A stretch of DNA of 64,000 nucleotides from Clostridiales bacterium (lineage in GTDB: Bacteria; Bacillota; Clostridia; Saccharofermentanales; Saccharofermentanaceae), in NCBI GenBank assembly GCA_017561715.1, contig JAFZBN010000018.1, positions 310,001 to 374,000 on the forward strand, in the 5' to 3' direction. Made by a program: the position numbers and the translations under genes. The notes under the pieces are model-generated. The model was not told the origin of the DNA. It made no database searches and saw only the letters and a list, made by a program, of their open reading frames with translations. Positions within the stretch are counted from its first letter, which is position 1. Each line of letters opens with the position of its first letter. This document shows, piece by piece, positions 1 through 64,000 of the stretch.

Positions 1-80
1 CACATACCAAAAATTTTACACGAAACCTCGCTAAAAAACAATGCCGAAGGCACTTTGGCAAAAGCACCTGTCGGCGGTTC

Positions 81-815
81 TTATCGGATTTCGACGTCAC
101 TGATCGGGATGATCCTCGGATATTCCCCCGAGAAAAGTCCCAATCGTATTACTCTCGTATTTTCAGCTTCTTTCGGATCCATGCCGCAGTACTTGCTTAA
201 GCTGTTCAAGATGAGGTCAGGCCTTACGTTTCTTTCGGATCCCGCAAAAGCGTAAAAATCCACACTGTCCGGATCGCCTGTACTTGCCTGTGAAAGCGAG
301 ATCAGAAGCGGCCTTATATCCGTCTGTTTTTCTTTACCCTTAGCCATCTTCGTAACGATCAGGCTTTCCTGCTCCATGGCTTTTTCCATGGCGTCGCGGA
401 TGCCCTTGGCCTCGAAGCGGTAGGACGCGGTCGTGACGATCGACATGATGCTGTCCTTCGGCTCCGGGATCTCTTTGGACTTGATGATCCGAAGTCCCGT
501 CGGAAGAAACGCGTTCAGTTCCTGCGTGAATTTCTCCGCGTCATAGGGGCACTTCAGGGAGACGTCGAGATAGTCGCATCGCGTCTCGATACCGACGCCC
601 AGCGGAAGTGCGAAGACCATCATGGGACGCGGGTTATAGCCCTGCGAATAAAGGATCGGAAGGCCCGCTCTTCGAGCGGCTCTTTCGAAGCAGGTCATCA
701 GGTCGAGGTGGCCGAGGAATACGGTCGCGCCTTCTCTGGAAAAGGACGCGCGCTGCACGTACGCCGTCTGATGCTCCTGCATGGTCATCATCTTTTCACG
801 CTCACTTTGCAGCAT
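81..815 (-). CDS. DUF2344 / TIGR03936 radical-SAM-linked protein
   Basis: A 244-residue protein of the DUF2344 family, which nearly always accompanies the large radical-SAM protein encoded immediately upstream here. The family-typical start is visible (VFLGHLDLM, then RRAGLPILYSQGYNPRP), together with a compact alpha/beta body. Its biochemical role is not established. An AAGGAGG ribosome site at 824-830 sits eight bases before ATG 815, so I prefer that start over the GTG at 824, which lies inside the ribosome site. It overlaps the end of the upstream gene by 14 bases, so the two are cotranscribed and probably translationally coupled. An iterated AAAAGCAC motif follows the stop codon. Confidence 0.85.
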   Translation of the reverse strand: MLQSEREKMMTMQEHQTAYVQRASFSREGATVFLGHLDLMTCFERAARRAGLPILYSQGYNPRPMMVFALPLGVGIETRCDYLDVSLKCPYDAEKFTQELNAFLPTGLRIIKSKEIPEPKDSIMSIVTTASYRFEAKGIRDAMEKAMEQESLIVTKMAKGKEKQTDIRPLLISLSQASTGDPDSVDFYAFAGSERNVRPDLILNSLSKYCGMDPKEAENTRVIRLGLFSGEYPRIIPISDVEIR

Positions 816-2775
816 CTGCGGCACCTCCTTCCTCTGAAGAAGCGCCGGCGCAAGTGCCGTTTCTCTTTGCGAAGCACTCGCCTACGCCGAACGTCGCGGC
901 GCCGCAGCCCGAGCAGTGCTCGCGGCAGGACGGAGTCGTCGTTTCTTCATGTGCTTTATGTCTTTCCGAAAGAAGGAACTTCTTGTTGACGCCCACGCTG
1001 ACGTGGTCCCACGGAAGGATCTCCTCTTCGGAATATTCTCTTGCGAAATCTTCGATCTTCAGGCCGTGTTTTTCCAAGATCTCGACCCACTCGCCAAAGC
1101 GGAAGTGATCGTCCCACGCGTCGAAGAAATGTCCGGCCTTATAGCCCTCGAGAATGACAGGCGCCAATCGTCTGTCGCCTCTTGCGAGAACAACTTCCCA
1201 GACGGACGAATCAAAGTCATGCCAGGCGTAGCGGATATTTCTGCTGCGGATGTGATCCTTCAGAAGTTTCTGCTTTCTGATAAGTTCTTCTTTCGTGTTC
1301 TGCGGCTCCCACTGAAAAGGCGTAAAGGGCTTCGGGATAAAGAGCGAAGTAGATACCGTGATCTCGAGTCTTCGCATCTTCTGACCCGTCTCACGGCCGA
1401 CATCGTAGTAGAGCTTTTCGATACGTGACGCGAGGTCCGCGATGCCGAGAACGTCCTCATCCGTCTCGGTCGGAAGACCGAGCATGAAGTAGAGTTTGAC
1501 GGTGCTCCAGCCGCCCATAAAGGCCAGGCGGAGCGCCGAGAAGATATCCTCTTCTTTAATGTTCTTGTTGATGACGTCGCGAAGGCGCTGTGTGCCTGCT
1601 TCCGGCGCGAACGTCAGACCCGACTTTCTCGTGGACTGGACTTTTTCCATCAGATCGAGAGAGAAGGAATCGAGTCGCAATGACGGCAGCGAAAGGCTCG
1701 TGTGATGTCCTTCAAACGTCTCCAGAAGTTTTTCCGCAAGTTTCGGAAACTCCGTATAGTCAGAGGTCGCCAAAGACAACAGTCCCATCTCATCGTAGCC
1801 GGTGTTCTTTTCGAGCTGTCTTCCCTGCTCGCAAAGAACTTCGACCGACTTTTCTCTTACCGGCCGGTAGATGAATCCGGCCTGGCAGAAGCGGCAGCCG
1901 CGGATACAGCCGCGGAAGACCTCAAGGTAGGATCTGTCATGAACGACACGCAGATTCGATACGACCGGAGACGTCGGATATGTGCAGGTATCAAGGTCCT
2001 TGATGATGCGCTTTTTAATCGTGGTCTTTATGCCGTCTTCAATGGGACGGATGTTGGCGCCGAGCGGCTTATCAGAAGTTTTGTCGTAGTTATAGGAAAC
2101 CTCGTAAAGCGACGGGACGTAGATACCTTCGATCTCATCGCAGTTACGAAGGAGCTGCTGTCTGGTCATCGGGTGATCTGTGCTTTTCGAAAGCTTATAT
2201 TCGCGGATCTTTTCAGAAAGCTCGAGGATCATTTCCTCGCCCTCGCCCATCATGGCGATATCGAAAAAGTCCGCCATCGGCTCGACGTTATATGCGACCG
2301 GGCCGCCGCAGCAGATGACCGGATCGTCCTCGCCACGGTCCTTTTGAAGAAGCGGGATCTTACCGAGATCCATCATCTGAAGGACATTGGTAAAACACAT
2401 CTCGTAGCCGAGAGTAAAGCCCAGGATATCGAAGTCGCAAAGCGGTGTCTTTGTTTCCTGCGAATACAGGGGAATGTTCTTTTCGCGAAGGATCTTATCC
2501 ATGTCGAGCCACGGCGAAAAGGCTCTTTCGCACGCGACAAAATCACTTTCGTTCAGCACGTGGTAAAGGATCTGAAGCGCGAGGTTGCTCATGCCGATCT
2601 CATAGATATCGGGAAAGCAGAAAGCGAATCGGACGTACGATGTTTTGCCCGTCTTTTCGAGTTCTTCGAGCATGTCTTCCTTGATGACCGCGTTAAACTC
2701 ACCGCCGACATATCTGGCGGGGCTTTCGACCGACATCAGGTCCGATTTAGAAAGCGGTACAGGATTGATCTTCAT
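802..2775 (-). CDS. TIGR03960 family radical SAM protein
   Basis: A 657-residue B12-binding-like plus radical SAM protein. The N-terminal third resembles the cobalamin-binding fold of the TIGR03960 family (conserved IYEIGMSNLALQILYHVLN region). The radical SAM cluster motif C-x3-C-x2-C appears as RGCIRGCRFCQAGF in the middle of the protein. The last 60 residues are Cys-rich (SCREHCSGCGAATFGVGEC) and end in a low-complexity Gly/Ala tail, so another metal site is possible there. Substrate and reaction are unknown. A GGAGA ribosome site precedes ATG 2775. It is the first gene of a two-gene operon with the DUF2344 gene. Confidence 0.88.
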   Translation of the reverse strand: MKINPVPLSKSDLMSVESPARYVGGEFNAVIKEDMLEELEKTGKTSYVRFAFCFPDIYEIGMSNLALQILYHVLNESDFVACERAFSPWLDMDKILREKNIPLYSQETKTPLCDFDILGFTLGYEMCFTNVLQMMDLGKIPLLQKDRGEDDPVICCGGPVAYNVEPMADFFDIAMMGEGEEMILELSEKIREYKLSKSTDHPMTRQQLLRNCDEIEGIYVPSLYEVSYNYDKTSDKPLGANIRPIEDGIKTTIKKRIIKDLDTCTYPTSPVVSNLRVVHDRSYLEVFRGCIRGCRFCQAGFIYRPVREKSVEVLCEQGRQLEKNTGYDEMGLLSLATSDYTEFPKLAEKLLETFEGHHTSLSLPSLRLDSFSLDLMEKVQSTRKSGLTFAPEAGTQRLRDVINKNIKEEDIFSALRLAFMGGWSTVKLYFMLGLPTETDEDVLGIADLASRIEKLYYDVGRETGQKMRRLEITVSTSLFIPKPFTPFQWEPQNTKEELIRKQKLLKDHIRSRNIRYAWHDFDSSVWEVVLARGDRRLAPVILEGYKAGHFFDAWDDHFRFGEWVEILEKHGLKIEDFAREYSEEEILPWDHVSVGVNKKFLLSERHKAHEETTTPSCREHCSGCGAATFGVGECFAKRNGTCAGASSEEGGAADAAK

Positions 2776-2830
2776 GACGCAAAAATGGTCTCCTTAGATT
2801 TCTGTTCTTCATTTTACAGCAAAAAAACAA

Positions 2831-2866
2831 GCCCCGAAAGTTCTTGAGCAAAAGAACCTCCGGGGC
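2831..2866 (-). terminator. Rho-independent terminator of pgi
   Basis: An inverted repeat (GCCCCG..GTTCTT / AAGAAC..CGGGGC, loop about 5 nt) is followed on the minus strand by a T-rich tract (complement of AAAAAAACAA at 2821-2830). It lies 20 bases past the pgi stop. Confidence 0.85.
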
Positions 2867-2885
2867 CTTTAAGAATCACTTGAAA

Positions 2886-4232
2886 TTACTTATTCTTCAG
2901 GCGCTTCTCCAGTGCTTTTTTCTCAGCTTCATAACCCGGCTTACCGAGAAGAGCAAACATGTTCTTCTTGTAAGCTTCTACGCCCGGCTGGTTGAACGGA
3001 TTTACGGAATTGAGGTAACCGGAAATACCGCAAGCCTTCTCGAAGAAGTAGATCAACTGACCGAGCCAGTACTCGTTGAGCTCGGGAACGTGGATGATGA
3101 GGTTCGGGACCTTACCGTCAACGTGAGCAAGAACTGTACCCTGCATCGCCTTGAGGTTAACTTCGTTCATGTCCATACCGGAAAGGAAGTTCAGACCATC
3201 GAGGTTCTCCGGATCGTTCGGGATCTTGAAAGAACGACGAGCCTTGTCGATAACAACAACTGTCTCGAAGAGCATTCTCTTACCGTCCTGGATGTACTGA
3301 CCCATGGAGTGGAGGTCTGTGGTGTTGTCAACGCCGGCCGGGAAAATACCTCTGCCGTCCTTACCTTCGGACTCACCGTAGAGCTGCTTCCACCATTCTG
3401 TCATGAAGTGGAAAGAAGGCTCGTAGTTGACCATGACTTCTGTTGTGTAACCGCGGCGCAGGAGGCAGTTTCTGGCGATCGCGTACTTGTAGCAATCGTT
3501 CTCCATTTCTACCTTCTTGAAATCACGGCTTGCGTCACGAGCACCGGTCATGAGTTGACGGATGTCGATACCTGCAACAGCGATCGGCAGAAGACCTACA
3601 GCTGTCAGAACGGAGAAACGTCCTCCGACGTCATCCGGTACTACGAATGTCTCGTAGCCTTCCTTAGTCGCGAGGCCCTTAAGAGCTCCCTTTGCCTTAT
3701 CTGTTGTAGCGTAAATTCTCTGTCTGGCTTCTTCTTTACCGTACTTTTCTTCCATGTAAGCGCGGATGATACGGAAAGCGATCGCCGGCTCGGTTGTTGT
3801 ACCGGACTTGGAGATGATGTTGACGGAAACTCTCTTACCCTCGAGAAGATCCATCAGGTCAGCGAGATATGTAGCGCTGATGGAGTTACCGCAGAAAAGG
3901 ACCATCGGAGCTTTTCTTACTTTCTTCTGGGCAACATTCGCGAAAGAATGAGACAGAAGCTCGATCGCTGCTCTTGCGCCGAGGTAGGATCCGCCGATAC
4001 CGATAACCAGAAGTACATCAGAATCCTTTCTGATCTTAGCGGCTGCTTTGCGGATACGGATAAACTCGTTCTTGTCATACTTGCTCGGAAGTTCTACCCA
4101 GCCAAGGAAGTCACTGCCGGGACCTGTCTTCTTGTGAAGCATGTTGTGTGCCACTTCTACCTGTGGCAGCATCTTTTCCATTTCGCCTTCGGAAATAAAA
4201 GGCATAATGTTGGAAGTATCAAGACTAATCAT
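2886..4232 (-). CDS. pgi: Glucose-6-phosphate isomerase
   Basis: A cytosolic glycolytic enzyme that interconverts glucose-6-phosphate and fructose-6-phosphate. The 448-residue length matches Firmicutes Pgi. Visible signatures include the sugar-isomerase block [16 protein letters not shown], the [15 protein letters not shown] phosphate-binding segment, the [16 protein letters not shown] loop and the C-terminal [13 protein letters not shown] motif. A GAGGAG ribosome site lies between an upstream ATG (4247) and ATG 4232, so 4232 is the start. It is monocistronic with its own terminator, and the 300-base gap upstream holds one iterated octamer at 4451. Confidence 0.96.
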
Positions 4233-4484
4233 AAAAATTCTCCTCATTCTTTTATGAAAATTGGTGTCCTCAACACCGCATTAAGTATAACATGAATAAC
4301 GCGGATTGCACGGATAGAAACGCAGAAAATGCATCAGAATTCATTAAGAATTTCGTGGAAATCGTAGGTTTTTAAGATTTGTCAAGAAAAAATGAAAGTC
4401 GAAATCGGTTAAGTTAGGATGGCTTCGTCAGCGCTCTTTAAGAGGGGCAGGTGCTTTTCGCGAAGATGAAGATCCAATTCAAAA

Positions 4485-4513
4485 TGGATTCTTTTGACTT
4501 TATGAATTATAAT
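4485..4513 (+). promoter_or_regulatory. Candidate sigma-A promoter for the DUF4364 gene
   Basis: A TGGATT hexamer at 4485-4490 is followed after 17 bases by a perfect TATAAT at 4508-4513, about 30 bases before the gene. The rest of the 4233-4542 gap shows nothing else I recognise apart from the octamer at 4451. Confidence 0.5.
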
Positions 4514-4542
4514 GAGAACCACGATTACAGACAGGGGTACCC

Positions 4543-5094
4543 ATGGAAAAGGCTGATTCTACAAATTCCAAGATCATCATTCTTTATATCCTTTCAAAGG
4601 TGAACGATATCTCGTCTTCACAGTTGATGGATTGTGCTCTGGAATCTTTATACATGGACTTCTTCTCCTTCAGCCAGGCCAAGTCGGAACTGGTTTCCAA
4701 AAAGCTCATGACCGAGATGGTTCGAAAGGGTGAACTGCGAAAAGATGCGACCGGAAAGCCGGTCCTTTCCTGCTATATCACACCCGCCGGAAAAGAGATC
4801 CTCGAAAGGCTTCTCCCTTCTGTTCCTGCGGCGATCCGTGCCTATCTGACTTCCGCTTCGCGCAACTGGCAGGTTGACACGAATGAGTCGCAAAGCGTAT
4901 TTGCCGATTATTCTCCGAATGACGAGGGCACATGGTACGTCGATCTTCGTCTGATCGAGCGCGGCTCCACCACTTTTGCTCTGCGCATGGCTGCTCCTTC
5001 CGAAGAAGTTGCCGAGAGAACATGCAAACGTTGGGAAACAGCTACTGCTGAAACCTATATGGAGATCCTGCGACTTTTGTCGGAAGAAAAGTGA
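4543..5094 (+). CDS. DUF4364 family protein, winged-helix-like
   Basis: A 183-residue protein recognised as DUF4364, a Clostridia family of unknown function. The N-terminal 75 residues look like a winged helix (NSKIIILYILSKVNDISSSQL, then a TPAGKEILERL segment typical of DNA-binding wings). The C-terminal half has the mixed beta/alpha GTWYVDLRLIERG core of the family. A role as a transcriptional regulator is inferred from the fold only. An ATG follows an ACAGGGGT sequence that is a weak ribosome site. Downstream lies the first palindrome array. Confidence 0.75.
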   Translation: MEKADSTNSKIIILYILSKVNDISSSQLMDCALESLYMDFFSFSQAKSELVSKKLMTEMVRKGELRKDATGKPVLSCYITPAGKEILERLLPSVPAAIRAYLTSASRNWQVDTNESQSVFADYSPNDEGTWYVDLRLIERGSTTFALRMAAPSEEVAERTCKRWETATAETYMEILRLLSEEK

Positions 5095-5168
5095 CCCCCA
5101 CATTTTGAATGAACATCTTTGCTCACACGTTGCAATTTTGAGAGCGTACGTTATAGTTGTGCTTTCTT

Positions 5169-5343
5169 GTTCTATGTTTCGTTCTATTTTGACTGCCTTT
5201 TTAGAACCAAACCTAGAACATTCCCTCTTTGTTCTATGTTTCGTTCTATTTTAGCCGCTTTTTTAGAACCAAACCTAGAACATCCCCTCTTTGTTCTATG
5301 TTTCGTTCTATTTTGGCCGCTTTTTTAGAACCAAACCTAGAAC
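5169..5343. repeat. Locus A: three tandem 51-bp GTTCTA palindromes, 62-bp period
   Basis: Units start at 5169, 5231 and 5293, each 51 bp, separated by 11-bp spacers. Each unit is an 18-bp left arm (GTTCTATGTTTCGTTCTA), a 15-bp loop, and an 18-bp right arm (TAGAACCAAACCTAGAAC). The arms are complementary except at two positions that are kept in all three units. The apparent reading frames through this stretch are artefacts of the repeat. Confidence 0.92.
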
Positions 5344-5465
5344 AACACAAAGATCTGTTCTTTTCTTTCCGCAAAGGTGATATGATGTGTACATGCTCGA
5401 CTTTTGTTGTGGTATTAGATGTTGATTGTATGAATCGAGCAAATATCACTAATAAGAGGTGTAGC

Positions 5466-6272
5466 ATGATTTCTTCTCGTATTATTGCATCCGCGATTCA
5501 TCTTCGAAAGAGCGCCATTTCGTCGCTCCAGCTCATCGACCAGAATTCCCCGAAGCTTTCGCTTGGCAAGCACAACGTTCATGGACGGACTGTTCATGTC
5601 ATTCGCATTTTTAAAACCATCAACGGCAAGCAAAAGTGTTTTGAATATTCGATTACTGCCCCCATAGGCAAGAAGCTTTTGACGGCAAACCAGAAAGTTT
5701 TTCTTGTTAGAAAAGCACTCGCAGCGCTTTCGTCAGACGATCTTTTCGTTACTCAATCCATCAGAAGCATTTCCAAGGCTCCTGAAAAACCGGCTTGGCT
5801 GGATCCTGACACAAACGCAAACACCCCCACCCCGTCGTCACTTTCCTTCTCCATAGACGAATGGCTCTCCCTCAGCGAGTGGAACGACCCGAGAATTACA
5901 AACGGATACCGCCACGGGAATCACGTCTTCCGTTCCAAATCAGAATTGATGATCGCGCAACTATTAGAATCGTTGGGATTAGAATACAAATATGAACCTC
6001 TGATAATGATCGGCGGAACGGAAAGACGCCCTGATTTTGCGGTCCTCTGTCCGGAAACAATGAGATACTTTTTCATAGAGCATCTGGGATTACTAAGCGA
6101 TGCTCGCTATCGCATGGATGCAATAGCAAAAATGGAACAATACGACAAAGCCGGGATCCGCGATGGCATCGACATCATCTACACAACAGAGTTCGGACAG
6201 GGTGGTTTTGACATTGATGCAGCATATGGAAAGATAGCCGGTGCCATTCTTGCACAAAGCAAATCCGTGTAG
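5466..6272 (+). CDS. Putative PD-(D/E)XK nuclease-fold protein
   Basis: A 268-residue protein. The C-terminal half (residues about 165-255) has the pattern SKSELMIAQLLESLGLEYKYEP, then RRPDFAVL, then FFIEHLG. This fits a restriction-endonuclease-like core with a helix-borne Glu, an Asp in RPDF and an Glu-x-x motif in IEHLG. The N-terminal half is unrecognised and basic. ATG 5466 has a GAGGTG ribosome site; the frame also runs open upstream through the palindrome array but has no start signal there. It begins about 120 bases past locus A, so a link between the two is possible but unproven. The nuclease call is moderate. Confidence 0.55.
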   Translation: MISSRIIASAIHLRKSAISSLQLIDQNSPKLSLGKHNVHGRTVHVIRIFKTINGKQKCFEYSITAPIGKKLLTANQKVFLVRKALAALSSDDLFVTQSIRSISKAPEKPAWLDPDTNANTPTPSSLSFSIDEWLSLSEWNDPRITNGYRHGNHVFRSKSELMIAQLLESLGLEYKYEPLIMIGGTERRPDFAVLCPETMRYFFIEHLGLLSDARYRMDAIAKMEQYDKAGIRDGIDIIYTTEFGQGGFDIDAAYGKIAGAILAQSKSV

Positions 6273-6275
6273 GGT

Positions 6276-6890
6276 TTACTCTTTCAGCCAGCCCTTCTCA
6301 ACACCGCGGTCGAGGTTTTTCATGATCCACGCATAGACTTCCGGCATGAATTCCTTGATGATCTGCGCGCGGGCTTCAACCTGCGATCTGACCGCGCCGT
6401 TGTTGCGCCATGTGTGGCCTTCCGTCAATGTGTTATGGAGAAGCGGCTGCGTGCGGTCAAGACAAGCCGCGTATTTCGCATCCGTAGTTTCCATCGCGTC
6501 AAATTCTTCCCAGAGCGCGCGAAGCTCTGCGCCCTGTTCCGGCGGGAGCTGTGAGTAAAGCTTATCGGCGGCGGCCTCTTCACGCTCGGCCTTGCTGGCG
6601 TTTCCTGCCACATCGTAAGCAAAAGTGTCGCCCGCGTAGATCTCGATGAGGTCATGGACAACACACATTTTGATGGCGCGCTCTACGTTCGGTTCCTCAA
6701 CGCAATACTCCTTGAGCAGAAGCGCCATAACGGCGATGTGCCAGGAATGCTCTGCGTCGTTTTCGTTACGGACTCCGGAGATCAGCATCGTGCGGCGATA
6801 GACCTCCGTCATCTTATCGATCTCTGCGGAAAACTTCAGCTGCTGATCCAGACGCGGATTGCCCGAACTCAAAAAATCTTCAATACCCAT
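6276..6890 (-). CDS. HD domain phosphohydrolase (HD_3 / YfbR-like)
   Basis: A 204-residue HD-superfamily protein. Metal-binding motifs are clear: NDAEHSWHIAV supplies the first His, VVHDLIEIYAGD the HD doublet, and a later Asp (LDRTQPLL) completes the set. The length and the IYAGDTFAYD segment match the HD_3 group that includes nucleotide phosphohydrolases such as YfbR. Activity on dNMPs is a family-based inference. A GAGGAAG ribosome site precedes ATG 6890. It is convergent with the nuclease-like gene, with only three bases between the stops. Confidence 0.82.
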   Translation of the reverse strand: MGIEDFLSSGNPRLDQQLKFSAEIDKMTEVYRRTMLISGVRNENDAEHSWHIAVMALLLKEYCVEEPNVERAIKMCVVHDLIEIYAGDTFAYDVAGNASKAEREEAAADKLYSQLPPEQGAELRALWEEFDAMETTDAKYAACLDRTQPLLHNTLTEGHTWRNNGAVRSQVEARAQIIKEFMPEVYAWIMKNLDRGVEKGWLKE

Positions 6891-6988
6891 TATTCAGCTC
6901 ACTTCCTCGCGAAAAGCACCTGTGCCGTTTCCGCGGCGCTCCGATGCTTCAGTTATCTCACTCAAATCTGATTATACTACACGTTTCC

Positions 6989-7906
6989 TTAGTTCATTAT
7001 GGTCATAACGTGCAAGATGCCATATCCGAAATATGCACTGGCCGCATTTGCCACAACGGCATAGATTATATTCAGCACGGGGTACACATTTAAGTCGACC
7101 GTCTGCAGTCTTTTCCTGTATATAAGAGCTTCGGCCACAATAATGAACACTTCCAAGATCAAGTAGTACGTCCCAAAGCTGATAATTCCCGTTCCGAAGT
7201 ATTCCCCGAGAAAGACCGCAATATTCAAAAAGAGTTGTGTCAGTGAATTTACCAGGAAGAACCATCCCAAGTTATCCAAATTCCACAACATGAAAGTCGC
7301 GAGCAATATTCCTTCGATTATGATGGTAATAACAAAGCAGATAAAGACCGCACGCATCCAGCTGCCAAATGAATAAAACGTGAGCTGATATTCTTTCAGG
7401 ATACCGGTCTCACAGTCGAAAACGCATTCCGCATGCAAAAACCTCTGTGTGATCTCATTACTTACATAGATCTCTCCGTCGAATGTGATCAGGAGGATCT
7501 TGTATGTATCCGGCAAGCATCCCATCTCTCCGGAAAAGCGATAGTACGATGTGTCATTCGAACGGTCATAATAGTCCCCAAACCCCATTCGTCCATTTTC
7601 GAAAAGTGTATACCCGTCTTCGTCGTACTCAAAAAGCATCCTGACGATCTCATTCTCTTTTTCAGTTAAATTCGGATTCGGTGAAAATTCCGGCACAATG
7701 CTTTCTTCCCTGGAGATCAATGCGACAAAGTAATCCTCTGACGGCGCGTTTTCGATCGTAAGATTAATTTCCGGCTTCGGTCCGAAATCGGCATATACCG
7801 CTGAGGCAAAAACACAGACGCAGGTAATGACTGTCACCAGCATCACCAGTGCTTTTCGGAAAGAACTATTCGTTGTTCTAAATTGATCCTTGGAATACAT
7901 TTGCAC
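6989..7906 (-). CDS. Exported membrane protein of unknown function
   Basis: A 305-residue protein with an N-terminal signal or anchor helix (residues about 20-40, ending ASAVYADFGPKP). An extracytoplasmic domain of about 140 residues follows, then four hydrophobic helices between residues 180 and 300. The ADFGPKPxxxxxIENAP opening is one I associate with uncharacterised Clostridia membrane proteins, but I assign no function. The start is GTG 7906 or ATG 7900, since an AAGGGG ribosome site serves either. It is divergent from the lipoprotein at 8003. Confidence 0.6.
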   Translation of the reverse strand: MQMYSKDQFRTTNSSFRKALVMLVTVITCVCVFASAVYADFGPKPEINLTIENAPSEDYFVALISREESIVPEFSPNPNLTEKENEIVRMLFEYDEDGYTLFENGRMGFGDYYDRSNDTSYYRFSGEMGCLPDTYKILLITFDGEIYVSNEITQRFLHAECVFDCETGILKEYQLTFYSFGSWMRAVFICFVITIIIEGILLATFMLWNLDNLGWFFLVNSLTQLFLNIAVFLGEYFGTGIISFGTYYLILEVFIIVAEALIYRKRLQTVDLNVYPVLNIIYAVVANAASAYFGYGILHVMTIMN

Positions 7907-8002
7907 GACAACCCCTTTTGTATTCTCAATTCAACTCTAGCTATATTATAATTGTGTCAATGGCAATTAGAAAGATGCATGGGGTTTTCTTGGAGAGGAA
8001 AG

Positions 8003-8731
8003 ATGGATTCAATGAAGCGTACTATTCGAAAAGCAGCTGCCGCGGGAATCATCTTGTGCCTTCTTGCCGCGCTCTTTACCGGTTGCACGATCAGCAAACA
8101 AGAAGCAAAAGAACAGAAGAAATGGGTCGAGCAGATGAATGAAGCATTCACTGATGACCACTTCAAATACCAAGGGGCCGGCTTTGATATCCTAGGTGGG
8201 CAGGCAGCAAATGAAGCAAGGGTCAAATCAGAAAAATACCCGAATGAAGAAATCTTCGTGTGGGGTCCGAGTGATGATCTCACATCGAATTACAACAGTA
8301 TCCGATACCAAAAAGAGTCTGAAGAATATTTCCGCGACTATTTTACCAACAAATTTGTATGTGATGATTGTAAAGTAAGAGATAATAGCTTACGTAGAGC
8401 CTCGCCCGTTAAAGATATGTCTGCAGAAGAATACGTACAAAACTATTTGCAGATGAAGTATGTCGACATCATCATATACAGAAAAAGCGGCGTATTTCCG
8501 GATAGTGAAGTCATGACAGAAAAGATCATCGACATCTGTAAGGACAGAGATGAGATCTGCGAATTCAACATTTACTGTTGCAAGGATAAGACCTCTTTTG
8601 AAAATGCGGAGAATACTTGCGAATGCTATTACCACCTGAGCATGCATGAAAAGGGTAAAATCGATACGCTCAGATATGAATCCAAAGAACAATCAGGGAC
8701 CGTTTTTCTCTTGCGGGATTATACCTGGTGA
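8003..8731 (+). CDS. Putative lipoprotein, unknown function
   Basis: A 242-residue protein with a lipoprotein signal peptide: basic MKRTIRK start, hydrophobic stretch, lipobox LFTGC. The mature part is charged and rich in Cys late in the chain (CDDCKVR, CKDRDEICEFNIYCCKD, ENTCECYY), unusual for a lipoprotein and suggesting disulphides. ATG 8003 has a GGAGAGG ribosome site; the open frame upstream (to 7952) lacks one. A TATAAT at 7947-7952 may be its promoter -10. No family recognised. Confidence 0.65.
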   Translation: MDSMKRTIRKAAAAGIILCLLAALFTGCTISKQEAKEQKKWVEQMNEAFTDDHFKYQGAGFDILGGQAANEARVKSEKYPNEEIFVWGPSDDLTSNYNSIRYQKESEEYFRDYFTNKFVCDDCKVRDNSLRRASPVKDMSAEEYVQNYLQMKYVDIIIYRKSGVFPDSEVMTEKIIDICKDRDEICEFNIYCCKDKTSFENAENTCECYYHLSMHEKGKIDTLRYESKEQSGTVFLLRDYTW

Positions 8732-8755
8732 GTATATCTGCCATCTCCTCCTTTT

Positions 8756-8813
8756 CTTGACAGTAATATGGGTTATTGACCTTATGGGTTATATACCCTA
8801 TACTGTAGTCAAG
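8756..8813 (+). promoter_or_regulatory. Promoter and dyad operator of the DUF4160/DUF2442 pair
   Basis: TTGACC (8776-8781), a 17-base spacer and TATACT (8799-8804) form a good sigma-A promoter. It is embedded in an imperfect dyad running from CTTGACAGTA..TATGGGTTAT (8756-8775) to ATATACCC..ACTGTAGTCAAG (8791-8813). The position fits autorepression by the XRE domain of the downstream gene. Confidence 0.7.
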
Positions 8814-8827
8814 AAAGGAGAATGAAT

Positions 8828-9082
8828 ATGCCGACAATCAGTTGTTTCTACGGGATCATCATCGTGATGTATCTTAGGGACAAGGAACATAATCCCCCGC
8901 ATATTCATGCCATCACACAATCTTTTGATGCTCCATTCGATATTCGCACAGGAGAAGTTCTTGACGGATTCTTTCCTCCCAAAGCCCAGGCACTGGTGAA
9001 AGAGTTCATCCAAAAATACAGACAGGAACTCCTCGAGATGTGGGAAACCGAGAAGTATCGGAAGCTGCCGCCATTAGAATGA
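8828..9082 (+). CDS. DUF4160 protein, putative toxin component
   Basis: An 84-residue protein of the DUF4160 family, recognised by MPTISCFYGIIIVMY and the HNPPHIHA motif near residue 28. Families of this kind are commonly paired with DUF2442 proteins in toxin-antitoxin-like operons, but the target is not known. ATG 8828 lies seven bases from an AAAGGAG site and gives the family-typical MPTIS start; ATG 8822 is too close to that site. The partner gene starts 27 bases downstream. Confidence 0.82.
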   Translation: MPTISCFYGIIIVMYLRDKEHNPPHIHAITQSFDAPFDIRTGEVLDGFFPPKAQALVKEFIQKYRQELLEMWETEKYRKLPPLE

Positions 9083-9109
9083 TATCGGATCTTATTAGGA
9101 GGAAACAGT

Positions 9110-9580
9110 ATGTTTCATAAAGCTTTAAGTGTTAAGTTTTTGGAAGGAACGGCATTGATCGTGGCATTTAAAGACGGGACCGTCAAATACTTCGATATGA
9201 GTACCCTTTTTAAGAAGTACCCCCAGTTGAAGGCACTCAAAAATCGCGACCTTTTCTTGTCCGGAGAATTGATGGGCGAGTATGGGATCATCTGGAACGA
9301 GGATCTGGACATTGAAGTTGAGACCATCTATGAAAGCGGGAGAACGATTGAGATCCAGAAAGTTTCTGTTCACGAGGCTTCGGCTCGAGCCGTCGCATAC
9401 GCACGCGCGATCGCGGGAGTCACGCAAAAAGAACTGGCCACTTCTTCCGGCATCGACCAGTCCGATATTTCAAAGATCGAAAGAGGGATAGCAAATCCTT
9501 CCGTGGGAACATTGGAAAAGATCGCCAACGCACTCGGCGGGACATTATCCATCGAGATCAAGCTGCCGGCCGAAACTTAA
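9110..9580 (+). CDS. DUF2442-XRE fusion, putative antitoxin and autoregulator
   Basis: A 156-residue two-domain protein. Residues 1-75 are a DUF2442 domain (LSVKFLEGTALIVAFKDG, then GIIWNEDLDIEVETIYESG). Residues 90-150 are a Cro/C1 helix-turn-helix (RAIAGVTQKELATSSGIDQ, SDISKIERGIANPSVGTLEKIA). The usual arrangement is neutralisation of the DUF4160 partner by the first domain and operator binding by the second. The operator candidate is the dyad at 8756-8813. TTAGGAGG precedes ATG 9110. It is convergent with the response regulator gene. Confidence 0.82.
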   Translation: MFHKALSVKFLEGTALIVAFKDGTVKYFDMSTLFKKYPQLKALKNRDLFLSGELMGEYGIIWNEDLDIEVETIYESGRTIEIQKVSVHEASARAVAYARAIAGVTQKELATSSGIDQSDISKIERGIANPSVGTLEKIANALGGTLSIEIKLPAET

Positions 9581-9601
9581 CGTTCACTCCTTCCCTGACG
9601 A

Positions 9602-10237
9602 TCACTTCTTTCCCGTGATGTAGTAAACGGCGAGCGCGGTTCTGTGTGAAAGGCCCTCTTTTGCGAGGATCGATGTGATGTAATTCTTCACGGTGCCTTC
9701 GGAGATGTAGAGTTTGCTCGCGATCTCTTTATTGGAAAGGCCGTCGGCGACGGCGCGCACGATCTCGAGTTCACGCTCGGTGTAGCCGCTTTCGTCAAAG
9801 CCCTTCCCTGCGGTCGTTGTCGCCGCCGACTTGCTGATCGACTGAAGAAGGTTTTCTTCCATGACGCTCGTGCCGTTATAGACGGACTTGATCATCTGCT
9901 TTAAGTGATCCGGAGTATGGTTCTTGATGAGGTACCCTTTCGCACCATTGGCAAGGGCCCGACGGACGAGATCATCGTCATCGAAAGTCGTCAGGATCAA
10001 AACTTTTCCGAGGTCTTTTTCAACGATCTCGGCGGTCGCATCGATGCCGTCCATGACAGGCATCTGGATGTCCATGAGGAACACGTCGGGTTTATTCTTC
10101 TCGGCGATCTCGATCGCTTCGCGGCCGTTGCTCGCGCAGCCTAAGACCTCGAATTCGTCGTCGACGTCGAGGATGATCTTCATGCCGTCTCTGACAAAAT
10201 CACTGTCGTCTGCGATGATGACTTTTATCTTTTCCAT
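9602..10237 (-). CDS. NarL/LuxR-family response regulator (LnrK/LiaR-like)
   Basis: A 211-residue regulator. The receiver domain occupies residues 1-120, with acidic pocket ADDSD, phospho-acceptor Asp56 in VFLMDIQMP, a Thr in LTTFDD and a Lys in GYLIKN. A LuxR-type helix-turn-helix spans residues 145-208 (YTERELEIVRAVADGLSNKE, then SEGTVKNYITSILAK). It is the last gene of a five-gene minus-strand operon with an ABC exporter and its cognate sensor kinase. Its likely DNA site is the ATGACTTTAGTCAT palindrome at 14788-14801. Start is set by ATAGGAGG before ATG 10237. Confidence 0.93.
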   Translation of the reverse strand: MEKIKVIIADDSDFVRDGMKIILDVDDEFEVLGCASNGREAIEIAEKNKPDVFLMDIQMPVMDGIDATAEIVEKDLGKVLILTTFDDDDLVRRALANGAKGYLIKNHTPDHLKQMIKSVYNGTSVMEENLLQSISKSAATTTAGKGFDESGYTERELEIVRAVADGLSNKEIASKLYISEGTVKNYITSILAKEGLSHRTALAVYYITGKK

Positions 10238-10370
10238 TTTCGTTCCTCCTATCGTTTGCGCGGGCGCCGGCGGCGCGCGGCGGATCTTACTATTCTCAAC
10301 TACTCGCGCGCGGGCGGGGTGCCGCGCAGGGCCGAAGCGATGCTCCCGCGGGGTCGAAGCGCGCGCCGGA

Positions 10371-11498
10371 TCAGATCGGCAAAAGCATCGTCACAGTAAA
10401 ACCGGGATCGGTCTGAAAATCGATCGTCCCGGACGCGGCGCGCACACGCTGTCGCATGCCGGAAATGCCCATGCCGTCCTCGATCTGCGGGCAGCCGATG
10501 CCGTTATCGGCGATCGAGACACGCACGCGCTGTTTCATGACACAGATCGTGATATCGATACTGCTACATTTACTGTATTTCATGGAATTGGATACCGCTT
10601 CAAAAGCATTGTCCAGGATCACTTCCCAGATCGGATCGGGGATCAAGGCCGTGTCGCCCTCGGTCAAAAGCTCCGTCTTGACGCCCTTGTTGTTGCAGTC
10701 CTCGCAGAGCTTATAGAGCTGCAGCATGGCCAGTTCTTTTTTCGCGGGACGCTCCTTACGGAGGATCACGCGGATCTCGTCCATACCGGATCGGAGCTGG
10801 TCGATGACCGCCTGGATGATCGTCTCGGACTTCTTCGGGTCCTTTTCGAGCAGGACCTTCGCGGCCTCGAGCTGGTAGACCGAGCCGTTGATGTTATGAC
10901 CGAGCTTATCGTGAAGCGTCTGCGAAAGCGACGCTCTTTCTTCGAGGATCTGGTTTTCCGCCATGAGCATGCTCTTTCGCTGCTCCATCTTCGCGGCGAA
11001 CTCCTTCTCCTTGATGTCGCGCTTTAAGTTCTGTTCCGTGATCGTGTCCTCCATCATCTGCTTTCGGTACGAGCGGATAACGAAGTTGTGCTGGATGTAG
11101 CAGACGGTCATCATGGAAGTCGCGATGAGCATCGTCAGGAGCGGGATCGGGCTCGGGATGAAGATCCCGGCGATCGGGACAAAGTACAGTTTCGGATTCA
11201 GATCCTTGAAAAGCGCCAGCAACTCGTACGCCGAGAAGAAACCCAGAAGGATGAAGCTCTTTTCGCCAAGCAGCATCATGACGGCAAAAACGACGATACC
11301 GAGAAGTACGCAGACAAACCGGTACTTTTCGGGCACAAGCTCGCCGAAAGCCATGACGGCGATATACAGCGAAGCGAGCAGGAGTATCCAGGCGGACACT
11401 CCCGACTCGCGCGTTCCTTCGGTTATTCCGTATATGCTGAAGGTCACCATTAAGAAGAGCCGTACCAGCACAAAATAATTGTTCTTCAGGCGCTCCAA
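10371..11498 (-). CDS. HisKA_3 sensor histidine kinase (LnrJ-like)
   Basis: A 375-residue membrane kinase. About five or six hydrophobic segments fill residues 8-140, with very short loops and no large extracellular domain, so it probably senses within the membrane. A coiled linker (145-190) leads to the phospho-acceptor His196 in SQTLHDKLGHN. The ATPase domain has DNAFEAVSNSMKY and ADNGIGCP. It starts at TTG 11498, placed by GAGGAG seven bases upstream. It pairs with the NarL-type regulator downstream, separated by 133 unusually GC-rich bases with no gene. Confidence 0.92.
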   Translation of the reverse strand: MERLKNNYFVLVRLFLMVTFSIYGITEGTRESGVSAWILLLASLYIAVMAFGELVPEKYRFVCVLLGIVVFAVMMLLGEKSFILLGFFSAYELLALFKDLNPKLYFVPIAGIFIPSPIPLLTMLIATSMMTVCYIQHNFVIRSYRKQMMEDTITEQNLKRDIKEKEFAAKMEQRKSMLMAENQILEERASLSQTLHDKLGHNINGSVYQLEAAKVLLEKDPKKSETIIQAVIDQLRSGMDEIRVILRKERPAKKELAMLQLYKLCEDCNNKGVKTELLTEGDTALIPDPIWEVILDNAFEAVSNSMKYSKCSSIDITICVMKQRVRVSIADNGIGCPQIEDGMGISGMRQRVRAASGTIDFQTDPGFTVTMLLPI

Positions 11499-11535
11499 AA
11501 TTCTTCTCCTCTATGCGGTCTCACGCCGCTTTCTA

Positions 11536-12786
11536 TTACTCCTCGCCGTTTCGGACTTTGATCCCCACACCGCCCAGGCTCAGCGCCAGAACGAGGTATG
11601 CTAACGTAACACATAATAGCACAAAGTACGCTTTGCTGTCGCCGACGAAGAGCATCTCCGTCGCGTCCAGGAACCACTTCTGCGGCATCATCGAGGACAG
11701 TGCCTTGATGAGGCTGGAGGTGGCGTCCATCGGGAAGAACGTTCCCGCCAGAAGCGAGGACAGCGAGAAGAGCGCGAACGCCGCGATGTTGGCATTCATG
11801 ACGTCGCCTAAGATGACGCCGATCACAAGGCTGATGGAACTGAAGATCAATCCCAGGAGGAACATCATCAGCAGAAACTTCGCTCTTCCGATACCGAACT
11901 TTTCGGTGTCGATCGCGAACGAGGTGATGCCGAGAACGACGGTCATCAGGAAAGTCGCGATCGTGCTGACGACGAACTTCGAAGCAAAGTATTTGAAGGA
12001 GGACATGCCCGTCAGGCGAAGTCTCGTGAGGACCTTGTCGTGCTCGTCCTTAATGACCGTGTGGGCGATGAAGATCCCGGTGAATACATAGCCCAGTGTC
12101 ATGAAGGCAATCGCGTATCCGATCGCGGTCTTTCGGTTTTCCTGCTCCATCGTGAGCGTTCTCGTGGAGCCGCTTGAGATCTTGACGACTTCCTTTTCGG
12201 GAGCGGCCGCAAGTCTTGCGTTCAGTGCATTTGCCGCGTTGGCGAGGCCGGCTTCGTCGATCGCCTGTTTGATGCCGGCGAGTTCTTTTCGCAAGGAATG
12301 ATCGAGCATCTCGAAACGCCCGTCGTCGGAAAGCACATAGCAAGTGAGTGCCTCCGTCTCTTTTCCCTCGGCCATGAGCTGATCGAAGTTCTTGTCGATG
12401 AAGAGCGCGGCGCCCATTCGGTCGAATTCACCGTCGCGCTTGATCTTCGCGTCGGCCGCGGCCTTATCCATGTCCGGTGCCTTGGCGCGTACGACGGAAA
12501 AAGCACCGTTACTTGCAACTTTATTGAGCATGTACTCGGAAAGCTCGCTTCCGCAAGCGTCATAGACCTTGACGACGAACGCGCCCTGGCTGGCATAGTA
12601 CGCGACCTTTTCGTCTGCATCGTCGAGCTCGGCGATTTGATTTTCCGCCTGCTTCGACAGCGAGATCGAATTCATCTGGTGAATATTCAAAACGAATGTG
12701 GAAAGGAGCGGAACGATCACCAGGAAGAACCAGAAGCTCTTGTTTCTCATAAGTAGTTTAAGACTTGATCTGATAAGTGTTTTCAT
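11536..12786 (-). CDS. ABC-2 type permease (LnrN-like)
   Basis: A 416-residue permease with the ABC-2 layout: one TM near the N-terminus (residues 15-38), an extracytoplasmic domain to about residue 210, then five TMs ending with VLLCVTLAYLVLALSLGG. It follows another ABC-2 permease and an ATPase gene with 4-base overlaps and is expected to form a heterodimeric exporter. ATG 12786 has an AAGGAGG site and gives MKTLIRSSLKLL, so the longer frame to 12837 is rejected. Two-permease-one-ATPase plus NarL two-component genes match the LnrLMN/LnrJK linearmycin-resistance arrangement. Confidence 0.88.
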   Translation of the reverse strand: MKTLIRSSLKLLMRNKSFWFFLVIVPLLSTFVLNIHQMNSISLSKQAENQIAELDDADEKVAYYASQGAFVVKVYDACGSELSEYMLNKVASNGAFSVVRAKAPDMDKAAADAKIKRDGEFDRMGAALFIDKNFDQLMAEGKETEALTCYVLSDDGRFEMLDHSLRKELAGIKQAIDEAGLANAANALNARLAAAPEKEVVKISSGSTRTLTMEQENRKTAIGYAIAFMTLGYVFTGIFIAHTVIKDEHDKVLTRLRLTGMSSFKYFASKFVVSTIATFLMTVVLGITSFAIDTEKFGIGRAKFLLMMFLLGLIFSSISLVIGVILGDVMNANIAAFALFSLSSLLAGTFFPMDATSSLIKALSSMMPQKWFLDATEMLFVGDSKAYFVLLCVTLAYLVLALSLGGVGIKVRNGEE

Positions 12787-13892
12787 GCTCTTCCCCTCCT
12801 TCTGATCGAATTTGCCGCAACTGAGATCAACGAGCATACGACGACGATTCCTGCGCAGTAAAGGATCGCGCTGGGAAAATAATCGGTCCTGCCGGACGAT
12901 GCCTGTTCGACCATCGCGCGATTGCAGTGATAGATCGGCGAAAGGACTTTCAGGTATTCCGGCTGGCTCGAGAACATGTACGTCTCAAAGCTGCCACCGA
13001 AAAAACCCGCGATCCAGACCAGCGAGAAGGTCAGGATGACCGTGATGATCATGTTGTCCGTGATGCTCTGAAACATCAGGCCCAGCGCGGAAGATGCCGC
13101 CGTCATGATGAGGAACAGAAATGCCGCGTAAAGGAGGTTTCCCCAGCTCGTGCCGAAGCAGATCGAGTTGATGATCGCGGCACCGATCGTGCCGAAAAAG
13201 ACGACGACCGCGAGCGGCAGGAATTTGCCTAAGTAGAGCTGCGTGTCGGAAAGCGCAGACACGACATATCTTCTCCGGATGCCGTACTTCTTCTCGCTCG
13301 TCAGAAGTCCCGACGCGCAGATGATCGCGCACCATGAGTAGTAAAGAACGAACACGATCCCGTAGTAGCCGGTGGAGTCCACGGGCTTAAGAAATGACGG
13401 ATGCTCGATGGCGAGTTTGACGTCTTCGTAGGAGTAATCTTTCGCGGCCGCGTCGACCGGTGCTTTTGCCGCGGAAGCATTCATGGCTTCGTCGCAGAAG
13501 ATCGACATGAAGTATTCAAGCGCCGCTCCCTGCGTCGGCTGGTCGGACACACGATAGATCGTGTACTTGTTGCCTTCGAACTTCACGAATCCCGAAAGGT
13601 CGTTATTCGAGATGAGCTTGTCTGGCTCGCCGCCTTCAAATTCGGTGAAGATGATGTCCGCGTTCGCGCCGGAAGCTTTCAGCGCTTCTTCGGCCATCTC
13701 CCACGGAGATCCCGCTTCGATCGAATACCCGCATCGCATCTCGCCGTGCTCTTTATAGCCTTCCATCAGGCTGGAAAAAGCACTGATCAGGACCGCGGAG
13801 ACGATCACCGGGCAGAACGCAAAAAGAAGAACATTGACCCAGCTCCTGCCCATGAGCTTGGCATTGTTTTTGATCAAATACCTAATCATCAA
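12783..13892 (-). CDS. ABC-2 type permease (LnrM-like)
   Basis: A 369-residue permease with the same topology as its downstream neighbour: TM1 at residues 17-40, an extracytoplasmic domain (about 45-165), then five TMs. The sequence shares the MxRYLIKNNAKLMGRSW start common to these exporters. It overlaps both neighbours by four bases, so the three transporter genes are tightly coupled. It carries two copies of the iterated octamer (13460, 13776). Confidence 0.88.
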   Translation of the reverse strand: MMIRYLIKNNAKLMGRSWVNVLLFAFCPVIVSAVLISAFSSLMEGYKEHGEMRCGYSIEAGSPWEMAEEALKASGANADIIFTEFEGGEPDKLISNNDLSGFVKFEGNKYTIYRVSDQPTQGAALEYFMSIFCDEAMNASAAKAPVDAAAKDYSYEDVKLAIEHPSFLKPVDSTGYYGIVFVLYYSWCAIICASGLLTSEKKYGIRRRYVVSALSDTQLYLGKFLPLAVVVFFGTIGAAIINSICFGTSWGNLLYAAFLFLIMTAASSALGLMFQSITDNMIITVILTFSLVWIAGFFGGSFETYMFSSQPEYLKVLSPIYHCNRAMVEQASSGRTDYFPSAILYCAGIVVVCSLISVAANSIRRRGRA

Positions 13893-14641
13893 ATGTCCCT
13901 CAGTTTCTTTCCCGTAAGTGTCAGGAAGACTTCTTCGAGCGTGATGCTCGACGTGTCGTCGACAACGAGTTTTTTCAGTTCTTCGGAGGTTCCGATCGCG
14001 ATGATCTTGCCGTTGTCCATGATCGCGATCCTCGTGCAGATCGCTTCGACTTCTTCCATGTAGTGCGACGTGTAGATGACCGTCGCGCCGTTCTTATTCG
14101 TTTCCTTGACGCGGTTCAAGATGAAGTTTCTCGACTGCGGATCGATGCCGATCGTCGGCTCGTCGAAGATCAGAAGATCCGGGTGATGGCCGATCGCACA
14201 CGCGATGTTCAGTCGGCGCTTCATGCCGCCGCTGAAGTTTTTCGCGTAGTCGTTTCTTCGATCGATCAGTCCGACGTACTCGAGAGACTCGTCGATCCTC
14301 TCTTTCAGTTCTTTTCCCTTAATGCCGTAAAGCGAAGTAAAAAGCTCGACATTCTCCCAGGCCTTCAGTCGTCCGTGGATCGCGAGGTCCTGCGGGATGT
14401 AGCCGAGGTGGCGGCTCAATTCTTTTCTGTTCTTTCGGAAATCCTTGCCCATGAATTCGACCGAGCCGAGTGTCGGGCGGACGATGTTGCAGATCATGTT
14501 CATGGTGGTGGATTTACCGGCGCCGTTCGGTCCGAGAAGGCCGAAGATCTCGCCCTTTTCGATCTCGATGTTGAGATTGTCGACAACGACTTTGTTGCCG
14601 TACTTCTTCGTCAGATCCGTAAGTTTCAGAATCGTTTCCAT
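13889..14641 (-). CDS. ABC transporter ATP-binding protein (LnrL-like)
   Basis: A 250-residue ATPase of the drug-exporter (ABCA/DrrA-like) type. Walker A is GPNGAGKST, the signature is FSGGMKRRLNIACAIG, Walker B is LLIFDEPTIGIDPQ and the switch His is in YTSHYMEE. ATG 14641 has a GGAG site and gives METILKLTDLTKKYG; the frame open to 14755 has no convincing start. It is the first gene of the operon, downstream of a palindromic regulator site. The substrate is unknown; export of or resistance to a membrane-active compound is inferred from the Lnr-like layout. Confidence 0.93.
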   Translation of the reverse strand: METILKLTDLTKKYGNKVVVDNLNIEIEKGEIFGLLGPNGAGKSTTMNMICNIVRPTLGSVEFMGKDFRKNRKELSRHLGYIPQDLAIHGRLKAWENVELFTSLYGIKGKELKERIDESLEYVGLIDRRNDYAKNFSGGMKRRLNIACAIGHHPDLLIFDEPTIGIDPQSRNFILNRVKETNKNGATVIYTSHYMEEVEAICTRIAIMDNGKIIAIGTSEELKKLVVDDTSSITLEEVFLTLTGKKLRDI

Positions 14642-14787
14642 AAGATTCACTCCGTTTGATGTGTTTTTGCCGGGAAGCCGGGAGGAGGGTGCCACTCGGA
14701 GGAACTTTGCGGCATCCCGTCTTCCACTGATAAGAGCATAGCAATTTACATTCAACGGGATAAGTGAAAAAAGGCACGATTTGGGGT

Positions 14788-14801
14788 ATGACTAAAGTCA
14801 T
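14788..14801. promoter_or_regulatory. Palindromic operator candidate for the NarL-type regulator
   Basis: The perfect 14-base palindrome ATGACT-AA-AGTCAT (minus strand ATGACTTTAGTCAT) lies 147 bases before the ABC operon. Its GACTTTAGTC core resembles sites bound by LiaR/VraR-type NarL-family regulators. A weak promoter TTTTTC-17-TAAATT could lie just downstream on the minus strand. Confidence 0.6.
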
Positions 14802-14864
14802 GTCCGGGGATGCGGCGCGTCTCAGACCGCTCGAAAAGCACCGCGCGCCGCGGCCGCCCTTCTC

Positions 14865-16112
14865 TCAGACCTTCTTCAGCACGATCTCGACGACAAATCC
14901 GCCGCCTTCTCTGTTACGGACTTCGAGGCCGCCGCCCATTCTTTCCATAAAGATAGCCGCGAGATACAATCCTAAGCCGGAGCCGTCTTTTCCGGAAGCG
15001 AGGCTTCCGCGATAGAACTTCGAAGTCAGAAGCGGGATCTCTTCCTCCGGAACGCCCGGACCTCTGTCCATAAAGATCACGTGGAGGTTGTCCATGTCGG
15101 AATGAAACTCGATCTCGAGAGGCGTGCCCGCGTACTTAAAGGAGTTACCGGCGATATTGTCGATGACCTGCTCGAGGCGCAGACGATCCGCGTAGATCAG
15201 GCACTCGGGCACCTCGGTCTTCTGCTCAACCGTGCCGTAGAAACGAAGCTCGGAGATAATGTCGGAAAGGATCTTCGAAGACTCTTCCGTCTGCTCGACC
15301 TTAAGCTCCTCGAGCTCGTCGAGCGTTGCCTTGAACATGTTGTCGATCAGGTGGTCGACCGAAGATGCTTTCGCTTTAATGACCTCGACCTTTTCAAGAA
15401 TATCCGGATCCTTGTCCTTATACTTGACTTCCATGACCTCGCACGTCGCCTGGATCGTCGCGACCGGCGTCTTGATGTCGTGCGAAAGCTCCGCGACAAG
15501 TTCCTTTTTGCTGCGGCTCGCCTCGATCTCGCGCTCGGACGCCTTCTTCAGCTCCTCGCGCATTCGGTCGAACGACTCGGTAAACGCACCGAAGTAGTTA
15601 TGCTTTCGCATCTTCAGAGGCAGGTCGAGATTACCTTTCGAAACGTGCTCGGCAAAGACCTTGAGGTCGTTAAACGGACGCACGAAGAAATACCACACGA
15701 CAAAAAGGATGCCGAGGCCCAGAAGCAATACCGCGGAAAGGATCGTCACAAGGATCCTCTTCTCGTTATTTTCTCTGCTGATATATTCTTCGTCTCTCGC
15801 GGCAAACGCGATCTTTCCGGAAATGGTGCCGTCTTTGACATAGTCGAAGACTGAGTAACCCTCTTTGATGTACATGTTGTTTTCAGACTCATACTGGGCT
15901 TCCGAACAGAGCACGATCTTACAATCGTATTTATCTTCCAAAGCCTCCGGAGCCGTTCCCGCAGTAAGTTCCTGCGAGATCTCATACGCCTCGGTATTTA
16001 GGGCAAGCATATCGATATCGTAGACTTCGCGGTCCTCGATCCTGCGATAAAGAAACGCGCCCGTCACGATGAGCACAACGATATAAAGGATCGCCAGATA
16101 ACGGATCTTCAT
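14865..16112 (-). CDS. Sensor histidine kinase (HisKA type)
   Basis: A 415-residue kinase with TM1 (residues 4-22), an extracytoplasmic sensor of about 95 residues, TM2 (120-143) and a HAMP linker. The dimerisation helix has phospho-acceptor His211 in ELSHDIKTP, and the ATPase domain has VIDNIAGNSFKYAG and MDRGPGVPEEEI, then DGSGLGLYLA. The external domain makes it VanS-like rather than an intramembrane Bce-type sensor. It overlaps its regulator gene by four bases. The pair is divergent from the MacB/FtsX transporter it probably controls. Confidence 0.93.
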   Translation of the reverse strand: MKIRYLAILYIVVLIVTGAFLYRRIEDREVYDIDMLALNTEAYEISQELTAGTAPEALEDKYDCKIVLCSEAQYESENNMYIKEGYSVFDYVKDGTISGKIAFAARDEEYISRENNEKRILVTILSAVLLLGLGILFVVWYFFVRPFNDLKVFAEHVSKGNLDLPLKMRKHNYFGAFTESFDRMREELKKASEREIEASRSKKELVAELSHDIKTPVATIQATCEVMEVKYKDKDPDILEKVEVIKAKASSVDHLIDNMFKATLDELEELKVEQTEESSKILSDIISELRFYGTVEQKTEVPECLIYADRLRLEQVIDNIAGNSFKYAGTPLEIEFHSDMDNLHVIFMDRGPGVPEEEIPLLTSKFYRGSLASGKDGSGLGLYLAAIFMERMGGGLEVRNREGGGFVVEIVLKKV

Positions 16113-16798
16113 GAGGGGATCTCCAGTTTATAGCCCGTGCCCCAGATCGTCTTGATCCACTTCGGGTTATTGGGGTCCGTCTCGATCTTCTCGCGAAGTC
16201 TTCTTATGTGCACGTTCAAAGTTCCGTCCGTGTAGAACGAATCGCCCCAGACCTCCGAAAAGAGCTTTTCCTTCGTAACGATCGTATTCCTGTTCTCAAA
16301 CAGGCACGAAAGCAGCTGGAATTCCTTGGCCTTAAGCGGGATGGTCTTTCCTTCCACGATGGCGCTCATCGTCGATTCATCTACGGCAAAAGCACTTGTC
16401 TCCGGTGCTTTCTGCGAGGTATTACCTTTCATGTTCTCCAGACGCTTGAGCTGCACTTTTACCTTGGCAAGAAGGACACTTAATGTGTATGGCTTCTTTA
16501 TATAGTCGTCGCCGCCGATATTCAGAGCGACCAGCACGTCGTCATCGCTCTGGCGCGCGCTGATGAAAAGGATCGGCGTATCGTACTCCTCACGGAGCTT
16601 TTTGCAGAGAGTAAAGCCGCTCTCGTTTCCGAGGTTGATGTCGAGAAGGAAAACGTCCGCCGTGTTTTCTTTCAGGAACGCAAGGCACGACTCCGAATCG
16701 GCCGCGATCTCACAGGTCACACCGAACATCTCGAAGTATTCCTTCGTCATCTTGGTAAGTTCGACTTCATCATCGATCAGTAAACAGTTTACGTGCAT
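16109..16798 (-). CDS. OmpR/PhoB-family response regulator
   Basis: A 229-residue regulator. The receiver domain has LLIDDE, phospho-acceptor Asp53 in VFLLDINLG, and a Lys in DDYIKKPY. A winged-helix DNA-binding domain (residues 130-229) has AKEFQLLSCLFENRNTIVTK and DGTLNVHIRRLREKIE. ATG 16798 follows an AAGGAGAA site. The likely binding region is the run of four 11-bp-phased TAAGAA-like repeats at 17153-17192, upstream of the divergent transporter genes. Confidence 0.93.
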   Translation of the reverse strand: MHVNCLLIDDEVELTKMTKEYFEMFGVTCEIAADSESCLAFLKENTADVFLLDINLGNESGFTLCKKLREEYDTPILFISARQSDDDVLVALNIGGDDYIKKPYTLSVLLAKVKVQLKRLENMKGNTSQKAPETSAFAVDESTMSAIVEGKTIPLKAKEFQLLSCLFENRNTIVTKEKLFSEVWGDSFYTDGTLNVHIRRLREKIETDPNNPKWIKTIWGTGYKLEIPS

Positions 16799-16879
16799 GT
16801 CTTAACTATTCTCCTTCTGAAAGAGCGCAAGCGCTCCCGCGGTCCCCTGCCGCCTTATATATTATATCACCTCCGATTT

Positions 16880-17125
16880 GTTCTACGATTTGTTCTACAA
16901 TTTGTTCTACAAAATGGGGTTTTGCAGAACACTTTGTTGAACAGCGGCCTGGTTCTATGTTTTGTTCTAAAAAACACCGAAAAATAGAACGAAACATAGA
17001 ATTTCACCATTTGTTCTAGGTTTGGTTCTAAAAACCAGTGAAAAATAGAACGAAACATAGAACATCTGTCCCTTGTTCTAGGTTTTGTTCTAAAAGTCAC
17101 CTCAAAATAGAACCAAACATAGAAC
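16880..17125. repeat. Locus B: four 51-bp GTTCTA palindromes between divergent operons
   Basis: Units start at 16892, 16952, 17013 and 17075 (periods 60, 61, 62). An extra GTTCTAC half-site at 16880 is 12 bases before the first. The first unit belongs to the CAAA subtype seen at locus C. The other three are the locus A subtype in inverted orientation: the reverse complement of the 17013 unit nearly equals the 5169 unit, including the same arm mismatches. All keep the 18-15-18 layout. Confidence 0.9.
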
Positions 17126-17152
17126 ACTTTCCCCGAGTTCAAAATCACGAGT

Positions 17153-17216
17153 TAAGAAATAAGTAAGAATTGCACAAGATTCATGTAAAGCATTCCCACC
17201 GCAAGAGTTCTACACT
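17153..17216 (+). promoter_or_regulatory. Regulator-controlled promoter of the MacB/FtsX operon
   Basis: Direct repeats TAAGAAA (17153), TAAGAAT (17164), CAAGATT (17175) and TAAAGCA (17186) are spaced exactly 11 bases. They end where a -35 would lie for the TACACT -10 at 17211-17216. OmpR-family regulators bind such 11-bp-phased repeats. The -35 itself is poor, which fits activation. Confidence 0.6.
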
Positions 17217-17319
17217 AGAATCGTAAGATCGAAAAGAAAGCCGGCGGACGCGCCGAGGAAAAGATCCGAAAAAGAAAAACACAAACAAAAAAGAAACACA
17301 TTACTAAGGAGACAACAAA

Positions 17320-18141
17320 ATGCAGACAACGATTCAAGTCAAAGACAACACATCGAAGATGCAGGATGTAACCAACCTTCCTACAAGAGAAACGATCCTT
17401 CAGGCGAAAGACCTCTGCAAGACCTTCTCAAACGAGAGCATCCAGCAGCACGTTCTGAAGAACCTCAATATCCAGATCCGAAAGGGCGACTTCACGGTCA
17501 TCATGGGCGACTCCGGTGCCGGTAAGTCCACACTGATGTATGCGCTCTCCGGCATGGACCGCCCGAGCCTCGGCTCGATCTCCTACGGCGCCGAAGAGAT
17601 CTCCAAGTACAGTAACGACAAGCTCGCGCTTTTCAGAAGAAACCACTGCGGATTCGTTTTCCAGCAGAACTACTTGAACGACACGATGAGTGTCCTCGAT
17701 AACATCATGGTCAGTGGACTTTTGAAGAATAAGAATCGAAAAGAACTCGCCGAGAAGGCGAAAAAGCTTCTTGCCCAGGTCGGTCTCGACGAAAAGAGCT
17801 ACGGCAAATTCCCGAACCAGCTCAGTGGCGGTGAGCAGCAGCGTGTTGCCCTCGTAAGATCCGTCATCAATGACCCCGAGGTGCTTTTCGCGGATGAACC
17901 GACGGGAGCTCTTAACTCCCAGAACACCAACGCCGTTTTAGACGTTCTCACCGAGATGAATAACCGCGGCCAGAGCATCGTCATGGTCACACATACCGTC
18001 GCGGCCGCCGAGCGCGGAAACCGCATCCTCTACTTAAGAGACGGCGTCATCTGCGACGAGATCGAGCTGACACCTTATAACGGCCCGGACAGAGAGCGCC
18101 ACGTCGCTCTGCGCACATTCCTTTCGAACATGGGGTGGTAA
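17320..18141 (+). CDS. ABC transporter ATPase, MacB/SalX type
   Basis: A 273-residue ATPase with Walker A GDSGAGKST, a Q-loop in VFQQNYLNDTMSVLDNI, signature LSGGEQQRVALVRS, Walker [15 protein letters not shown] and switch His in MVTHTV. The EPTGALN motif and the partner FtsX-like permease place it in the mechanotransmission/antimicrobial-peptide transporter group. About 25 residues precede the first strand. GGAG at the usual distance precedes ATG 17320. The permease gene starts four bases after its stop. One iterated octamer falls exactly on the Walker B codons (17881). Confidence 0.93.
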   Translation: MQTTIQVKDNTSKMQDVTNLPTRETILQAKDLCKTFSNESIQQHVLKNLNIQIRKGDFTVIMGDSGAGKSTLMYALSGMDRPSLGSISYGAEEISKYSNDKLALFRRNHCGFVFQQNYLNDTMSVLDNIMVSGLLKNKNRKELAEKAKKLLAQVGLDEKSYGKFPNQLSGGEQQRVALVRSVINDPEVLFADEPTGALNSQNTNAVLDVLTEMNNRGQSIVMVTHTVAAAERGNRILYLRDGVICDEIELTPYNGPDRERHVALRTFLSNMGW

Positions 18142-18144
18142 GAT

Positions 18145-20493
18145 ATGTATTCACTGTTTTTTATCGCTAAGAATAATCTCAAGAAGCACAAGGGTGAGGT
18201 CGCGATCCTTTTCATCCTGATCTTCCTGGCAGCGCTTCTTCTCTTCTGCAGCCTTTCCCTGATGCTCAGCGGTCCCGCTGCCATTAAGGAGCACGACGAG
18301 AAGTACCACACATCCGATTTTTTGGTCTTCTCTACGACGGAGATGGATGAAAATCTTCCGGAAGCCCTGGCAAAGATCGAATCTCTCGAAGAGACGGAAA
18401 TGGTCGAGTCGATCCCGGTCGTCAACTACCTGGGCGAATACTATACCGGAAGCAAGAGCGAAGACGACGCGATCTCGTATCAGTTCTTCATCGCTGACTC
18501 CAGCAAAAACACATACCTCAATTCCTTCCCGGAAGAATTCGAAAACCTCAACGATTCCGAGATCTGCGTTCCTTACTATATGAAGGACACCATCAAGGTC
18601 GGAGATCCCCTCTACATGAAGGTCGGATCCGAGTTTAAAGAATTCACCGTCAAAGGGTATGTCGAGCACCTGTATTTCGCGACAGCCATGAACGTCAGTG
18701 GATACTACTGCATCGTCAGCCACAGCGACTTCGAGTACTTTGAAAGCAATACCATGAAGGACATGAAAGGTTCGTTCATCTACTGCCAAGTTGCCGAAGG
18801 CACTGACATCGAAGCATACGACAAAGCCGTCCAGCATCTTTTTGACGGGCAGAAAACACCTTCGACCGTTGCTTATCCTCTGATGCATATGGCGACTCTT
18901 GCCACCGCAGACATCGCTTCCGCGATCGTTCTTCTGTTCACCATCATCCTGGTCGGTCTCGCGCTGATCATCATGCACTTCTCGATCAAGAACTTCATCG
19001 AGATGAATATTCAGAACATCGGCCTTCTTCAGGCCACAGGTTATTCGGCAAAAGCACTGCGCTTTTCCTGTGTGATGGAAGAAATGCTTATCTGCGGTGT
19101 GGCCACTGCCCTCGCGATCGGCCTCGGCTGCCTGATCACGACACCCTTGAACTCTCTCGAAGGATCTCTGATGGGACTTTCCGCTTTCTCCGGCATCTGC
19201 GTTCCGGCGCTCATCGCGACCCTGATCGGTATCCCGGTCGCCGTATTCCTCGGAACTCTCGTTGCGTCCAGAAGCTATAAGAAGCTGACGGTCCTCGAGT
19301 CTTTAAGATCCGGCATTCAGAACCACAACTTCAAGAAGAATCACTTCGCGCTCGAAAAGAGCAATCTCCCTTTGAGCCTCGCTCTTTCCGGCAAGCAGAT
19401 CCTCGGACGACCGAAGAAGAACATCTTCATCGCGCTGATCATCGCTCTTCTTACCTTCTCGACACTTCAGGGATTTACGATCTATCAGAACTTCGCGCTC
19501 GAGCAGGAATCCCTTCTTAAGCTCGTCGGATTTGAAGCTGCCGATGTCCAGTGCACCTGCGTCGAGAATCCGCAGATCGTCGACCTTCTGAACGAAGATC
19601 CTCGTGTAGAACGCACTCTCCTTATGAGAAGTGTTTCAAACGTCGAAGTACGCTCCGCGGAAAAGAACACTTCGCTTGGTATCGACGCTTATAACGATGT
19701 AGACGCTCTGCAGTACGAATTCATCCTGGAAGGACGAGTTCCGCAGAACGAAAACGAGATCGTGCTGACCATCGTTAACTCGAAAAAACTCGATGCCAAA
19801 GTCGGCGACGTCGTCAATGTCATCAATCCGACAACAGGCGAAGCCATTCCGTACACAGTAAGCGGCATTGACCAGAAGATCAACAACATGGGGAATAAGG
19901 CCCTGCTGAATGACGCGGGTATCAAGCGCCTCGATCCGGATCACAAATATGTGGACTGCTTGATCTTCCTGAAAGATGGTGTCTCCGTCAAAGACTTCCA
20001 GAGAGAATGGTCGAAGCTTTATCCGAGAGAAGCTTTCATCCTGGTCGATGATCTCATCGGATCCACGATCGATACTCTCGTATCGGCCATGAGCGCGATC
20101 TGCTTCATCTTCGTCGCCCTCACCTGCTTCGTCGTCATCCTGACCGAGATCCTGCTGACAAGATCTCAGATCATCCGAGAAAGATCCGAGCTCGGCGTCA
20201 GCAAAGCGATCGGTTACACCTCCGGCGAACTGATCCGAAGAATGATCATGAGCACACTCCCGGTCGTCATCATCGGAGTCCTCGTCGGATTCGTTCTGCA
20301 GGTCACATTAAACAACAAGATGATGGGCATCGGACTTTCGTCCTTCGGTATCGCGAAGTCGAACCTCTCGACCAATCCTCTGTGGTTCCTCGTGACACTT
20401 CTCATCATCGTCTCCTGCGCGGTCGTCACATGCTGGCTGAACAGCAGATCCATCAGCAAGCTCGAGCCGGTACGTATCTTAAAGGAAGAGTGA
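18145..20493 (+). CDS. FtsX-like ABC transporter permease
   Basis: A 782-residue tandem FtsX/MacB-type permease. TM1 (residues 20-42) is followed by an external domain to about residue 240 and three TMs (250-390). The second half repeats the plan: a TM near 425-445, an external domain to about 645 and three TMs ending before the RSISKLEPVRILKEE tail. This eight-helix layout differs from the ten-helix BceB type. With the ATPase and the divergent two-component pair it forms a likely antimicrobial-peptide-response module. Substrate unknown. Confidence 0.92.
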   Translation: MYSLFFIAKNNLKKHKGEVAILFILIFLAALLLFCSLSLMLSGPAAIKEHDEKYHTSDFLVFSTTEMDENLPEALAKIESLEETEMVESIPVVNYLGEYYTGSKSEDDAISYQFFIADSSKNTYLNSFPEEFENLNDSEICVPYYMKDTIKVGDPLYMKVGSEFKEFTVKGYVEHLYFATAMNVSGYYCIVSHSDFEYFESNTMKDMKGSFIYCQVAEGTDIEAYDKAVQHLFDGQKTPSTVAYPLMHMATLATADIASAIVLLFTIILVGLALIIMHFSIKNFIEMNIQNIGLLQATGYSAKALRFSCVMEEMLICGVATALAIGLGCLITTPLNSLEGSLMGLSAFSGICVPALIATLIGIPVAVFLGTLVASRSYKKLTVLESLRSGIQNHNFKKNHFALEKSNLPLSLALSGKQILGRPKKNIFIALIIALLTFSTLQGFTIYQNFALEQESLLKLVGFEAADVQCTCVENPQIVDLLNEDPRVERTLLMRSVSNVEVRSAEKNTSLGIDAYNDVDALQYEFILEGRVPQNENEIVLTIVNSKKLDAKVGDVVNVINPTTGEAIPYTVSGIDQKINNMGNKALLNDAGIKRLDPDHKYVDCLIFLKDGVSVKDFQREWSKLYPREAFILVDDLIGSTIDTLVSAMSAICFIFVALTCFVVILTEILLTRSQIIRERSELGVSKAIGYTSGELIRRMIMSTLPVVIIGVLVGFVLQVTLNNKMMGIGLSSFGIAKSNLSTNPLWFLVTLLIIVSCAVVTCWLNSRSISKLEPVRILKEE

Positions 20494-20551
20494 TTTTCCG
20501 CCAAGGCTTTTCGTCCTCTCGAAAAGCACTCGTCCTCACATACAAAGTAAA

Positions 20552-20583
20552 AAGGGTCAGATCCCATCGCGGATCTGGCCCTT
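20552..20583 (+). terminator. Terminator of the MacB/FtsX operon
   Basis: Inverted repeat AAGGGTCAGATCC / GGATCTGGCCCTT with a 6-base loop, followed by CTTCATACTTTTTT. It lies about 60 bases past the permease stop. Confidence 0.8.
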
Positions 20584-20613
20584 CTTCATACTTTTTTCCA
20601 AATACACTTCCCT

Positions 20614-20784
20614 GTTCTACAAAGTGTTCTACAAATCTTTCTTTTGTAGAACGTTTTGTAGAACATCGCTCAGGTTCAACAAATTGTTCTATAAATCATC
20701 TTTTTGTAGAACGAATTGTAGAACATCGCTCTTGTTCAGCATATTGTTCTACAAATCTTTCTTTTGTAGAACGATTTGCAGAAC
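20614..20784. repeat. Locus C: three tandem 51-bp GTTCTAC palindromes, 60-bp period
   Basis: Units start at 20614, 20674 and 20734 with 9-bp spacers. Each has an 18-bp arm (GTTCTACAAANTGTTCTA-type), a 15-bp CAAAT..TTTTG loop and an 18-bp opposite arm (TAGAACGNTTTGTAGAAC). Dimensions are identical to loci A and B although the sequence between half-sites differs. Confidence 0.92.
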
Positions 20785-20805
20785 AATTTGCGAGCATAAA
20801 GAAAA

Positions 20806-20828
20806 CCCCCGAGGTTATCGATCGGGGG
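20806..20828 (-). terminator. Minus-strand terminator after the 28-residue peptide gene
   Basis: CCCCCGA / TCGGGGG arms around a 9-base loop. On the minus strand the hairpin is followed by GTTTTCTTTA. It starts 44 bases beyond the peptide stop codon and fits no other minus-strand gene. Confidence 0.75.
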
Positions 20829-20871
20829 CCTATCTTTGTCGTCAAACTTGACTAATTACAAACTCAAAAAC

Positions 20872-20958
20872 TTAGAGAGAAACTCTACTAATATCTACAC
20901 TCAAGCAACCGGAGGATTCCATCGACCATGTTGCCTGAGTTGAATGTTCGTCCTGCAT
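20872..20958 (-). CDS. Putative 28-residue peptide
   Basis: A short reading frame beginning MQDEHSTQATWSMESSG and ending SVDISRVSL, 28 residues with one Cys and nine Ser/Thr. Support comes from its surroundings: a perfect AAAGGAGG ribosome site eight bases before ATG 20958, a plausible minus-strand promoter (TTGTTA, 19 bases, TACACT) about 55-85 bases upstream of the ATG, and a terminator just downstream. Together they make a complete small transcription unit. It has no signal peptide or membrane segment and matches no family I know. It could be a signalling or modified-peptide precursor, or a non-functional frame within a small RNA. The gap 20829-21130 contains nothing else except an iterated octamer at 21064. 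Confidence 0.5.
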   Translation of the reverse strand: MQDEHSTQATWSMESSGCLSVDISRVSL

Positions 20959-21130
20959 CGGTCTGTCCTCCTTTGTTCTTTCTATGGCTTTATGATAGAA
21001 AAGAAAAGTGTATTCACTATGGCTCATTTGTTAACAATTTAAGAAGAAGGTTGCGACTTTGTGAAAAGCACTTTCCGATGCGCACGAAAGCGATGCGTCT
21101 TCATAAGCGTGACAGCGCGTGGCACAACTA

Positions 21131-21160
21131 AAAAGGATCAGGCATTGCCCTGATCCTTTT
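21131..21160 (-). terminator. Terminator overlapping the HD-GYP stop codon
   Basis: AAAAGGATCAGGC / GCCCTGATCCTTTT arms. The TGA stop (21138-21140) lies inside the hairpin, and TTTTTAG follows on the minus strand. Confidence 0.85.
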
Positions 21161-22886
21161 CTTCTTTCTGTGTCGCGTCAGCTTCCAGCTGGCTTTCGTA
21201 GTAGGATTCAAGCTTTTCTCTGGCCGCTTCGTAGTACTTACGAAGTGCCGGATCGAACTGCGTTCCCATGCCTTCCAGGATGATCGCGTTTGCTTTTTCA
21301 AACGGCATCTTCTCTTTATACACACGCTTACTTACGAGCGCGTCGTAAACGTCGGCGACCGCCATGATGCGCGCCTCGATCGGGATGTCGTTTCCGGAAA
21401 GCTGATTCGGATATCCTTTGCCATCCCATCTCTCGTGATGGAAATGCGCGACATTCTCCGCGATGCGGCGGAACTCCATATCGTCGGAGGCGCTTAAGAT
21501 CTCTTTGACGACACGCGCGCCTTCTGCCGAATGCGACTTCATGATCTCATACTCTTCGGGTTCATATCTTCCCGGCTTCAGAAGAACGGCATCCGGAACA
21601 GCGATCTTACCGAGGTCGTGCATTGGCGCGGCCTTCACGACACTCTCATAAAACTTCTTCGAAAGAGTGACTTCAGGATCGTTCTTCATCTCCTCAACCA
21701 GCATGCGGACACCTTCACTGGTGCGTTTGATGTGGCCGCCGGTAAACGGGTCACGGCTTTCAACCATGGTCGCCATGGAGATCAGAAGGTGGTTATTCAT
21801 GAAGAGGATATGCTGTGTTTTCTGATCGACTTCGAAGCGCAGTACCGTGTTGAATTTCTCCTGGAATTCGATGTTCTTGACGTCCGCCGTATCGTCCGTG
21901 ATGAAGAACTGATAGCCTCTGTTCTTTCGTCCGTCGAAAAGGTGATTGACGGTAACATCTAAGATCCTCTGACCGTCTTCACTGTGGTAGTGGATCGGGT
22001 TTTCATCAGTGATCTCGCCGCCGTTAAATGCCTTGATCCATGCGATGATCGTGCTCTTGCACTTCTCGTTATCGCGCACGGACTGATCGACGTGCAGGTC
22101 CTTTAAGAAAGGAAGCCACTGCTTCGCGGTCTCGTTGCTGCCGAGGTAGCGAAGGCGGTAATCGAAGGAAATAAACGCGGTGTCGCCGTTTTGGATCAAT
22201 GTGTCGATGCCCGATTCGATGATGTTATAAAGTGCAAGGCGATAAACGATCAGCAGGTAGAAGAACTGCGCGAAAACATATGACGCCGCGGCAAGTTCGA
22301 TATCGGATGTTACCTTTCTTCCGATGAAGAAAGAAAGCATCGAGATGAATACGGGGATAAACAGGAAGTAGATGATCTTATGCGAGACGTCGCTCTTTTT
22401 GACGTGGCTGTAGATCAGGGCGCCGACGCAGAATGCGAAGCACGCGAAGATCCAAAGATATAAGATCGTGTGAAAGACGCCGTATTCTTTTCCGGTCATA
22501 ACGGTGATGCCGTTCCTGGTCACGATGTCGACAGACTTATAATACATGTCGTTGTAGCCGATCGTCAGGACCGGAAGGTAGACGAGCATCGAGATGCAGA
22601 TCAGACTGCCTCTTGCGATGCGCGGCAGTTTTAAGTGGCAAAGGTCGAAGATCGAGAACGTGACAAACAGGATACTGAAAACGGTCGTGAAATAGATAAG
22701 TTTTAATGCCAGGACCGCCTCATCGATCGTCAAGGCTTTCGCCACTCCGAGGTGAGCCAGAATGTTGAGCGGCACGAGGAAAAACACCAGCGTGATATTC
22801 ACGTCGAAGTGCTTGTGCCACATAAATGCATACGCCAGTGAAAACAATATGGAAAGTCCGAGCAGGATCTCGTAGTACAAAAGCAT
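21138..22886 (-). CDS. 7TM - PAS-like - HD-GYP domain protein
   Basis: A 582-residue protein. Seven or so hydrophobic helices fill residues 3-245, resembling the 7TM sensor region found before histidine kinases. A PAS-like segment (about 250-370) leads to an HD-GYP domain with MHDLGKIAVPDAVLLKPG, HHERWDGKGYP and AVADVYDAL, the metal and signature residues of cyclic-di-GMP phosphodiesterases. Cyclic-di-GMP turnover is inferred from these motifs. ATG 22886 has a GGGGG site; the frame open to 23060 overlaps obgE and is rejected. A TGATATAAT extended -10 at 22924-22929 is the likely promoter. Confidence 0.88.
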   Translation of the reverse strand: MLLYYEILLGLSILFSLAYAFMWHKHFDVNITLVFFLVPLNILAHLGVAKALTIDEAVLALKLIYFTTVFSILFVTFSIFDLCHLKLPRIARGSLICISMLVYLPVLTIGYNDMYYKSVDIVTRNGITVMTGKEYGVFHTILYLWIFACFAFCVGALIYSHVKKSDVSHKIIYFLFIPVFISMLSFFIGRKVTSDIELAAASYVFAQFFYLLIVYRLALYNIIESGIDTLIQNGDTAFISFDYRLRYLGSNETAKQWLPFLKDLHVDQSVRDNEKCKSTIIAWIKAFNGGEITDENPIHYHSEDGQRILDVTVNHLFDGRKNRGYQFFITDDTADVKNIEFQEKFNTVLRFEVDQKTQHILFMNNHLLISMATMVESRDPFTGGHIKRTSEGVRMLVEEMKNDPEVTLSKKFYESVVKAAPMHDLGKIAVPDAVLLKPGRYEPEEYEIMKSHSAEGARVVKEILSASDDMEFRRIAENVAHFHHERWDGKGYPNQLSGNDIPIEARIMAVADVYDALVSKRVYKEKMPFEKANAIILEGMGTQFDPALRKYYEAAREKLESYYESQLEADATQKEEKDQGNA

Positions 22887-22923
22887 CGTATTATCCCCCT
22901 TACGATTTAAAACCCCTGTCTGC

Positions 22924-22932
22924 ATTATATCA
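22924..22932 (-). promoter_or_regulatory. Extended -10 promoter of the HD-GYP gene
   Basis: On the minus strand TGA-TATAAT lies 37 bases before the start codon, with no clear -35. The rest of the 22887-23056 gap holds an inverted pair of iterated octamers (22977, 23046) and the palindrome GGCCGGACGCCGGCC. Confidence 0.5.
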
Positions 22933-23056
22933 TGGATAGACCGCCGCTTCCTCCATAACGATAAAAAGGCCGCTCGAAAAGCACTCGGGCGGTCATTTTG
23001 TTTTCTTCTTTTGGGAGCGGCGGGTGGTCGGCCGGACGCCGGCCGGTGCTTTTCGA

Positions 23057-24519
<1,463 letters not shown>

Positions 24520-24573
24520 GATCAATTCTTTTCCATTACCAAGGGAAAGTCCCCGAAATATCCGAGCGAAAAA

Positions 24574-24855
24574 TTACTCAGCCGGATAAACGCTGACCTT
24601 CTTCTTGTCACGGCCCATACGCTCATACTTAACATGGCCGTCGATACGTGCATAGAGAGTATCGTCGGAACCGATGCCAACGTTTGTGCCCGGGTGGATC
24701 TTTGTGCCGCGCTGTCTTACGAGGATGTTGCCGGCAGTAACGAGCTGTCCGTCACCCTTCTTAGCACCAAGGCGCTTAGATTCAGAGTCACGACCGTTCT
24801 TGGTCGAACCCATACCCTTTTTATGAGCGAAGAGTTGCAAATTCATCTTTAACAT
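24574..24855 (-). CDS. rpmA: 50S ribosomal protein L27
   Basis: A 93-residue large-subunit protein near the peptidyl-transferase centre. The sequence after [10 protein letters not shown] is the usual [20 protein letters not shown], and the core includes [16 protein letters not shown]. The short N-terminal extension ending in LQLFA is the cleavage site for the Prp protease encoded next door. GGAGGG seven bases before ATG 24855 sets the start. Confidence 0.97.
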
Positions 24856-24874
24856 GGTCAAGCCCTCCATTTTC

Positions 24875-25231
24875 TCATTTAGTCTTCGTTGTCACCCGCA
24901 GATAACTCGTACCGTAATTCTCTTTGACACTTTCTTCTACATCCAGGATGCCCCGGACGATTGTCTTAAAGATCACCTGGGCGGTCTCCCGCTCCTTTTC
25001 CGTGATGCTTTCCGGTGTCCATACCTCACAGAAATTACTTTCGTTTCCTGTGACCATATAGAAGTCTTTCCAGGCAAGCTGCTCTTCCAGTGCATTTACG
25101 CAAGTGGTAAAGAGTGTCGAGATCGAAGAACAGATGATATCTTTTCCTTCTTCCTCGTATCCCGCGTGGCCCTCACTTGAGAACCCGAGGATCCTTCCCT
25201 TTTGATCTTTCCATATGACGATCGAGATCAT
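24875..25231 (-). CDS. prp: Ribosomal-processing cysteine protease
   Basis: A 118-residue enzyme that removes the N-terminal extension of L27 in Firmicutes. The catalytic pair is visible as His22 in EGHAGY and Cys34 in DIICSSIS. It lies between rplU and rpmA, the standard position, with about 30- and 19-base gaps. L27 in this window carries the matching cleavage sequence. Confidence 0.93.
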
Positions 25232-25261
25232 GATACAGGTACAACCTTCTAATTATCCGTC

Positions 25262-25570
25262 TCAGCCCTTGATGCCTGTGATGCGGACGCGTGTATACGG
25301 CTGTCTGTGGCCATTTGTTCTTCTATAGCCCTTCTTAGCCTTCATCTTGAATACGACGATCTTCTTGTTCTTGCCCTGCTTAACGATCTCGCCCTCAACG
25401 GATGCCTTAACATCAGCGCCGGCCTTGATACCGTTATCATCAGCAACTGCGATAACCTGGTCAAAAGTGATCTTTTCACCGGCTTCGCCCTCGAGCTTCT
25501 CTACGAAGATCTCGTCGCCCTCGGCAACCTTGTACTGCTTGCCGCCTGTCAGAATAACTGCATACTGCAT
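25262..25570 (-). CDS. rplU: 50S ribosomal protein L21
   Basis: A 102-residue large-subunit protein that binds 23S rRNA. It has the typical MQYAVILTGGKQYKVAEGD start, GEKITFDQV centre and basic KKGYRRTNGHRQPYTRVRI end. It heads the rplU-prp-rpmA operon behind a sigma-A promoter and a leader of about 140 bases. Confidence 0.97.
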   Translation of the reverse strand: MQYAVILTGGKQYKVAEGDEIFVEKLEGEAGEKITFDQVIAVADDNGIKAGADVKASVEGEIVKQGKNKKIVVFKMKAKKGYRRTNGHRQPYTRVRITGIKG

Positions 25571-25745
25571 AAAAACGTTTCCCTCCTGTTCATCCAGTCT
25601 CGCTGTCTTATCCTAGGCACTTGCCTTCTTTTCTTTGCGAAAAGCACTATGGTTCGTGCGTTTGCGCTCAAAAAAAGGCACAGATTTAGGAGCCCGGCAC
25701 ATGCGGTCACCGCAATAGAATACCATGCGTTTGGGGGTACGTCAA
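25571..25745 (-). promoter_or_regulatory. rplU promoter and leader (possible L21 leader RNA)
   Basis: TTGACG (25740-25745), a 17-base spacer and TATTCT (25717-25722) form the promoter on the minus strand. The transcribed leader of about 140 bases before rplU is in the position of the known Firmicutes L21 leader, but I did not confirm its fold. An iterated octamer lies at 25640. The remaining 25746-25867 stretch past lacI-type gene shows nothing I recognise. Confidence 0.65.
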
Positions 25746-25867
25746 GTAAAAATATTATATATATACGAGTTTTGCGTGGCGGAAGATCCTGTCTTCTGCT
25801 CCTCAGACAGTTTGCGGAGCAAAACTCGTCGCCGCCGACAGATCTTTCCGCCGCGCAGACACGCAGA

Positions 25868-26875
25868 TTATTTAATCTTCTTCACTGATGCGCCGAAGTC
25901 GATGACGGCTTTCAGACGGATGTTTCTCGGGTCGCCGTTATACTCTTCCTTCATGCGCTCGAGAAGGAGGCGCACCGCGGTCTGGCCGATCTTTCGGATC
26001 GGCTGGATGCCGATGGTCAGCGTCGGATTATACACGTGCGCGATCGTCTGGTTCTCAAAGCCGACAAATGACAGCTCATCCGGGATCACGATCTTCTTTT
26101 CGTTGATGTACATGACGGCACCGCAGGTAAGGTCATTACCGCTCGCGAAAACGGCCGTCGGACGGTCCTTTTTCTGCATAAAACGAACCATGGCCGTGTA
26201 TCCGCTTTCTTCCGAAACGTTCTCGAGATACAGGAGCTCGGGGTCGACGGAAAGGCCCGCCTCTTCGTGTGCTTTTCGATAGCCCGCGACACGGTCATCC
26301 GTGGTGTTAAAGCCCTGCGTTCCGCCGATGAAACCGATCTTCTTGTGACCGTTATCGATCAGGTGCTTCGTGATGCGGTAAGCGATGTCTACGTTATCGA
26401 TGGTAACGGAGTCGCAGGAGACCTGCGGGTATTCCATATCGATGAAAACGATCGGGACGTCTGCCTTGGTCGCGCGGTCGATGTCCTCCTGGCGCACGTT
26501 CATCGGCTGCATGATGATGCCGTCGATCTGCTTGTTGATCAGGAAGTTGATCTTATCGGAAGCGCCCGTCGGATCGCCCTGGTTATAGTCGCAGATGATC
26601 ATACTGTAGCCGTTGGCGTACAGCTCCTGGTCGATAAAGGAAAGGATCGAAACGCCGTAGTAATCGGAAAGGCTCGGGATCAGAACGCCGACAGACATCG
26701 TCTTTCTCGTCTTCATGCCGCGCGCGACGGTATTTACCTGATAATTCAGGGCAGCGATCGCGTTTTCGATCTGCTGACGATTCTCTTCGAGTACATTTCC
26801 CCCGTTAATGAACTTCGAAACGGTCGAGATCGAAACACCTGCCATTTTAGCAACATCTTTGATCGTAGATGACAT
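25868..26875 (-). CDS. LacI-family transcriptional regulator
   Basis: A 335-residue repressor-type protein. The helix-turn-helix covers residues 4-25 (IKDVAKMAGVSISTVSKFIN), followed by a hinge helix. A periplasmic-binding-protein-like sensor domain starts with SVGVLIPSLSDYYG. It includes CDSVTIDNVDIAYRITKHLI and a C-terminal PIRKIGQTAVRLLLERM. The ligand, probably a sugar, cannot be read from the sequence, and no sugar-utilisation genes adjoin it. It is last in an apparent murC-membrane protein-lacI operon. Confidence 0.92.
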   Translation of the reverse strand: MSSTIKDVAKMAGVSISTVSKFINGGNVLEENRQQIENAIAALNYQVNTVARGMKTRKTMSVGVLIPSLSDYYGVSILSFIDQELYANGYSMIICDYNQGDPTGASDKINFLINKQIDGIIMQPMNVRQEDIDRATKADVPIVFIDMEYPQVSCDSVTIDNVDIAYRITKHLIDNGHKKIGFIGGTQGFNTTDDRVAGYRKAHEEAGLSVDPELLYLENVSEESGYTAMVRFMQKKDRPTAVFASGNDLTCGAVMYINEKKIVIPDELSFVGFENQTIAHVYNPTLTIGIQPIRKIGQTAVRLLLERMKEEYNGDPRNIRLKAVIDFGASVKKIK

Positions 26876-26894
26876 AGGCCCTTATCCTCCTCGG

Positions 26895-28478
26895 TCAAAA
26901 CATCATCCAGTAAAGGCAAGAGAACAATACCACCGATAAGGTCTCTCCCAAAGCTCCCCTTTTCACGATCCTTCTCATGTATGACGCAAGAAGGAGTGAT
27001 ATCGCAAGGAGAAGTACCTTGATCGCGAAAAGCTCTCTTTTCATTATAATCGAGAAAACGAAAACTATCACCATGGGGACGAGTCGAATTACCAAAAATT
27101 TCACAGAATCGAGGACGCTCTGTCCGCTGCCCTGGATACGTCCGAAGAAGTTGTCGCAGAGCTGCAGCATGGTGATCGAGACAAATACCATGATCGAAAG
27201 GACAAATTCGACCAGGAGGAAAATGTCGAGTTTCAGGAATCCGGCGCCTTTCCACAGGAGTGTGAGCATGAAGAATACGCCCGCCAGAAGGAACGTGAAC
27301 GCCGCGTGGATCGGCCACATCGAGCGGTTCGATCTGACCTTTCGGTTCTTGACCTTTTTAAGAAACGGCATCAGGAAGAACGCGGAGCTTAAGTACGTCA
27401 CGCATACCCAAAGAAGCAGCACGACCTGATATGCCGACTGTTTTCTTAGGATAAAGAACAATGTTACCAGCGCGAAAAGCACTCCCAGGAAGCCCTGCAG
27501 CGCCAGAAGGTGGTTCAGTGCGCTCCTGTACTTTTCCGCGATCGAACGGCCGCGGAGCTTACCGGAACGGTTTCTCGCAAGTTCAGGGGCCGCGCCTGCG
27601 GTTGCGGGGTCAGCGCCTGCACCTGTCGCGTCTCTGGTTCCCGCGCCGTCTTCCCCGCCTCCGCGGTTTCCGGCATTGGCCGGCGCGAGCTTTTTATTCG
27701 GCGGAAGCGTCGCCGCATAGACGAAGAACGAAACGACCGTAAAGATCGTGCAGATCATCTTCATCGACCAGGTAAGGAGCGGTGCCTTGGAAACGCCCTT
27801 TTGGAGCAGGATATGGTTCTTGATGTAGTTGACCATATACGTCTGCATCTGCGGGTTATTCAGAACGATCACGGATGCGATCTCCGGATTGCTTCTGCTG
27901 CCGGTCCTCGCGAAATAACGGTTCGCGTCGGAAGAAAGGAAAAGCTCCGGTGCCGAGCTTTCGGATCTCGTTCCGGAAGTAAACTTCGTATCCTCACCGG
28001 AAAGCCTCTCGTAAAGGCTGTCCGCGGTCTTCCCGGATTCGGCGAAGATCGCCACGCGGCAAGAAGGCGACGTCGTCCCGATATCGCCCAGATCGGCATT
28101 GCCGTCAAGTTCCGGAGAAACTAAAAACAGATCGGAGATCTTATCGCTTTCGGCCGCGATCTCAAGGCCGGGAAGCGCGTAGTCGCCCTCACAGAAAAGG
28201 ATCAGTCCTTTCGGCGCGGAGACCTTATCGATCTTCTTTTGCATCTCTTCTTTCGAGCAGGAGTCGTCGATCACGTAATACGACGCGATGTCCATTCTCG
28301 AAAACATCTGACTGTAGTCCATCTGCGGGAACATGATGTCCTCGTGGACGAAGCAGATCGCGGCGCGCCCGCTCGAGCTGTCATTTCGTTTCGGGATCAG
28401 GATAAAAAGCGACGCGACAATAAGGATCACAGCCAGGACTATGACGCATATCAAGCGGATCAGGCGGATCTTCTTCAT
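26895..28478 (-). CDS. Polytopic membrane protein of unknown function
   Basis: A 527-residue protein. An N-terminal TM (residues 7-28) is followed by an extracytoplasmic domain to about residue 235. Then comes a TM, a low-complexity Gly/Ala/Thr/Asn linker (about 265-300), and seven or so TMs from 325 to the end. The soluble part has an alternating strand/helix pattern (SSSGRAAICFVHED, APKGLILFCEGDYALPG) faintly suggestive of an alpha/beta fold, but no family is assigned. A GGGAGAGG site precedes ATG 28478, 12 bases after murC. Confidence 0.65.
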   Translation of the reverse strand: MKKIRLIRLICVIVLAVILIVASLFILIPKRNDSSSGRAAICFVHEDIMFPQMDYSQMFSRMDIASYYVIDDSCSKEEMQKKIDKVSAPKGLILFCEGDYALPGLEIAAESDKISDLFLVSPELDGNADLGDIGTTSPSCRVAIFAESGKTADSLYERLSGEDTKFTSGTRSESSAPELFLSSDANRYFARTGSRSNPEIASVIVLNNPQMQTYMVNYIKNHILLQKGVSKAPLLTWSMKMICTIFTVVSFFVYAATLPPNKKLAPANAGNRGGGEDGAGTRDATGAGADPATAGAAPELARNRSGKLRGRSIAEKYRSALNHLLALQGFLGVLFALVTLFFILRKQSAYQVVLLLWVCVTYLSSAFFLMPFLKKVKNRKVRSNRSMWPIHAAFTFLLAGVFFMLTLLWKGAGFLKLDIFLLVEFVLSIMVFVSITMLQLCDNFFGRIQGSGQSVLDSVKFLVIRLVPMVIVFVFSIIMKRELFAIKVLLLAISLLLASYMRRIVKRGALGETLSVVLFSCLYWMMF

Positions 28479-28490
28479 TGACCTCTCCCG

Positions 28491-29936
28491 TTACTCCATC
28501 GCCACCAGACGGTCGCCCAGCGCGCGGATGTCCTCAGGTCCCAGGATAAGGATCATGTCGTCCTTACTTACGACGGAAGAAAGCTTGTCGACGATCTCGT
28601 CTTTGGAGTTAAAGAAGATCGCGTTGCCGCCGCGCTTATTGATCTCGTCGGCGATGTCCTTCGAGGAAATGTCGCCCGGATTGACCTCACGGTCAGAGAA
28701 GATCTCGTCGAAGAATACGTCTTCGCAAGGAAGAAGTGACGTTACGTAATCCTCGAAAAGCACCTTGGTACGGGAGTATGTGAGCGGCTGGAAGACCACC
28801 CATGTCTTATTGTGCGGTACATGAGAAGCCGCGTCGAGAGTGGCTCTCGCGGCGCTCGGGTGATGCGCGTAGTCGGTAACGACCATCGCGCCCTTGAAGT
28901 AGCCCTTGATGGTGAAGCGGCCCTCTGCTCCGGTGAACTCGGACAGTGCTTTTCGAGCGGCCTCGCCGGTACCGCCTGCCAGAGAAGCGCAGGCAATTGC
29001 CGTCAGGGCGTTGTAAACGTTATGCGTGCCCGGGATCGCGAGCTGGATGTGCGTGTACGGACGGCCTTTGAAAAGGACGTCAAAGCCCGCCTTGCCGTCA
29101 GTGTATTCGATGTTGACGGCGCAGAAATCCGGGTCTCTCTTAAAGAAGTCGAAGCCCTCGCCCGCAAGGCCCGTCGTCAGGATGCGCGGCTCTTCCATGC
29201 CGAGTTTGGCGCGAACGCCCGGGATGCGCTTCACGCACTCCTGCACGTTCTTGTCACCGGCCGGGATAACGAGCGTTCCCTCCGGAGAAAGCTTCTCGGT
29301 AAACTGCGCGAAAACGTCGATGACCTCATCGATGCTACTGTAGCAGTCGACGTGGTCGTAATCGATATTCGTGATCGCCGCGATCGTGGAATAAAATTCC
29401 AGGAAAGATCTGTGATACTCACATGCTTCGGAAACGAGGAGCTGGTCCTTCGATCCGAGATAAACGCTTCCGCCGAACGCGTCGAGCTCCGCGCCGAGAT
29501 GAACCGTCGGGTTCGCGCCGCTCGCCAGAAGGATCAGCGAGACCATCGATGTGGTGGTCGTCTTACCGTGCGTTCCGGAGATGTTGATGACGTTATTGAA
29601 GTTTCTCGTGATCAGGCCCAGGAACACGGATCTCTCCATCACGGTGAGTCCTTTTTCACGGGCATAAGCGAGTTCCGGATTTCCGGGAAGGATCGCCGCA
29701 GTATGCACCACGATATCCGGGTTGAATTCCTTAATATTTTCAGCACTGTGGCCGCCGTAAACGGTGATGCCGACTTCCTTTAATTCCTCGGTCCTTTCAG
29801 ACGGGTGCATGTCCGATCCGCCTACGATCAGGCCGTAATTTACGGCAATACGGGCAAGGCCGCTCATGCTGATGCCGCCGATGCCTACGAAAAATACTCT
29901 CTTGCCGGACGGCAAGTCTTTCATTCCCTCACTCAT
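28491..29936 (-). CDS. murC: UDP-N-acetylmuramate--L-alanine ligase
   Basis: A 481-residue cytosolic ligase that adds L-Ala to UDP-MurNAc in peptidoglycan precursor synthesis. Motifs are [15 protein letters not shown] for UDP binding, [13 protein letters not shown] for [15 protein letters not shown] and [11 protein letters not shown] in the central and C-terminal domains. ATG 29936 has a GGAGA site seven bases away; the frame to 30017 lacks one. It is divergent from spoVG. Confidence 0.96.
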
Positions 29937-30134
29937 AAATTGTCTCCAATGATCTCCCAATGTCATGTGATCGCGGGTATTTCTAAAAAAATAAAGATAC
30001 CCTCGCGCAAAGGCCAACGCATTTGCCCTATTATTATACCCTTTTTGCGCCGTAATATGATGAATGTGATTAAAAAATATGTTATTCTACAGATTAGTGG
30101 GTATAAAGGTCCAAGGCAGGGCCGGGAGGTATGT

Positions 30135-30437
30135 ATGGAAATAACTGACATCGTGATTCGCAAACTTTCTTTGGACAGCAAAATGAAAGCCATAGTTTCC
30201 ATTACATTTGACCAGTCGTTCGTCGTCCACGATGTCAAAGTCGTCGAAGGCAACAATGGTCTTTTTATTGCCATGCCGAGCCGAAGAACTCCCGAAGGCG
30301 AGTTCAAGGACATCGTTCACCCCATCAACTCCGAGTTCCGTGAGATCATCTCTTCTCAGGTCCTCGCGAAGTACAAGGAAGCCATCGAGCAGCTTTCCAT
30401 GCAGGTGGCCGATATCGCTCCGGCAGAAGAAGCCTGA
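30135..30437 (+). CDS. spoVG: SpoVG, RNA-binding regulatory protein
   Basis: A 100-residue protein with the canonical [10 protein letters not shown] start, [20 protein letters not shown]-like core and [20 protein letters not shown] signature. SpoVG affects septation, sporulation and gene expression and binds nucleic acid. GGGAGG lies a few bases before ATG 30135. A TGT-TATTCT extended -10 at 30080-30088 may serve it. The 30438-30604 gap holds a weak terminator and an iterated octamer (30492). Confidence 0.95.
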
Positions 30438-30531
30438 TCCTTCGGGCGCAGCCGCTGTTTTCGGAATTACACTTTCTGCCGCGCCCGCGCCAAAAGCACT
30501 TTTCCCGGACATTTCAATCAGATCTCAAATA

Positions 30532-30555
30532 GAAGCCGGCTTCGATCCGGTTTTC
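30532..30555 (+). terminator. Probable spoVG terminator
   Basis: GAAGCCGG / CCGGTTTTC with a 7-base loop, followed by TTTTG. Confidence 0.45.
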
Positions 30556-30604
30556 TTTTGAAGTATATGGTAAAAAAACTTTGAAACAATTAGGGGGATT
30601 TTAC

Positions 30605-32251
30605 ATGAAAAAATTCACTGCTATCCTTCTCACCGTCGCCATGGCGCTTTCGCTTGCCGCCTGCACAGGCAAGAGCAAAGACACCAAGAAGACAAAAAAG
30701 ACGAAGAAGACGAAAAAGACAGAGATCGAAACGGATGAAACGGAAGAGCCTACCGAGACACCTTCCGAATCTCCGACAGAGACCGAAACGGAACCTACCA
30801 CTCCTCCTCCGAGCGTCCTGACCTTTGACGAGTCGCTCGACTACATCGGTATTTCCACTCCTTTTGAAGACTGGGGCTTCTACGCCGTATTCGACGAGAA
30901 CCAGGGAGAGACGTATACCTACGGTCTGGTCGCGGACAGGCTTGAGATCCAAGAACCCGGCTACGATGCGCTTCAGCAGGCGATCGATTCTGATATAGCG
31001 ATCATGCGCGATCCCGAGATCGACTACTTCTACGAAGAAGGTGTTCAGTTCCTTCAGGACCATGCCGACGGAAAAACGGTCTCCACGCTCATCAAGGGTT
31101 TCAGAACCCCGATCTTCCGTGCCGATTCGCAGATCCTCTCCTTTGCCCTTACCGAAGCCACGGATCTTGAAACGGGCGAATTCCTGACATATAACTATCT
31201 CTCCGCGACCGGCGAGCGCCTCTACCAGGATGACGTCATTTTGGACCGTGACCGCATGTCAGATTATTTCATCGAACTCTTCAATAAAGCGGATGCCGAC
31301 AATGAGTACCTCGAATGGATTCAAAAAGAGGTCGGCGACATCCTCGACGGACGTCTGGAATTCACTATGTCCTACGATGCCATCTACGTTCTTACCGAGG
31401 GCTATAGCCTCGATAACAACTACTATGCGTACAAGATCCCGGTCATCGGTCATGAGGAACTCTTTAACGTCGAGTATTTCGGAAAAACGCCGAATGTTTA
31501 TTCCATCCGTGGCGATATCAACGACAAACTCGTCTGGGACGTAGACGGTGACGGACAGCTCGATGAGATCGAAGCCAGCAGCGTATATAACGATTCTGCG
31601 GGACCGGAATTCGTCACCATCACCATCCGCTACAATGACTACACCTTCGACTCCAAAGCCGAAAACCTTGATGTCATCTCCTACGGCATAGAAGAGCTTC
31701 TTTTCATGAAGTCCAACGACGGCAACTATCTCTATGTCAGAATGACCGCGCCCGATTCTTACGTAGATACCTACATCTTTAAGATCGAGAACAACCAGCT
31801 CACATACGTTGACATGTGCTACGACTTCTTCCGTTCCGGTGCAATGATCGATCCGAGCTGCTTCGGAGTTGCAGGTTTCATGGACACTCTCGGTTCCGGT
31901 GTTTTCTATAACGAAGCAAGCATCCTCGGTAACGACGGCAAGCCGGATTATCTGTACGATTACTGGAGCTGTCAGGAGGATGCCGTTACATGCAAAAAAG
32001 ACATTAAGGGAACCAGTATCGATCCGGAAACCCTGGATCCGATCGAAGAGGTCACGATCCCGGCAGGCACATGTGTCCGTACATACCTTTATAACCCGAT
32101 GACACAGAGCCTGATCGTCGAGACCCTGACAACGGATCTGGACGCGAACCAGTACGTCGAGCTCGACTTCAAGAAGGACGAAGACTGGAACCTCACCGTA
32201 AACGGAAAAGACATCAACGATCTGTTCTACTCGATCATGTTCTGGGGCTGA
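30605..32251 (+). CDS. Putative lipoprotein A of a paralogous pair
   Basis: A 548-residue protein with lipobox SLAAC at residues 16-20, then a Lys-Thr repeat stalk (KKTKKTKKTKKT) and a Glu/Thr/Pro linker to about residue 70. The folded region contains FRADSQILSFALTEA, LTYNYLSATGERL and YDAIYVLTEGYS, a layout that reminds me of the DUF3298/PdaC-type extracytoplasmic domain, though I would not press it. GGGGGA precedes ATG 30605. The next gene encodes a diverged paralog, sharing the EYFGKTP-x-Y motif and the C-terminal two-strand domain. Confidence 0.6.
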   Translation: MKKFTAILLTVAMALSLAACTGKSKDTKKTKKTKKTKKTEIETDETEEPTETPSESPTETETEPTTPPPSVLTFDESLDYIGISTPFEDWGFYAVFDENQGETYTYGLVADRLEIQEPGYDALQQAIDSDIAIMRDPEIDYFYEEGVQFLQDHADGKTVSTLIKGFRTPIFRADSQILSFALTEATDLETGEFLTYNYLSATGERLYQDDVILDRDRMSDYFIELFNKADADNEYLEWIQKEVGDILDGRLEFTMSYDAIYVLTEGYSLDNNYYAYKIPVIGHEELFNVEYFGKTPNVYSIRGDINDKLVWDVDGDGQLDEIEASSVYNDSAGPEFVTITIRYNDYTFDSKAENLDVISYGIEELLFMKSNDGNYLYVRMTAPDSYVDTYIFKIENNQLTYVDMCYDFFRSGAMIDPSCFGVAGFMDTLGSGVFYNEASILGNDGKPDYLYDYWSCQEDAVTCKKDIKGTSIDPETLDPIEEVTIPAGTCVRTYLYNPMTQSLIVETLTTDLDANQYVELDFKKDEDWNLTVNGKDINDLFYSIMFWG

Positions 32252-32304
32252 TCTTTCCGCAAGAAAGCATACCTGGACTGATCTTCCCGCAAGAATGCGC
32301 GTCA

Positions 32305-32371
32305 TGGTATAATTTCATATAGATACAATATGCGGCGCCTGACGGACCGGTTTCGGACTGTCGGCGCCGCA
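32305..32371 (+). promoter_or_regulatory. Extended -10 promoter and leader hairpin of lipoprotein B
   Basis: TGG-TATAAT (32305-32313) is an extended -10. The transcribed leader then carries perfect arms TGCGGCGCC (32331-32339) and GGCGCCGCA (32363-32371) about 70 bases before the start codon, with no T-run after them. Just upstream, a 16-base GATCTTYCCGCAAGAA element is duplicated (about 32252 and 32281). Confidence 0.55.
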
Positions 32372-32442
32372 CATTAGATCGCAAGATCACAAAGAACAAA
32401 GGACAAAGAAAAGGAAACAGATATTTCAGGAGGTATCAAACC

Positions 32443-34137
32443 ATGAAACGTTTGATCGCTGTTCTTCTCTCCGCTTCCATGGTCCTCGCACTCGCGGGAT
32501 GTGGTAAGAAGGACGAGAAGGAAACCAAGAAGACCAAAAAGACAAAGGCAACCGAGGTAACGGAAGAGACAGAAGATCCTTTTGAAACCGAATCCGAGTC
32601 CGAGTCTGAATCGGAATCCGATACGCAAACCGAATCAGATACAGATCCGTCCATCAGCTCCGGCGACGGCCACAGGATCGCGACTCCGAAGGATTATCCG
32701 ATCTCCCCTGATTTCGTGATCTCCCACGATGCGGAGAATGTCTACTATTCCAGAGTCTCACATCTCAGCGCATACGGTGAGCCGTACGATAACAATGGCC
32801 GCACCATGGCATGTCTCATGTTTAAAGAGATCGATTCGATCCGTTTCGAGGCAGAAGAGCAAGATACTTACAGTCAGCTCTGGAACACGCTCGAAGCGAT
32901 GTTTGGTCAGCTGGACATAAACTATGATGAACTATACGAGAAGCTTCTTCCGCAGTTCTGCGATAATATCGCCCAGGGAAAAGCGAAGGATTACACGATG
33001 AAAGAAAAACTCACTTTCTTCCGTGCCGATACCGAGTATTTCTCTTTCATGATCAAGCAGGATTATGACTGTGATATGGAGAATGCTTCGATCAAGACAT
33101 ATAACTACGCTACATCTGACGGACGCGAGATCAGTTTTAACGATATCGTCACCGACAAGCAGGGCTTCTCCGATTTCTTCATCGAGTATATCTCCAATGG
33201 CGATTACTACGATTTTGAGATCAGGCAGGCAAGAGATCTGGCAGGCAACATGCTCGTTGACGACGAATTTGCTTTCCCGGTCGAGTTCCTTCTCGGTTAT
33301 GACGGCATCTACTTCGTCTATTCCGAAAACAATGTATATCCGACCATTTTCAAGATCCCGGCCATGTATTGCGCCGATTATATCGACATGAGCTATTTCG
33401 GCAAAACGCCCGAAACCTACACGCTTTCCAACGACGGCTACGGCCGTATCACATGGGATATCTACGAGGACGGAGTTCTGGAAGAGATCCATCCGGAGTT
33501 TATCACCGATGAGTACGACAGCATCGTCGGTATCGATCTTGTCATGGACGATCTGATGCGTGTATCAGTTCCGGATGCCGATCTGGTCGAGGGTGATCAG
33601 TTCATGGGCATGAAGCTCGTAAAAGGTAACAACACCTACTACGCTTACATCACCATGGCTTTGGAAGAAGACGCATGCAACAACTATGTTTTCGAATTAA
33701 CAGGAAGCGCGGGCTTTGAATACGTCGGCAAATTCACCGGCAGCTTCACCGACACCTGGTATGATCCGGTACAATTTGTTCTCACACAGTACAGCGAAGT
33801 ATTCGGAACGGGAATCGCCGGCAGGGATTTCTCCGGGGTAAAGACCGCTATCCCGGAACCGATCAGCGATTATTACTACAAGGATGCTGTTGTCGTCGCT
33901 GCCAAGGACATTCCTTGCAAAGATCAATCCGGAGATGATTATACGATCCCCGCGGGCACCGTCGTTCTTCTCTTCGGTTATGAGGCAGACGGTAACGAAC
34001 TCGAAGCCATGACGTTGAACAAAGACGCGACGAAAAACAAGCTCGTATCGATCGATTATGCCATCGACGGCTACACCGTCCTTATCAACGGCGAGAATCA
34101 GGACGACGTCTTCGACGGCATCAGATACGCCGGCTGA
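32443..34137 (+). CDS. Putative lipoprotein B of a paralogous pair
   Basis: A 564-residue protein with lipobox ALAGC, a KKTKKTK stalk and a Glu-Ser dipeptide repeat (ESESESESESD) before the folded part. It parallels its upstream neighbour throughout: FFRADTEYFSFMIKQ, TYNYATSDGREI, LLGYDGIYFVYSE and SYFGKTPETYTL. Function unknown; surface exposure is inferred from the lipobox and long charged stalk. AGGAGG precedes ATG 32443. It has its own promoter and leader hairpin and ends in a strong terminator. Confidence 0.62.
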   Translation: MKRLIAVLLSASMVLALAGCGKKDEKETKKTKKTKATEVTEETEDPFETESESESESESDTQTESDTDPSISSGDGHRIATPKDYPISPDFVISHDAENVYYSRVSHLSAYGEPYDNNGRTMACLMFKEIDSIRFEAEEQDTYSQLWNTLEAMFGQLDINYDELYEKLLPQFCDNIAQGKAKDYTMKEKLTFFRADTEYFSFMIKQDYDCDMENASIKTYNYATSDGREISFNDIVTDKQGFSDFFIEYISNGDYYDFEIRQARDLAGNMLVDDEFAFPVEFLLGYDGIYFVYSENNVYPTIFKIPAMYCADYIDMSYFGKTPETYTLSNDGYGRITWDIYEDGVLEEIHPEFITDEYDSIVGIDLVMDDLMRVSVPDADLVEGDQFMGMKLVKGNNTYYAYITMALEEDACNNYVFELTGSAGFEYVGKFTGSFTDTWYDPVQFVLTQYSEVFGTGIAGRDFSGVKTAIPEPISDYYYKDAVVVAAKDIPCKDQSGDDYTIPAGTVVLLFGYEADGNELEAMTLNKDATKNKLVSIDYAIDGYTVLINGENQDDVFDGIRYAG

Positions 34138-34162
34138 TCCAATCCACGATACGCAAAAATCC

Positions 34163-34194
34163 AAAGAGGCTGTCTCACACGAGGCAGCCTCTTT
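34163..34194 (+). terminator. Terminator of lipoprotein B
   Basis: AAAGAGGCTG / CAGCCTCTTT arms with a 12-base loop, followed by CTTAC; 26 bases past the stop. Confidence 0.8.
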
Positions 34195-34217
34195 CTTACA
34201 AATGATTCGAGGACCCA

Positions 34218-34575
34218 GATAAGATCAAAGCGCTGTATTTCGCCAAATGATCTTACCTTCCGCTCTTCCGAATAAGATCAAATCGATGATTTCCACCAAA
34301 TGATCTTATCTTCCCCTCGTCCGGATAAGATCAAATCGCTGTTTTCCTCCAAAAGATCTTATCTTCCCCTCATCCAGATAAGATCAAACCGCCGTATTTC
34401 GCCAAATGATCTTACCTGCCGCTCTTCCGGATAAGATCAAATCGCTGTTTTCCTCCAAACGATCTTATCTCCCCCTCATCCAGATAAGATCAAACCGCCG
34501 TATTTCGCCAAATGATCTTATCTTCCGCTCTTCCGGATAAGATTAAATCGCTGTTTTCCTCCAAAAGATCTTATC
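34218..34575. repeat. Locus D: seven palindromic units at an exact 53-bp period
   Basis: Units start at 34218, 34271, 34324, 34377, 34430, 34483 and 34536. Each is 40 bp with arms GATAAGATC and GATCTTATC (minor changes in some), followed by a 13-bp pyrimidine-rich spacer (TTCC-S-CTC-N-TCC-R). The centre alternates between two versions: CGCTGTTTTCCTCC in units 3, 5 and 7, and CGCYGTATTTCGCC in units 1, 4 and 6. It lies between the convergent lipoprotein B and ftsH genes, inside their terminators. Confidence 0.93.
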
Positions 34576-34584
34576 AGTAAAAGA

Positions 34585-34616
34585 AAAGGGCCGCCTTCCG
34601 AAAAAGGCAACCCTTT
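34585..34616 (-). terminator. Terminator of ftsH
   Basis: AAAGGGCCGCCTT / AAGGCAACCCTTT arms; TTTTCTTTTAC follows on the minus strand. Confidence 0.8.
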
Positions 34617-34646
34617 CATCATTCATTTCACAAGAGGAAGAAGAAA

Positions 34647-36755
34647 TCAGTCCTTCTTCTCTTCCTTTGCCTCAGCAGAAGCATCCTCAGAAGCCTGCGC
34701 CTCGCGCTCTGCCTTGTCTTTCTTATCGGTCTGCTCGAGTCTTTCGATCTCTTTTGCGATGGCCGCACTGTCGGCGAGCATCTCGTCAGCGGTTACGCCA
34801 ACGCTGCCTTCGGAAGCACTCTCGGAAGCATCCGCTCCGGCACCCTCAGTGGAAGCACCCTCGCCCTCAGCCTCAGAAGCCGGAGCCTCAACCGCAGCAG
34901 TAACGACTGCGCCGCCACTGACGTAGATCTCTTCGAACTCCGGTCCTTCGATCTTCTCTTTTTCGAGAAGTCTCTGGGCAACGGCGTTGAGGATATCCAT
35001 CTTATCGTTGAGGATATCGAGAACGTCCTTATACGCCTTATCGATGATGCGAGCGATCTCGGCATCGATCTCGGCAGCGGACTGCTCACTGTAAACACGT
35101 GTGTGACCATAGCTCTTACCGATGAATACCTCATCGTCGTCGTCGAAGATCACGTTCGGGAACTTCTCGGACATACCGTAACGGGTGATCATCTCACGGG
35201 CAATACCGTTGCAGTGCTGAAGGTCAGACGAAGCACCTGTGCTGATCTCGCCCAGGATGATCTGCTCCGCGGCACGTCCGCCCAAAGAGATCATGATGGA
35301 ATCGATAAGCTGTTTCTTCGTTGTATAGTAGATGTCCTCATCCGGCTTGTGCGCGGTATAACCGCCGGCACCGCCTGCAGGGATGATGGATACTCTCTCG
35401 ACGTGCTCGGTCTCGGAAACCGTACGGAGTACGATCGCGTGTCCTGCCTCGTGGAAAGCGGTCAGGCGCTTTTCCTTGTCGGTGATGACACGGCTCTTCT
35501 TCTCCGGTCCTACCATGACCTTAAAGACGGCCTCGGAAACGTCAGCCTTAGAGATCTTCTTCGCGTTACGGCGGGCTGCCAGGAGAGCTGCCTCATTAAG
35601 AAGGTTCGCAAGATCGGCACCTGTGTAACCGGGAGTGATCTTCGCGATCTCCTTAAGATCGACATCGTCCTCGAGCGGCTTATTCTTTGCGTGTACTTTC
35701 AGGATGTCCGCACGGCCCTTGATGTCAGGACGGGAAACCGCGACACGACGGTCGAAACGTCCCGGACGCAGGAGCGCCGGGTCAAGGATATCGACACGGT
35801 TTGTTGCCGCGATAACGATAACGCCCTCATTCGGACCGAAACCGTCCATCTCAACGAGCAACTGGTTCAATGTCTGCTCGCGCTCATCGTGACCGCCGCC
35901 CATGCCGGCACCACGGTGACGACCTACGGCATCGATCTCATCGATGAAGATGATGCACGGAGAATTCTTCTTCGCGCTGTCGAAAAGGTCTCTTACACGG
36001 CTTGCACCGACACCGACGAACATTTCAACGAAGTCGGAACCGGAAATGCTAAAGAACGGAACGCCCGCCTCACCTGCTACGGCCTTAGCCAGCAAAGTCT
36101 TACCTGTACCAGGCGCGCCGTGAAGGAGGATGCCCTTCGGGATCTTCGCGCCGAGCGCGGAATACTTCTTCGGGTTCTTAAGGAAGTCAACGACCTCCGT
36201 GAGTTCTTCTTTTTCTTCGTCCGCGCCGGCAACATCGGAGAAGTTGACCTTGTTCTTAGACGGGTCGAAAAGCTTCGCCTTGGATCTTCCGAAGTTCATC
36301 GCGGATCTGCCTTCACCTGCGTTTCTGCTGAAGTTGACCCAGATGAAGAATACCATCGCACCGATCATCAGGAAGATCATGACGCCCGACATGATCGCGG
36401 AAACGTCTGTCGGCTGCTTGTACTCGAAGCTCTCGATCGAGCCGGACTTTTCGGCTTCCATAAGGATCGTCAGGACGTGGTCCTCGGATTCGTAAGGAAC
36501 CTTCTTGCTGACTTCTTTCTTCTTTCCGGTCTCAGGATCCTTGTACTTGAAAGAAAGCGTGTTGCCGTTTAAGACGACATCTTCTTTCGTAATGCTCTTA
36601 TCCTCGATCATATTCAGCGCTTCGGAAAGTGAAGTGCTTTTTCCGGAACTGTCATTTAAGAACATCATGCACGCGACTACCAGGATCACGATCAGGACCA
36701 GGTAGAACGGCAATCCGCTAAATGACTTTTTCGGTCTTTTTTCAGTTTGACTCAT
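34647..36755 (-). CDS. ftsH: ATP-dependent zinc metalloprotease FtsH
   Basis: A 702-residue membrane-anchored AAA protease for quality control. Two N-terminal TMs (residues 15-30 and 120-140) flank a small external domain. The AAA module has Walker [15 protein letters not shown], Walker [13 protein letters not shown] and the SRH region with PGRFDRRV. The protease domain has the zinc site HEAGHAI. About 90 C-terminal residues are low-complexity Ala/Ser/Glu, longer than usual. Its ATG overlaps the hpt stop by four bases. Confidence 0.96.
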
Positions 36756-37288
36756 TTGTCACCTCCATCAAGTTCGAGTACGCAAACATCCGGGAGATTT
36801 CTGTACTTTCCGGCATAATCCAGTCCGTACCCGACGATAAACTCATCCGGCACCTCGATGCCGATGTAATCTGCCGAGTAATCCACCTTACGGCGGGACG
36901 GTTTGTCAAAAGCGGCCACGACCTTCACGCTCTTCGGCTCTCTCGCGCCGAGCTCACGGATCAGGCACTGCATCGTGACGCCGGAATCGATGATGTCTTC
37001 CACGATCAGGACATCCTTGCCTCGGATATCATTGTCCACGTCCTTACGGATCTGGACATTCCCGGTTGACTTCGTACCGTTGTAGTAACTGGAGACCTGC
37101 ATGAAATCAAGGATCATCGGCACTTCGATCTTACGGATCAGATCGGCAAGGAACACGGACGCGCCCTTTAAGATGCCGATCACGACGAGATCTTTATCAG
37201 CGTAATCCTTCGTGATCTGTTTGCCCAACCGGTCGACTGCTTCCGCAATTTCTTCACGTGTGATCATTACTTCGGTAATCTTTTCCAT
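36752..37288 (-). CDS. hpt: Hypoxanthine phosphoribosyltransferase
   Basis: A 178-residue purine-salvage enzyme that converts hypoxanthine or guanine plus PRPP into nucleotides. The PRPP-binding motif [15 protein letters not shown] is clear, with [14 protein letters not shown] and the C-terminal [14 protein letters not shown] typical of the family. GGGAGG lies eight bases before ATG 37288, so the longer frame overlapping tilS is rejected. The tilS-hpt-ftsH order is conserved in Firmicutes. Confidence 0.95.
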
Positions 37289-37304
37289 CTTCCGGTCCTC
37301 CCAT

Positions 37305-38786
37305 TCATGTCGTCTCTTCGAAAAATTCCAACACGCACAGGGCTTCTTCCCTGCCGTTTGTTTCCTTTTCCTTTTCAGCCCTGTACTTTTCCGCGGAAAA
37401 AGCATCCGTAAAGCCTACGGCGTGTGCCACCCCCGGCAGCCACAAGGTCTCATTGCCCCTCCCTATCAGGAGCACCCGGTCCCGAAACCTCTGCGGGATA
37501 TGCGCTTCATTCATGAATCGGCGCAATTCCTTGGTGCAGGAGCTTCCTGCCCGGCTTATGGTATCGCCCTTCCTTCGGGTCCTGATCACTGCGTCAGAAA
37601 GCACCGAGGGCGGGAAAAACCACGTCAGATTATTATATACTATGTCCCCCTCATTCTCAAGAAAGCGGAGACGCATTGGCGCAAAACTTTGACAAAAATT
37701 TACTATTTCCCCTATAGGGAGCGACGAAAGGGCAATTTCCTGATACTCCTGCCCCATCGGGACCACGATTCCCGTGCCCTTAAGATACCCGCCTTCTTCC
37801 ATGGCAAAAGCACCTGTCCCGCGAAAGCTGATCTCGCCGTTTTCACGGACTGCGACCCTCTCACCGGGAAGGTCGATGGACGCGGATCCTTCGGCCTTTT
37901 CGGAAAGTTCCAGTACCGCTTCCCAGTGGACGGATTCGATATCGACGACATCCCCGAACGTCCGGATCGCCAGGAGCCTTAAGACTCTTCTTCGAAGCGC
38001 GCGCGGCATGTCAGCAAGCGCAGACTGCGAAATACTTAGGTCCTCATCTCCGGAAAGATCCTCCAGCGCCTTCTCGGCAAGAGAATCGAGATAGTCATTT
38101 TCTTCCGAAACTCTTTCCGAAAGACCGACCAGAGCGGAGACCGGATCTCTTCCCGTCCCTTCTTCGATCTTCGGGAAGATCTCATGGCGGAAAAAGTTTC
38201 GATCATAGGCGGTATCTTCGTTTGTAACATCGTTACAAACCTTGATATTTCGGGCTTTACAGAACGAAAGGATATCTTCTTTATGCAGGCACAAAAACGG
38301 GTGGATGACGTTGCCGTTTTTCGGTCGGATGCCGCAAAGGCCTTCCATTCCCGCGCCTCGGAAGATGTGCATGGCGATACTTTCCGCCTGATCTTCCATG
38401 TGATGCGCGACAGCGACGGTCCCTTCTTCTCCGCAGATCTCGTTAAAGAACGCGTATCTTTGGAGCCTTCCCGCGGTCTCGAGGCTCAGTCCCTCTTCTT
38501 TTGCGACCTTCGGGATATCGATGTGCGCGACGTGAAGCGGCACGCCGAGATCTTTACAGAACTCGGAAACGACCTTCTCGTCGTGGTCTGCTTCTTCTCG
38601 GATCCCGTGATGGATGTGTGCGCAGGAAAGGGAGATATCCGGATATTTTCGGTCACAGATATCCTTTAAAACGAACAGAAGCGCCATCGAATCGGCGCCC
38701 CCGGATACACCGACCACCAACGGGCCTGCCGAAAGCAGCCGGTTCTTCTCAATATATTCTTCGACCAAAGTGATCAGGTCTTTCAC
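37305..38786 (-). CDS. tilS: tRNA(Ile)-lysidine synthase
   Basis: A 493-residue ATP-pyrophosphatase that converts C34 of tRNA-Ile2 to lysidine. The PP-loop SGGADS is at residues 28-33, followed by CAHIHHGIREEADHDE and AHHMEDQAES. A NFFRHEIFPKI segment and a C-terminal domain with RTRRKGDTIS and GSSCTKELRRFM complete the family pattern. GTG 38786 is the start, 15 bases after the dnaB stop. Confidence 0.95.
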   Translation of the reverse strand: MKDLITLVEEYIEKNRLLSAGPLVVGVSGGADSMALLFVLKDICDRKYPDISLSCAHIHHGIREEADHDEKVVSEFCKDLGVPLHVAHIDIPKVAKEEGLSLETAGRLQRYAFFNEICGEEGTVAVAHHMEDQAESIAMHIFRGAGMEGLCGIRPKNGNVIHPFLCLHKEDILSFCKARNIKVCNDVTNEDTAYDRNFFRHEIFPKIEEGTGRDPVSALVGLSERVSEENDYLDSLAEKALEDLSGDEDLSISQSALADMPRALRRRVLRLLAIRTFGDVVDIESVHWEAVLELSEKAEGSASIDLPGERVAVRENGEISFRGTGAFAMEEGGYLKGTGIVVPMGQEYQEIALSSLPIGEIVNFCQSFAPMRLRFLENEGDIVYNNLTWFFPPSVLSDAVIRTRRKGDTISRAGSSCTKELRRFMNEAHIPQRFRDRVLLIGRGNETLWLPGVAHAVGFTDAFSAEKYRAEKEKETNGREEALCVLEFFEETT

Positions 38787-38801
38787 GTTAAATTCCCGTC
38801 C

Positions 38802-40643
38802 TTAAAACTGCCCGGGATCGTCAAAGTAACCCGGCTCGGAACTTTCGCCCGGATCGTCGTACTTATCGGACGACCAGTCGATCGAATCAAGTTCTTCAAA
38901 CTCCATCTCGGAATCCCCGCCGAAAAGCGCCGCGTCAAGGGCGTTCGGAGCAGGCTTCGGGATCGGCGCAGGTACGGGTGCCGCGGCAGGTGCCGGAGCA
39001 GAAGCGATCGGAGGCAGGGATGCCTCAGGTGCCGAAGGCGCAGAAGCGATCGGAGGCAGGGATGCCTCAGGCGCTGGTGCAGGTGCAGCCGGAGCCGCAG
39101 GCGCGCTCTCGATCACGGCATCCGGGATCTGAAGCGAGGGCTCACCGAAAAGCTCTTCCGGAACCGGAACCGCTTCATCACTCCACGGCGGCGGTGCGTC
39201 CGCATCCGAAGGACCGGCAACGGCATTCGGATCGGCCTTTTCCTTTTCGAAGAACGTCGTTCTGGAGCCGTTCCAAGAGAGGTAAACGTCTCTGGTCGGG
39301 CCCTGACGGTTCTTAGCGACGATGATCATCGCGCGCTGGATCTCTTCCGCGTCGTACTTTTTGAACTTCTGCTGATTATTGTTGTTCTCTTCTTCGTCAT
39401 CGGATTCTTCCTTGTGCTTGTAGTAATCCGGACGGTGGATAAACATGACCATATCGGCGTCCTGCTCGATCGCACCGGAGTCACGAAGGTCAGAAAGGAT
39501 CGGACGGTGGTCATCACGTCTTTCCGATTCACGCGACAGCTGAGCCAGCGCGATGATCGGTACTTCCAGTTCTTTTGCCATGAGCTTTAAGGCACGGGAA
39601 ATATCCGAAACTTCCTGCTGACGGGAAGCGTTCTTTCTTTCCGATACCGGATTCATGAGCTGCAGGTAGTCGATACAGATAAGTCCGAGCTTCTTGCCCA
39701 GTCGGTTCTGCAGTTCTCTGCAGCGCGTTAAGATCTCGGCGGTATTTAAGCCCGAGTGCTCGTCGATATAAAGTGGCGTGTTACCGAGTCTCGGAAGCGA
39801 GGCGTTGATCCTTGTAAACTCATCCGAAGACAGGGACTTGGATCTCTGAAGTGTGGAGATCGAGATATCGCAGCGGGAGGCCAGGATACGGTTGGCGATC
39901 TCCTGCGCGTTCATTTCCAGGGAGAAGAAAGCGACCGGAAGGTCATCTTTCAGCGCGACATTCACGGCGATATTGATAACAAAAGCCGATTTACCCATGG
40001 AAGGACGGGCCGCGACGATCGTAAGCGTACCCGGACGGAAGCCGTTCGTAACGTAGTCGAGCTGCGTGAAATGGCTTCGAACGACCTTATCCTTCGGCGG
40101 ATTTACGATATTGGCAACGGTCTCCTTAAGGACGTCCTTAAGAGAAACCAGCGAGTCATCGGACTTGCTGTCACGAAGCTCGGCGAGTCTGGAGATCGCG
40201 ATCTCGATGAGGTTACCCGGATCCGTCTCACCCTCGTAGGTCTGACGTGTCAGGTCTTCCATCGACTTGATGATCTTTCGGCTCATGGACTTCTGGCGGA
40301 CGATCCTGCAGTACTCGGTCAGGTTCGAAAGAAGCGCGTGCGCGTCCACGATGGAACTTAAGTACGCCATGCCGCCGACTTTGTCGAGTTCACCCTGTTT
40401 TTTGAGTTCATCACCGACCGTGATGAGGTCGATGGACTTTGATTCGGAATAAAGACGATAGATCGTCTCAAAGATCTTCTGATGTGCCGGAGAATAGAAA
40501 TCGTTCGCGACAAGATATGCGGCAACGGTCGGGATCACCTTCTGTGAATCCAAACAGCAACACAGTACCGCGATCTCCGCGTCGTTATTCTGCGGGGGTA
40601 CGCGTGTCAGGATAGATCTATCTGTCGTCTCCGGATTTGGCAT
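38802..40643 (-). CDS. dnaB: Replicative DNA helicase with long Pro/Ala tail
   Basis: A hexameric fork helicase. The N-terminal domain (residues 15-120) starts PPQNNDAEIAVLCCCL, and the RecA-like domain has Walker A ARPSMGKSAF (about residue 210), FSLEMNAQEIANRI, CIDYLQLMN and ALAQLSRESERRDDHRP. Normal DnaB ends near residue 460. This one runs to 613, with about 145 extra residues rich in Ala, Pro and Ser, ending acidic (EMEFEELDSIDWSSDKYDD). The tail contains a duplicated EASLPPIASAP segment, from a 32-bp direct repeat at 38998 and 39040 (42-bp period). Start follows a TAAGGAG site. Confidence 0.95.
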   Translation of the reverse strand: MPNPETTDRSILTRVPPQNNDAEIAVLCCCLDSQKVIPTVAAYLVANDFYSPAHQKIFETIYRLYSESKSIDLITVGDELKKQGELDKVGGMAYLSSIVDAHALLSNLTEYCRIVRQKSMSRKIIKSMEDLTRQTYEGETDPGNLIEIAISRLAELRDSKSDDSLVSLKDVLKETVANIVNPPKDKVVRSHFTQLDYVTNGFRPGTLTIVAARPSMGKSAFVINIAVNVALKDDLPVAFFSLEMNAQEIANRILASRCDISISTLQRSKSLSSDEFTRINASLPRLGNTPLYIDEHSGLNTAEILTRCRELQNRLGKKLGLICIDYLQLMNPVSERKNASRQQEVSDISRALKLMAKELEVPIIALAQLSRESERRDDHRPILSDLRDSGAIEQDADMVMFIHRPDYYKHKEESDDEEENNNNQQKFKKYDAEEIQRAMIIVAKNRQGPTRDVYLSWNGSRTTFFEKEKADPNAVAGPSDADAPPPWSDEAVPVPEELFGEPSLQIPDAVIESAPAAPAAPAPAPEASLPPIASAPSAPEASLPPIASAPAPAAAPVPAPIPKPAPNALDAALFGGDSEMEFEELDSIDWSSDKYDDPGESSEPGYFDDPGQF

Positions 40644-40654
40644 TCAAAAACTCC

Positions 40655-41101
40655 TTACTCAGCAGCAACGACTTCTACGTTGACCTTAACGGAAACCTTC
40701 GCGTGCAGCTTCGCGGTAACTTCGTAGGTGCCGCAGGCCTTGATCGGGTTCTTGATGTCGACGTTCTTCTTATCTACCTCAAAGCCCGCCTTCTTAATAG
40801 CCTCAGCTACGTCCATAGCGGTAACGGCGCCGTAGAGACGTCCGCCCTCACCTGTCTTTACTTCGAGCTTAACGGTCTTTCCGTCGAGGAGCTTACCATT
40901 GGCTTTTGCTTCCTCAAGGAGACGGCGGGCCTGTTCTGCCTCGGCGCCCTTCTTGAGCTTGTTCTTATTCATGTTATCTGCGGTAGCTTCGCAGGCCAGT
41001 TTCTTTTTCAGAAGGAAATTTCTGGCATATCCGTCATTTACCTCGACGATATCATCTTTCTTTCCGAGACCCTTGACGTCTGCTAATAAAATGCACTTCA
41101 T
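40655..41101 (-). CDS. rplI: 50S ribosomal protein L9
   Basis: A 148-residue two-domain ribosomal protein. The N-terminal signature is [30 protein letters not shown] long helix (about 45-75) precedes the C-terminal domain ([19 protein letters not shown]). It starts a rplI-dnaB-tilS-hpt-ftsH run, 11 bases before dnaB. Confidence 0.96.
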
Positions 41102-41212
41102 TTCCCTTTTCCTCCGGATTCCTTGTTTTTCTTATTTGCCCGCCCCGCATGGCGTTAAAGCCCGTACTTTACGGCTTTCCACGCTCCCTTGCGCGGCGTT
41201 TTTCGGCAAAAA

Positions 41213-41245
41213 ATAAGCACCCGTATCAATAATACAGGTGCTTAT
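41213..41245 (-). terminator. Terminator after rpsR
   Basis: ATAAGCACCCGTAT / ATACAGGTGCTTAT arms with a short loop, followed on the minus strand by ATTTTTTGCC. The stem contains AAGCACCTGT-like sequence close to the iterated motif. Confidence 0.85.
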
Positions 41246-41281
41246 CATTATAAACTCTAAAAGCCTTTATGTAAACGGAAA

Positions 41282-41557
41282 TTAGTCCGCTACGAACGGC
41301 AGAAGTGCAACATGTCTTGCACGCTTGATAGCAATTGTGAGCTCTCTCTGGTGCTTAGCGCATGTACCTGTCATACGCTTCGGCAGGATCTTGCCGCGCT
41401 CGGAAACGAACTTTCTGAGACGAGCTGCGTCCTTGTAATCAATTGCTTCAACCTTATCGGCACAGAAAGCGCAGACCTTTCTTCTGGAACGTCTCTGCTT
41501 CATGCCGCGGTCACCGAACTCACGAGCCGGTGCCTTAGGTGCTCTATTTTCAGCCAT
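41282..41557 (-). CDS. rpsR: 30S ribosomal protein S18
   Basis: A 91-residue small-subunit protein. The core [40 protein letters not shown] and [22 protein letters not shown] is canonical; the two Cys suggest the zinc-binding version. It partners S6 in the ribosome and in autoregulation. It is third in the rpsF-ssb-rpsR operon. Confidence 0.97.
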
Positions 41558-41619
41558 AGTAATGTAATCTCCTTTCGAAAGATATCGGACACATCGAAAA
41601 TCAATGCATCCCTTTCCTG

Positions 41620-42102
41620 TTAATAACCCATTACGTCAAAAGGAAGCTGTGAACTATCGTCTGAATCTACAGAAGCCTCGAAGCCCGGATCGATCTGCTG
41701 TGCCGGCGGCGGAGTCTGTGCTACGACAGATGCCGTAGAAGCAGCCGGAGCTGCGGACTGTGCCGGAGCAGAAGCCTGACCTTCAGATCTTGTATCGACG
41801 AATTCGATCTCGTCGACAACGACCTCGGTCACATATCTCTTCTGACCATTCTGGTCATCATAGCTTCTGGACTGCAGGGAACCGACCACTGCGATACGGG
41901 AACCCTTGTGGAAATAGTTTCCGAGAAGAGTTGCCTGCTGACGCCAAGCGACACAGTTGATGAAATCAGACTGTCTCTCGCCGTTCTGGCTCTTGAAGCG
42001 TCTGTCACATGCGATCGTGAAAGAGCAAACAGCGATATTGCTCGGAGTCTGCTTTACTTCCGGATCCTTGGTCAATCTACCCATTAGAATTACTTTGTTC
42101 AT
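41620..42102 (-). CDS. ssb: Single-stranded DNA-binding protein
   Basis: A 160-residue SSB. The OB fold (residues 1-108) begins [20 protein letters not shown] and contains [22 protein letters not shown] Ser/Ala/Pro/Gln linker leads to the C-terminal acidic tip. That tip normally ends in DDDxPF, but here reads [10 protein letters not shown] followed by five more residues (DVMGY), so the partner-binding Pro-Phe is not at the very end. GGAG precedes ATG 42102. Confidence 0.96.
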
Positions 42103-42125
42103 AGTCGTTACTCCCTTTTACCGAA

Positions 42126-42413
42126 TTACTCCTCAATGCGGATAACAAGGAAACGCAGTACGCCTTCTGTGATCTTCAGCACACGCTCGATCTCCTTCGG
42201 GAAATCGGCATCAGATGTGAAGTTGAACAGAAGATAGAAACCGTCCTTCTGATCCTCGATCTCGTAAGCCATACGCTTCATACCGATAGACTCCATAGAA
42301 TCAACAGTAGCGCCGGACTCGATCTTAGCCTTGATTGCCTCAGTTGTAGAAGTAATACCTTCATCACCGAGTACAGGACTCAGAACGACCATCATTTCAT
42401 ACTTGTTCGCCAT
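42126..42413 (-). CDS. rpsF: 30S ribosomal protein S6
   Basis: A 95-residue protein with the family start KYEMMVVLSPVLGDEG and core GMKRMAYEIEDQKDGFYLLF. It heads the rpsF-ssb-rpsR operon behind a sigma-A promoter and a leader hairpin. GGAGGAGGTG precedes ATG 42413. Confidence 0.97.
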   Translation of the reverse strand: MANKYEMMVVLSPVLGDEGITSTTEAIKAKIESGATVDSMESIGMKRMAYEIEDQKDGFYLLFNFTSDADFPKEIERVLKITEGVLRFLVIRIEE

Positions 42414-42439
42414 GATTTCTCACCTCCTCCTGGACTAGA

Positions 42440-42553
42440 ACGGCTCTCATACCTATTTCGATGAGAGCGAGGATATTTCTCACATATAATCTATATGTTA
42501 ACTGCATCCTTCGCAGCACGAGATAGAATATCACATGTTACAAAGTCGGTCAA
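42440..42553 (-). promoter_or_regulatory. rpsF promoter and candidate S6:S18 leader hairpin
   Basis: TTGACC (42548-42553), 17 bases, TATTCT (42525-42530) on the minus strand. The leader contains a CTCTCAT / ATGAGAG stem (42444-42467) followed by GCCG. This is where the S6:S18-binding autoregulatory hairpin with its CCG feature is found in many bacteria. The match is by position and hairpin only. Confidence 0.6.
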
Positions 42554-42720
42554 GCCCGAAGTTTCAAAGAGAGAAACCATTTTTTCCTTCTCCGCCCGAG
42601 GGCAGAAAATATCTTTCTCCAGATCAAGCCTTCCCCCACACCGAAAAGAGGAAAAGATCGATCTGACAAAATCAGTATATCGCGGATGCTGTCCAAATAT
42701 CTACATGATATATGAGTAGT

Positions 42721-42750
42721 TTGTAGATTATTTTAAATAAATGCTATAAT
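42721..42750 (+). promoter_or_regulatory. Sigma-A promoter of the 42.8-43.7 kb operon
   Basis: TTGTAG (42721-42726), 18 bases, perfect TATAAT (42745-42750). The -10 overlaps an ATG at 42749, which therefore cannot be the start of the downstream gene. Confidence 0.75.
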
Positions 42751-42799
42751 GTCTAACAGTAAGGGAAAAAGAAAACCAAAGTTTGGGAGTTCACATACT

Positions 42800-43378
42800 A
42801 TGACTAAGAAAAAACAAATCATCACTCTCATCGTTGTTGCCGCCCTGGCCCTGATTCTGGCTGTTGTCCTGATCATCCGAGGCTGCTCGAAAAAGTCCGG
42901 TACGACCGACACGACGGATTCCTCTTCTTCTGCCGTTCAGACAGATTCTGACGGAAACACCATCGCGCCGCCGAGCGACAGCGACACGGACAACACCGAA
43001 AACGGAACGACAGCATCCGGTTCTTCCGATGTGACCGATCCTTCCGACCCGTCGGAAAGCGCCGATCCGAGCACGAGCGACAGCTCCAAGTCCAAGGATC
43101 CTTCCAAGAAGGAATCCGATCCGTCCGACGGCACGACTAAGGAATCTGAAAGCAAGGCAACCGAGCCTCTCCAGACTCAGCACGAGGGCGAAGGCGAGAT
43201 CGTGATCATCGACGATACCCCGGGTGGAAACGATAACGGAAACGGAAATGGCAGCGGTAATGGAAACGGTGGCGGTAACGGCGGATCCAACTCCACGACT
43301 AAACCGACCTCCAAGCCGACACAGTCCCAGGCTCCGTCCGCGATCGAGCTCCCGTTCGTCCCGATCGAAGATATGTGA
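42800..43378 (+). CDS. Membrane-anchored Ser/Gly-rich protein, unknown
   Basis: A 192-residue protein: basic MTKKKQ start, one strong TM (residues 7-26) ending IIRGC, then about 90 residues of Ser/Asp/Thr/Pro repeats (DSSSSA, DPSDPSESADPS). A Gly-Asn repeat (NGNGNGSGNGNGGGNGG) follows, and a short conserved-looking end ELPFVPIEDM. No folded domain is apparent; it looks like a surface spacer. The promoter -10 overlaps the earlier ATG at 42749, so I take ATG 42800, which has a GGGAG site. It is 19 bases before the PqqD-like gene. Confidence 0.62.
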   Translation: MTKKKQIITLIVVAALALILAVVLIIRGCSKKSGTTDTTDSSSSAVQTDSDGNTIAPPSDSDTDNTENGTTASGSSDVTDPSDPSESADPSTSDSSKSKDPSKKESDPSDGTTKESESKATEPLQTQHEGEGEIVIIDDTPGGNDNGNGNGSGNGNGGGNGGSNSTTKPTSKPTQSQAPSAIELPFVPIEDM

Positions 43379-43397
43379 TCCAAAAGGAGGCGCTAAA

Positions 43398-43661
43398 GTG
43401 AAACTTTCACCGAATTTTCTGATCCATGTACAGGATGATGAGCATCTTCTCATCCCCGTCAGCGACGCCAAGTTTTCCGGAGTCGTCCGCGGCAACAAGA
43501 CCTTCGGCGCGATCATTTCGTGCCTGAAGGACGAGACCACCGAAGAAGGCATCGTCGAGAGCCTGAAGGCACAGTTTGAAGGCGCTGACGAAGAGATCAT
43601 TAAAGCCGACGTGGCAAAAGCACTTTCCGAGCTTCGTAAGATCGAGGCCATCACGGACTGA
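43398..43661 (+). CDS. PqqD-family protein (RiPP recognition element fold)
   Basis: An 87-residue protein resembling PqqD: residues 1-15 read KLSPNFLIHVQDDEHLL, then LKDETTEEGIVESLKAQFEG and DVAKALSELRKIEAI, the strand and helix pattern of a winged-helix peptide-binding (RRE) domain. In RiPP pathways such domains present a precursor peptide to a radical SAM enzyme. Here no such enzyme is adjacent, so the role is open; orphan PqqD proteins are common in Clostridia. AAAGGAGG six bases before GTG 43398 fixes the start. It shares an operon with the upstream surface protein. Confidence 0.75.
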   Translation: MKLSPNFLIHVQDDEHLLIPVSDAKFSGVVRGNKTFGAIISCLKDETTEEGIVESLKAQFEGADEEIIKADVAKALSELRKIEAITD

Positions 43662-43706
43662 TCCGGTATCCGGTATCCGGCACCCGGTAACCGGTAGCCG
43701 ATAGCC
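43662..43706. repeat. Degenerate 7-bp tandem repeat (TCCGGTA)
   Basis: Six heptamers in register (TCCGGTA, TCCGGTA, TCCGGCA, CCCGGTA, ACCGGTA, GCCGATA) begin immediately after the PqqD-like stop codon. Confidence 0.85.
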
Positions 43707-43730
43707 ACAAACCAAAACAAAGCAAACAAG

Positions 43731-43764
43731 AAGCGGCTCGCATCAAAAAGATGCGGAGCCGCTT
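43731..43764. terminator. Bidirectional terminator between PqqD-like and deacetylase genes
   Basis: AAGCGGCTCGCATC / GATGCGGAGCCGCTT arms around AAAAA. TTTTGATT follows on the plus strand and CTTGTTTGCTTTG on the minus strand. Confidence 0.85.
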
Positions 43765-43791
43765 TTGATTCGGTAAGAATCTCGCCGAAGA

Positions 43792-44886
43792 TCACGCCTG
43801 ATTCAGTTCATCCAGAAGGCCGAAGCGGTAGCCCTCGCCCTCCAAGAAAGTCAGGACCGCGTCGAGCTCGTTGACATTGCTCGAAGAATCATTGTGCATC
43901 AGGGCGATCGCGCCGTTATGGTGATACGTCTTAAAGTGATCCGTGACGTAACCCGGCTCCGGCTGGGCGCTCGGCGTGTAGTCGTTATACGCGATGCTCC
44001 AGAACACCGTGGTATAGCCCGCGTCCGTAAGGATCGTCATCAGGCGCTTGGTATAAGTGCCTTTCGGGGTGCGGAAATACGGATCCAGCGTATAGCCCGT
44101 CTTCTCATAGAAATACTCCTCCGTGTCGAAGATCTCATTTGCGATCTCCTCGACCGTCATCGGCACCAGATCCGAATGCGTCACCGTGTGGTTGCAGACC
44201 ATGTGGCCCTCTTCCTTCATGCGGACCGCGTAATCGGAGCATTCCTCGAGGTACATCTTCGTTACGAAAAAGCTCGCCTTGGCGTTGTGCTTTTTGAGCG
44301 TATCCAGGATCGACACCGTCTTGTCCGACGGATAGCCGCAGTCGAACGTCAGGTAGATGACCTTATCGCCCTCCGGCACGTTGAGATTGGCGTAGTAGCC
44401 GTTATATTCCTCGATGTCGAAGAACTCGTACGACCCCGAGACCGAGTGGTCGGTCTTTCTCTGGAAGCACCAGCTCTCCTTCATGGTGTTATCTAAAGCG
44501 TCATATTCCGAAGCCTTGGCAATGATCGACTGGCGCTGCTGCTGCAGCATCGTCAGGTAGTCCGATCCCTCATTCGGCGAAAGCGTCATTTCCGGAGCCG
44601 ATGGCTGCGTCGCCTCCGAAGAAGTCGTATCCGCGGGAAGCGCCGAAGACGCATCCGAAAGATCAGACGACGCTCCGATCCCCGTTCCGCTGTCCTCGCC
44701 AAAAGCACTTGTCTCCGACGGCGGCGCGATCGTGCTTACATCGCCTTCAGAACTTCCGGTCGCCTCCTTTCCCGAAAAACCGGCCGTCGATTCAAACGGC
44801 CTGCTCACCGTCGTACTGTTCGAGCATCCGGCCATGAGACCGCTGATCACAGATAAAACTAAAATACTTGCAAATACTCTTTTCAT
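43792..44886 (-). CDS. Polysaccharide deacetylase lipoprotein (PdaA-like)
   Basis: A 364-residue secreted enzyme. Lipobox GLMAGC is followed by a Ser/Thr/Ala linker to about residue 110. The NodB domain has YLTFDCGYPSDKTVSILDTL (motif 1, catalytic Asp), CNHTVTHSDL (zinc His pair), YFRTPKGTYTKR and LMHNDSS. The TFDxGY motif and overall spacing match PdaA, which deacetylates N-acetylmuramic acid in peptidoglycan during spore cortex formation; substrate is inferred. A TATAAT at 44969-44974 on the minus strand is a candidate -10. Confidence 0.87.
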   Translation of the reverse strand: MKRVFASILVLSVISGLMAGCSNSTTVSRPFESTAGFSGKEATGSSEGDVSTIAPPSETSAFGEDSGTGIGASSDLSDASSALPADTTSSEATQPSAPEMTLSPNEGSDYLTMLQQQRQSIIAKASEYDALDNTMKESWCFQRKTDHSVSGSYEFFDIEEYNGYYANLNVPEGDKVIYLTFDCGYPSDKTVSILDTLKKHNAKASFFVTKMYLEECSDYAVRMKEEGHMVCNHTVTHSDLVPMTVEEIANEIFDTEEYFYEKTGYTLDPYFRTPKGTYTKRLMTILTDAGYTTVFWSIAYNDYTPSAQPEPGYVTDHFKTYHHNGAIALMHNDSSSNVNELDAVLTFLEGEGYRFGLLDELNQA

Positions 44887-45026
44887 GAGTTACCCCAACA
44901 TTAAAAACTAGAAGGAAGAGATCCCGAAGCCTTCCGATCCGAAGAAGATCTTTTGCCCTTCTGCATTCATTATAGAGAAAGCATCCGAAAGTGCGTGACA
45001 ATTCGGTAATGAAGACCCAAAAGCCA

Positions 45027-46586
45027 TCAGGCCTTCTTACGAAGCACCCCGCCGATCCACGCCACCGCGTTTTTGCAGCGCTCTGTCCTGTGCCACAAAA
45101 GCCACGCCACCATTACCCAGATCGAAGAACTGATCAGAAGGCGCCCGCCAAGACAGAGGATGCACATCGGGATATTCTCCCGGTCGATCATGCTGAGCGG
45201 CAGGACCATGTGGCAGGTAAAAAACGAGATCCCCGCCGCAAGAAGCATCGTCAGCGCGTAAAGAAGATGGTCCTTCCGGTACTCCCAGACCTTCCCGTTT
45301 TTGAAATACTCGCGGAAGACCACCCTCGGGAACAATATCATGTTGCTCGTAAATACCGAGACGACCGTCGCCAGGATGATGCCCGTGACCCCGAAGAACT
45401 TACAAAGCAGGATGTTCAGGATCACATTTGCCACCGCCTCACCGATCATGATGTACCGGCACTCCCACCAGAGCCCCGCGCTCTCCTCGTAGACCCAGCA
45501 GATCTCTCCGCTCAGAAGGATATAAAAATACGCGCTGATCGAAAGCACCACCGGAAGCCCGAGCATCATGTCCTCCCCGACCCATGTCTTCATGAACGGC
45601 TGGAAAAGGCACAGCATACAGGTTACCGCCCATGTGCCGCAATTCATAAAGATGAAATTGAACTTCCGCATGTCCGCATAGTTCTTTTCGGGCGTCTCAA
45701 GAACGATACTGTTGCCGACCCCGGGCATCAGGGACCGGCAGAGCATGCTGCTGAAAGATAAGATTGCCGCGAGCACGAAATAGTAGTTATTGTACATGCC
45801 CGTCACGGCAAGACCGATGAACGCCGAGATACACATATTGTCGATACTGTTTCTGGAAACGCCCGTGATCTTATTGATCAGGATGCCGCATACCCGTTTT
45901 TTCAGGTCTTTCTTTTTCTCCTCGGAAAGCACTCCCCGGCAGCGGATGTGCGGGTACCTTTTCCGGACCACATAAGCCAGAACGAGGTTATGTACCACGG
46001 TCGAAAGCGGAAGCGAAAGAAGATATAAGTAGAAGTTATGAGTTAAAAGCAGCACCAAAGACGATAACGTGCACTGAAGTACAGATCCGAAAAGATCGAT
46101 CCGCGAGAGGATATCTCTTCTCTGATGCGCCAGCGGAATGACGGAAACATATCCGAAAAGGACGTAACTTATGACTGTATTCCCAAGAAAAAACAGATAG
46201 CAGAAATATAGATTCAGGCCGCCCGGCATCGTCGTGTCCCTGACCAGTCTCGGAAGGACGGGCATCAGGGAAAGCCCCAGAAGCAGGACCAGAAGTCCCA
46301 CCACGAGATATACTTTTCGGAAATAAGAAAGATATGCGCAGATCTGCTCCTCATCTTTCTCCGCGACCGGCTTATACATGCAGTAGACGATCGCCACTCC
46401 GAAGCCGAGCTCCATAAGAGACAAGACCGTCAGTACCGAGGCAAAAAGATTACTGAGTCCCGAGTAGTCCACGCCGTAGCGGTAAAGGATGATCGTGCGC
46501 ACGACAAAAGGCAGGACCATCGAGATCAGGACCTGGATAAATCCAAACACGATATTGCGTTTTGCGTTTTGGGTACGATCAGACAA
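45027..46586 (-). CDS. Polysaccharide flippase (Wzx/MATE-like)
   Basis: A 519-residue integral membrane protein with about 13-14 helices, of the polysaccharide-biosynthesis flippase type. Typical features are the opening NIVFGFIQVLISMVLPFVVRT, YGVDYSGLSNLFASVLTVLSL and VSRNSIDNMCISAFIGL. It would flip lipid-linked glycans for cell-surface polymers. The best-supported start is TTG 46586 behind AAAGGAG; ATG 46643 lacks a ribosome site. It is divergent from the CHAP-domain gene. Confidence 0.83.
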   Translation of the reverse strand: MSDRTQNAKRNIVFGFIQVLISMVLPFVVRTIILYRYGVDYSGLSNLFASVLTVLSLMELGFGVAIVYCMYKPVAEKDEEQICAYLSYFRKVYLVVGLLVLLLGLSLMPVLPRLVRDTTMPGGLNLYFCYLFFLGNTVISYVLFGYVSVIPLAHQRRDILSRIDLFGSVLQCTLSSLVLLLTHNFYLYLLSLPLSTVVHNLVLAYVVRKRYPHIRCRGVLSEEKKKDLKKRVCGILINKITGVSRNSIDNMCISAFIGLAVTGMYNNYYFVLAAILSFSSMLCRSLMPGVGNSIVLETPEKNYADMRKFNFIFMNCGTWAVTCMLCLFQPFMKTWVGEDMMLGLPVVLSISAYFYILLSGEICWVYEESAGLWWECRYIMIGEAVANVILNILLCKFFGVTGIILATVVSVFTSNMILFPRVVFREYFKNGKVWEYRKDHLLYALTMLLAAGISFFTCHMVLPLSMIDRENIPMCILCLGGRLLISSSIWVMVAWLLWHRTERCKNAVAWIGGVLRKKA

Positions 46587-46705
46587 CTGCCCCTGCTCCT
46601 TTTTCCGCGCATTCCTAACAATAATACACCACAGAAAGTCCATTAGGGAAAAACATTTGATAAAATAATAGTCGGAAACAAGGCAAACTTTCTGGAGGCA
46701 TAAAT

Positions 46706-47683
46706 ATGGCAAACACAAAAGTATCCGTCAAGGTGCTGTCAGGCACCTTGGCAATTATCACTATGCTCTCTGCTGCAGTCCTTACTCCGAAAAAAGTAAG
46801 TGCTCTCTCAAAAGACTGTTTGGCAGAAAGCGCAGTAAACGTCGCAAGAAATCAGATCGGCTACACGGCAGGTTCCGGTAAATGGACCAAGTACGCCAAT
46901 GATTTCGACACAAAATGGCCCAACTTCTACAACTATCCGAAGCAGGGCGCAGATTGGTGTGATATCTTCGTTGACTGGTGTTTTGTAACCGCTTTTGGGG
47001 AAGCGAATGCAAGAGAACTCCTTCGTCAGCCGACAAAATCATGCGGTGCGGGCTGCTATTATTCCCTGCACTATTTTATGGACTACGGTCAGTATTTCAG
47101 CAGAGGAACGAAACTCCCGCTCGCCGGAGACCAGGTCTTCTTCGGAACCAGCACCAATTACGAATCCGGTGTAACTCACACAGGTCTTGTAGAATCCGTC
47201 AACTACAACAACTCAACCGTAACGGTCATTGAAGGAAATACAAGCAACAGCGTTCAGAGAAAGACCTATTCGTTCAACTATAACCGTATCCTCGGTTATG
47301 GCAGACCGAGATTCACGATCTCGACAGGCGCGCTTGATTTCGTCACCAACCTCTATCAGCAGGCCCTCGGAAGAACACCTTCCGCCGACGAAAGAAACTA
47401 CTGGGCAGCCAAGATCACAAAGGGTACCATGGGTTCTGCACGTGTTGCATATGAATTCTTCACATCCGCTGAATTCCTCAACAGAAACACCAGTAACGAG
47501 GCATTTGTAAACATGCTCTATAAGGGTGTTCTGACCAGAAATCCGGACAGCTCCGGCTTCAACTACTGGGTCGGCCGTCTGAGAGGCGGATCGAGCAGAG
47601 TCTCCATCATCCAGGAGATTGCGAACTCCGCTGAATTCAGAAACGATGTTTGCAAATATAAGTACGATATCTTTGCAGGATAG
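46706..47683 (+). CDS. Secreted CHAP amidase with DUF4214 repeats
   Basis: A 325-residue secreted protein. The signal peptide ends near KKVSALS (residue 34). A CHAP-type domain follows: ARNQIGYTAGSGKW, catalytic Cys in QGADWCDIFVDWCF, catalytic His in SGVTHTGLVES, then VIEGNTSN. Two DUF4214 repeats fill residues 205-325 (FVTNLYQQALGRTPSADERN, FVNMLYKGVLTRNPDSSGFN). Peptidoglycan cleavage is inferred from the CHAP domain, and DUF4214 often accompanies surface or glycan-modifying proteins. TGGAGG precedes ATG 46706. Confidence 0.85.
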   Translation: MANTKVSVKVLSGTLAIITMLSAAVLTPKKVSALSKDCLAESAVNVARNQIGYTAGSGKWTKYANDFDTKWPNFYNYPKQGADWCDIFVDWCFVTAFGEANARELLRQPTKSCGAGCYYSLHYFMDYGQYFSRGTKLPLAGDQVFFGTSTNYESGVTHTGLVESVNYNNSTVTVIEGNTSNSVQRKTYSFNYNRILGYGRPRFTISTGALDFVTNLYQQALGRTPSADERNYWAAKITKGTMGSARVAYEFFTSAEFLNRNTSNEAFVNMLYKGVLTRNPDSSGFNYWVGRLRGGSSRVSIIQEIANSAEFRNDVCKYKYDIFAG

Positions 47684-47736
47684 GATCCGTCTGATCAAAC
47701 GAAATAACTAATTAAACCCAATTATCCTTGTTTCCT

Positions 47737-47770
47737 AAAAGAGCTCTGCCTCATAAGAGGCAGGGCTCTT
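47737..47770 (+). terminator. Terminator of the CHAP gene
   Basis: AAAAGAGCTCTGCCTC / GAGGCAGGGCTCTT arms around ATAA, then CCTTT. Confidence 0.75.
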
Positions 47771-47800
47771 CCTTTACCCGCTGCCCGCACGCAAGAAGAA

Positions 47801-47833
47801 AAAGGCTCCGCTTCAAAAAGAAGCAGAGCCTTT
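47801..47833 (-). terminator. Terminator of the repeat lipoprotein
   Basis: AAAGGCTCCGCTTC / GAAGCAGAGCCTTT arms; TTTTTCTTCTTG follows on the minus strand. Confidence 0.8.
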
Positions 47834-47907
47834 CTTAAACTTATTGATGCTTGCTTTCTGCTGATTGACCAGATCGATCGATCAGCAGATCATCATTCAG
47901 AAAATCC

Positions 47908-49932
47908 TTATCCGATCGCCTTATCCGTGAGCTCGACCTCGTAGTGCTTAATCGAGTCATCCCAGGAGAAAATCGCGAAATTGACCGAGATGGTCGTGGC
48001 CGGAGTTGAAGTATCCGGGCTGCACGAGAGCATGACTTCAGTGACACTGTGCGGCGCACAAGAATCGCTCAAGGTCGCTATGCCCGGTTCCACACCATTA
48101 AGAAGCACACCGCGGTCCTGGATCGTGAGAGAATACTGAGTAAGGTTCTCAACATCAAAGACAATGCCCTTTTCACGGACTTCCTTAAAGTAGATCTTCA
48201 CGTTCTTATCTTCGTGGAGCAGTGTTCCTGTCGCTGTAGGAGCAGCTACCGTTACGGAAGCATCGACCACCACATTGTCCAGGTGAACCATATAGTTGCC
48301 CTTTCTCTCTGCCGGGTTCGCGATGATGAAAGCACCGCCGATCATACCGACCTGCTGAGAAGCATCGACTTCACCCTCTGCGAGGAATCTGCTGACACTG
48401 TGCGGAGCTGTATAGTAGCTGAGATATACGTCATAGATACCGATCATGTTGATGGACAGAGACTCAGCCTGAACGATGATTCCTACGTCCGTCAGGTTTT
48501 CGACACCGAGGATCGGGCCTTCCGGAGACAATCCGACGCAAGTGATCTTGACATTGGAGTCTTCGTAGATGACCGTACCTTCGAGAGCCGGAGGCGTAAC
48601 CGTTACATTCGCGTCGATGACCGTTGTGTTGACCGTAGCGTAATATGTGTTGTACTGAGATACATCGTTATTGACCTCGAACTGAGCACTGATCGTGCCG
48701 ACCGCCTCAGACGGATCGATCGAATCATCCTGAATGGTTACAAGATTGCCCATGCTGTGCGGTGCGAGCTCGCAGTCATACCATGTCGGATCTGTGATGT
48801 TTCTGCCGTTGATCGCAAGTGCCGTGATTCTCGGCTCAACATCCTGAGCTGTCGGGTTGACCATCTCAAAGACAGCACCATCGCCCGTCAGTTCCTTAAA
48901 GTAGACCTGCAGATAGTCATCCGAATAGAGCAGCGTGCCTGTCGGAGCCGGTGCCGGTGCAACAGACGAATCGATCACAGTCGTATCGAAAAGCGCCGGA
49001 TATGTATTCGAATAATCATCGAAGTCAACGATATTGAGCTGGCCGCTGACGGTACCGATCTTCTGCGGAACCTCAGCGAACTCGCACTTGGTAACAACTT
49101 CCGCGGAAGTACCAGCCGCAACCTTATCACTCATGATGTAATCCAGGATGGAAATGCCGTCGATCGCAAGAGAATCGCACTGGACCGTTACCTCGTATGC
49201 GGCAAGGTTATCTACCGTGAAATGCACACCGTCAGAGTCAACTTTGTTAAAGTGGATGACGGTCTTGTCGTCCTGGTAAACAATGACATCGTAAACATCC
49301 GAAGATGCCTTCGGCGGATCTGTCGGTCTCGGTGTCGGAGTCGGATCAAAATCGTCAGAAGGTGTCGGCGGTTCGTCCGTCGGATCCGGAAGGCCCTTGA
49401 TCTTGCCGAACGCCGCATTAACTTCCCCGAGATCTCCGCCAAACAGATCACTGACCACATCGTCACCATTGGTGAGCGTGTACTTATCCTCGTCCACCTC
49501 GAACTTCAGCGTCAGGTTGATCTTGGTGTAAGACTTTTCCTTCTGGTCCTTGATGGCGTCGATGAACTCATCTTCATCCTCCGCATCCTCGAGAGCTGCG
49601 CCCGCGTCCGGAAGAGTAACAACGACCTTTACGGAAGTACCCTTCTTTGTCTCCTTGATGCTGTCCGCGTCCATTTCAAAAGTCGCTTTGTCCATGACCG
49701 CAGAGACCGCGTCGCAATCACTCATCAGGTCGATCGTCATGAGCGATCCTTCGGAAAAATCACCGGTCTTCTTTAACTTTTTCCCGCTTCTGCCGATAAG
49801 CGCTTCCATAACATTATTCGTCGCCTCGGTCAGACCACTCGGCGCCTTGTCCGACTTTTTACATGCGGCCAAAGAACCGATCATAATCGCTGCCATCGCA
49901 ATGCATGACAGTCTCTTAGTAAGCCCTTTCAT
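47908..49932 (-). CDS. Lipoprotein with four extracellular repeats, unknown
   Basis: A 674-residue lipoprotein: lipobox SLAAC, then a region with LMSDCDAVSAVMDKATFEM and a Pro/Thr linker (PTDEPPTPSDD). Four repeats of about 110 residues follow, each opening like TGTLLYSDDYLQVYFKEL, EGTVIYEDSNVKITCVGL or TGTLLHEDKNVKIYFKEV and continuing with an ENLT-type strand and an inner hydrophobic loop. They look like beta-sandwich modules. Adhesion or scaffolding is a guess. GAGG seven bases before ATG 49932 sets the start. Confidence 0.65.
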   Translation of the reverse strand: MKGLTKRLSCIAMAAIMIGSLAACKKSDKAPSGLTEATNNVMEALIGRSGKKLKKTGDFSEGSLMTIDLMSDCDAVSAVMDKATFEMDADSIKETKKGTSVKVVVTLPDAGAALEDAEDEDEFIDAIKDQKEKSYTKINLTLKFEVDEDKYTLTNGDDVVSDLFGGDLGEVNAAFGKIKGLPDPTDEPPTPSDDFDPTPTPRPTDPPKASSDVYDVIVYQDDKTVIHFNKVDSDGVHFTVDNLAAYEVTVQCDSLAIDGISILDYIMSDKVAAGTSAEVVTKCEFAEVPQKIGTVSGQLNIVDFDDYSNTYPALFDTTVIDSSVAPAPAPTGTLLYSDDYLQVYFKELTGDGAVFEMVNPTAQDVEPRITALAINGRNITDPTWYDCELAPHSMGNLVTIQDDSIDPSEAVGTISAQFEVNNDVSQYNTYYATVNTTVIDANVTVTPPALEGTVIYEDSNVKITCVGLSPEGPILGVENLTDVGIIVQAESLSINMIGIYDVYLSYYTAPHSVSRFLAEGEVDASQQVGMIGGAFIIANPAERKGNYMVHLDNVVVDASVTVAAPTATGTLLHEDKNVKIYFKEVREKGIVFDVENLTQYSLTIQDRGVLLNGVEPGIATLSDSCAPHSVTEVMLSCSPDTSTPATTISVNFAIFSWDDSIKHYEVELTDKAIG

Positions 49933-50055
49933 CCATTTACCTCTTTCTTCTAATTGCTGTTCCCTTCTCCATGGTTCCCAGCCAAAACCGTTCCCTCGTA
50001 TTGAGGAGTATAACATATAGACGATCGGGAATGTTCTTTTGTTGCAAAAAATCAG

Positions 50056-50090
50056 AAAAACCTCGAAGATTAAATAATCTCGAGGTTTTT
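50056..50090 (-). terminator. Terminator of the glycosyltransferase gene
   Basis: AAAAACCTCGAAGATT / AATCTCGAGGTTTTT arms with a short loop, T-rich on both sides; 20 bases past the stop. Confidence 0.8.
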
Positions 50091-50110
50091 AAACGATCCG
50101 TTGGTCTCAC

Positions 50111-51103
50111 TCAGAACAGCCGGCTGTACACCCCGTAGAGCCGGGTCGCGCCTTTCGGGAAAAACCGGACGCCGTAGTAACCGCAGCGCTCCGAAAGGCT
50201 GCTATAGTGAAGGCCTTCTCTCTTTTTCAGCTCCAGAAGTCTCCTTCGGATCTCGTTTTGTCCGTCGATATCTTCCGGATTTTTCCTGCAATAGCGCAGA
50301 TACACCGCCACCATACTACGCATACGAAGGCGGATCATCCGCTTGATGACCGACCTGTCCCCGAAACTCTCCGCATGCTGCTTGATGAACTCCACATAAT
50401 GGTCCTGCGCGTATTCCCGATCCAGCACATGCTTAAGTGAATACGAATGGCAGATACTCCCCATACGTCTTCTATGCCGCACCAGGTCCTCATCGATGAC
50501 CGAGATTTTCTCCGCCCGTTCGAAGATATCGAAGACCGTATATCTACCTTCGAAGATAAGTCCGTCCGGAAATCTTAAGTCCTCGAAGATCTTCCTTCTG
50601 TAGAGTTTGTTCCACACGGCGGTCTCGATCTTTTCTTCCACTATCTTTCCAAAAGCACTTGTCCTTGTGATCACGGTGCTTTTCGCCAGGTCTCTGTCCT
50701 TTCTTTCTTTGGGAAGAGAAGCGGTGGTATCGTGCCAGGAAAACCCGCACATGGCAATATCTGACTGATCTTTCAAGATCACTTTCAGAAGCGTTTCGAT
50801 CATGTCCTCGCAAAAAGCATCGTCCGGGTCCAAAAACGCGATCAGATCTCCATGCGCGTTTTCCAGCCCGGTATTTCTCGCCGTACTGATGCCGCTGTTT
50901 TTCTGATGGAATACCCGCACCCGCGGATCCCGGGACGCGAAATCATCGCACAGTTCCCCTGAACCATCCGTCGATCCGTCGTCCACCACGATCACTTCCA
51001 GATTCGTATACGACTGCGAAAGCACACTTTCGAGCGCTTCCGACACATAATCTTTCACATTAAAGACCGGCACAATGACACTGACCGGCAACTGTTCACC
51101 CAT
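50111..51103 (-). CDS. Family 2 glycosyltransferase
   Basis: A 330-residue GT-A enzyme. The nucleotide-sugar fold shows PVSVIVPVFNVKDYVSEALE, LEVIVVDDGSTDGSGELCDD, GISTARNTGLENAHGDLIAF and the metal-binding LDPDDAF. The C-terminal 120 residues are helical and basic. It likely decorates cell-surface polysaccharide and may work with the flippase 4 kb away. ATG 51103 is chosen although its ribosome site is weak. Two iterated octamers sit 25 bases apart in inverted orientation within it (50651, 50676). Confidence 0.88.
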   Translation of the reverse strand: MGEQLPVSVIVPVFNVKDYVSEALESVLSQSYTNLEVIVVDDGSTDGSGELCDDFASRDPRVRVFHQKNSGISTARNTGLENAHGDLIAFLDPDDAFCEDMIETLLKVILKDQSDIAMCGFSWHDTTASLPKERKDRDLAKSTVITRTSAFGKIVEEKIETAVWNKLYRRKIFEDLRFPDGLIFEGRYTVFDIFERAEKISVIDEDLVRHRRRMGSICHSYSLKHVLDREYAQDHYVEFIKQHAESFGDRSVIKRMIRLRMRSMVAVYLRYCRKNPEDIDGQNEIRRRLLELKKREGLHYSSLSERCGYYGVRFFPKGATRLYGVYSRLF

Positions 51104-51202
51104 AAAAAACCACAAGACTTATAGAATTCACTTCATTCTACTTCTGTTTACCTGTCACGTCTATAAAAAACTTGGCAAAGTTTCTTTTCAGGGTTGGTAC
51201 AA

Positions 51203-53521
51203 TCACACTTCTTTTTCCTGGCGGTAGAGTTTGACGAACTTGTACAGGGAATCGGCGGCCTGTTGGGGGGTCTCTTCTCCGAAGCTTACACGCTGGACGG
51301 CGTCTTTGCATCGAAGTTTGATCACTTCGTCGTAGTAGAGTACGGAGGAGTGATCGGAGAGCAGGGAGTCGACTAATGCGCGGTATTCTGCCTGGCATGC
51401 CTCCGGATCTTCGATCACGTATGTGGGATATCCTAAGAATTGCCGATTATCCTCGTATGACCCCGGAGCCACAAAGAAAGAACTCTTCATACCTTCGGCG
51501 ACATCCTTTTCAAAAGCCTCTTTTGCGACAGGGATCTGGCCATCGTGAGCCATCTGGGACTGCGTATGAGGCGCAAGCAGGAAAGCAAGGAAATCCCAGG
51601 CCTCCTGCTTATGTGACGATTGCTCGGAGATGCAGAAACAATTCGAAACGGAAATGCCACAGGTGCTTTTCGTGAAGGGATAGTTTCCGATCGAGCCGCC
51701 GCCGGAAAAAGACATCATGGTCTGTATATAGTCGTCAAACCGTTCGATCGTGACCGGACGGAAATAAGGATGATCGATATCCAGATCCGGCGCTGCTTCC
51801 TTATGCTTATTGAACACAAGGACATCATTTAGTAATTGCGTCAGTTCGTTCATCACCGCGTCCGTTTTTTCCGCGGCAAAAGCACCTTCCCCGGAAAGCA
51901 TTTCACACAGGGGCAACGGGAATAAAGCATATGGATATTCGTCTGTTCCCGTGACGTAACAGTTGTTTTCTTCACCCATCCGGAAAAGATCTGCATAGGT
52001 GTATTGGTTTTCGGCTATTTCGTCCGCGATCTTCTGGTCGTAGGCCATCCCTTCAATACTGAAGTAGGGCGCGATAAAGTACGTGCCGTCCTGATGGTAC
52101 TGATTACTGAAGCCGTTCTCGAAAAGAGCAAAAACGCCGGGCAGATAATCGGATTCTTCCATCTGATCAAGATACGTAGTCATATCGAAAAGCGCACCCT
52201 GCTTCTGCAGATCGATCAGAACGGACGGCTCTAAAAGATACATGTCCGGTCCGGAATGGTTGGTAAACTCCGTGAGCATGGTCGTAACGCTTCTGCGCCA
52301 GTTGTCCGCACCCGATATCTGCGGATCATTGGACTCCGTATAGTCTCGTATCTCAATATATACCTTGTCCTGCATCCGGTTATAGTAATCGACCAGCTCA
52401 TTCAGATGGAAAAGAGAATCATCGAGCAAAGCACCGATCGAAACCTTGGTGCGATCGTCCGTATAAGTGTGAAAAGAAAGCTGAAAGAGCCCGATGGTAA
52501 AGTAGTCCATGATGTCTCTTGCTGTTCCATAAAACAAAATGGTGTCGCCGACCATTCCGGCAGCGTATATGTTGTAAATATCGCTAAACCAATAATACGC
52601 CGAGTCCTCATCGGGAGTATCATTCTGAAACTCTTCTGCCTGTACCCAGTGTTCAAAGGATAGAGTATTCAGATCAAGTACTCCCACAAAACAATCGGAA
52701 GCAATCAGAAACGACGAAGAAAAACCGTTTGCCCCGCCGAAAATAGTCGGTTCTTTTGCATGCGGAGGCAAAGAAAAACTCTTCACCTTCTTCCCTGAAT
52801 CATCAAGGAGCAGAAGCTCGGAAGTATCCTCTTCCGAAAGCGAAACACTGATCACACCGATCGTTTTATCGTCGGAAACGGAGATATCTTTCACCCGGCT
52901 CTTGGAGTCCAGAGAAATCGTATCGACGGCGTTTCCCTGCGTATCGAATATGCGAAGTTCATTGGATAAAGCAACGATCAGGCGTTCGTCGTCAAGGACG
53001 CGCAGGGCAATAATGTCCTGATCGACCAGATCCGGAATATGCACGGCGGATCGAACAGCTTCGCCCGAAACAGAAATAGATTGCAGAGCATACTGAATGT
53101 GGTACGTTTCGTCCAAGTGGGACGAAAGCACCCAGATCTCTTTCGCCGGAGAGATAGTCGCGGCGTCGATCCTATCTGTAATGGGAATCGATAAGGATCG
53201 GCAAGTATCACTGCCCATTTCCTGTTCCGCTAAGAAACTCTCTTTTTCAGTATGGGCAAGTGCATACATGTTTCCATCCGCGTCGAAAAAAGCTTTTGTA
53301 TCATAAACAGAATAGAGATCTGCTTCTTTCATGCGCTCTTCACATGCATTGTTCTGAAAGGCAGCGAATAAGTATTCGCCATCTTTTGTGGCGATTTTTG
53401 CGGGCTTACTTCGCTTACATGCGGACACCGCTCCCATCTGCAGGATAAGGAGAAGTATCAGAAGAATCGAGGTGCCGCGTTTCGCCACACGATAAGTTTT
53501 CACTTTACGAAAGAAAGACAT
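51203..53521 (-). CDS. Propeller - solute-binding-protein fusion lipoprotein
   Basis: A 772-residue lipoprotein with lipobox AVSAC (Cys35). Residues 60-340 are short repeating strands (IISVSLSEEDTSELLLLDD, FDTQGNAVDTISL) suggesting a beta-propeller. Residues about 345-770 are an extracellular solute-binding domain of the family 1 type: GPDMYLLEPSVLIDLQKQGA, EESDYLPGVFALFENG, FIAPYFSIEGMAYDQ, HKQEAWDFLAFLLA. Such domains usually serve ABC importers, yet the adjoining ABC genes are MacB/FtsX-like. GAGG six bases before ATG 53521 sets the start. It begins nine bases after the ATPase stop. Confidence 0.72.
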   Translation of the reverse strand: MSFFRKVKTYRVAKRGTSILLILLLILQMGAVSACKRSKPAKIATKDGEYLFAAFQNNACEERMKEADLYSVYDTKAFFDADGNMYALAHTEKESFLAEQEMGSDTCRSLSIPITDRIDAATISPAKEIWVLSSHLDETYHIQYALQSISVSGEAVRSAVHIPDLVDQDIIALRVLDDERLIVALSNELRIFDTQGNAVDTISLDSKSRVKDISVSDDKTIGVISVSLSEEDTSELLLLDDSGKKVKSFSLPPHAKEPTIFGGANGFSSSFLIASDCFVGVLDLNTLSFEHWVQAEEFQNDTPDEDSAYYWFSDIYNIYAAGMVGDTILFYGTARDIMDYFTIGLFQLSFHTYTDDRTKVSIGALLDDSLFHLNELVDYYNRMQDKVYIEIRDYTESNDPQISGADNWRRSVTTMLTEFTNHSGPDMYLLEPSVLIDLQKQGALFDMTTYLDQMEESDYLPGVFALFENGFSNQYHQDGTYFIAPYFSIEGMAYDQKIADEIAENQYTYADLFRMGEENNCYVTGTDEYPYALFPLPLCEMLSGEGAFAAEKTDAVMNELTQLLNDVLVFNKHKEAAPDLDIDHPYFRPVTIERFDDYIQTMMSFSGGGSIGNYPFTKSTCGISVSNCFCISEQSSHKQEAWDFLAFLLAPHTQSQMAHDGQIPVAKEAFEKDVAEGMKSSFFVAPGSYEDNRQFLGYPTYVIEDPEACQAEYRALVDSLLSDHSSVLYYDEVIKLRCKDAVQRVSFGEETPQQAADSLYKFVKLYRQEKEV

Positions 53522-53529
53522 ACTCAACC

Positions 53530-54207
53530 TCAGTTTTTCTCATCAGCGATGATCTTTCCGTCACTGATCTTCAACACACGGTCGGCATAAGCGCTGATCT
53601 CATTATCGTGAGTTACCATGAGAATGGTGGTGCCGTTCTTATGAAGATCTACAAAGAGGTCCATGATCTCCGTCTTTGTCTTCGAATCAAGAGCTCCCGT
53701 CGGTTCGTCGGCCAGAATAATATCGGGGTCATTGATCATCGCACGCGCAATAGCCACGCGCTGTTTCTGTCCTCCGGAAAGGGAATAAACATATCTGTCA
53801 CGCAAGTCCAAGATCCCCATCTTTTTAAGCATGGTTTCTGCCTGCTGCGGAATCTTCCCCTTATTCTTCTGGTGGATATAAAGCGGAACGGTCACGTTCT
53901 CTATGGCCGAGCGATAAGGGATCAGTCCGAAATCCTGAAGGACAAAACCGACACGTGCATTTCGATACTGCGCCAGCTGTTTTCGTGTATAAGAAGTGAT
54001 CTCCTCACCACACACTTTTATCGATCCGCTGTCAACAGTATCCATCCCTCCCAGCACGTGAAGCAGCGTAGACTTACCGGATCCGGATACACCGGTGACT
54101 GCGACAAATTCGCCCTTATTCACATGGAGCGACAGATCATCTAAAGCTTGAACGGGCAAACTTTTCTTGGGACGGTATTGTTTGGAAATGTGTTCGATCT
54201 GAATCAC
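53530..54207 (-). CDS. MacB-type ABC transporter ATPase
   Basis: A 225-residue ATPase: Walker [11 protein letters not shown]-loop [18 protein letters not shown], signature [16 protein letters not shown], Walker [16 protein letters not shown] and switch His in MVTHDN. EPTGALD is the MacB/LolD/FtsE-group signature. GTG 54207 has a GAGGTG site six bases upstream; GTG 54228 is the alternative. It partners the two FtsX-like permeases encoded just upstream. Confidence 0.9.
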
Positions 54208-54237
54208 TTTTATCACCTCTTCTTTCACGTTACTTCT

Positions 54238-55476
54238 TTAGTCTTTTCGGATGACTTCAATCGGAGATTGACGAGCCATTCGAATAAAGATAGGAATAGT
54301 ACAAAGTATTGAAATGCCTAAACATATGAGACAGGTCCATGCCACATATGAGAATCGGAAATCACAAACCAGGCCGAAAGCCTGTTCTGCATTGCCAAAG
54401 AAAACGATTACTGCACATATCATTCCGAGAATAATTCCGGGGAAGTATGAAGCACAGACTAAAAACGAAGCTTCGGTCCATGTCATCCCATGAGCATACA
54501 GAACACAGATCTCCAAAGATTTTTCTCTGGCCTGAAGGTAGAGAGATCCGATGAGAAAACATGCAAACAGCATAATGGAAAGAACAAAAGCGATCAGCAA
54601 TTTCACGACCGTCGGTCGGATCTCCTGCCAATAATGTTCCTTCAACATAGTACCGGTTACTATACTCTCGCCCAATCCGGGATATGTTTTCAGAATATCC
54701 TCATATAATTCCTCCGCTGTCCTTCCGTCGGTTGCACGACAAGTTTTAATGTTGGCACCGTGACGAAGCTTTACCGGAACACCGTCATCCGTATAATCGA
54801 AAGGTTGTCCGATAAAACCTTCGATAAATCCTGAAGAAGAATGTTCTCTATTGAAAAAGTTATGGAGGCTGTTCGCTGTGCAGGCGCCGCTTGTCGCATC
54901 TTTTGTAATGGGATCTTTAGGCATAAACCCGACCACTTTCACTGTAAGAGGGTATGAATCAAAAGTATGGTCCTCGTGTATATCCAGATAGCCAAGTTCG
55001 ATCGAATCTCCGAGAGAAAAGAAGGCTTTCGCTTCATGACTCAGCACAATTTCATTTCGCGCTTCCGGCAAGCGGCCCTCCGCTATTCTCTGCTTCATTT
55101 CAACAAAAGAAGGTGTGCCGGGATACGCGATGTTCAACTCAATTATTTCGCCATCTTCATCAACTCTATCTGTGCACATAACTTGAAGGTCAGCCACAAA
55201 GTATGATACTTCAGTATCATGAATATCTGCAAGGGCTTCTTCTAACGTAAGGTCAGAATTGTTGTCGCAACTTAACATATAATCCCGGTTGTCACTGACG
55301 AAAACATAGTCTTCGATATGACCATTTTTCGCATAGGAGAATATGGTATTATACTCATCTGCCGAATAGAGAATGCCCAGTAACAACAAGCAGGAGATAA
55401 AGCACCCTGAAAGCAGTATGAGATTACGAATCGCATTGTCATAGACTGTCAGAAAATACAAAACCAGTTTCTTCAT
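54238..55476 (-). CDS. FtsX-like permease, second of a pair
   Basis: A 412-residue permease with FtsX topology: TM1 (residues 15-38), an extracytoplasmic domain of about 230 residues, then three TMs (about 285-310, 335-360, 375-400) ending MARQSPIEVIRKD. Near the middle it has the MacB-like EARNEIVLSHEAKAFFSLGD segment. The start overlaps the end of the other permease by four bases and follows AAAGGA. The two probably form a heterodimer with the downstream ATPase. Confidence 0.82.
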   Translation of the reverse strand: MKKLVLYFLTVYDNAIRNLILLSGCFISCLLLLGILYSADEYNTIFSYAKNGHIEDYVFVSDNRDYMLSCDNNSDLTLEEALADIHDTEVSYFVADLQVMCTDRVDEDGEIIELNIAYPGTPSFVEMKQRIAEGRLPEARNEIVLSHEAKAFFSLGDSIELGYLDIHEDHTFDSYPLTVKVVGFMPKDPITKDATSGACTANSLHNFFNREHSSSGFIEGFIGQPFDYTDDGVPVKLRHGANIKTCRATDGRTAEELYEDILKTYPGLGESIVTGTMLKEHYWQEIRPTVVKLLIAFVLSIMLFACFLIGSLYLQAREKSLEICVLYAHGMTWTEASFLVCASYFPGIILGMICAVIVFFGNAEQAFGLVCDFRFSYVAWTCLICLGISILCTIPIFIRMARQSPIEVIRKD

Positions 55477-56606
55477 AGACGCAGATCCTTTCTCCTTACT
55501 TCACTGATAAAGACACGTACAGAACATATCATCAAGGCCAAGAGATCGAAAACGATGACATTTATCGCTATATGGCAAGACGTAAAGATAAGCAACAAAT
55601 TATATCGTTGCGACATCATATTGAAAAGCATTGCCAATCCTATTCCGAACACGTCTGTAAAGAGGAGTAATACAGCAAAATGGTACAGACAATGAAACAG
55701 TATTCCCCAGGGAGTCTCCCCGCATAATTCAAATACCAGAAACTCCTGTTTTCTCATGTTGCATATGTACAGGAAAACCTGCAACAAGGCATAGACAGCT
55801 AATCCGGCTCCAACATAAAGCAATCCCCCCTCAAACTTTTGGGAGGCCGCTTGGGCTTCGGTATGCAGTACGAATTCTGAACCGAGCAAATACTTCGATA
55901 AACGATTCACTTCAGTGAGTTCTTCTTTTGTCAACACACCAGGAAGAACAAAAGAAACACCCGTTATCGGCGATGCTGTCGATTTCATCTTCTCCCATGA
56001 GGTGATGATCGACAATGACTCGGAACGAGGAGAAATCTGTTCAAACGAAAGACCGACAAACCGAAAATTTACCGCTGATTCCTCATCCGATGCCAAAGAA
56101 ATAGTGATTTCATTCGGACTTGGTAGATCGATGGTAATTATGCCAGATGCCTCAGCATGTGAAAAGAACGTTGTCAGTCTGTACTGCTCGTTATAGGGAA
56201 CATAATACAAATTGTAATTTTCTAAAGAAGCATCGGTCACCGTACCAGAAACAAAGGAGATATCAAAGGGGTAGAAGGAAGTAATGGGGGCTTGGTTCTC
56301 TTCATAATAGTTGAATATTTCAATGTCATTCTCACTTTGAACGACAAGACGATCAATGCCTCCAACAGTGTTCGATACAGCCTGATAGAACTCCTCAACC
56401 TGTCCACAAGTAAGATCAAGTTCATCGGGCGTATAATACTCACACTCATCTGAGCCGGTATGCCAAAAATCTTGTTCCTCAAGACCATCTTTATACCCGC
56501 TCAAAATAATAAGAGCGAAGAGTATTACGCCCATAACACAAACAAGCAAGATATTGATGCCCAAATTCCTGCGAATATACGAAATAAACGACCGAGTATA
56601 TTTCAC
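55473..56606 (-). CDS. FtsX-like permease, first of a pair
   Basis: A 377-residue permease. TM1 (residues 14-38) precedes an extracytoplasmic domain with Cys and many acidic residues, then three TMs (about 255-275, 300-325, 340-365). The sequence is diverged from its partner. GTG 56606 is the best start, with an AGGATGG site about nine bases before it. An intercistronic hairpin separates it from the small secreted protein gene. Function inferred from topology and operon only. Confidence 0.72.
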   Translation of the reverse strand: MKYTRSFISYIRRNLGINILLVCVMGVILFALIILSGYKDGLEEQDFWHTGSDECEYYTPDELDLTCGQVEEFYQAVSNTVGGIDRLVVQSENDIEIFNYYEENQAPITSFYPFDISFVSGTVTDASLENYNLYYVPYNEQYRLTTFFSHAEASGIITIDLPSPNEITISLASDEESAVNFRFVGLSFEQISPRSESLSIITSWEKMKSTASPITGVSFVLPGVLTKEELTEVNRLSKYLLGSEFVLHTEAQAASQKFEGGLLYVGAGLAVYALLQVFLYICNMRKQEFLVFELCGETPWGILFHCLYHFAVLLLFTDVFGIGLAMLFNMMSQRYNLLLIFTSCHIAINVIVFDLLALMICSVRVFISEVRRKDLRL

Positions 56607-56636
56607 CCTATGCCATCCTATAAATAATAACGGAAA

Positions 56637-56672
56637 GACCTGTCCAATGAACAATATTCAATTGAACAGGTC
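56637..56672 (-). terminator. Intercistronic hairpin between secreted peptide and permease genes
   Basis: GACCTGTYCAAT-type arms (56637-56651 and 56658-56672) with a short loop, followed on the minus strand by TTTCCGTTATTATTT. It is T-rich but imperfect, as expected of a partial terminator that lets the first gene be expressed more strongly than the transporter genes. Confidence 0.65.
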
Positions 56673-56684
56673 CTATAGAAAACA

Positions 56685-57068
56685 TTAAAATGTCTTCCGA
56701 GCCTCATCTGACTTTGAACCGACACCACCGCTGTAGGACACGTTTGAATCCATGCTGTTAGCACCATCTCCTGACAAATGCCAACTATGCGAATAATCCG
56801 ACTTGAGAACAACGCTATTTTGACCAGCGTGTGCGCTACAATTTCGGTAGAGCTTATCTTTATATCGATTTATACTGCACGATACATCTACCAAAGAAGT
56901 ATTCCCCGAAAAACAAACGAAAGCACTCGCAAAATTGAGTCCGCTAGTGGGCGAAACCAAAAATACCTCTGCCTTTACTCCGCCTGTAGTCCCTGCTTTC
57001 GGTTTGGAAAGAACGGCAGCCCCCAAAATGCATGCTGCCGCCATGAAAAGCGCAAATACTTTTCTCAT
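56685..57068 (-). CDS. Small secreted protein heading a transporter operon
   Basis: A 127-residue protein with a classical signal peptide (MRKVFALFMAAACILGAAVL), probably cut near VKA-EV at residue 33. The mature part, about 94 residues, is rich in Ser, Gly and Asn, has three Cys, and includes SHSWHLSGDGANSMDS and SYSGGVGSKSD. I recognise no family. Signal peptide, small size and position in front of a dedicated ABC system resemble lactococcin-972-type bacteriocin operons, but I see no sequence proof. AGGAGG lies eight bases before ATG 57068. It has its own promoter and a hairpin after it. Confidence 0.68.
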   Translation of the reverse strand: MRKVFALFMAAACILGAAVLSKPKAGTTGGVKAEVFLVSPTSGLNFASAFVCFSGNTSLVDVSCSINRYKDKLYRNCSAHAGQNSVVLKSDYSHSWHLSGDGANSMDSNVSYSGGVGSKSDEARKTF

Positions 57069-57120
57069 AATAAAGTCCTCCTATAGAAAAATAATAAAGT
57101 TGCCATCTTTATATGTACTT

Positions 57121-57150
57121 ATAGTATCACAGTTGCATTCATTTTTTCAA
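57121..57150 (-). promoter_or_regulatory. Sigma-A promoter of the secreted-protein/transporter operon
   Basis: TTGAAA (57145-57150), 18 bases, TACTAT (57121-57126) on the minus strand, about 55 bases before the start codon. Confidence 0.7.
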
Positions 57151-57178
57151 AGATGTTTTTTCATTTTGAGAATAAGAA

Positions 57179-57211
57179 AGAACCCTCAGAATTATCAATT
57201 CCAAGGGTTCT
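57179..57211 (-). terminator. Terminator of the HigBA operon
   Basis: AGAACCCTCAGAATT / AATTCCAAGGGTTCT arms; TTCTTATTC follows on the minus strand. It separates HigBA from the secreted-protein operon. Confidence 0.75.
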
Positions 57212-57265
57212 TCTTTTTATCTGCACTTATATGAAGATTCAGAATTATTTATAACCTGATCCACT

Positions 57266-58366
57266 TCAAACATCCCTCATCATCCATTTGTATGTGACCT
57301 TGTATTTGGTAAAGCGTGTCGATGGGATCTTTTGCTCGTGTTGAAGTCTGGCGATGACGATATAATCAGGTATATCCTGTGAATCCGCGAATGCCTTGAT
57401 CGCTCGAATCCCGAAATCTTTCTTCTGAATAAACAGATCATAGTCGACAGGATCGATCAAGGCGTTTCTTGCAAACACATCAGCTGCCAGTTCTTTTCCA
57501 TCGCTATTATCTTCACTATCAATATAACTTCTTTGTTTTCCCATATCACCATTCGCAATATGTCCCAATTCATGGAAGAGCGAAAACCAGAAGATATCTG
57601 CTGACGCACCTCTTATTGTGAGCACCATCTGATAATGCTCTTCGTTCTTCTTAGCCAGATACCCCTGGACGGGAGCCCCTCTGAAATTCGGCGCCACACT
57701 AAAATCAACACCGTAATCCGCAAACAGATCGACCAGTTCCGGTTGAGAATCGGCATGTTTCTTCATTATCCGTTTGAGCGCAGATATCAGTTTATCCATC
57801 TTCGCTTTGTCGAATTTCGACGACAACTTACGATCCAAAGCATCTGCCTGGCACATACATATCCATGCTCCGAGAATATACGGATCAACTGTTTTCTTAT
57901 CCGAGATACGGATGGCTCCATCCGTCGCAAATGATTTCAATCCGGTTAATCTGTTTACACGCAGATACTTCCGCAAGGATATGATCGCTTCACTCTCTGT
58001 TTTGGACTCCTCGATCTTAGACTGTCTCTTTAGATAAGCGACGATCTCTTTCATTTTCACATAGACTGATCGCTCTTCCTTCTCGATTGAATCTTCTTCA
58101 TCCAGCATCAGCAATTCAGCATCATAATTCGCCTGCAGATTGAGCCAGAAAGAACTCTTAACACCAAGCGCGTATTCAAGTCCCTTCGCCAGTCCCTTGG
58201 AGATGTCCTTACGTCCACGTATAACATCACACAAGAACGGTTCAGAAACTCCTGCCCTTCTCGCTAATTCCTTCTGCGTGATATTTCTCTCTTCGAGAAC
58301 ATCTGCGATCGTCTCTCCCGGATGGATCAGCAGATCACGAGATAAACCAATTGTCTTTGCCCCCAT
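57266..58366 (-). CDS. higA: HigA-type XRE antitoxin fused to ImmA/IrrE-like metallopeptidase
   Basis: A 366-residue protein. Residues 12-75 are a HigA helix-turn-helix (HPGETIADVLEERNITQKEL, RRAGVSEPFLCDVIRGRKDI). The rest is an ImmA/IrrE-type domain with zinc motif HELGH at 265-269 and a downstream Glu (GKELAADVFARNALI). The helix-turn-helix binds its own promoter and pairs with the HigB toxin. The peptidase might cleave a regulator or the antitoxin. It overlaps the toxin gene by 32 bases, so translation is coupled. Confidence 0.9.
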   Translation of the reverse strand: MGAKTIGLSRDLLIHPGETIADVLEERNITQKELARRAGVSEPFLCDVIRGRKDISKGLAKGLEYALGVKSSFWLNLQANYDAELLMLDEEDSIEKEERSVYVKMKEIVAYLKRQSKIEESKTESEAIISLRKYLRVNRLTGLKSFATDGAIRISDKKTVDPYILGAWICMCQADALDRKLSSKFDKAKMDKLISALKRIMKKHADSQPELVDLFADYGVDFSVAPNFRGAPVQGYLAKKNEEHYQMVLTIRGASADIFWFSLFHELGHIANGDMGKQRSYIDSEDNSDGKELAADVFARNALIDPVDYDLFIQKKDFGIRAIKAFADSQDIPDYIVIARLQHEQKIPSTRFTKYKVTYKWMMRDV

Positions 58367-58673
58367 GATAGTCCACTACTCCTTCAATAATGATCTCTAC
58401 ACTGACCTCAATGCGTTCCCCGATTTTCACTGGTTCGAGGATCATTCTTACATTCCCATTAACGCGAACTGAGTATTTCCCCAGATCTTTACCTTTCAAC
58501 GCCTCCGGATGGCCGACACCCAAAGACATAAAATCTCCAAATGTTTCCGCTGCCTTCAATCTGTCGATATGCTTTTTTATCGTACGCACCCAATCCATGG
58601 GAAGCTTCCGTTTCATCTCTCCCCAATTCGAAAAGTATTTTTCTACTCTGTCATTTGCATATCTGATTTCCAA
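58335..58673 (-). CDS. higB: HigB/RelE-like toxin
   Basis: A 112-residue RelE-superfamily mRNA interferase-like protein: RKLPMDWVRTIKKHIDRL, HPEALKGKDLGKYSVRVNGN and RMILEPVKIGERIEVSVEII give the alpha/beta toxin core with basic residues expected for RNA binding. Translation inhibition by ribosome-dependent mRNA cleavage is the family activity. It starts at TTG 58673 with a weak GGTGA site, which may keep toxin levels low. The toxin-first order matches HigBA. Confidence 0.88.
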   Translation of the reverse strand: MEIRYANDRVEKYFSNWGEMKRKLPMDWVRTIKKHIDRLKAAETFGDFMSLGVGHPEALKGKDLGKYSVRVNGNVRMILEPVKIGERIEVSVEIIIEGVVDYHGGKDNWFIS

Positions 58674-58688
58674 GCCGTCACCATCAAG

Positions 58689-58744
58689 TTAACTATTTAG
58701 TTAATTTATTATATCTCGCTCAACGAAATTAATCAATTGGTTAA
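58689..58744 (-). promoter_or_regulatory. HigBA promoter flanked by two operators
   Basis: TTGATT (58731-58736), 17 bases and TATAAT (58708-58713) form the promoter on the minus strand. Operator 1 TTAACTATTTAGTTAA (58689-58704) is a perfect palindrome covering the start site. Operator 2 TTAATCAATTGGTTAA (58729-58744) is near-palindromic and covers the -35. Centres are 40 bp apart, close to four helical turns. Confidence 0.85.
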
Positions 58745-58764
58745 TTTCAAAATAACATCAAAAG

Positions 58765-58793
58765 AAAGCGGTGGCCCGGATGACCACCGCTTT
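58765..58793 (-). terminator. Terminator of the 58.8 kb lipoprotein
   Basis: AAAGCGGTGG / CCACCGCTTT arms with a 9-base loop; CTTTTGATG follows on the minus strand. Confidence 0.8.
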
Positions 58794-58832
58794 TGTTATC
58801 TCAAGTATGGATCCGACGTTCGTCTTCATCGG

Positions 58833-59447
58833 TCACGCCACCCAGTTCATCCCGTAGCACACGTAATTGCCTTCATCGATGTAGTAGTTGATCTCGAGGT
58901 GATGCAATGTCTCATCGCCGGTCCTGACGCTATAGTGCCCGATATTGTACTCGGGTCTTTCGAAGACTCTTTCCGGATCAAACGTCGTGTCGTAAGGAGC
59001 GAATTGCTTAAACTCTTCGTAGATCTCATCGGGATTTTTGGCGAGAGCATCATCGATTTTCTTCTTTAAGTTCGCGTATGCACTTAAAGAATTCTGCGTG
59101 ATCTCCTTGCCCTTCTTTTCTTCCCAGGCCTTCGCGAAATCCTTATGGTGCTTCTTGATGTAGCCCGCGCCCTCGTCCAGATCCGCGACCACATCACGCG
59201 CTGTTAAAAAGTCGCATTCGATCCCGATATCAGCGACCATGCGAACGCCGATCGCGCCGTACCAGTCCATCCAGTCCGCGATTTTCGAATACTCCTCTTC
59301 CCCGTTAATGACCTTCAGCACATTCGTGGCAAGTTCCTCCACGGAAGAAGCCCCCGCGTGTGCTTTTCGCTTATGCTTACAACCGGAAGATGCCAGAAGC
59401 ACCGCCAAAACCAAGACCAGGGCACCAACCCTTTTCATCGTTCTCAT
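58833..59447 (-). CDS. Putative lipoprotein, paralog 1
   Basis: A 204-residue lipoprotein with lipobox ASSGC, a basic KHKRKAHAG stretch, then a largely helical region (EELATNVLKVINGEEEYSKI, ADWMDWYGAIG) and a C-terminal strand pair (GHYSVRTGDETLHHLEINYY). It aligns along its whole length with the 61112-61726 protein, including the APYD-x-x-FD motif. Function unknown. A GGGGG site precedes ATG 59447. Confidence 0.65.
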   Translation of the reverse strand: MRTMKRVGALVLVLAVLLASSGCKHKRKAHAGASSVEELATNVLKVINGEEEYSKIADWMDWYGAIGVRMVADIGIECDFLTARDVVADLDEGAGYIKKHHKDFAKAWEEKKGKEITQNSLSAYANLKKKIDDALAKNPDEIYEEFKQFAPYDTTFDPERVFERPEYNIGHYSVRTGDETLHHLEINYYIDEGNYVCYGMNWVA

Positions 59448-59544
59448 ACCCAAATACCCCCAAAGAATCAGGCAAGCAAAACCACATCCCAATCCGCCTG
59501 TCCTATGACCATTATAAAGCATGCGAGACCTGCAAAACAGATTA

Positions 59545-59619
59545 TCTCAATAAGATCTTCCATCTCACATCCCCGTTAATGTAATCAATGACCTTCGTGA
59601 CGAGTCCATTGGCTAATGA
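59545..59619 (-). pseudogene. Fragment of a third lipoprotein paralog
   Basis: On the minus strand the sequence reads SLANGLVTKVIDYINGD and then runs to a stop about ten codons later. LVTKVIDYINGD is identical to a stretch in the 61112-61726 lipoprotein, and the DNA matches it at nearly every base over about 36 positions. No start, signal peptide or remainder of the gene is present, so this is a remnant. It lies directly before the ATPase gene. The rest of the 59448-59752 gap shows nothing recognisable. Confidence 0.75.
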
Positions 59620-59752
59620 TCCGCTATCCGTTAGAGAAAAATGCGGTTTTCCACGCTTTCTTCTAATAACTAATTGAAAAAGCCGCGTAATTGATGTATT
59701 ATCTCATTAGAATATTTTGCGGTATGCATCATTTTATTCTAAAGGAGGCCGT

Positions 59753-61051
59753 ATGATACACAGAGATCTCTACCTGCAGAAACTGATCAACAAAAAGGAT
59801 AACGGTGTAGTAAAAGTGATCACCGGTATTCGCAGATGCGGCAAGTCCTATCTTCTCTTCAATATATATCATCAATACCTGAATTCTATCGGAATCAGTG
59901 ATGATCATATAATCGAACTGGCACTTGATGATGATCAGAACATCCGATACCGCAATCCCCTGGAGCTTGGAGAATATATCAGAAGTTTGATCGTTGACAA
60001 AGAAAAGATGTACTATGTGTTCATCGACGAGATCCAGAAGGTCGCTGATATTCCTAACCCTTATCTTCCCGACAGCAATGAGAAGATTGGTTTTGTCGAT
60101 GTGATCCTCGGTCTTATGAAGATCAAAAATGTTGATCTGTATGTCACCGGCAGCAATTCCAAGATGCTGTCATCGGATATACTGACTGAATTTCGAGGCA
60201 AGGGGGATGAGGTAAGAATACATCCTCTCAGTTACAAAGAATTCTATGATGCCTACGGGAATGACAAGCGCAATGCATGGCGTGATTATTTCACCTTCGG
60301 TGGAATGCCTTTCATCATGTCTCAGAAAACCGTTTCAGACAAATCCGCCTATCTGACTTCGCTCTTTGATAAGATCTACCTTGATGACATAATGAACCGG
60401 AATAATATCACCAAAGACAAAGGCGTGCTTGATGATCTATTGGATATCATATCTTCATCCGTGGGTTCACTTACCAACCCTATCAAGATCCAAAAAACAT
60501 TTGAATCCGAAAAAAGAACAAGAATAACAGATGATACGATCGCCAGGTATCTTGACTATTTTGCCGATGCATTTCTTATCACTAAAGCCCGACGCTATGA
60601 TGTGAAGGGGCGCAAATACATAGCATCTCCGTTTAAGTATTATTTCAGCGATATCGGACTCCGGAATGCTCGTCTCGGATTCAGACAGCAAGAAGAAAAC
60701 CACATAATGGAGAATATAATCTATAACGAACTGATCATCCGAGGTGTCAATGTCGATGTCGGTATTGTTAACACATATGCCAAGGACGAATCAGGAAAAA
60801 GCAACCGTGTACAAAGAGAGATCGATTTTGTCGCAAACAGCGGAAGTAACCGCGTGTATATTCAATCTGCATTTGCTATCCCGGATGAAAACAAACGCAT
60901 TCAGGAGACCGCCTCTCTCAACGCAATGACCGATTCTTTCAAAAAAGTAGTCGTAGTCAAGGACAACATCACGCCATGGCACGACGAACGAGGCATCCTT
61001 TATATTGGCATCGAAGACTTTCTGTTGGACGATAACGCAATTAACCTATAG
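59753..61051 (+). CDS. AAA_14 / DUF4143 ATPase
   Basis: A 432-residue protein of the two-domain AAA_14-DUF4143 group. The ATPase has Walker A GIRRCGKSYLLFNI, Walker B YYVFIDEIQKV and sensor VTGSNSKMLSSDI. The C-terminal DUF4143 part has DDTIARYLDYFADAFLITKA, YFSDIGLRNA and QREIDFVAN, the last reminiscent of a nuclease-like core. The family is widespread and mobile, without an agreed function. AAAGGAGG precedes ATG 59753. It is inserted between two paralogous lipoproteins on the opposite strand. Confidence 0.87.
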   Translation: MIHRDLYLQKLINKKDNGVVKVITGIRRCGKSYLLFNIYHQYLNSIGISDDHIIELALDDDQNIRYRNPLELGEYIRSLIVDKEKMYYVFIDEIQKVADIPNPYLPDSNEKIGFVDVILGLMKIKNVDLYVTGSNSKMLSSDILTEFRGKGDEVRIHPLSYKEFYDAYGNDKRNAWRDYFTFGGMPFIMSQKTVSDKSAYLTSLFDKIYLDDIMNRNNITKDKGVLDDLLDIISSSVGSLTNPIKIQKTFESEKRTRITDDTIARYLDYFADAFLITKARRYDVKGRKYIASPFKYYFSDIGLRNARLGFRQQEENHIMENIIYNELIIRGVNVDVGIVNTYAKDESGKSNRVQREIDFVANSGSNRVYIQSAFAIPDENKRIQETASLNAMTDSFKKVVVVKDNITPWHDERGILYIGIEDFLLDDNAINL

Positions 61052-61111
61052 CAAGAACAAGGATCGAGGACAATCCGCGACTGAGTCGTCATTTTGAAAT
61101 AGAAACCCACA

Positions 61112-61726
61112 TCAGCACACATAGTTGATCCCGAAGCAGATGTACTTCCCGTCATCTACATAGTACTGGATCTCCAGATAGTGATACTCTTCATCATCGA
61201 TCGGGATGCTGTAGGACCCGAAATCGGAATCTTCTCTTTCATAGAGATTATCTTCGTCGAACTCATTGTCATACGGCGCGAACTCACGGAACTGCTCGTA
61301 GATCGATTCCTCATCGGCCTTTAGATACCCGTCGATTTCTTCTTTGAACTCAATATATCTCTCAAGGTCCTCCTCGTTGATCTCACGCCCCGTCGCGTCT
61401 TCGTAAGCCTCGGCGAATTCCTTGTGGTGCTTCTTGATATAATCCGGGCCCTCTTCCAGATCGTCGACTGCCTCACGCACGGTATTAAAGTCGCAATCGA
61501 TCCCGGTATGGTCCCCGATGTAATAGGCGATCCATCCGTACCAGTCGATCCAGTCCTTGACCTCTTTAAACTTGATATCCCCGTTAATGTAATCGATGAC
61601 CTTCGTGACCAGTTCCTCCGCGGACTTCGCTCCCTCGTGAGCCTTTGCCTTCTTCTTGCATCCGGTCATCGCGAAAAGCACCGTCCCCGCAACCACCAGC
61701 GCCCCTATTCTTTTCAGTGTTCTCAT
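61112..61726 (-). CDS. Putative lipoprotein, paralog 2
   Basis: A 204-residue lipoprotein with lipobox FAMTGC and the same length and plan as paralog 1: KKKAKAHEG, EELVTKVIDYINGD, KDWIDWYGWIAYYIGD, FREFAPYDNEFDEDN, YHYLEIQYYVDDGKY. The mature part is strongly acidic. AAGGGGG precedes ATG 61726. Function unknown; the duplication around the ATPase gene is its most notable feature. Confidence 0.66.
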   Translation of the reverse strand: MRTLKRIGALVVAGTVLFAMTGCKKKAKAHEGAKSAEELVTKVIDYINGDIKFKEVKDWIDWYGWIAYYIGDHTGIDCDFNTVREAVDDLEEGPDYIKKHHKEFAEAYEDATGREINEEDLERYIEFKEEIDGYLKADEESIYEQFREFAPYDNEFDEDNLYEREDSDFGSYSIPIDDEEYHYLEIQYYVDDGKYICFGINYVC

Positions 61727-61845
61727 TTCTTATCCCCCTTTAATCGACAGCTGACGGACTCTTTCTACCTGTCACCATATTATTATATACCTTAAGTCGA
61801 ACAGGAAATAGCCGACAAAGACAGGGGGATATGCGCGGGCAGTTT

Positions 61846-62823
61846 TTAAGGTTTTTTTGAATCAGACAGTTTTTCTATCAGCGAAGTCGTAATTGCAATA
61901 TCTTTTTCTCTAATCGTTTCAACAATAGATATCATCTCTTCGATATCTTCTTTATCATTTTTCAATGAATGCTTCATTGAAAGAAGAAACAACTTCCTTG
62001 ATATTCCTTCTAATTCCTTACTCCGATTAAGTAACTCTTCATCTGGAAGATACGGTTCAAGCTCGGCAATTCGGTATGTCATAAGCTTCTTGTGTTCCCA
62101 AAGCGCTCGAAACACACGCAGGTCAAAGAATGCTCTTTTTCTCTTAGCATACTTTTTCAGAGCTTTGATGATTTCGTCATAGATATCAACACCTGCTTTA
62201 TCTGGTTCCAGCACACTATCATATCCGACCCCAGCAAGATAATCCTTTAATTCACTGATAATCCTATTAATATCGAGATCTACATAAACATCATCAGCCA
62301 CCTTGTACGAGCATACGACGTTATCATTTTCGTCAATTTTCCGTTTAAACAAACTCTTTTTTAAATTATTTAAATCAACCATTATTCTCGACAAATGATT
62401 ACCATTGTATGCCAAAGCCATAAATTGATCATCTTCATATCCATACAAGTAAATGTCATGTAAGTTGTGTTCCTTGTTATACAGTTCAGTATGAGGCAAA
62501 TAAAAATCATCCACACCAAAAACAAGTAGATAATTATCCTCATCAATTAAACCTCGGAGCAGATCTCCAAAACTATCTTCTTCTAATGATCTGATCCAAT
62601 ATTCTGTTATTGAAGAATACCCTTCTCGACGGTAATTTTCCCATGTGGAATTTAAAAAGTGCAAACGAAGCAAATCCATTGTGCTGATATTCGTCGATAA
62701 ATTGATGTAATTATTGAATACTACATTCCTTGTGTTCTTATAAGACATCATAACAGCAAGGACAAAAGACTCTCCTTGATATGTTTCAATTAAAGGATTT
62801 TCCAGTGGCAATTCTTTTCGCAT
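61846..62823 (-). CDS. BtrH_N-like protein beside an ABC exporter
   Basis: A 325-residue cytoplasmic protein. The segment VFGVDDFYLPHTELYNKEHNLH, DIYLYGYEDDQFMALAYNG recalls the BtrH_N domain, a papain-fold relative found in natural-product and peptide gene clusters. The N-terminal half also has TWENYRREGYSSITEYW. The C-terminal 130 residues are helical and charged. The assignment is by pattern only and modest. It is AT-rich compared with the first 50 kb and lies 69 bases downstream of an ABC exporter gene on the same strand, suggesting a joint cluster beyond the window. Confidence 0.5.
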   Translation of the reverse strand: MRKELPLENPLIETYQGESFVLAVMMSYKNTRNVVFNNYINLSTNISTMDLLRLHFLNSTWENYRREGYSSITEYWIRSLEEDSFGDLLRGLIDEDNYLLVFGVDDFYLPHTELYNKEHNLHDIYLYGYEDDQFMALAYNGNHLSRIMVDLNNLKKSLFKRKIDENDNVVCSYKVADDVYVDLDINRIISELKDYLAGVGYDSVLEPDKAGVDIYDEIIKALKKYAKRKRAFFDLRVFRALWEHKKLMTYRIAELEPYLPDEELLNRSKELEGISRKLFLLSMKHSLKNDKEDIEEMISIVETIREKDIAITTSLIEKLSDSKKP

Positions 62824-62892
62824 TTTTCATTCTCCTTCCTTTTCCTAACAGATGGATGTTTCAGTTTATAAAGAAATCAATTAACGAAGCAC

Positions 62893-64000
62893 TCATTCCT
62901 GGCAACATTCTTTTTTGATATATTTACTTGCCTGGATGTTATACATTTTCTCGTACATTCCATGCTTATTCATCAGCTCTTTATGCGAGCCACTCTCTAT
63001 CACACTTCCATTCTCTATATAGAAAATTCTGTCCGCTAGCGTTGTTGTTGTGAGTCTATGTGAAATGAATACAATCGTTTTCCCTTCCATTTCTTTACAG
63101 AGAATACTATTCATTTTTGATTCCATAAACGGATCCAATGAACTTGACGGCTCATCTAGAATATTAGTGCCTCTGTCATTTACCAATGCTCTGGCAATAG
63201 CAATCTTCTGTGACTCTCCACCGGAAAGTTTAATTCCGTCATCATCAAACTCACTCGAAATTTCACTGTCCAGACCTATTTTTTCCAGATCAAACTCCAG
63301 TTTCTTTAAAGCGTTTTCAATTGTCTGAGTATCTTCAGACTGACCCAGTTCGATGTTTTCTTCTAATGAAACAGAATATAGATTGAAATCTTGGAATACT
63401 ACACCAAAACTTCTTCTGTACTCATCCAGATCATATTGCTTTATATCTACACCATTTACCTCGATAACACCTTCTTGAATATCATACAGTCTCAGCAACA
63501 AATTAACGATTGTTGTTTTTCCGGCTCCATTTAGACCGACAATGGCTGCTTTTTCCCCTTTTCTAATGTGCAGAGAAAAGTCCTTCAGTACATAATTCTC
63601 AGAAAACGGATACTTGAAATATACATGCTTGAATTCTATGTCATAAACACCTTCTTGAGGATGAATATCACCTCCGACAACGGTGTTCTCATAATTCATA
63701 AAACTCTGTATTTTGGATACATACAAACTGTTTTCCATCAGTTTTTCGTAATTCTCTGCCATGTTATTCAAGTAGTCTTTTACATTTAAAACTGCTGCAA
63801 GCGCTACCATAAAGACAGCAGCAGACAGGGTCTTTGTCACAAACAGATTGTATGACAGGTATCCGACAACAATTAATTCGATAACTATGTATGAGACTAA
63901 TCCCTTGCAGATCGAATATAATATGATCTTTCTTCCATGTTGTTTTATTACCTTATTCATGTTCTGATAAGTGTTCTTAAAATGTTTGATTAGAACACTC
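62893..64000 (-). CDS. ABC exporter, TMD-ATPase fusion (5' part outside window)
   Basis: Partial: the frame stays open to the window end, adding SVLIKHFKNTYQ before the first ATG at 63960. The visible part has the last transmembrane helices (about the first 80 residues) and a full ATPase: Walker A GLNGAGKTT, Q-loop VVFQDFNLYSVSLEENI, signature LSGGESQKIAIARAL, Walker B TNILDEPSSSLD and switch His in ISHRLTT. This is the half-transporter exporter type used for lipids, drugs and peptides. With the BtrH_N-like neighbour it hints at a natural-product or peptide cluster to the right. Confidence 0.88.
   Translation of the reverse strand, partial: SVLIKHFKNTYQNMNKVIKQHGRKIILYSICKGLVSYIVIELIVVGYLSYNLFVTKTLSAAVFMVALAAVLNVKDYLNNMAENYEKLMENSLYVSKIQSFMNYENTVVGGDIHPQEGVYDIEFKHVYFKYPFSENYVLKDFSLHIRKGEKAAIVGLNGAGKTTIVNLLLRLYDIQEGVIEVNGVDIKQYDLDEYRRSFGVVFQDFNLYSVSLEENIELGQSEDTQTIENALKKLEFDLEKIGLDSEISSEFDDDGIKLSGGESQKIAIARALVNDRGTNILDEPSSSLDPFMESKMNSILCKEMEGKTIVFISHRLTTTTLADRIFYIENGSVIESGSHKELMNKHGMYEKMYNIQASKYIKKECCQE

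Follow-up and report, generated by a model that had tools for sequence, protein, structure and literature searches.

The presence of three tandem palindromes between two bacterial genes raises the question of what holds such a structure in place, and whether it belongs with the gene that follows it. We have explored this question in a Clostridiales bacterium, starting from the 64,000 nucleotides of contig JAFZBN010000018.1 that were analysed as a whole (the window). The palindromes, here called array A, and their surroundings are as follows.

4543..5094, + strand: DUF4364 gene, the upstream neighbour, used as anchor for locus comparison
5169..5219, no strand: array A unit 1, with GTTCTA boxes at 5169 and 5181, mirrored boxes at 5202 and 5214, and a 15-base loop at 5187-5201
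5231..5281, no strand: array A unit 2
5293..5343, no strand: array A unit 3
5385..5465, + strand: leader between array A and the nuclease start
5466..6272, + strand: candidate cognate nuclease gene (268 aa), 121 bp from array A to start
6276..6890, - strand: HD-domain gene, the downstream neighbour

As the initial annotation had proposed, array A (5169-5343) is made of three palindromic 51-bp units at an exact 62-bp period, with copies beginning at 5167, 5229 and 5291 (identities of 100, 92 and 84% over 62 nt). The four GTTCTA half-sites that had been claimed for each unit, two per arm and 12 bp apart, were all recovered without mismatch: the boxes sit at offsets 0, 12, 33 and 45, the latter pair mirrored after the 15-base loop, and GTTCTA-N6-GTTCTA occurs mismatch-free at 5169, 5231 and 5293 on the + strand and at 5202, 5264 and 5326 on the - strand. 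With up to two mismatches allowed, this half-unit has 29 matches in the window vs 3.76 expected in shuffles, a count that none of 100 window shuffles reached. The flanking genes had been called regulator-like and nuclease-like, a fair description of the DUF4364 gene upstream and the nuclease-like gene downstream. No transposon family was recognised for the repeat that would make it a known transposon end, and a search of the window for tRNA and tmRNA genes found none. In the leader, we observed a possible long-range pairing (GCTCGA..TCGAGC), and the stretch 5380-5470 folds better than its shuffles here (z -3.4) but not at the matching G016 stretch (z -0.1).

A search of the genome and its relatives for the pattern, as had been proposed, revealed a dispersed family, which rules out a repeat unique to this locus. 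GTTCTA arrays occupy about ten places in the genome (28 units at up to three mismatches), all of them intergenic according to the gene listing, and arrays are also present in close relatives. The window itself holds three further arrays.

16880..17125, no strand: array B, GTTCTA box, four units and an extra half-unit, between divergent genes
20614..20784, no strand: array C, GTTCTA box, CAAA inner arms, three units at 60 bp
34218..34575, no strand: third-family array, a 53-bp palindrome in 6.8 copies, GATAAGATC..GATCTTATC

The GTTCTA pattern was found in seven of the 59 genomes searched (own included), all of one genus, and the 20 stretches returned by an exact scan of the genome_contigs collection belong without exception to uncultured Clostridiales or Clostridia, several being named as rumen or omasum isolates. 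Geometry remains constant across relatives while the spelling of the box varies: arrays are spelled GCTCTR in G011 and G016 and GCTCTA, or a mixture, in G010, and the unit in these three is 52 bp with the period still at 62.

Comparison of matching sites points to gain and loss of whole arrays. At the DUF4364 locus, array and nuclease gene occur together in G000, G022, G004, G021 and G016 (in the last, all 12 boxes are GCTCTR), and at the other 19 of 24 places the array is missing and the sequence continues into other genes; in G010, a GCTCTA array precedes a related nuclease elsewhere. The site after the fumarase gene has a GTTCTA array in five of 22 relatives (own included), a GTCTCTG array in G008 and G012, and a clean empty site in G006, where both flanks of the G015 array abut with neither an array nor a duplication; no target-site duplication was visible. 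By eye, this same site in G009 (L201) carries yet another spelling, a tandem palindrome of about 53 bp, GCATAAGA..TCTTATAAC. Array C is absent from the matching site of G002, whose right flank is intact, and the site of the window's GATAAGATC array (34218) is occupied by a GTTCTA array in G002. Because arrays at matching sites are common to several species, movement would be rare at most.

What is conserved within the units was examined against G022, pairing units by hand in their order within each array. Differences affect 3 of 504 box positions, 1 of 168 in the loop rims and 11 of 252 in the spacers, compared with 30 of 147 in the central seven loop bases and 52 of 1292 in the summed array flanks, to which the C5 array contributes a single side and array B none, since those three flanks align poorly. 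At the nuclease locus (three units against three), all six differences lie in the loop. Between close relatives, the central loop of the GTTCTA unit (bases 23-29) shows about five times the variation of flanking DNA, and exchange of units within arrays may be the source of some of the loop difference.

The pairing of the two arms was judged against random re-pairing of arms within each of three genomes that have loci in common and so are not independent. Pairing exceeds expectation at spacer bases 2-4 (base 4 clearly so only in G022, and weakly in the other two) and falls below it at the loop rim and at spacer base 6, where 4 of 28, 1 of 15 and 2 of 28 units pair. Of the 59 distinct units whose rim is T/T, just four have base-6 letters that pair, and each of the six mismatches among C, G and T is represented. 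The initial annotation had held that two arm mismatches are kept in every copy, and both (the 7th and 12th bases of the 18-base arm) are indeed found in all three copies of array A. Across the genome only the 12th stays unpaired (pairing in 4 of 28 units against 9.1 expected), whereas the 7th pairs in 15 of 28 against 10.3, so that from these counts one arm mismatch is actively kept unpaired and the other is not. The broader proposal, that selection is not simply for a perfect hairpin, agrees with this mixture of bases pairing above and below the random level. By eye, GCTCTR units lack the kept base-6 mismatch and their spacers hardly pair. Selection at the level of structure would favour a folded single strand as the substrate of whatever acts on the array.

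The nuclease gene, which the initial annotation had named only as surroundings, proved to be the most informative part of the locus. The 268-aa protein encoded next to array A belongs to a large paralog family and has a divergent N-terminal part (residues 1 to about 130), possibly a DNA-binding domain, and a PD-(D/E)XK-like C-terminal part. When the motif E..D..E-x-[KH] was compared, E160, P189-D190 and E205-H206 were invariant in all 14 family members, which also have in common a match of the C-terminal part to the nuclease end of PADLOC PDC-S68 (E 1e-18, residues 152-253 of the protein). Weaker PHROG matches are to Holliday junction resolvase and endonuclease families; Pfam and PDB searches gave nothing convincing and no PDB relative. 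A structure model was too poor to support a fold (mean pLDDT 40), and the three strands and helix that it places in the N-terminal part with low confidence are not counted as evidence. Homologs occur in all 23 genomes of the genus (1 to 10 per genome) and in 84 of 85 genomes of the sister genus, and in only eight of 398 genomes sampled across the phylum, own genome included; in family f4 of the same order, the full profile was found in none of 12 genomes. A phage or plasmid origin was considered and rejected, the matches being weak ones to the nuclease domain in five plasmid and three phage records that all cover less than 80% of the query; a scan of viral contigs found no relative. One locus of the own contig C21 (L042, G000:C21:76582-76809) has a 1221-aa open frame that combines helicase-like sequence with the same C-terminal nuclease domain, and this long protein resembles PDC-S68.

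Are arrays a general companion of these nucleases? A palindromic tandem array lies within 1.5 kb of 43 of 75 nuclease loci (23/33 in the own genus, 14/30 in the sister genus, 6/12 in the wider phylum) vs two of 102 control stretches (0/19 DUF4364 loci without the nuclease, 0/5 Y1 loci and 2/78 tiles of contig C21), and one of those two is a real solo array; at 32 of the 75 nuclease loci no array was found. These counts come from a detector that accepts, besides a strict rule, any palindromic tandem repeat with a period of 45-85. The strict rule itself, blind to box sequence and demanding four equal boxes, two units and a period of 57-66, gave 18/33, 10/30 and 0/12 for the same three groups and 1/102 for the controls (1/78 C21 tiles, 0/19 DUF4364 loci, 0/5 Y1 loci), and returned no array from 640 kb of Markov sequence. 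An ordinary tandem-repeat search that imposed a strict stem rule was too insensitive (11/77 nuclease loci), and both detectors replaced it. The own-genus sample (33 loci, L038-L041 and L137-L165, with the long helicase L042 left out) and the sister-genus sample (30 loci) are smaller than the numbers of matches listed, the wider-phylum sample is 12 loci after own-genome loci L244, L252, L254 and L256 were dropped, and several tested loci stop at contig ends. Where the array is downstream, it usually starts no more than about 20 bp past the stop codon (exceptions at 71, 86 and 459 bp), and at L141 and L171 near-identical arrays stand on both sides of the gene. We also noticed palindromic arrays with a period of 53 or 75 at the distant nuclease loci L245, L255 and L257, those of L245 flanking the gene on either side. 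A cognate association of the nucleases with palindrome arrays is well supported by these comparisons, and we regard it as very probable.

The boxes, moreover, appear to follow the nuclease lineage, being GTTCTA, GCTCTR, GTCAGA, GTCYCTG, TTCGACA and others, often at a period of 60-62 bp. Box distance tracks the distance between N-terminal protein parts (Mantel r 0.46, with none of 5000 permutations as high), a correlation partly expected from shared descent; for the C-terminal part r is 0.38. Three box families coexist in one genome, each common to a nuclease-adjacent array and to stand-alone arrays. The GTTCTA family comprises the nuclease at 5466-6272 and the arrays described above. In the GTCYCTG family, which within the genus is confined to G000, G008, G012 and G022 (4 of 23), the nuclease C13:74664-75398 has its array downstream, with further arrays or units at C21:136931, C21:169612, C21:7724 and C13:55007. 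In the GATAAGATC family, the array directly precedes the nuclease C18:379105-379629 and others lie at 34218-34575 of the window and at C18:390629.

Based on these results, we propose that an array serves the nuclease encoded beside it as a cluster of recognition sites. Each PD-(D/E)XK-like nuclease lineage would recognise its own box of 6-8 bases, laid out four per 51-52 bp palindrome and repeated every 60-62 bp (palindromes of 51, 53 or 72-75 bp in other lineages). Copies would adjoin the nuclease gene and occupy other intergenic sites, being gained and lost over evolution, and one resident nuclease would maintain, and on rare occasions spread, a family of non-coding palindromes, probably by acting on the folded single strand. 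A box common to gene-side and solo arrays, lineage-specific boxes, a constant geometry and turnover at matching sites, which can be read from the sequence as directly as the association and the pairing pattern, fit a nuclease able to recognise its own array and to sustain the array family; we infer from them physical binding, cleavage, spread and a single-stranded substrate. G002 and G015 keep perfect GTTCTA arrays with best nuclease matches of only 44% and 36% identity, so either conservation needs no nuclease or the nuclease was lost or missed. Taken whole, with a REPIN-like mechanism included, we give this reading a little better than even odds.

Other explanations have to be weighed against it. 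The arrays could be transcription-control sites, mainly for autoregulation of the nuclease, with solo arrays regulating other genes. The boxes are constrained, and the 71-210 bp that separate upstream arrays from the script-chosen start codon leave room for a promoter. However, in roughly one case out of three the array comes directly after the nuclease stop codon, the ten GTTCTA arrays of the genome follow no pattern among neighbouring genes (by our reading, four convergent, three divergent and three co-directional), and neither the avoided arm pairing nor the turnover of sites is explained, so that we consider a role as operators unlikely.

The array hairpins might instead be transcribed and act on the nuclease as RNA, either as antitoxin or as guide. 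In type III toxin-antitoxin systems (ToxIN, CptIN), as they are outlined, tandem repeats stand upstream of a nuclease gene. The same arrangement is seen here, the array A unit folds far better than its shuffles on either strand (z about -6), and selection acts at the level of structure. Yet the matches of the nuclease point to DNA nucleases (PADLOC PDC-S68 and PHROG Holliday junction resolvase), with no ToxN/CptN-kind endoribonuclease in Pfam, NCBIfam or PADLOC scans and no relation to those toxins in the family searches done; the repeats are palindromic and also lie downstream of the gene, far from it and dispersed; and around array A the one promoter-like match before the array is at chance level and positions 4000-7000 have no Rfam match at gathering score (best 26.2 bits vs 60). 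An RNA partner is in our view distinctly improbable.

We give still less credence to chromosomal arrays as decoys that sequester a toxic nuclease, a DNA antitoxin from which it would be released when foreign DNA replicates: multi-copy conserved boxes and a nuclease domain common to phage-defence candidates are in keeping with it, but arrays persist in genomes where the nuclease has no close relative. Finally, dispersed palindromes such as REP elements are common in many bacteria, but an accidental neighbourhood of ordinary intergenic repeats and nucleases, the least probable of these explanations, is contradicted by the excess of arrays at nuclease loci over controls and by boxes that match per nuclease lineage.

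Among known systems, the closest arrangement to the proposed nuclease-array pair appears to be REPIN-RAYT, with unrelated parts here. REPINs are described as intergenic palindromes in foldable inverted doublets, sometimes in tandem clusters, and the flanks of the RAYT transposase gene as bearing the same palindromes (PMC3116915); REPIN repeats are also described as persisting in genomes without a RAYT gene (PMC8049555). Our arrays are likewise dispersed, intergenic, inverted and able to fold, cognate palindromes lie beside an enzyme gene, and G002 and G015 keep the repeats without it. The enzyme is different, being PD-(D/E)XK-like where RAYT is a Y1 (HUH) tyrosine transposase, and the arrays have a fixed tandem period of 60-62 bp with several coexisting families per genome. 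Among the 23 genus genomes, the Y1 transposase PF01797 is absent from the own genome and from every array-bearing one, and the four that have it (G003, G009, G013 and G014) have no arrays; we thus reject membership in REPIN-RAYT, whose defining transposase is missing. The PDC-S68 phage-defence candidates of PADLOC have the C-terminal nuclease domain in common with our protein, but their models span about 1200 positions, and in our protein the N-terminal part joined to the domain is short. The attC sites of integrons are folded palindromes with conserved non-pairing positions, a likeness that we treat as a lead only; here there are direct boxes within each arm, no cassette genes and another box sequence. 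A literature search in open-licence papers found no description of such nuclease-palindrome systems, nor the name PDC-S68, and matching arrays beside related nucleases suggest an undescribed nuclease-repeat partnership.

In conclusion, we tentatively suggest, at somewhat less than even odds, a widespread and undescribed class in Clostridia, in which PD-(D/E)XK nucleases with fast-changing recognition are mirrored by private arrays. A genome would contain several such pairs, each array being recognised as a folded single strand in which one base is deliberately left unpaired, and the whole would be a selfish replicator independent of RAYT, or a DNA antitoxin. The system would be a second, independent case of long-lived non-coding palindrome families tied to a dedicated nuclease, and the link to arrays would give a label to a large family of unannotated nuclease genes. 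It would also represent a natural series of matched protein-DNA specificity pairs that could allow a recognition code to be deduced, the strict-detector set alone comprising about 20 boxes.

Follow-up and report, generated by a model that had tools for sequence, protein, structure and literature searches.

A mixed array between divergent genes

What does an array of regularly spaced palindromes do in the gap between a two-component system and a transporter? At locus B of the window (the whole 64,000-nucleotide stretch analysed here), such an array has genes for a response regulator and a histidine kinase on one side and for an ABC ATPase and an FtsX-type permease on the other (Table 1). Its unit, termed F1, reads GTTCTA-N6-GTTCTA-N15-TAGAAC-N6-TAGAAC, spans 51 bp and recurs with a period of 60–62 bp. 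The strict two-arm pattern matched six times in the window and not once in 100 dinucleotide-preserving shuffles, and half-site pairs with at most two mismatches numbered 29 in the window versus 3.8 expected. Judging from sequence comparisons, we think it reasonably probable that these arrays, locus B being among about ten of the F1 type, are phased sites on double-stranded DNA for a putative sequence-specific DNA-binding protein.

The sequence-only reading of this locus had described three units of the locus A subtype on the opposite strand, preceded by one unit of the locus C subtype and an additional half-site. When reverse-complemented, the A-type units of locus B show the TGTTTC..CAAACC arm signature of locus A, confirming that 'inverted' is the correct term for them, and the repeat register bears out the C-type unit and the half-site. 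The further claim that both subtypes form one modular family is supported by several species, in which the two are combined within arrays and even within single units (an A arm with a C arm).

Table 1 Features around locus B, other arrays of the window and array families by period class
Feature	Position or genome	Strand	Remarks
OmpR-type response regulator gene	16109..16798	-	Pfam PF00072 and PF00486
Predicted extended -10 of response-regulator gene, TGATATAAT (minus-strand reading)	16861..16869	-	Alignment; inferred from sequence
Extra half-site GTTCTA	16880..16885	+	12 bp ahead of first full unit; sequence, repeat register
C-type F1 unit, response-regulator end of locus B array, GTTCTACAATTT..	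16892..16942	+	2 box mismatches
A-type F1 unit, inverted relative to locus A	16952..17002	-	Slightly diverged copy
A-type F1 unit, inverted relative to locus A	17013..17063	-	Repeat register, pattern match
A-type F1 unit, inverted relative to locus A	17075..17125	-	Repeat register, pattern match
Likely ABC transporter promoter/operator	17151..17216	+	Alignments; motif reading inferred
ABC transporter ATPase gene	17320..18141	+	Pfam PF00005
F1 array, locus A	5169..5343	+	3 A-type units, 62-bp period
F1 array, locus C	20614..20784	+	3 C-type units, 60-bp period; region absent in G002
F2 array, GATAAGATC-N22-GATCTTATC-N13	34218..34575	+	53-bp period, 6.8 copies
F2, box GATAAGATC	G000		Period class 51-53
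F5, box GTCAGTG	G003		Period class 51-53
F7, CGACTAAC-N15-GTTAGTCG	G013		Exact 53-bp period
F8, F9	G013		Period class 51-53
F10, box ATACGGCA	G009		Period class 51-53
F11, box GGACTAAA	G020, G002		Period class 51-53
F1			Period class 60-63
F4, box CTCTG	G000		Period class 60-63
TGTCAG family, GTTCTR family	G020		Period class 60-63
F6	G003		Period class 60-63
F3			Shorter period, ~38-39 bp

F1 and related families in the genus

Across the whole G000 assembly to which the window belongs (2.47 Mb), F1 occupies ten loci with 28 units. The arrays are dispersed and intergenic, next to unrelated genes, some lying upstream of, downstream of or between genes and some 10–11 bp from the stop codons of convergent genes. 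When 84,980 bacterial and archaeal species genomes were scanned under strict criteria, exact units turned up only in a few MAGs of uncultured Clostridia, sampled from rumen, omasum and comparable animal sources. With up to three mismatches, units were present in seven of the 23 genus genomes (G000, G002, G004, G015, G020, G021 and G022), and degenerate units were present in two genomes of the sister genus, with pattern controls at zero; all genomes are MAGs, and parts of each were read. Orthologous F1 sites are retained in up to five species. Box mismatches are more frequent in edge units than in inner ones (0.75 vs 0.28). Most C-type or mixed units sit at array ends, yet they are variants of one palindromic unit. 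The mixed array at locus B is therefore one case of a general pattern of edge decay, C-type or mixed ends and box turnover at fixed places.

Around locus A, the corresponding region of G021 (L067) is mostly 84–89% identical to G000 over window positions 2874–6829, with 77% in one stretch, compared with only 74–78% for the response-regulator and ABC genes of G021. This difference suggests that the locus A region, array included, may have been transferred between lineages.

At least ten palindromic array families, F1 among them, exist in the genus. When about 0.9 Mb of G000, together with samples of G003, G009, G013, G017, G019 and G020, was scanned for tandem repeats, there were further palindromic non-coding arrays with unrelated boxes in two common layouts, of about 53 and about 61–62 bp; the non-palindromic tandem repeats of the same scans mostly had coding-type periods. 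A direct box spacing of 12 bp is common to F1, F4, the GTTCTR family and, less clearly, the TGTCAG family. The F7 array of G013 stands at the very same place as the locus B array; this family is private to G013, where it is dispersed (16 units), with no unit in 22 relatives.

Several other repeats were observed alongside these families. A 72-bp array in the sister genus (G053, L303, 4413–4622) carries TCCTC boxes as direct repeats 12 bp apart, arranged in inverted pairs, which extends the layout to a second genus. The F2 array of the window lies between two terminator-like hairpins of convergent genes, a lipoprotein-like gene and ftsH. Palindromes with CACGTG and CATGTG boxes occur in G013 (L187, 10964–11060) and G002 (L272), those of G002 lying at a place taken by one F1 unit in G000 and G022. 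The octamer AAAAGCAC (extended roughly TCGAAAAGCACT; an example lies at about 20520–20530 of the window) is a short dispersed motif of a separate kind, often beside arrays, which occurs 414 times in 886 kb of G000 versus 27 expected from base composition, is also frequent in G003 and G013 and is much rarer in other genus members and the sister genus. It is possibly a Chi- or uptake-like sequence.

Fixed spacing and slowly changing boxes

The geometry of the units is strict, and the search did not impose it. Direct F1 boxes lie 12 bp apart in 131 pairs, and inverted boxes lie 21 bp apart, start to start, in 78 pairs, with none at 20 or 22 bp. Between orthologous units, boxes differed at 0.6% versus 5.1% at other positions for G000 and G022, and at 1.5% versus 18.9% for G000 and G002, so that the boxes change at a pace 9–13 times slower than the other unit positions, counted over cells that are not independent. 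For F2, the 53-bp register was kept in 53 of 53 inspected units, with boxes 88% identical and interiors only 37% identical, near saturation. Some of the box conservation could come from homogenisation within arrays, and edge decay could merely reflect less homogenisation at the ends.

A further constraint concerns base composition at individual positions. Columns 20, 21, 31 and 32 of F1 and columns 11 and 12 of F2 contain only A or T, in mixed proportions (37 T and 37 A in F1 column 31; 28 A and 25 T in F2 columns 11–12). Such columns, strictly A/T and free between the two, are what would be expected of indirect readout.

Box turnover at orthologous sites

Different families can occupy the same chromosomal place. 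The G000 assembly holds 49 F2 pattern matches. There are effectively none in G022, a close relative whose array flanks are about 93% identical; at the orthologous sites G022 has lost the array, usually with some flank. A GATAGGATC variant of F2 is carried by G006, G008 and G015. Four of the five F11 loci of G002 lie at F2 sites of G000, with a chance probability of about 1e-7 to 1e-9 for 500–2000 assumed intergenic regions. One of the G002 arrays at such a site starts with an F2-like unit and continues with seven F11 units, all in one 53-bp register, and its G000 orthologue opens with GATAAGTTC units followed by GATAAGATC units. At the F2 site of the window, F1 C-type units are found instead in G022 (one) and G002 (two). 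Beyond G002, two of about nine mappable array loci of other species fall on G000 array sites, too few for a firm hotspot claim, and the majority of F2 and F7 loci in more distant species could not be placed on G000 array sites.

The main rival account, which we consider unlikely but serious, is that the arrays are non-autonomous mobile repeats of the BOX, REP or MITE type, moved by a transposase acting in trans and later multiplied in tandem, with incidental effects on neighbouring genes. Dispersed intergenic copies beside unrelated genes, a patchy presence across the genus, a clean empty F2e site in G022 and a modular make-up in which copy number varies, as it does in pneumococcal BOX (PMC3049150), all fit this account. 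Against it, unit interiors have diverged to saturation from locus to locus with boxes and spacing preserved, a state not expected from recent copying, and sites are retained at orthologous positions across species. The losses in G022 are mostly deletions into the flanks, with CAACA/AAACA microhomology at the F2e site, and no target-site duplications were recognised. A RAYT/Y1 transposase was rejected as a partner because PF01797 had no match in any of the seven F1-bearing genus genomes, an exclusion that covers RAYT and not every transposase.

DNA sites versus hairpins

The reading we prefer is that of phased sites on double-stranded DNA. Of 40 box deviations, 37 were uncompensated and three compensated, which argues against hairpin selection; G-T mismatches were in no excess over A-C mismatches, and pairing between the N6 segments (0.635) was no better than in shuffled sequences (0.596 ± 0.023). 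These results make a hairpin role of the arrays improbable, whether in folded RNA or in single-stranded DNA (terminators, mRNA stability elements or single-stranded DNA sites). Single units do fold well (z -2.5 to -8), and the units close to the stop codons of convergent genes would suit a terminator, but hairpins need neither strict A/T columns in the loop region nor strict spacing. The arrays also lie upstream of genes, downstream of them and in between, and Rfam gave no match in the window at the gathering threshold.

Promoters around locus B

The two-component/ABC operon pair is present across the genus. On the ABC side, a conserved block starts at 17151, 26 bp past the array, with a TAAGAA direct repeat 11 bp apart (17153–17158 and 17164–17169) and a TACACT motif (17211–17216), which are likely a response-regulator box and the -10 of the ABC transporter, respectively. 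Genus members without the array retain this block. The array itself varies: G000 has four units, G022 has three and G002 has two. G004 retains a decayed remnant, and ten others have no array here. Together, the retained block and the variable array state indicate that the array has been dispensable for the operon over evolution.

The sequence-only reading had placed the array in the divergent promoter region and suggested that it may affect expression of both gene sets. The location stands; a role as the regulatory device of the operon is not supported, as the ABC promoter block lies outside the array and is kept in its absence. That reading had also proposed comparing this region with and without the array: made across species, the comparison sets the ABC block apart from the array, against the regulatory idea, and agrees with the expectation that arrays vary. 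That the array is an operator of the two-component system and its transporter is thus very improbable, despite its position in the divergent region and a C-type end about 14 bp upstream of the predicted response-regulator -10. The operon and its 17151–17216 block occur without the array in at least ten genus members. The array is found in four species only and in G004 has dwindled to one decayed unit, and the other F1 arrays lie beside unrelated genes. Because its ABC promoter is outside the array and conserved genus-wide without it, the locus B array is not the main switch of this operon. The predicted response-regulator -10 also lies outside the array, about 12–14 bp from the C-type end, and is kept in G022, G002 and G004 (TGGTATAAT); this proximity makes an effect of the array on the response-regulator promoter possible.

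Other sequences occupy the same gap elsewhere. An extra conserved ORF lies between the response-regulator and ABC genes, at the place of the array, in G015 (L120), G008 (L119), G019 (L124) and G017 (L125), and a dispersed repeat, roughly GATTCCGCAGGGCGTAGCCCGAGGACCAGC, is found in the gap of the array-less G001 (L116), G018 (L118) and G017 (L125).

Neutral minisatellites grown by replication slippage, which would account for the copy-number differences among species and the likeness of units within a locus, are highly unlikely given identical boxes at ten dispersed loci, their 9–13-fold slower change, the invariant spacing and the common layouts of unrelated families.

A putative protein-bound array

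Returning to phased protein-binding sites, each F1 unit would offer four half-sites, with a direct pair of boxes, 12 bp apart, to either side of the dyad and A/T tracts between the inner boxes. Protein dimers or tetramers bound at fixed angles could then bend or wrap the DNA. Arrays would be inherited at fixed intergenic positions and would grow or shrink by tandem duplication. The preferred box may drift or switch between lineages at many loci together, following the protein, and units with older boxes would be left behind at array ends; the A-type and C-type units at locus B would then be two box variants. Candidate roles of the resulting nucleoprotein structure are chromosome organisation, insulation between genes and a selfish or conflict function. 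More tentatively, and on balance doubtfully, there may be several parallel DNA-binding factors, each maintaining about ten arrays, with box specificity rewritten across orthologous loci between close species.

Searches for the binding protein of the arrays found none. SinR-like XRE proteins were one candidate tried, because SinR boxes read GTTCTYT; matches occurred in 5 of 7 F1-bearing genomes versus 2 of 16 others (Fisher p 0.011), and the candidate was rejected as the inspected genes were not all orthologues and were non-homologous in different genomes. Clustering of ORFs adjacent to arrays yielded nothing but orthologous genes of the hosts, ABC paralogues and similar groups, and searches of phages, plasmids and viral contigs for homologous copies gave no matches. 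If the arrays are such binding sites, the putative protein and its purpose would be directly testable, since each species provides a bait of known sequence and geometry.

Comparison with known systems

We found no description of such arrays in the openly licensed papers searched. CRISPR arrays share regularly spaced, partly palindromic repeats with those described here, and were rejected because the spacers here are 8–11 bp, near identical between units and not unique. Integron attC sites have inverted R and L boxes; they were rejected because the boxes within one arm are direct here. The SinR-type operators of Bacillus subtilis consist of GTTCTYT half-sites that can occur as direct and inverted repeats, and the F1 box GTTCTA resembles this half-site; however, no SinR orthologue follows the arrays, and the other families have unrelated boxes.

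REP, BIME and REPIN elements with their RAYT proteins (PMC3116915, PMC3733652) resemble the arrays in being intergenic palindromes with clustered copies and lineage-specific sequences. Described REPs are 20–40 bp long (PMC3116915, PMC3733652), whereas the arrays consist of 40–51-bp composite sites in a strict 53- or 61–62-bp tandem register, lie in genomes without RAYT and do not maintain their arms as hairpins. The Streptococcus pneumoniae BOX, with boxA and boxC ends around tandem boxB and ISSpn2-like terminal repeats, is likewise a modular dispersed intergenic element with a variable tandem middle module and different end modules (PMC3049150). By its description it differs from the arrays, in which every module is a version of a single palindromic unit, one geometry recurs in several families whose boxes are unrelated, and orthologous sites hold different families in different species. 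Lineage-wise rewriting of array boxes would follow a logic comparable to that of eukaryotic co-evolving satellites and their binding proteins; if the sites are indeed rewritten in concert, they would provide a bacterial system for following, in closely related genomes, how a DNA-binding specificity and tens of chromosomal sites co-evolve.
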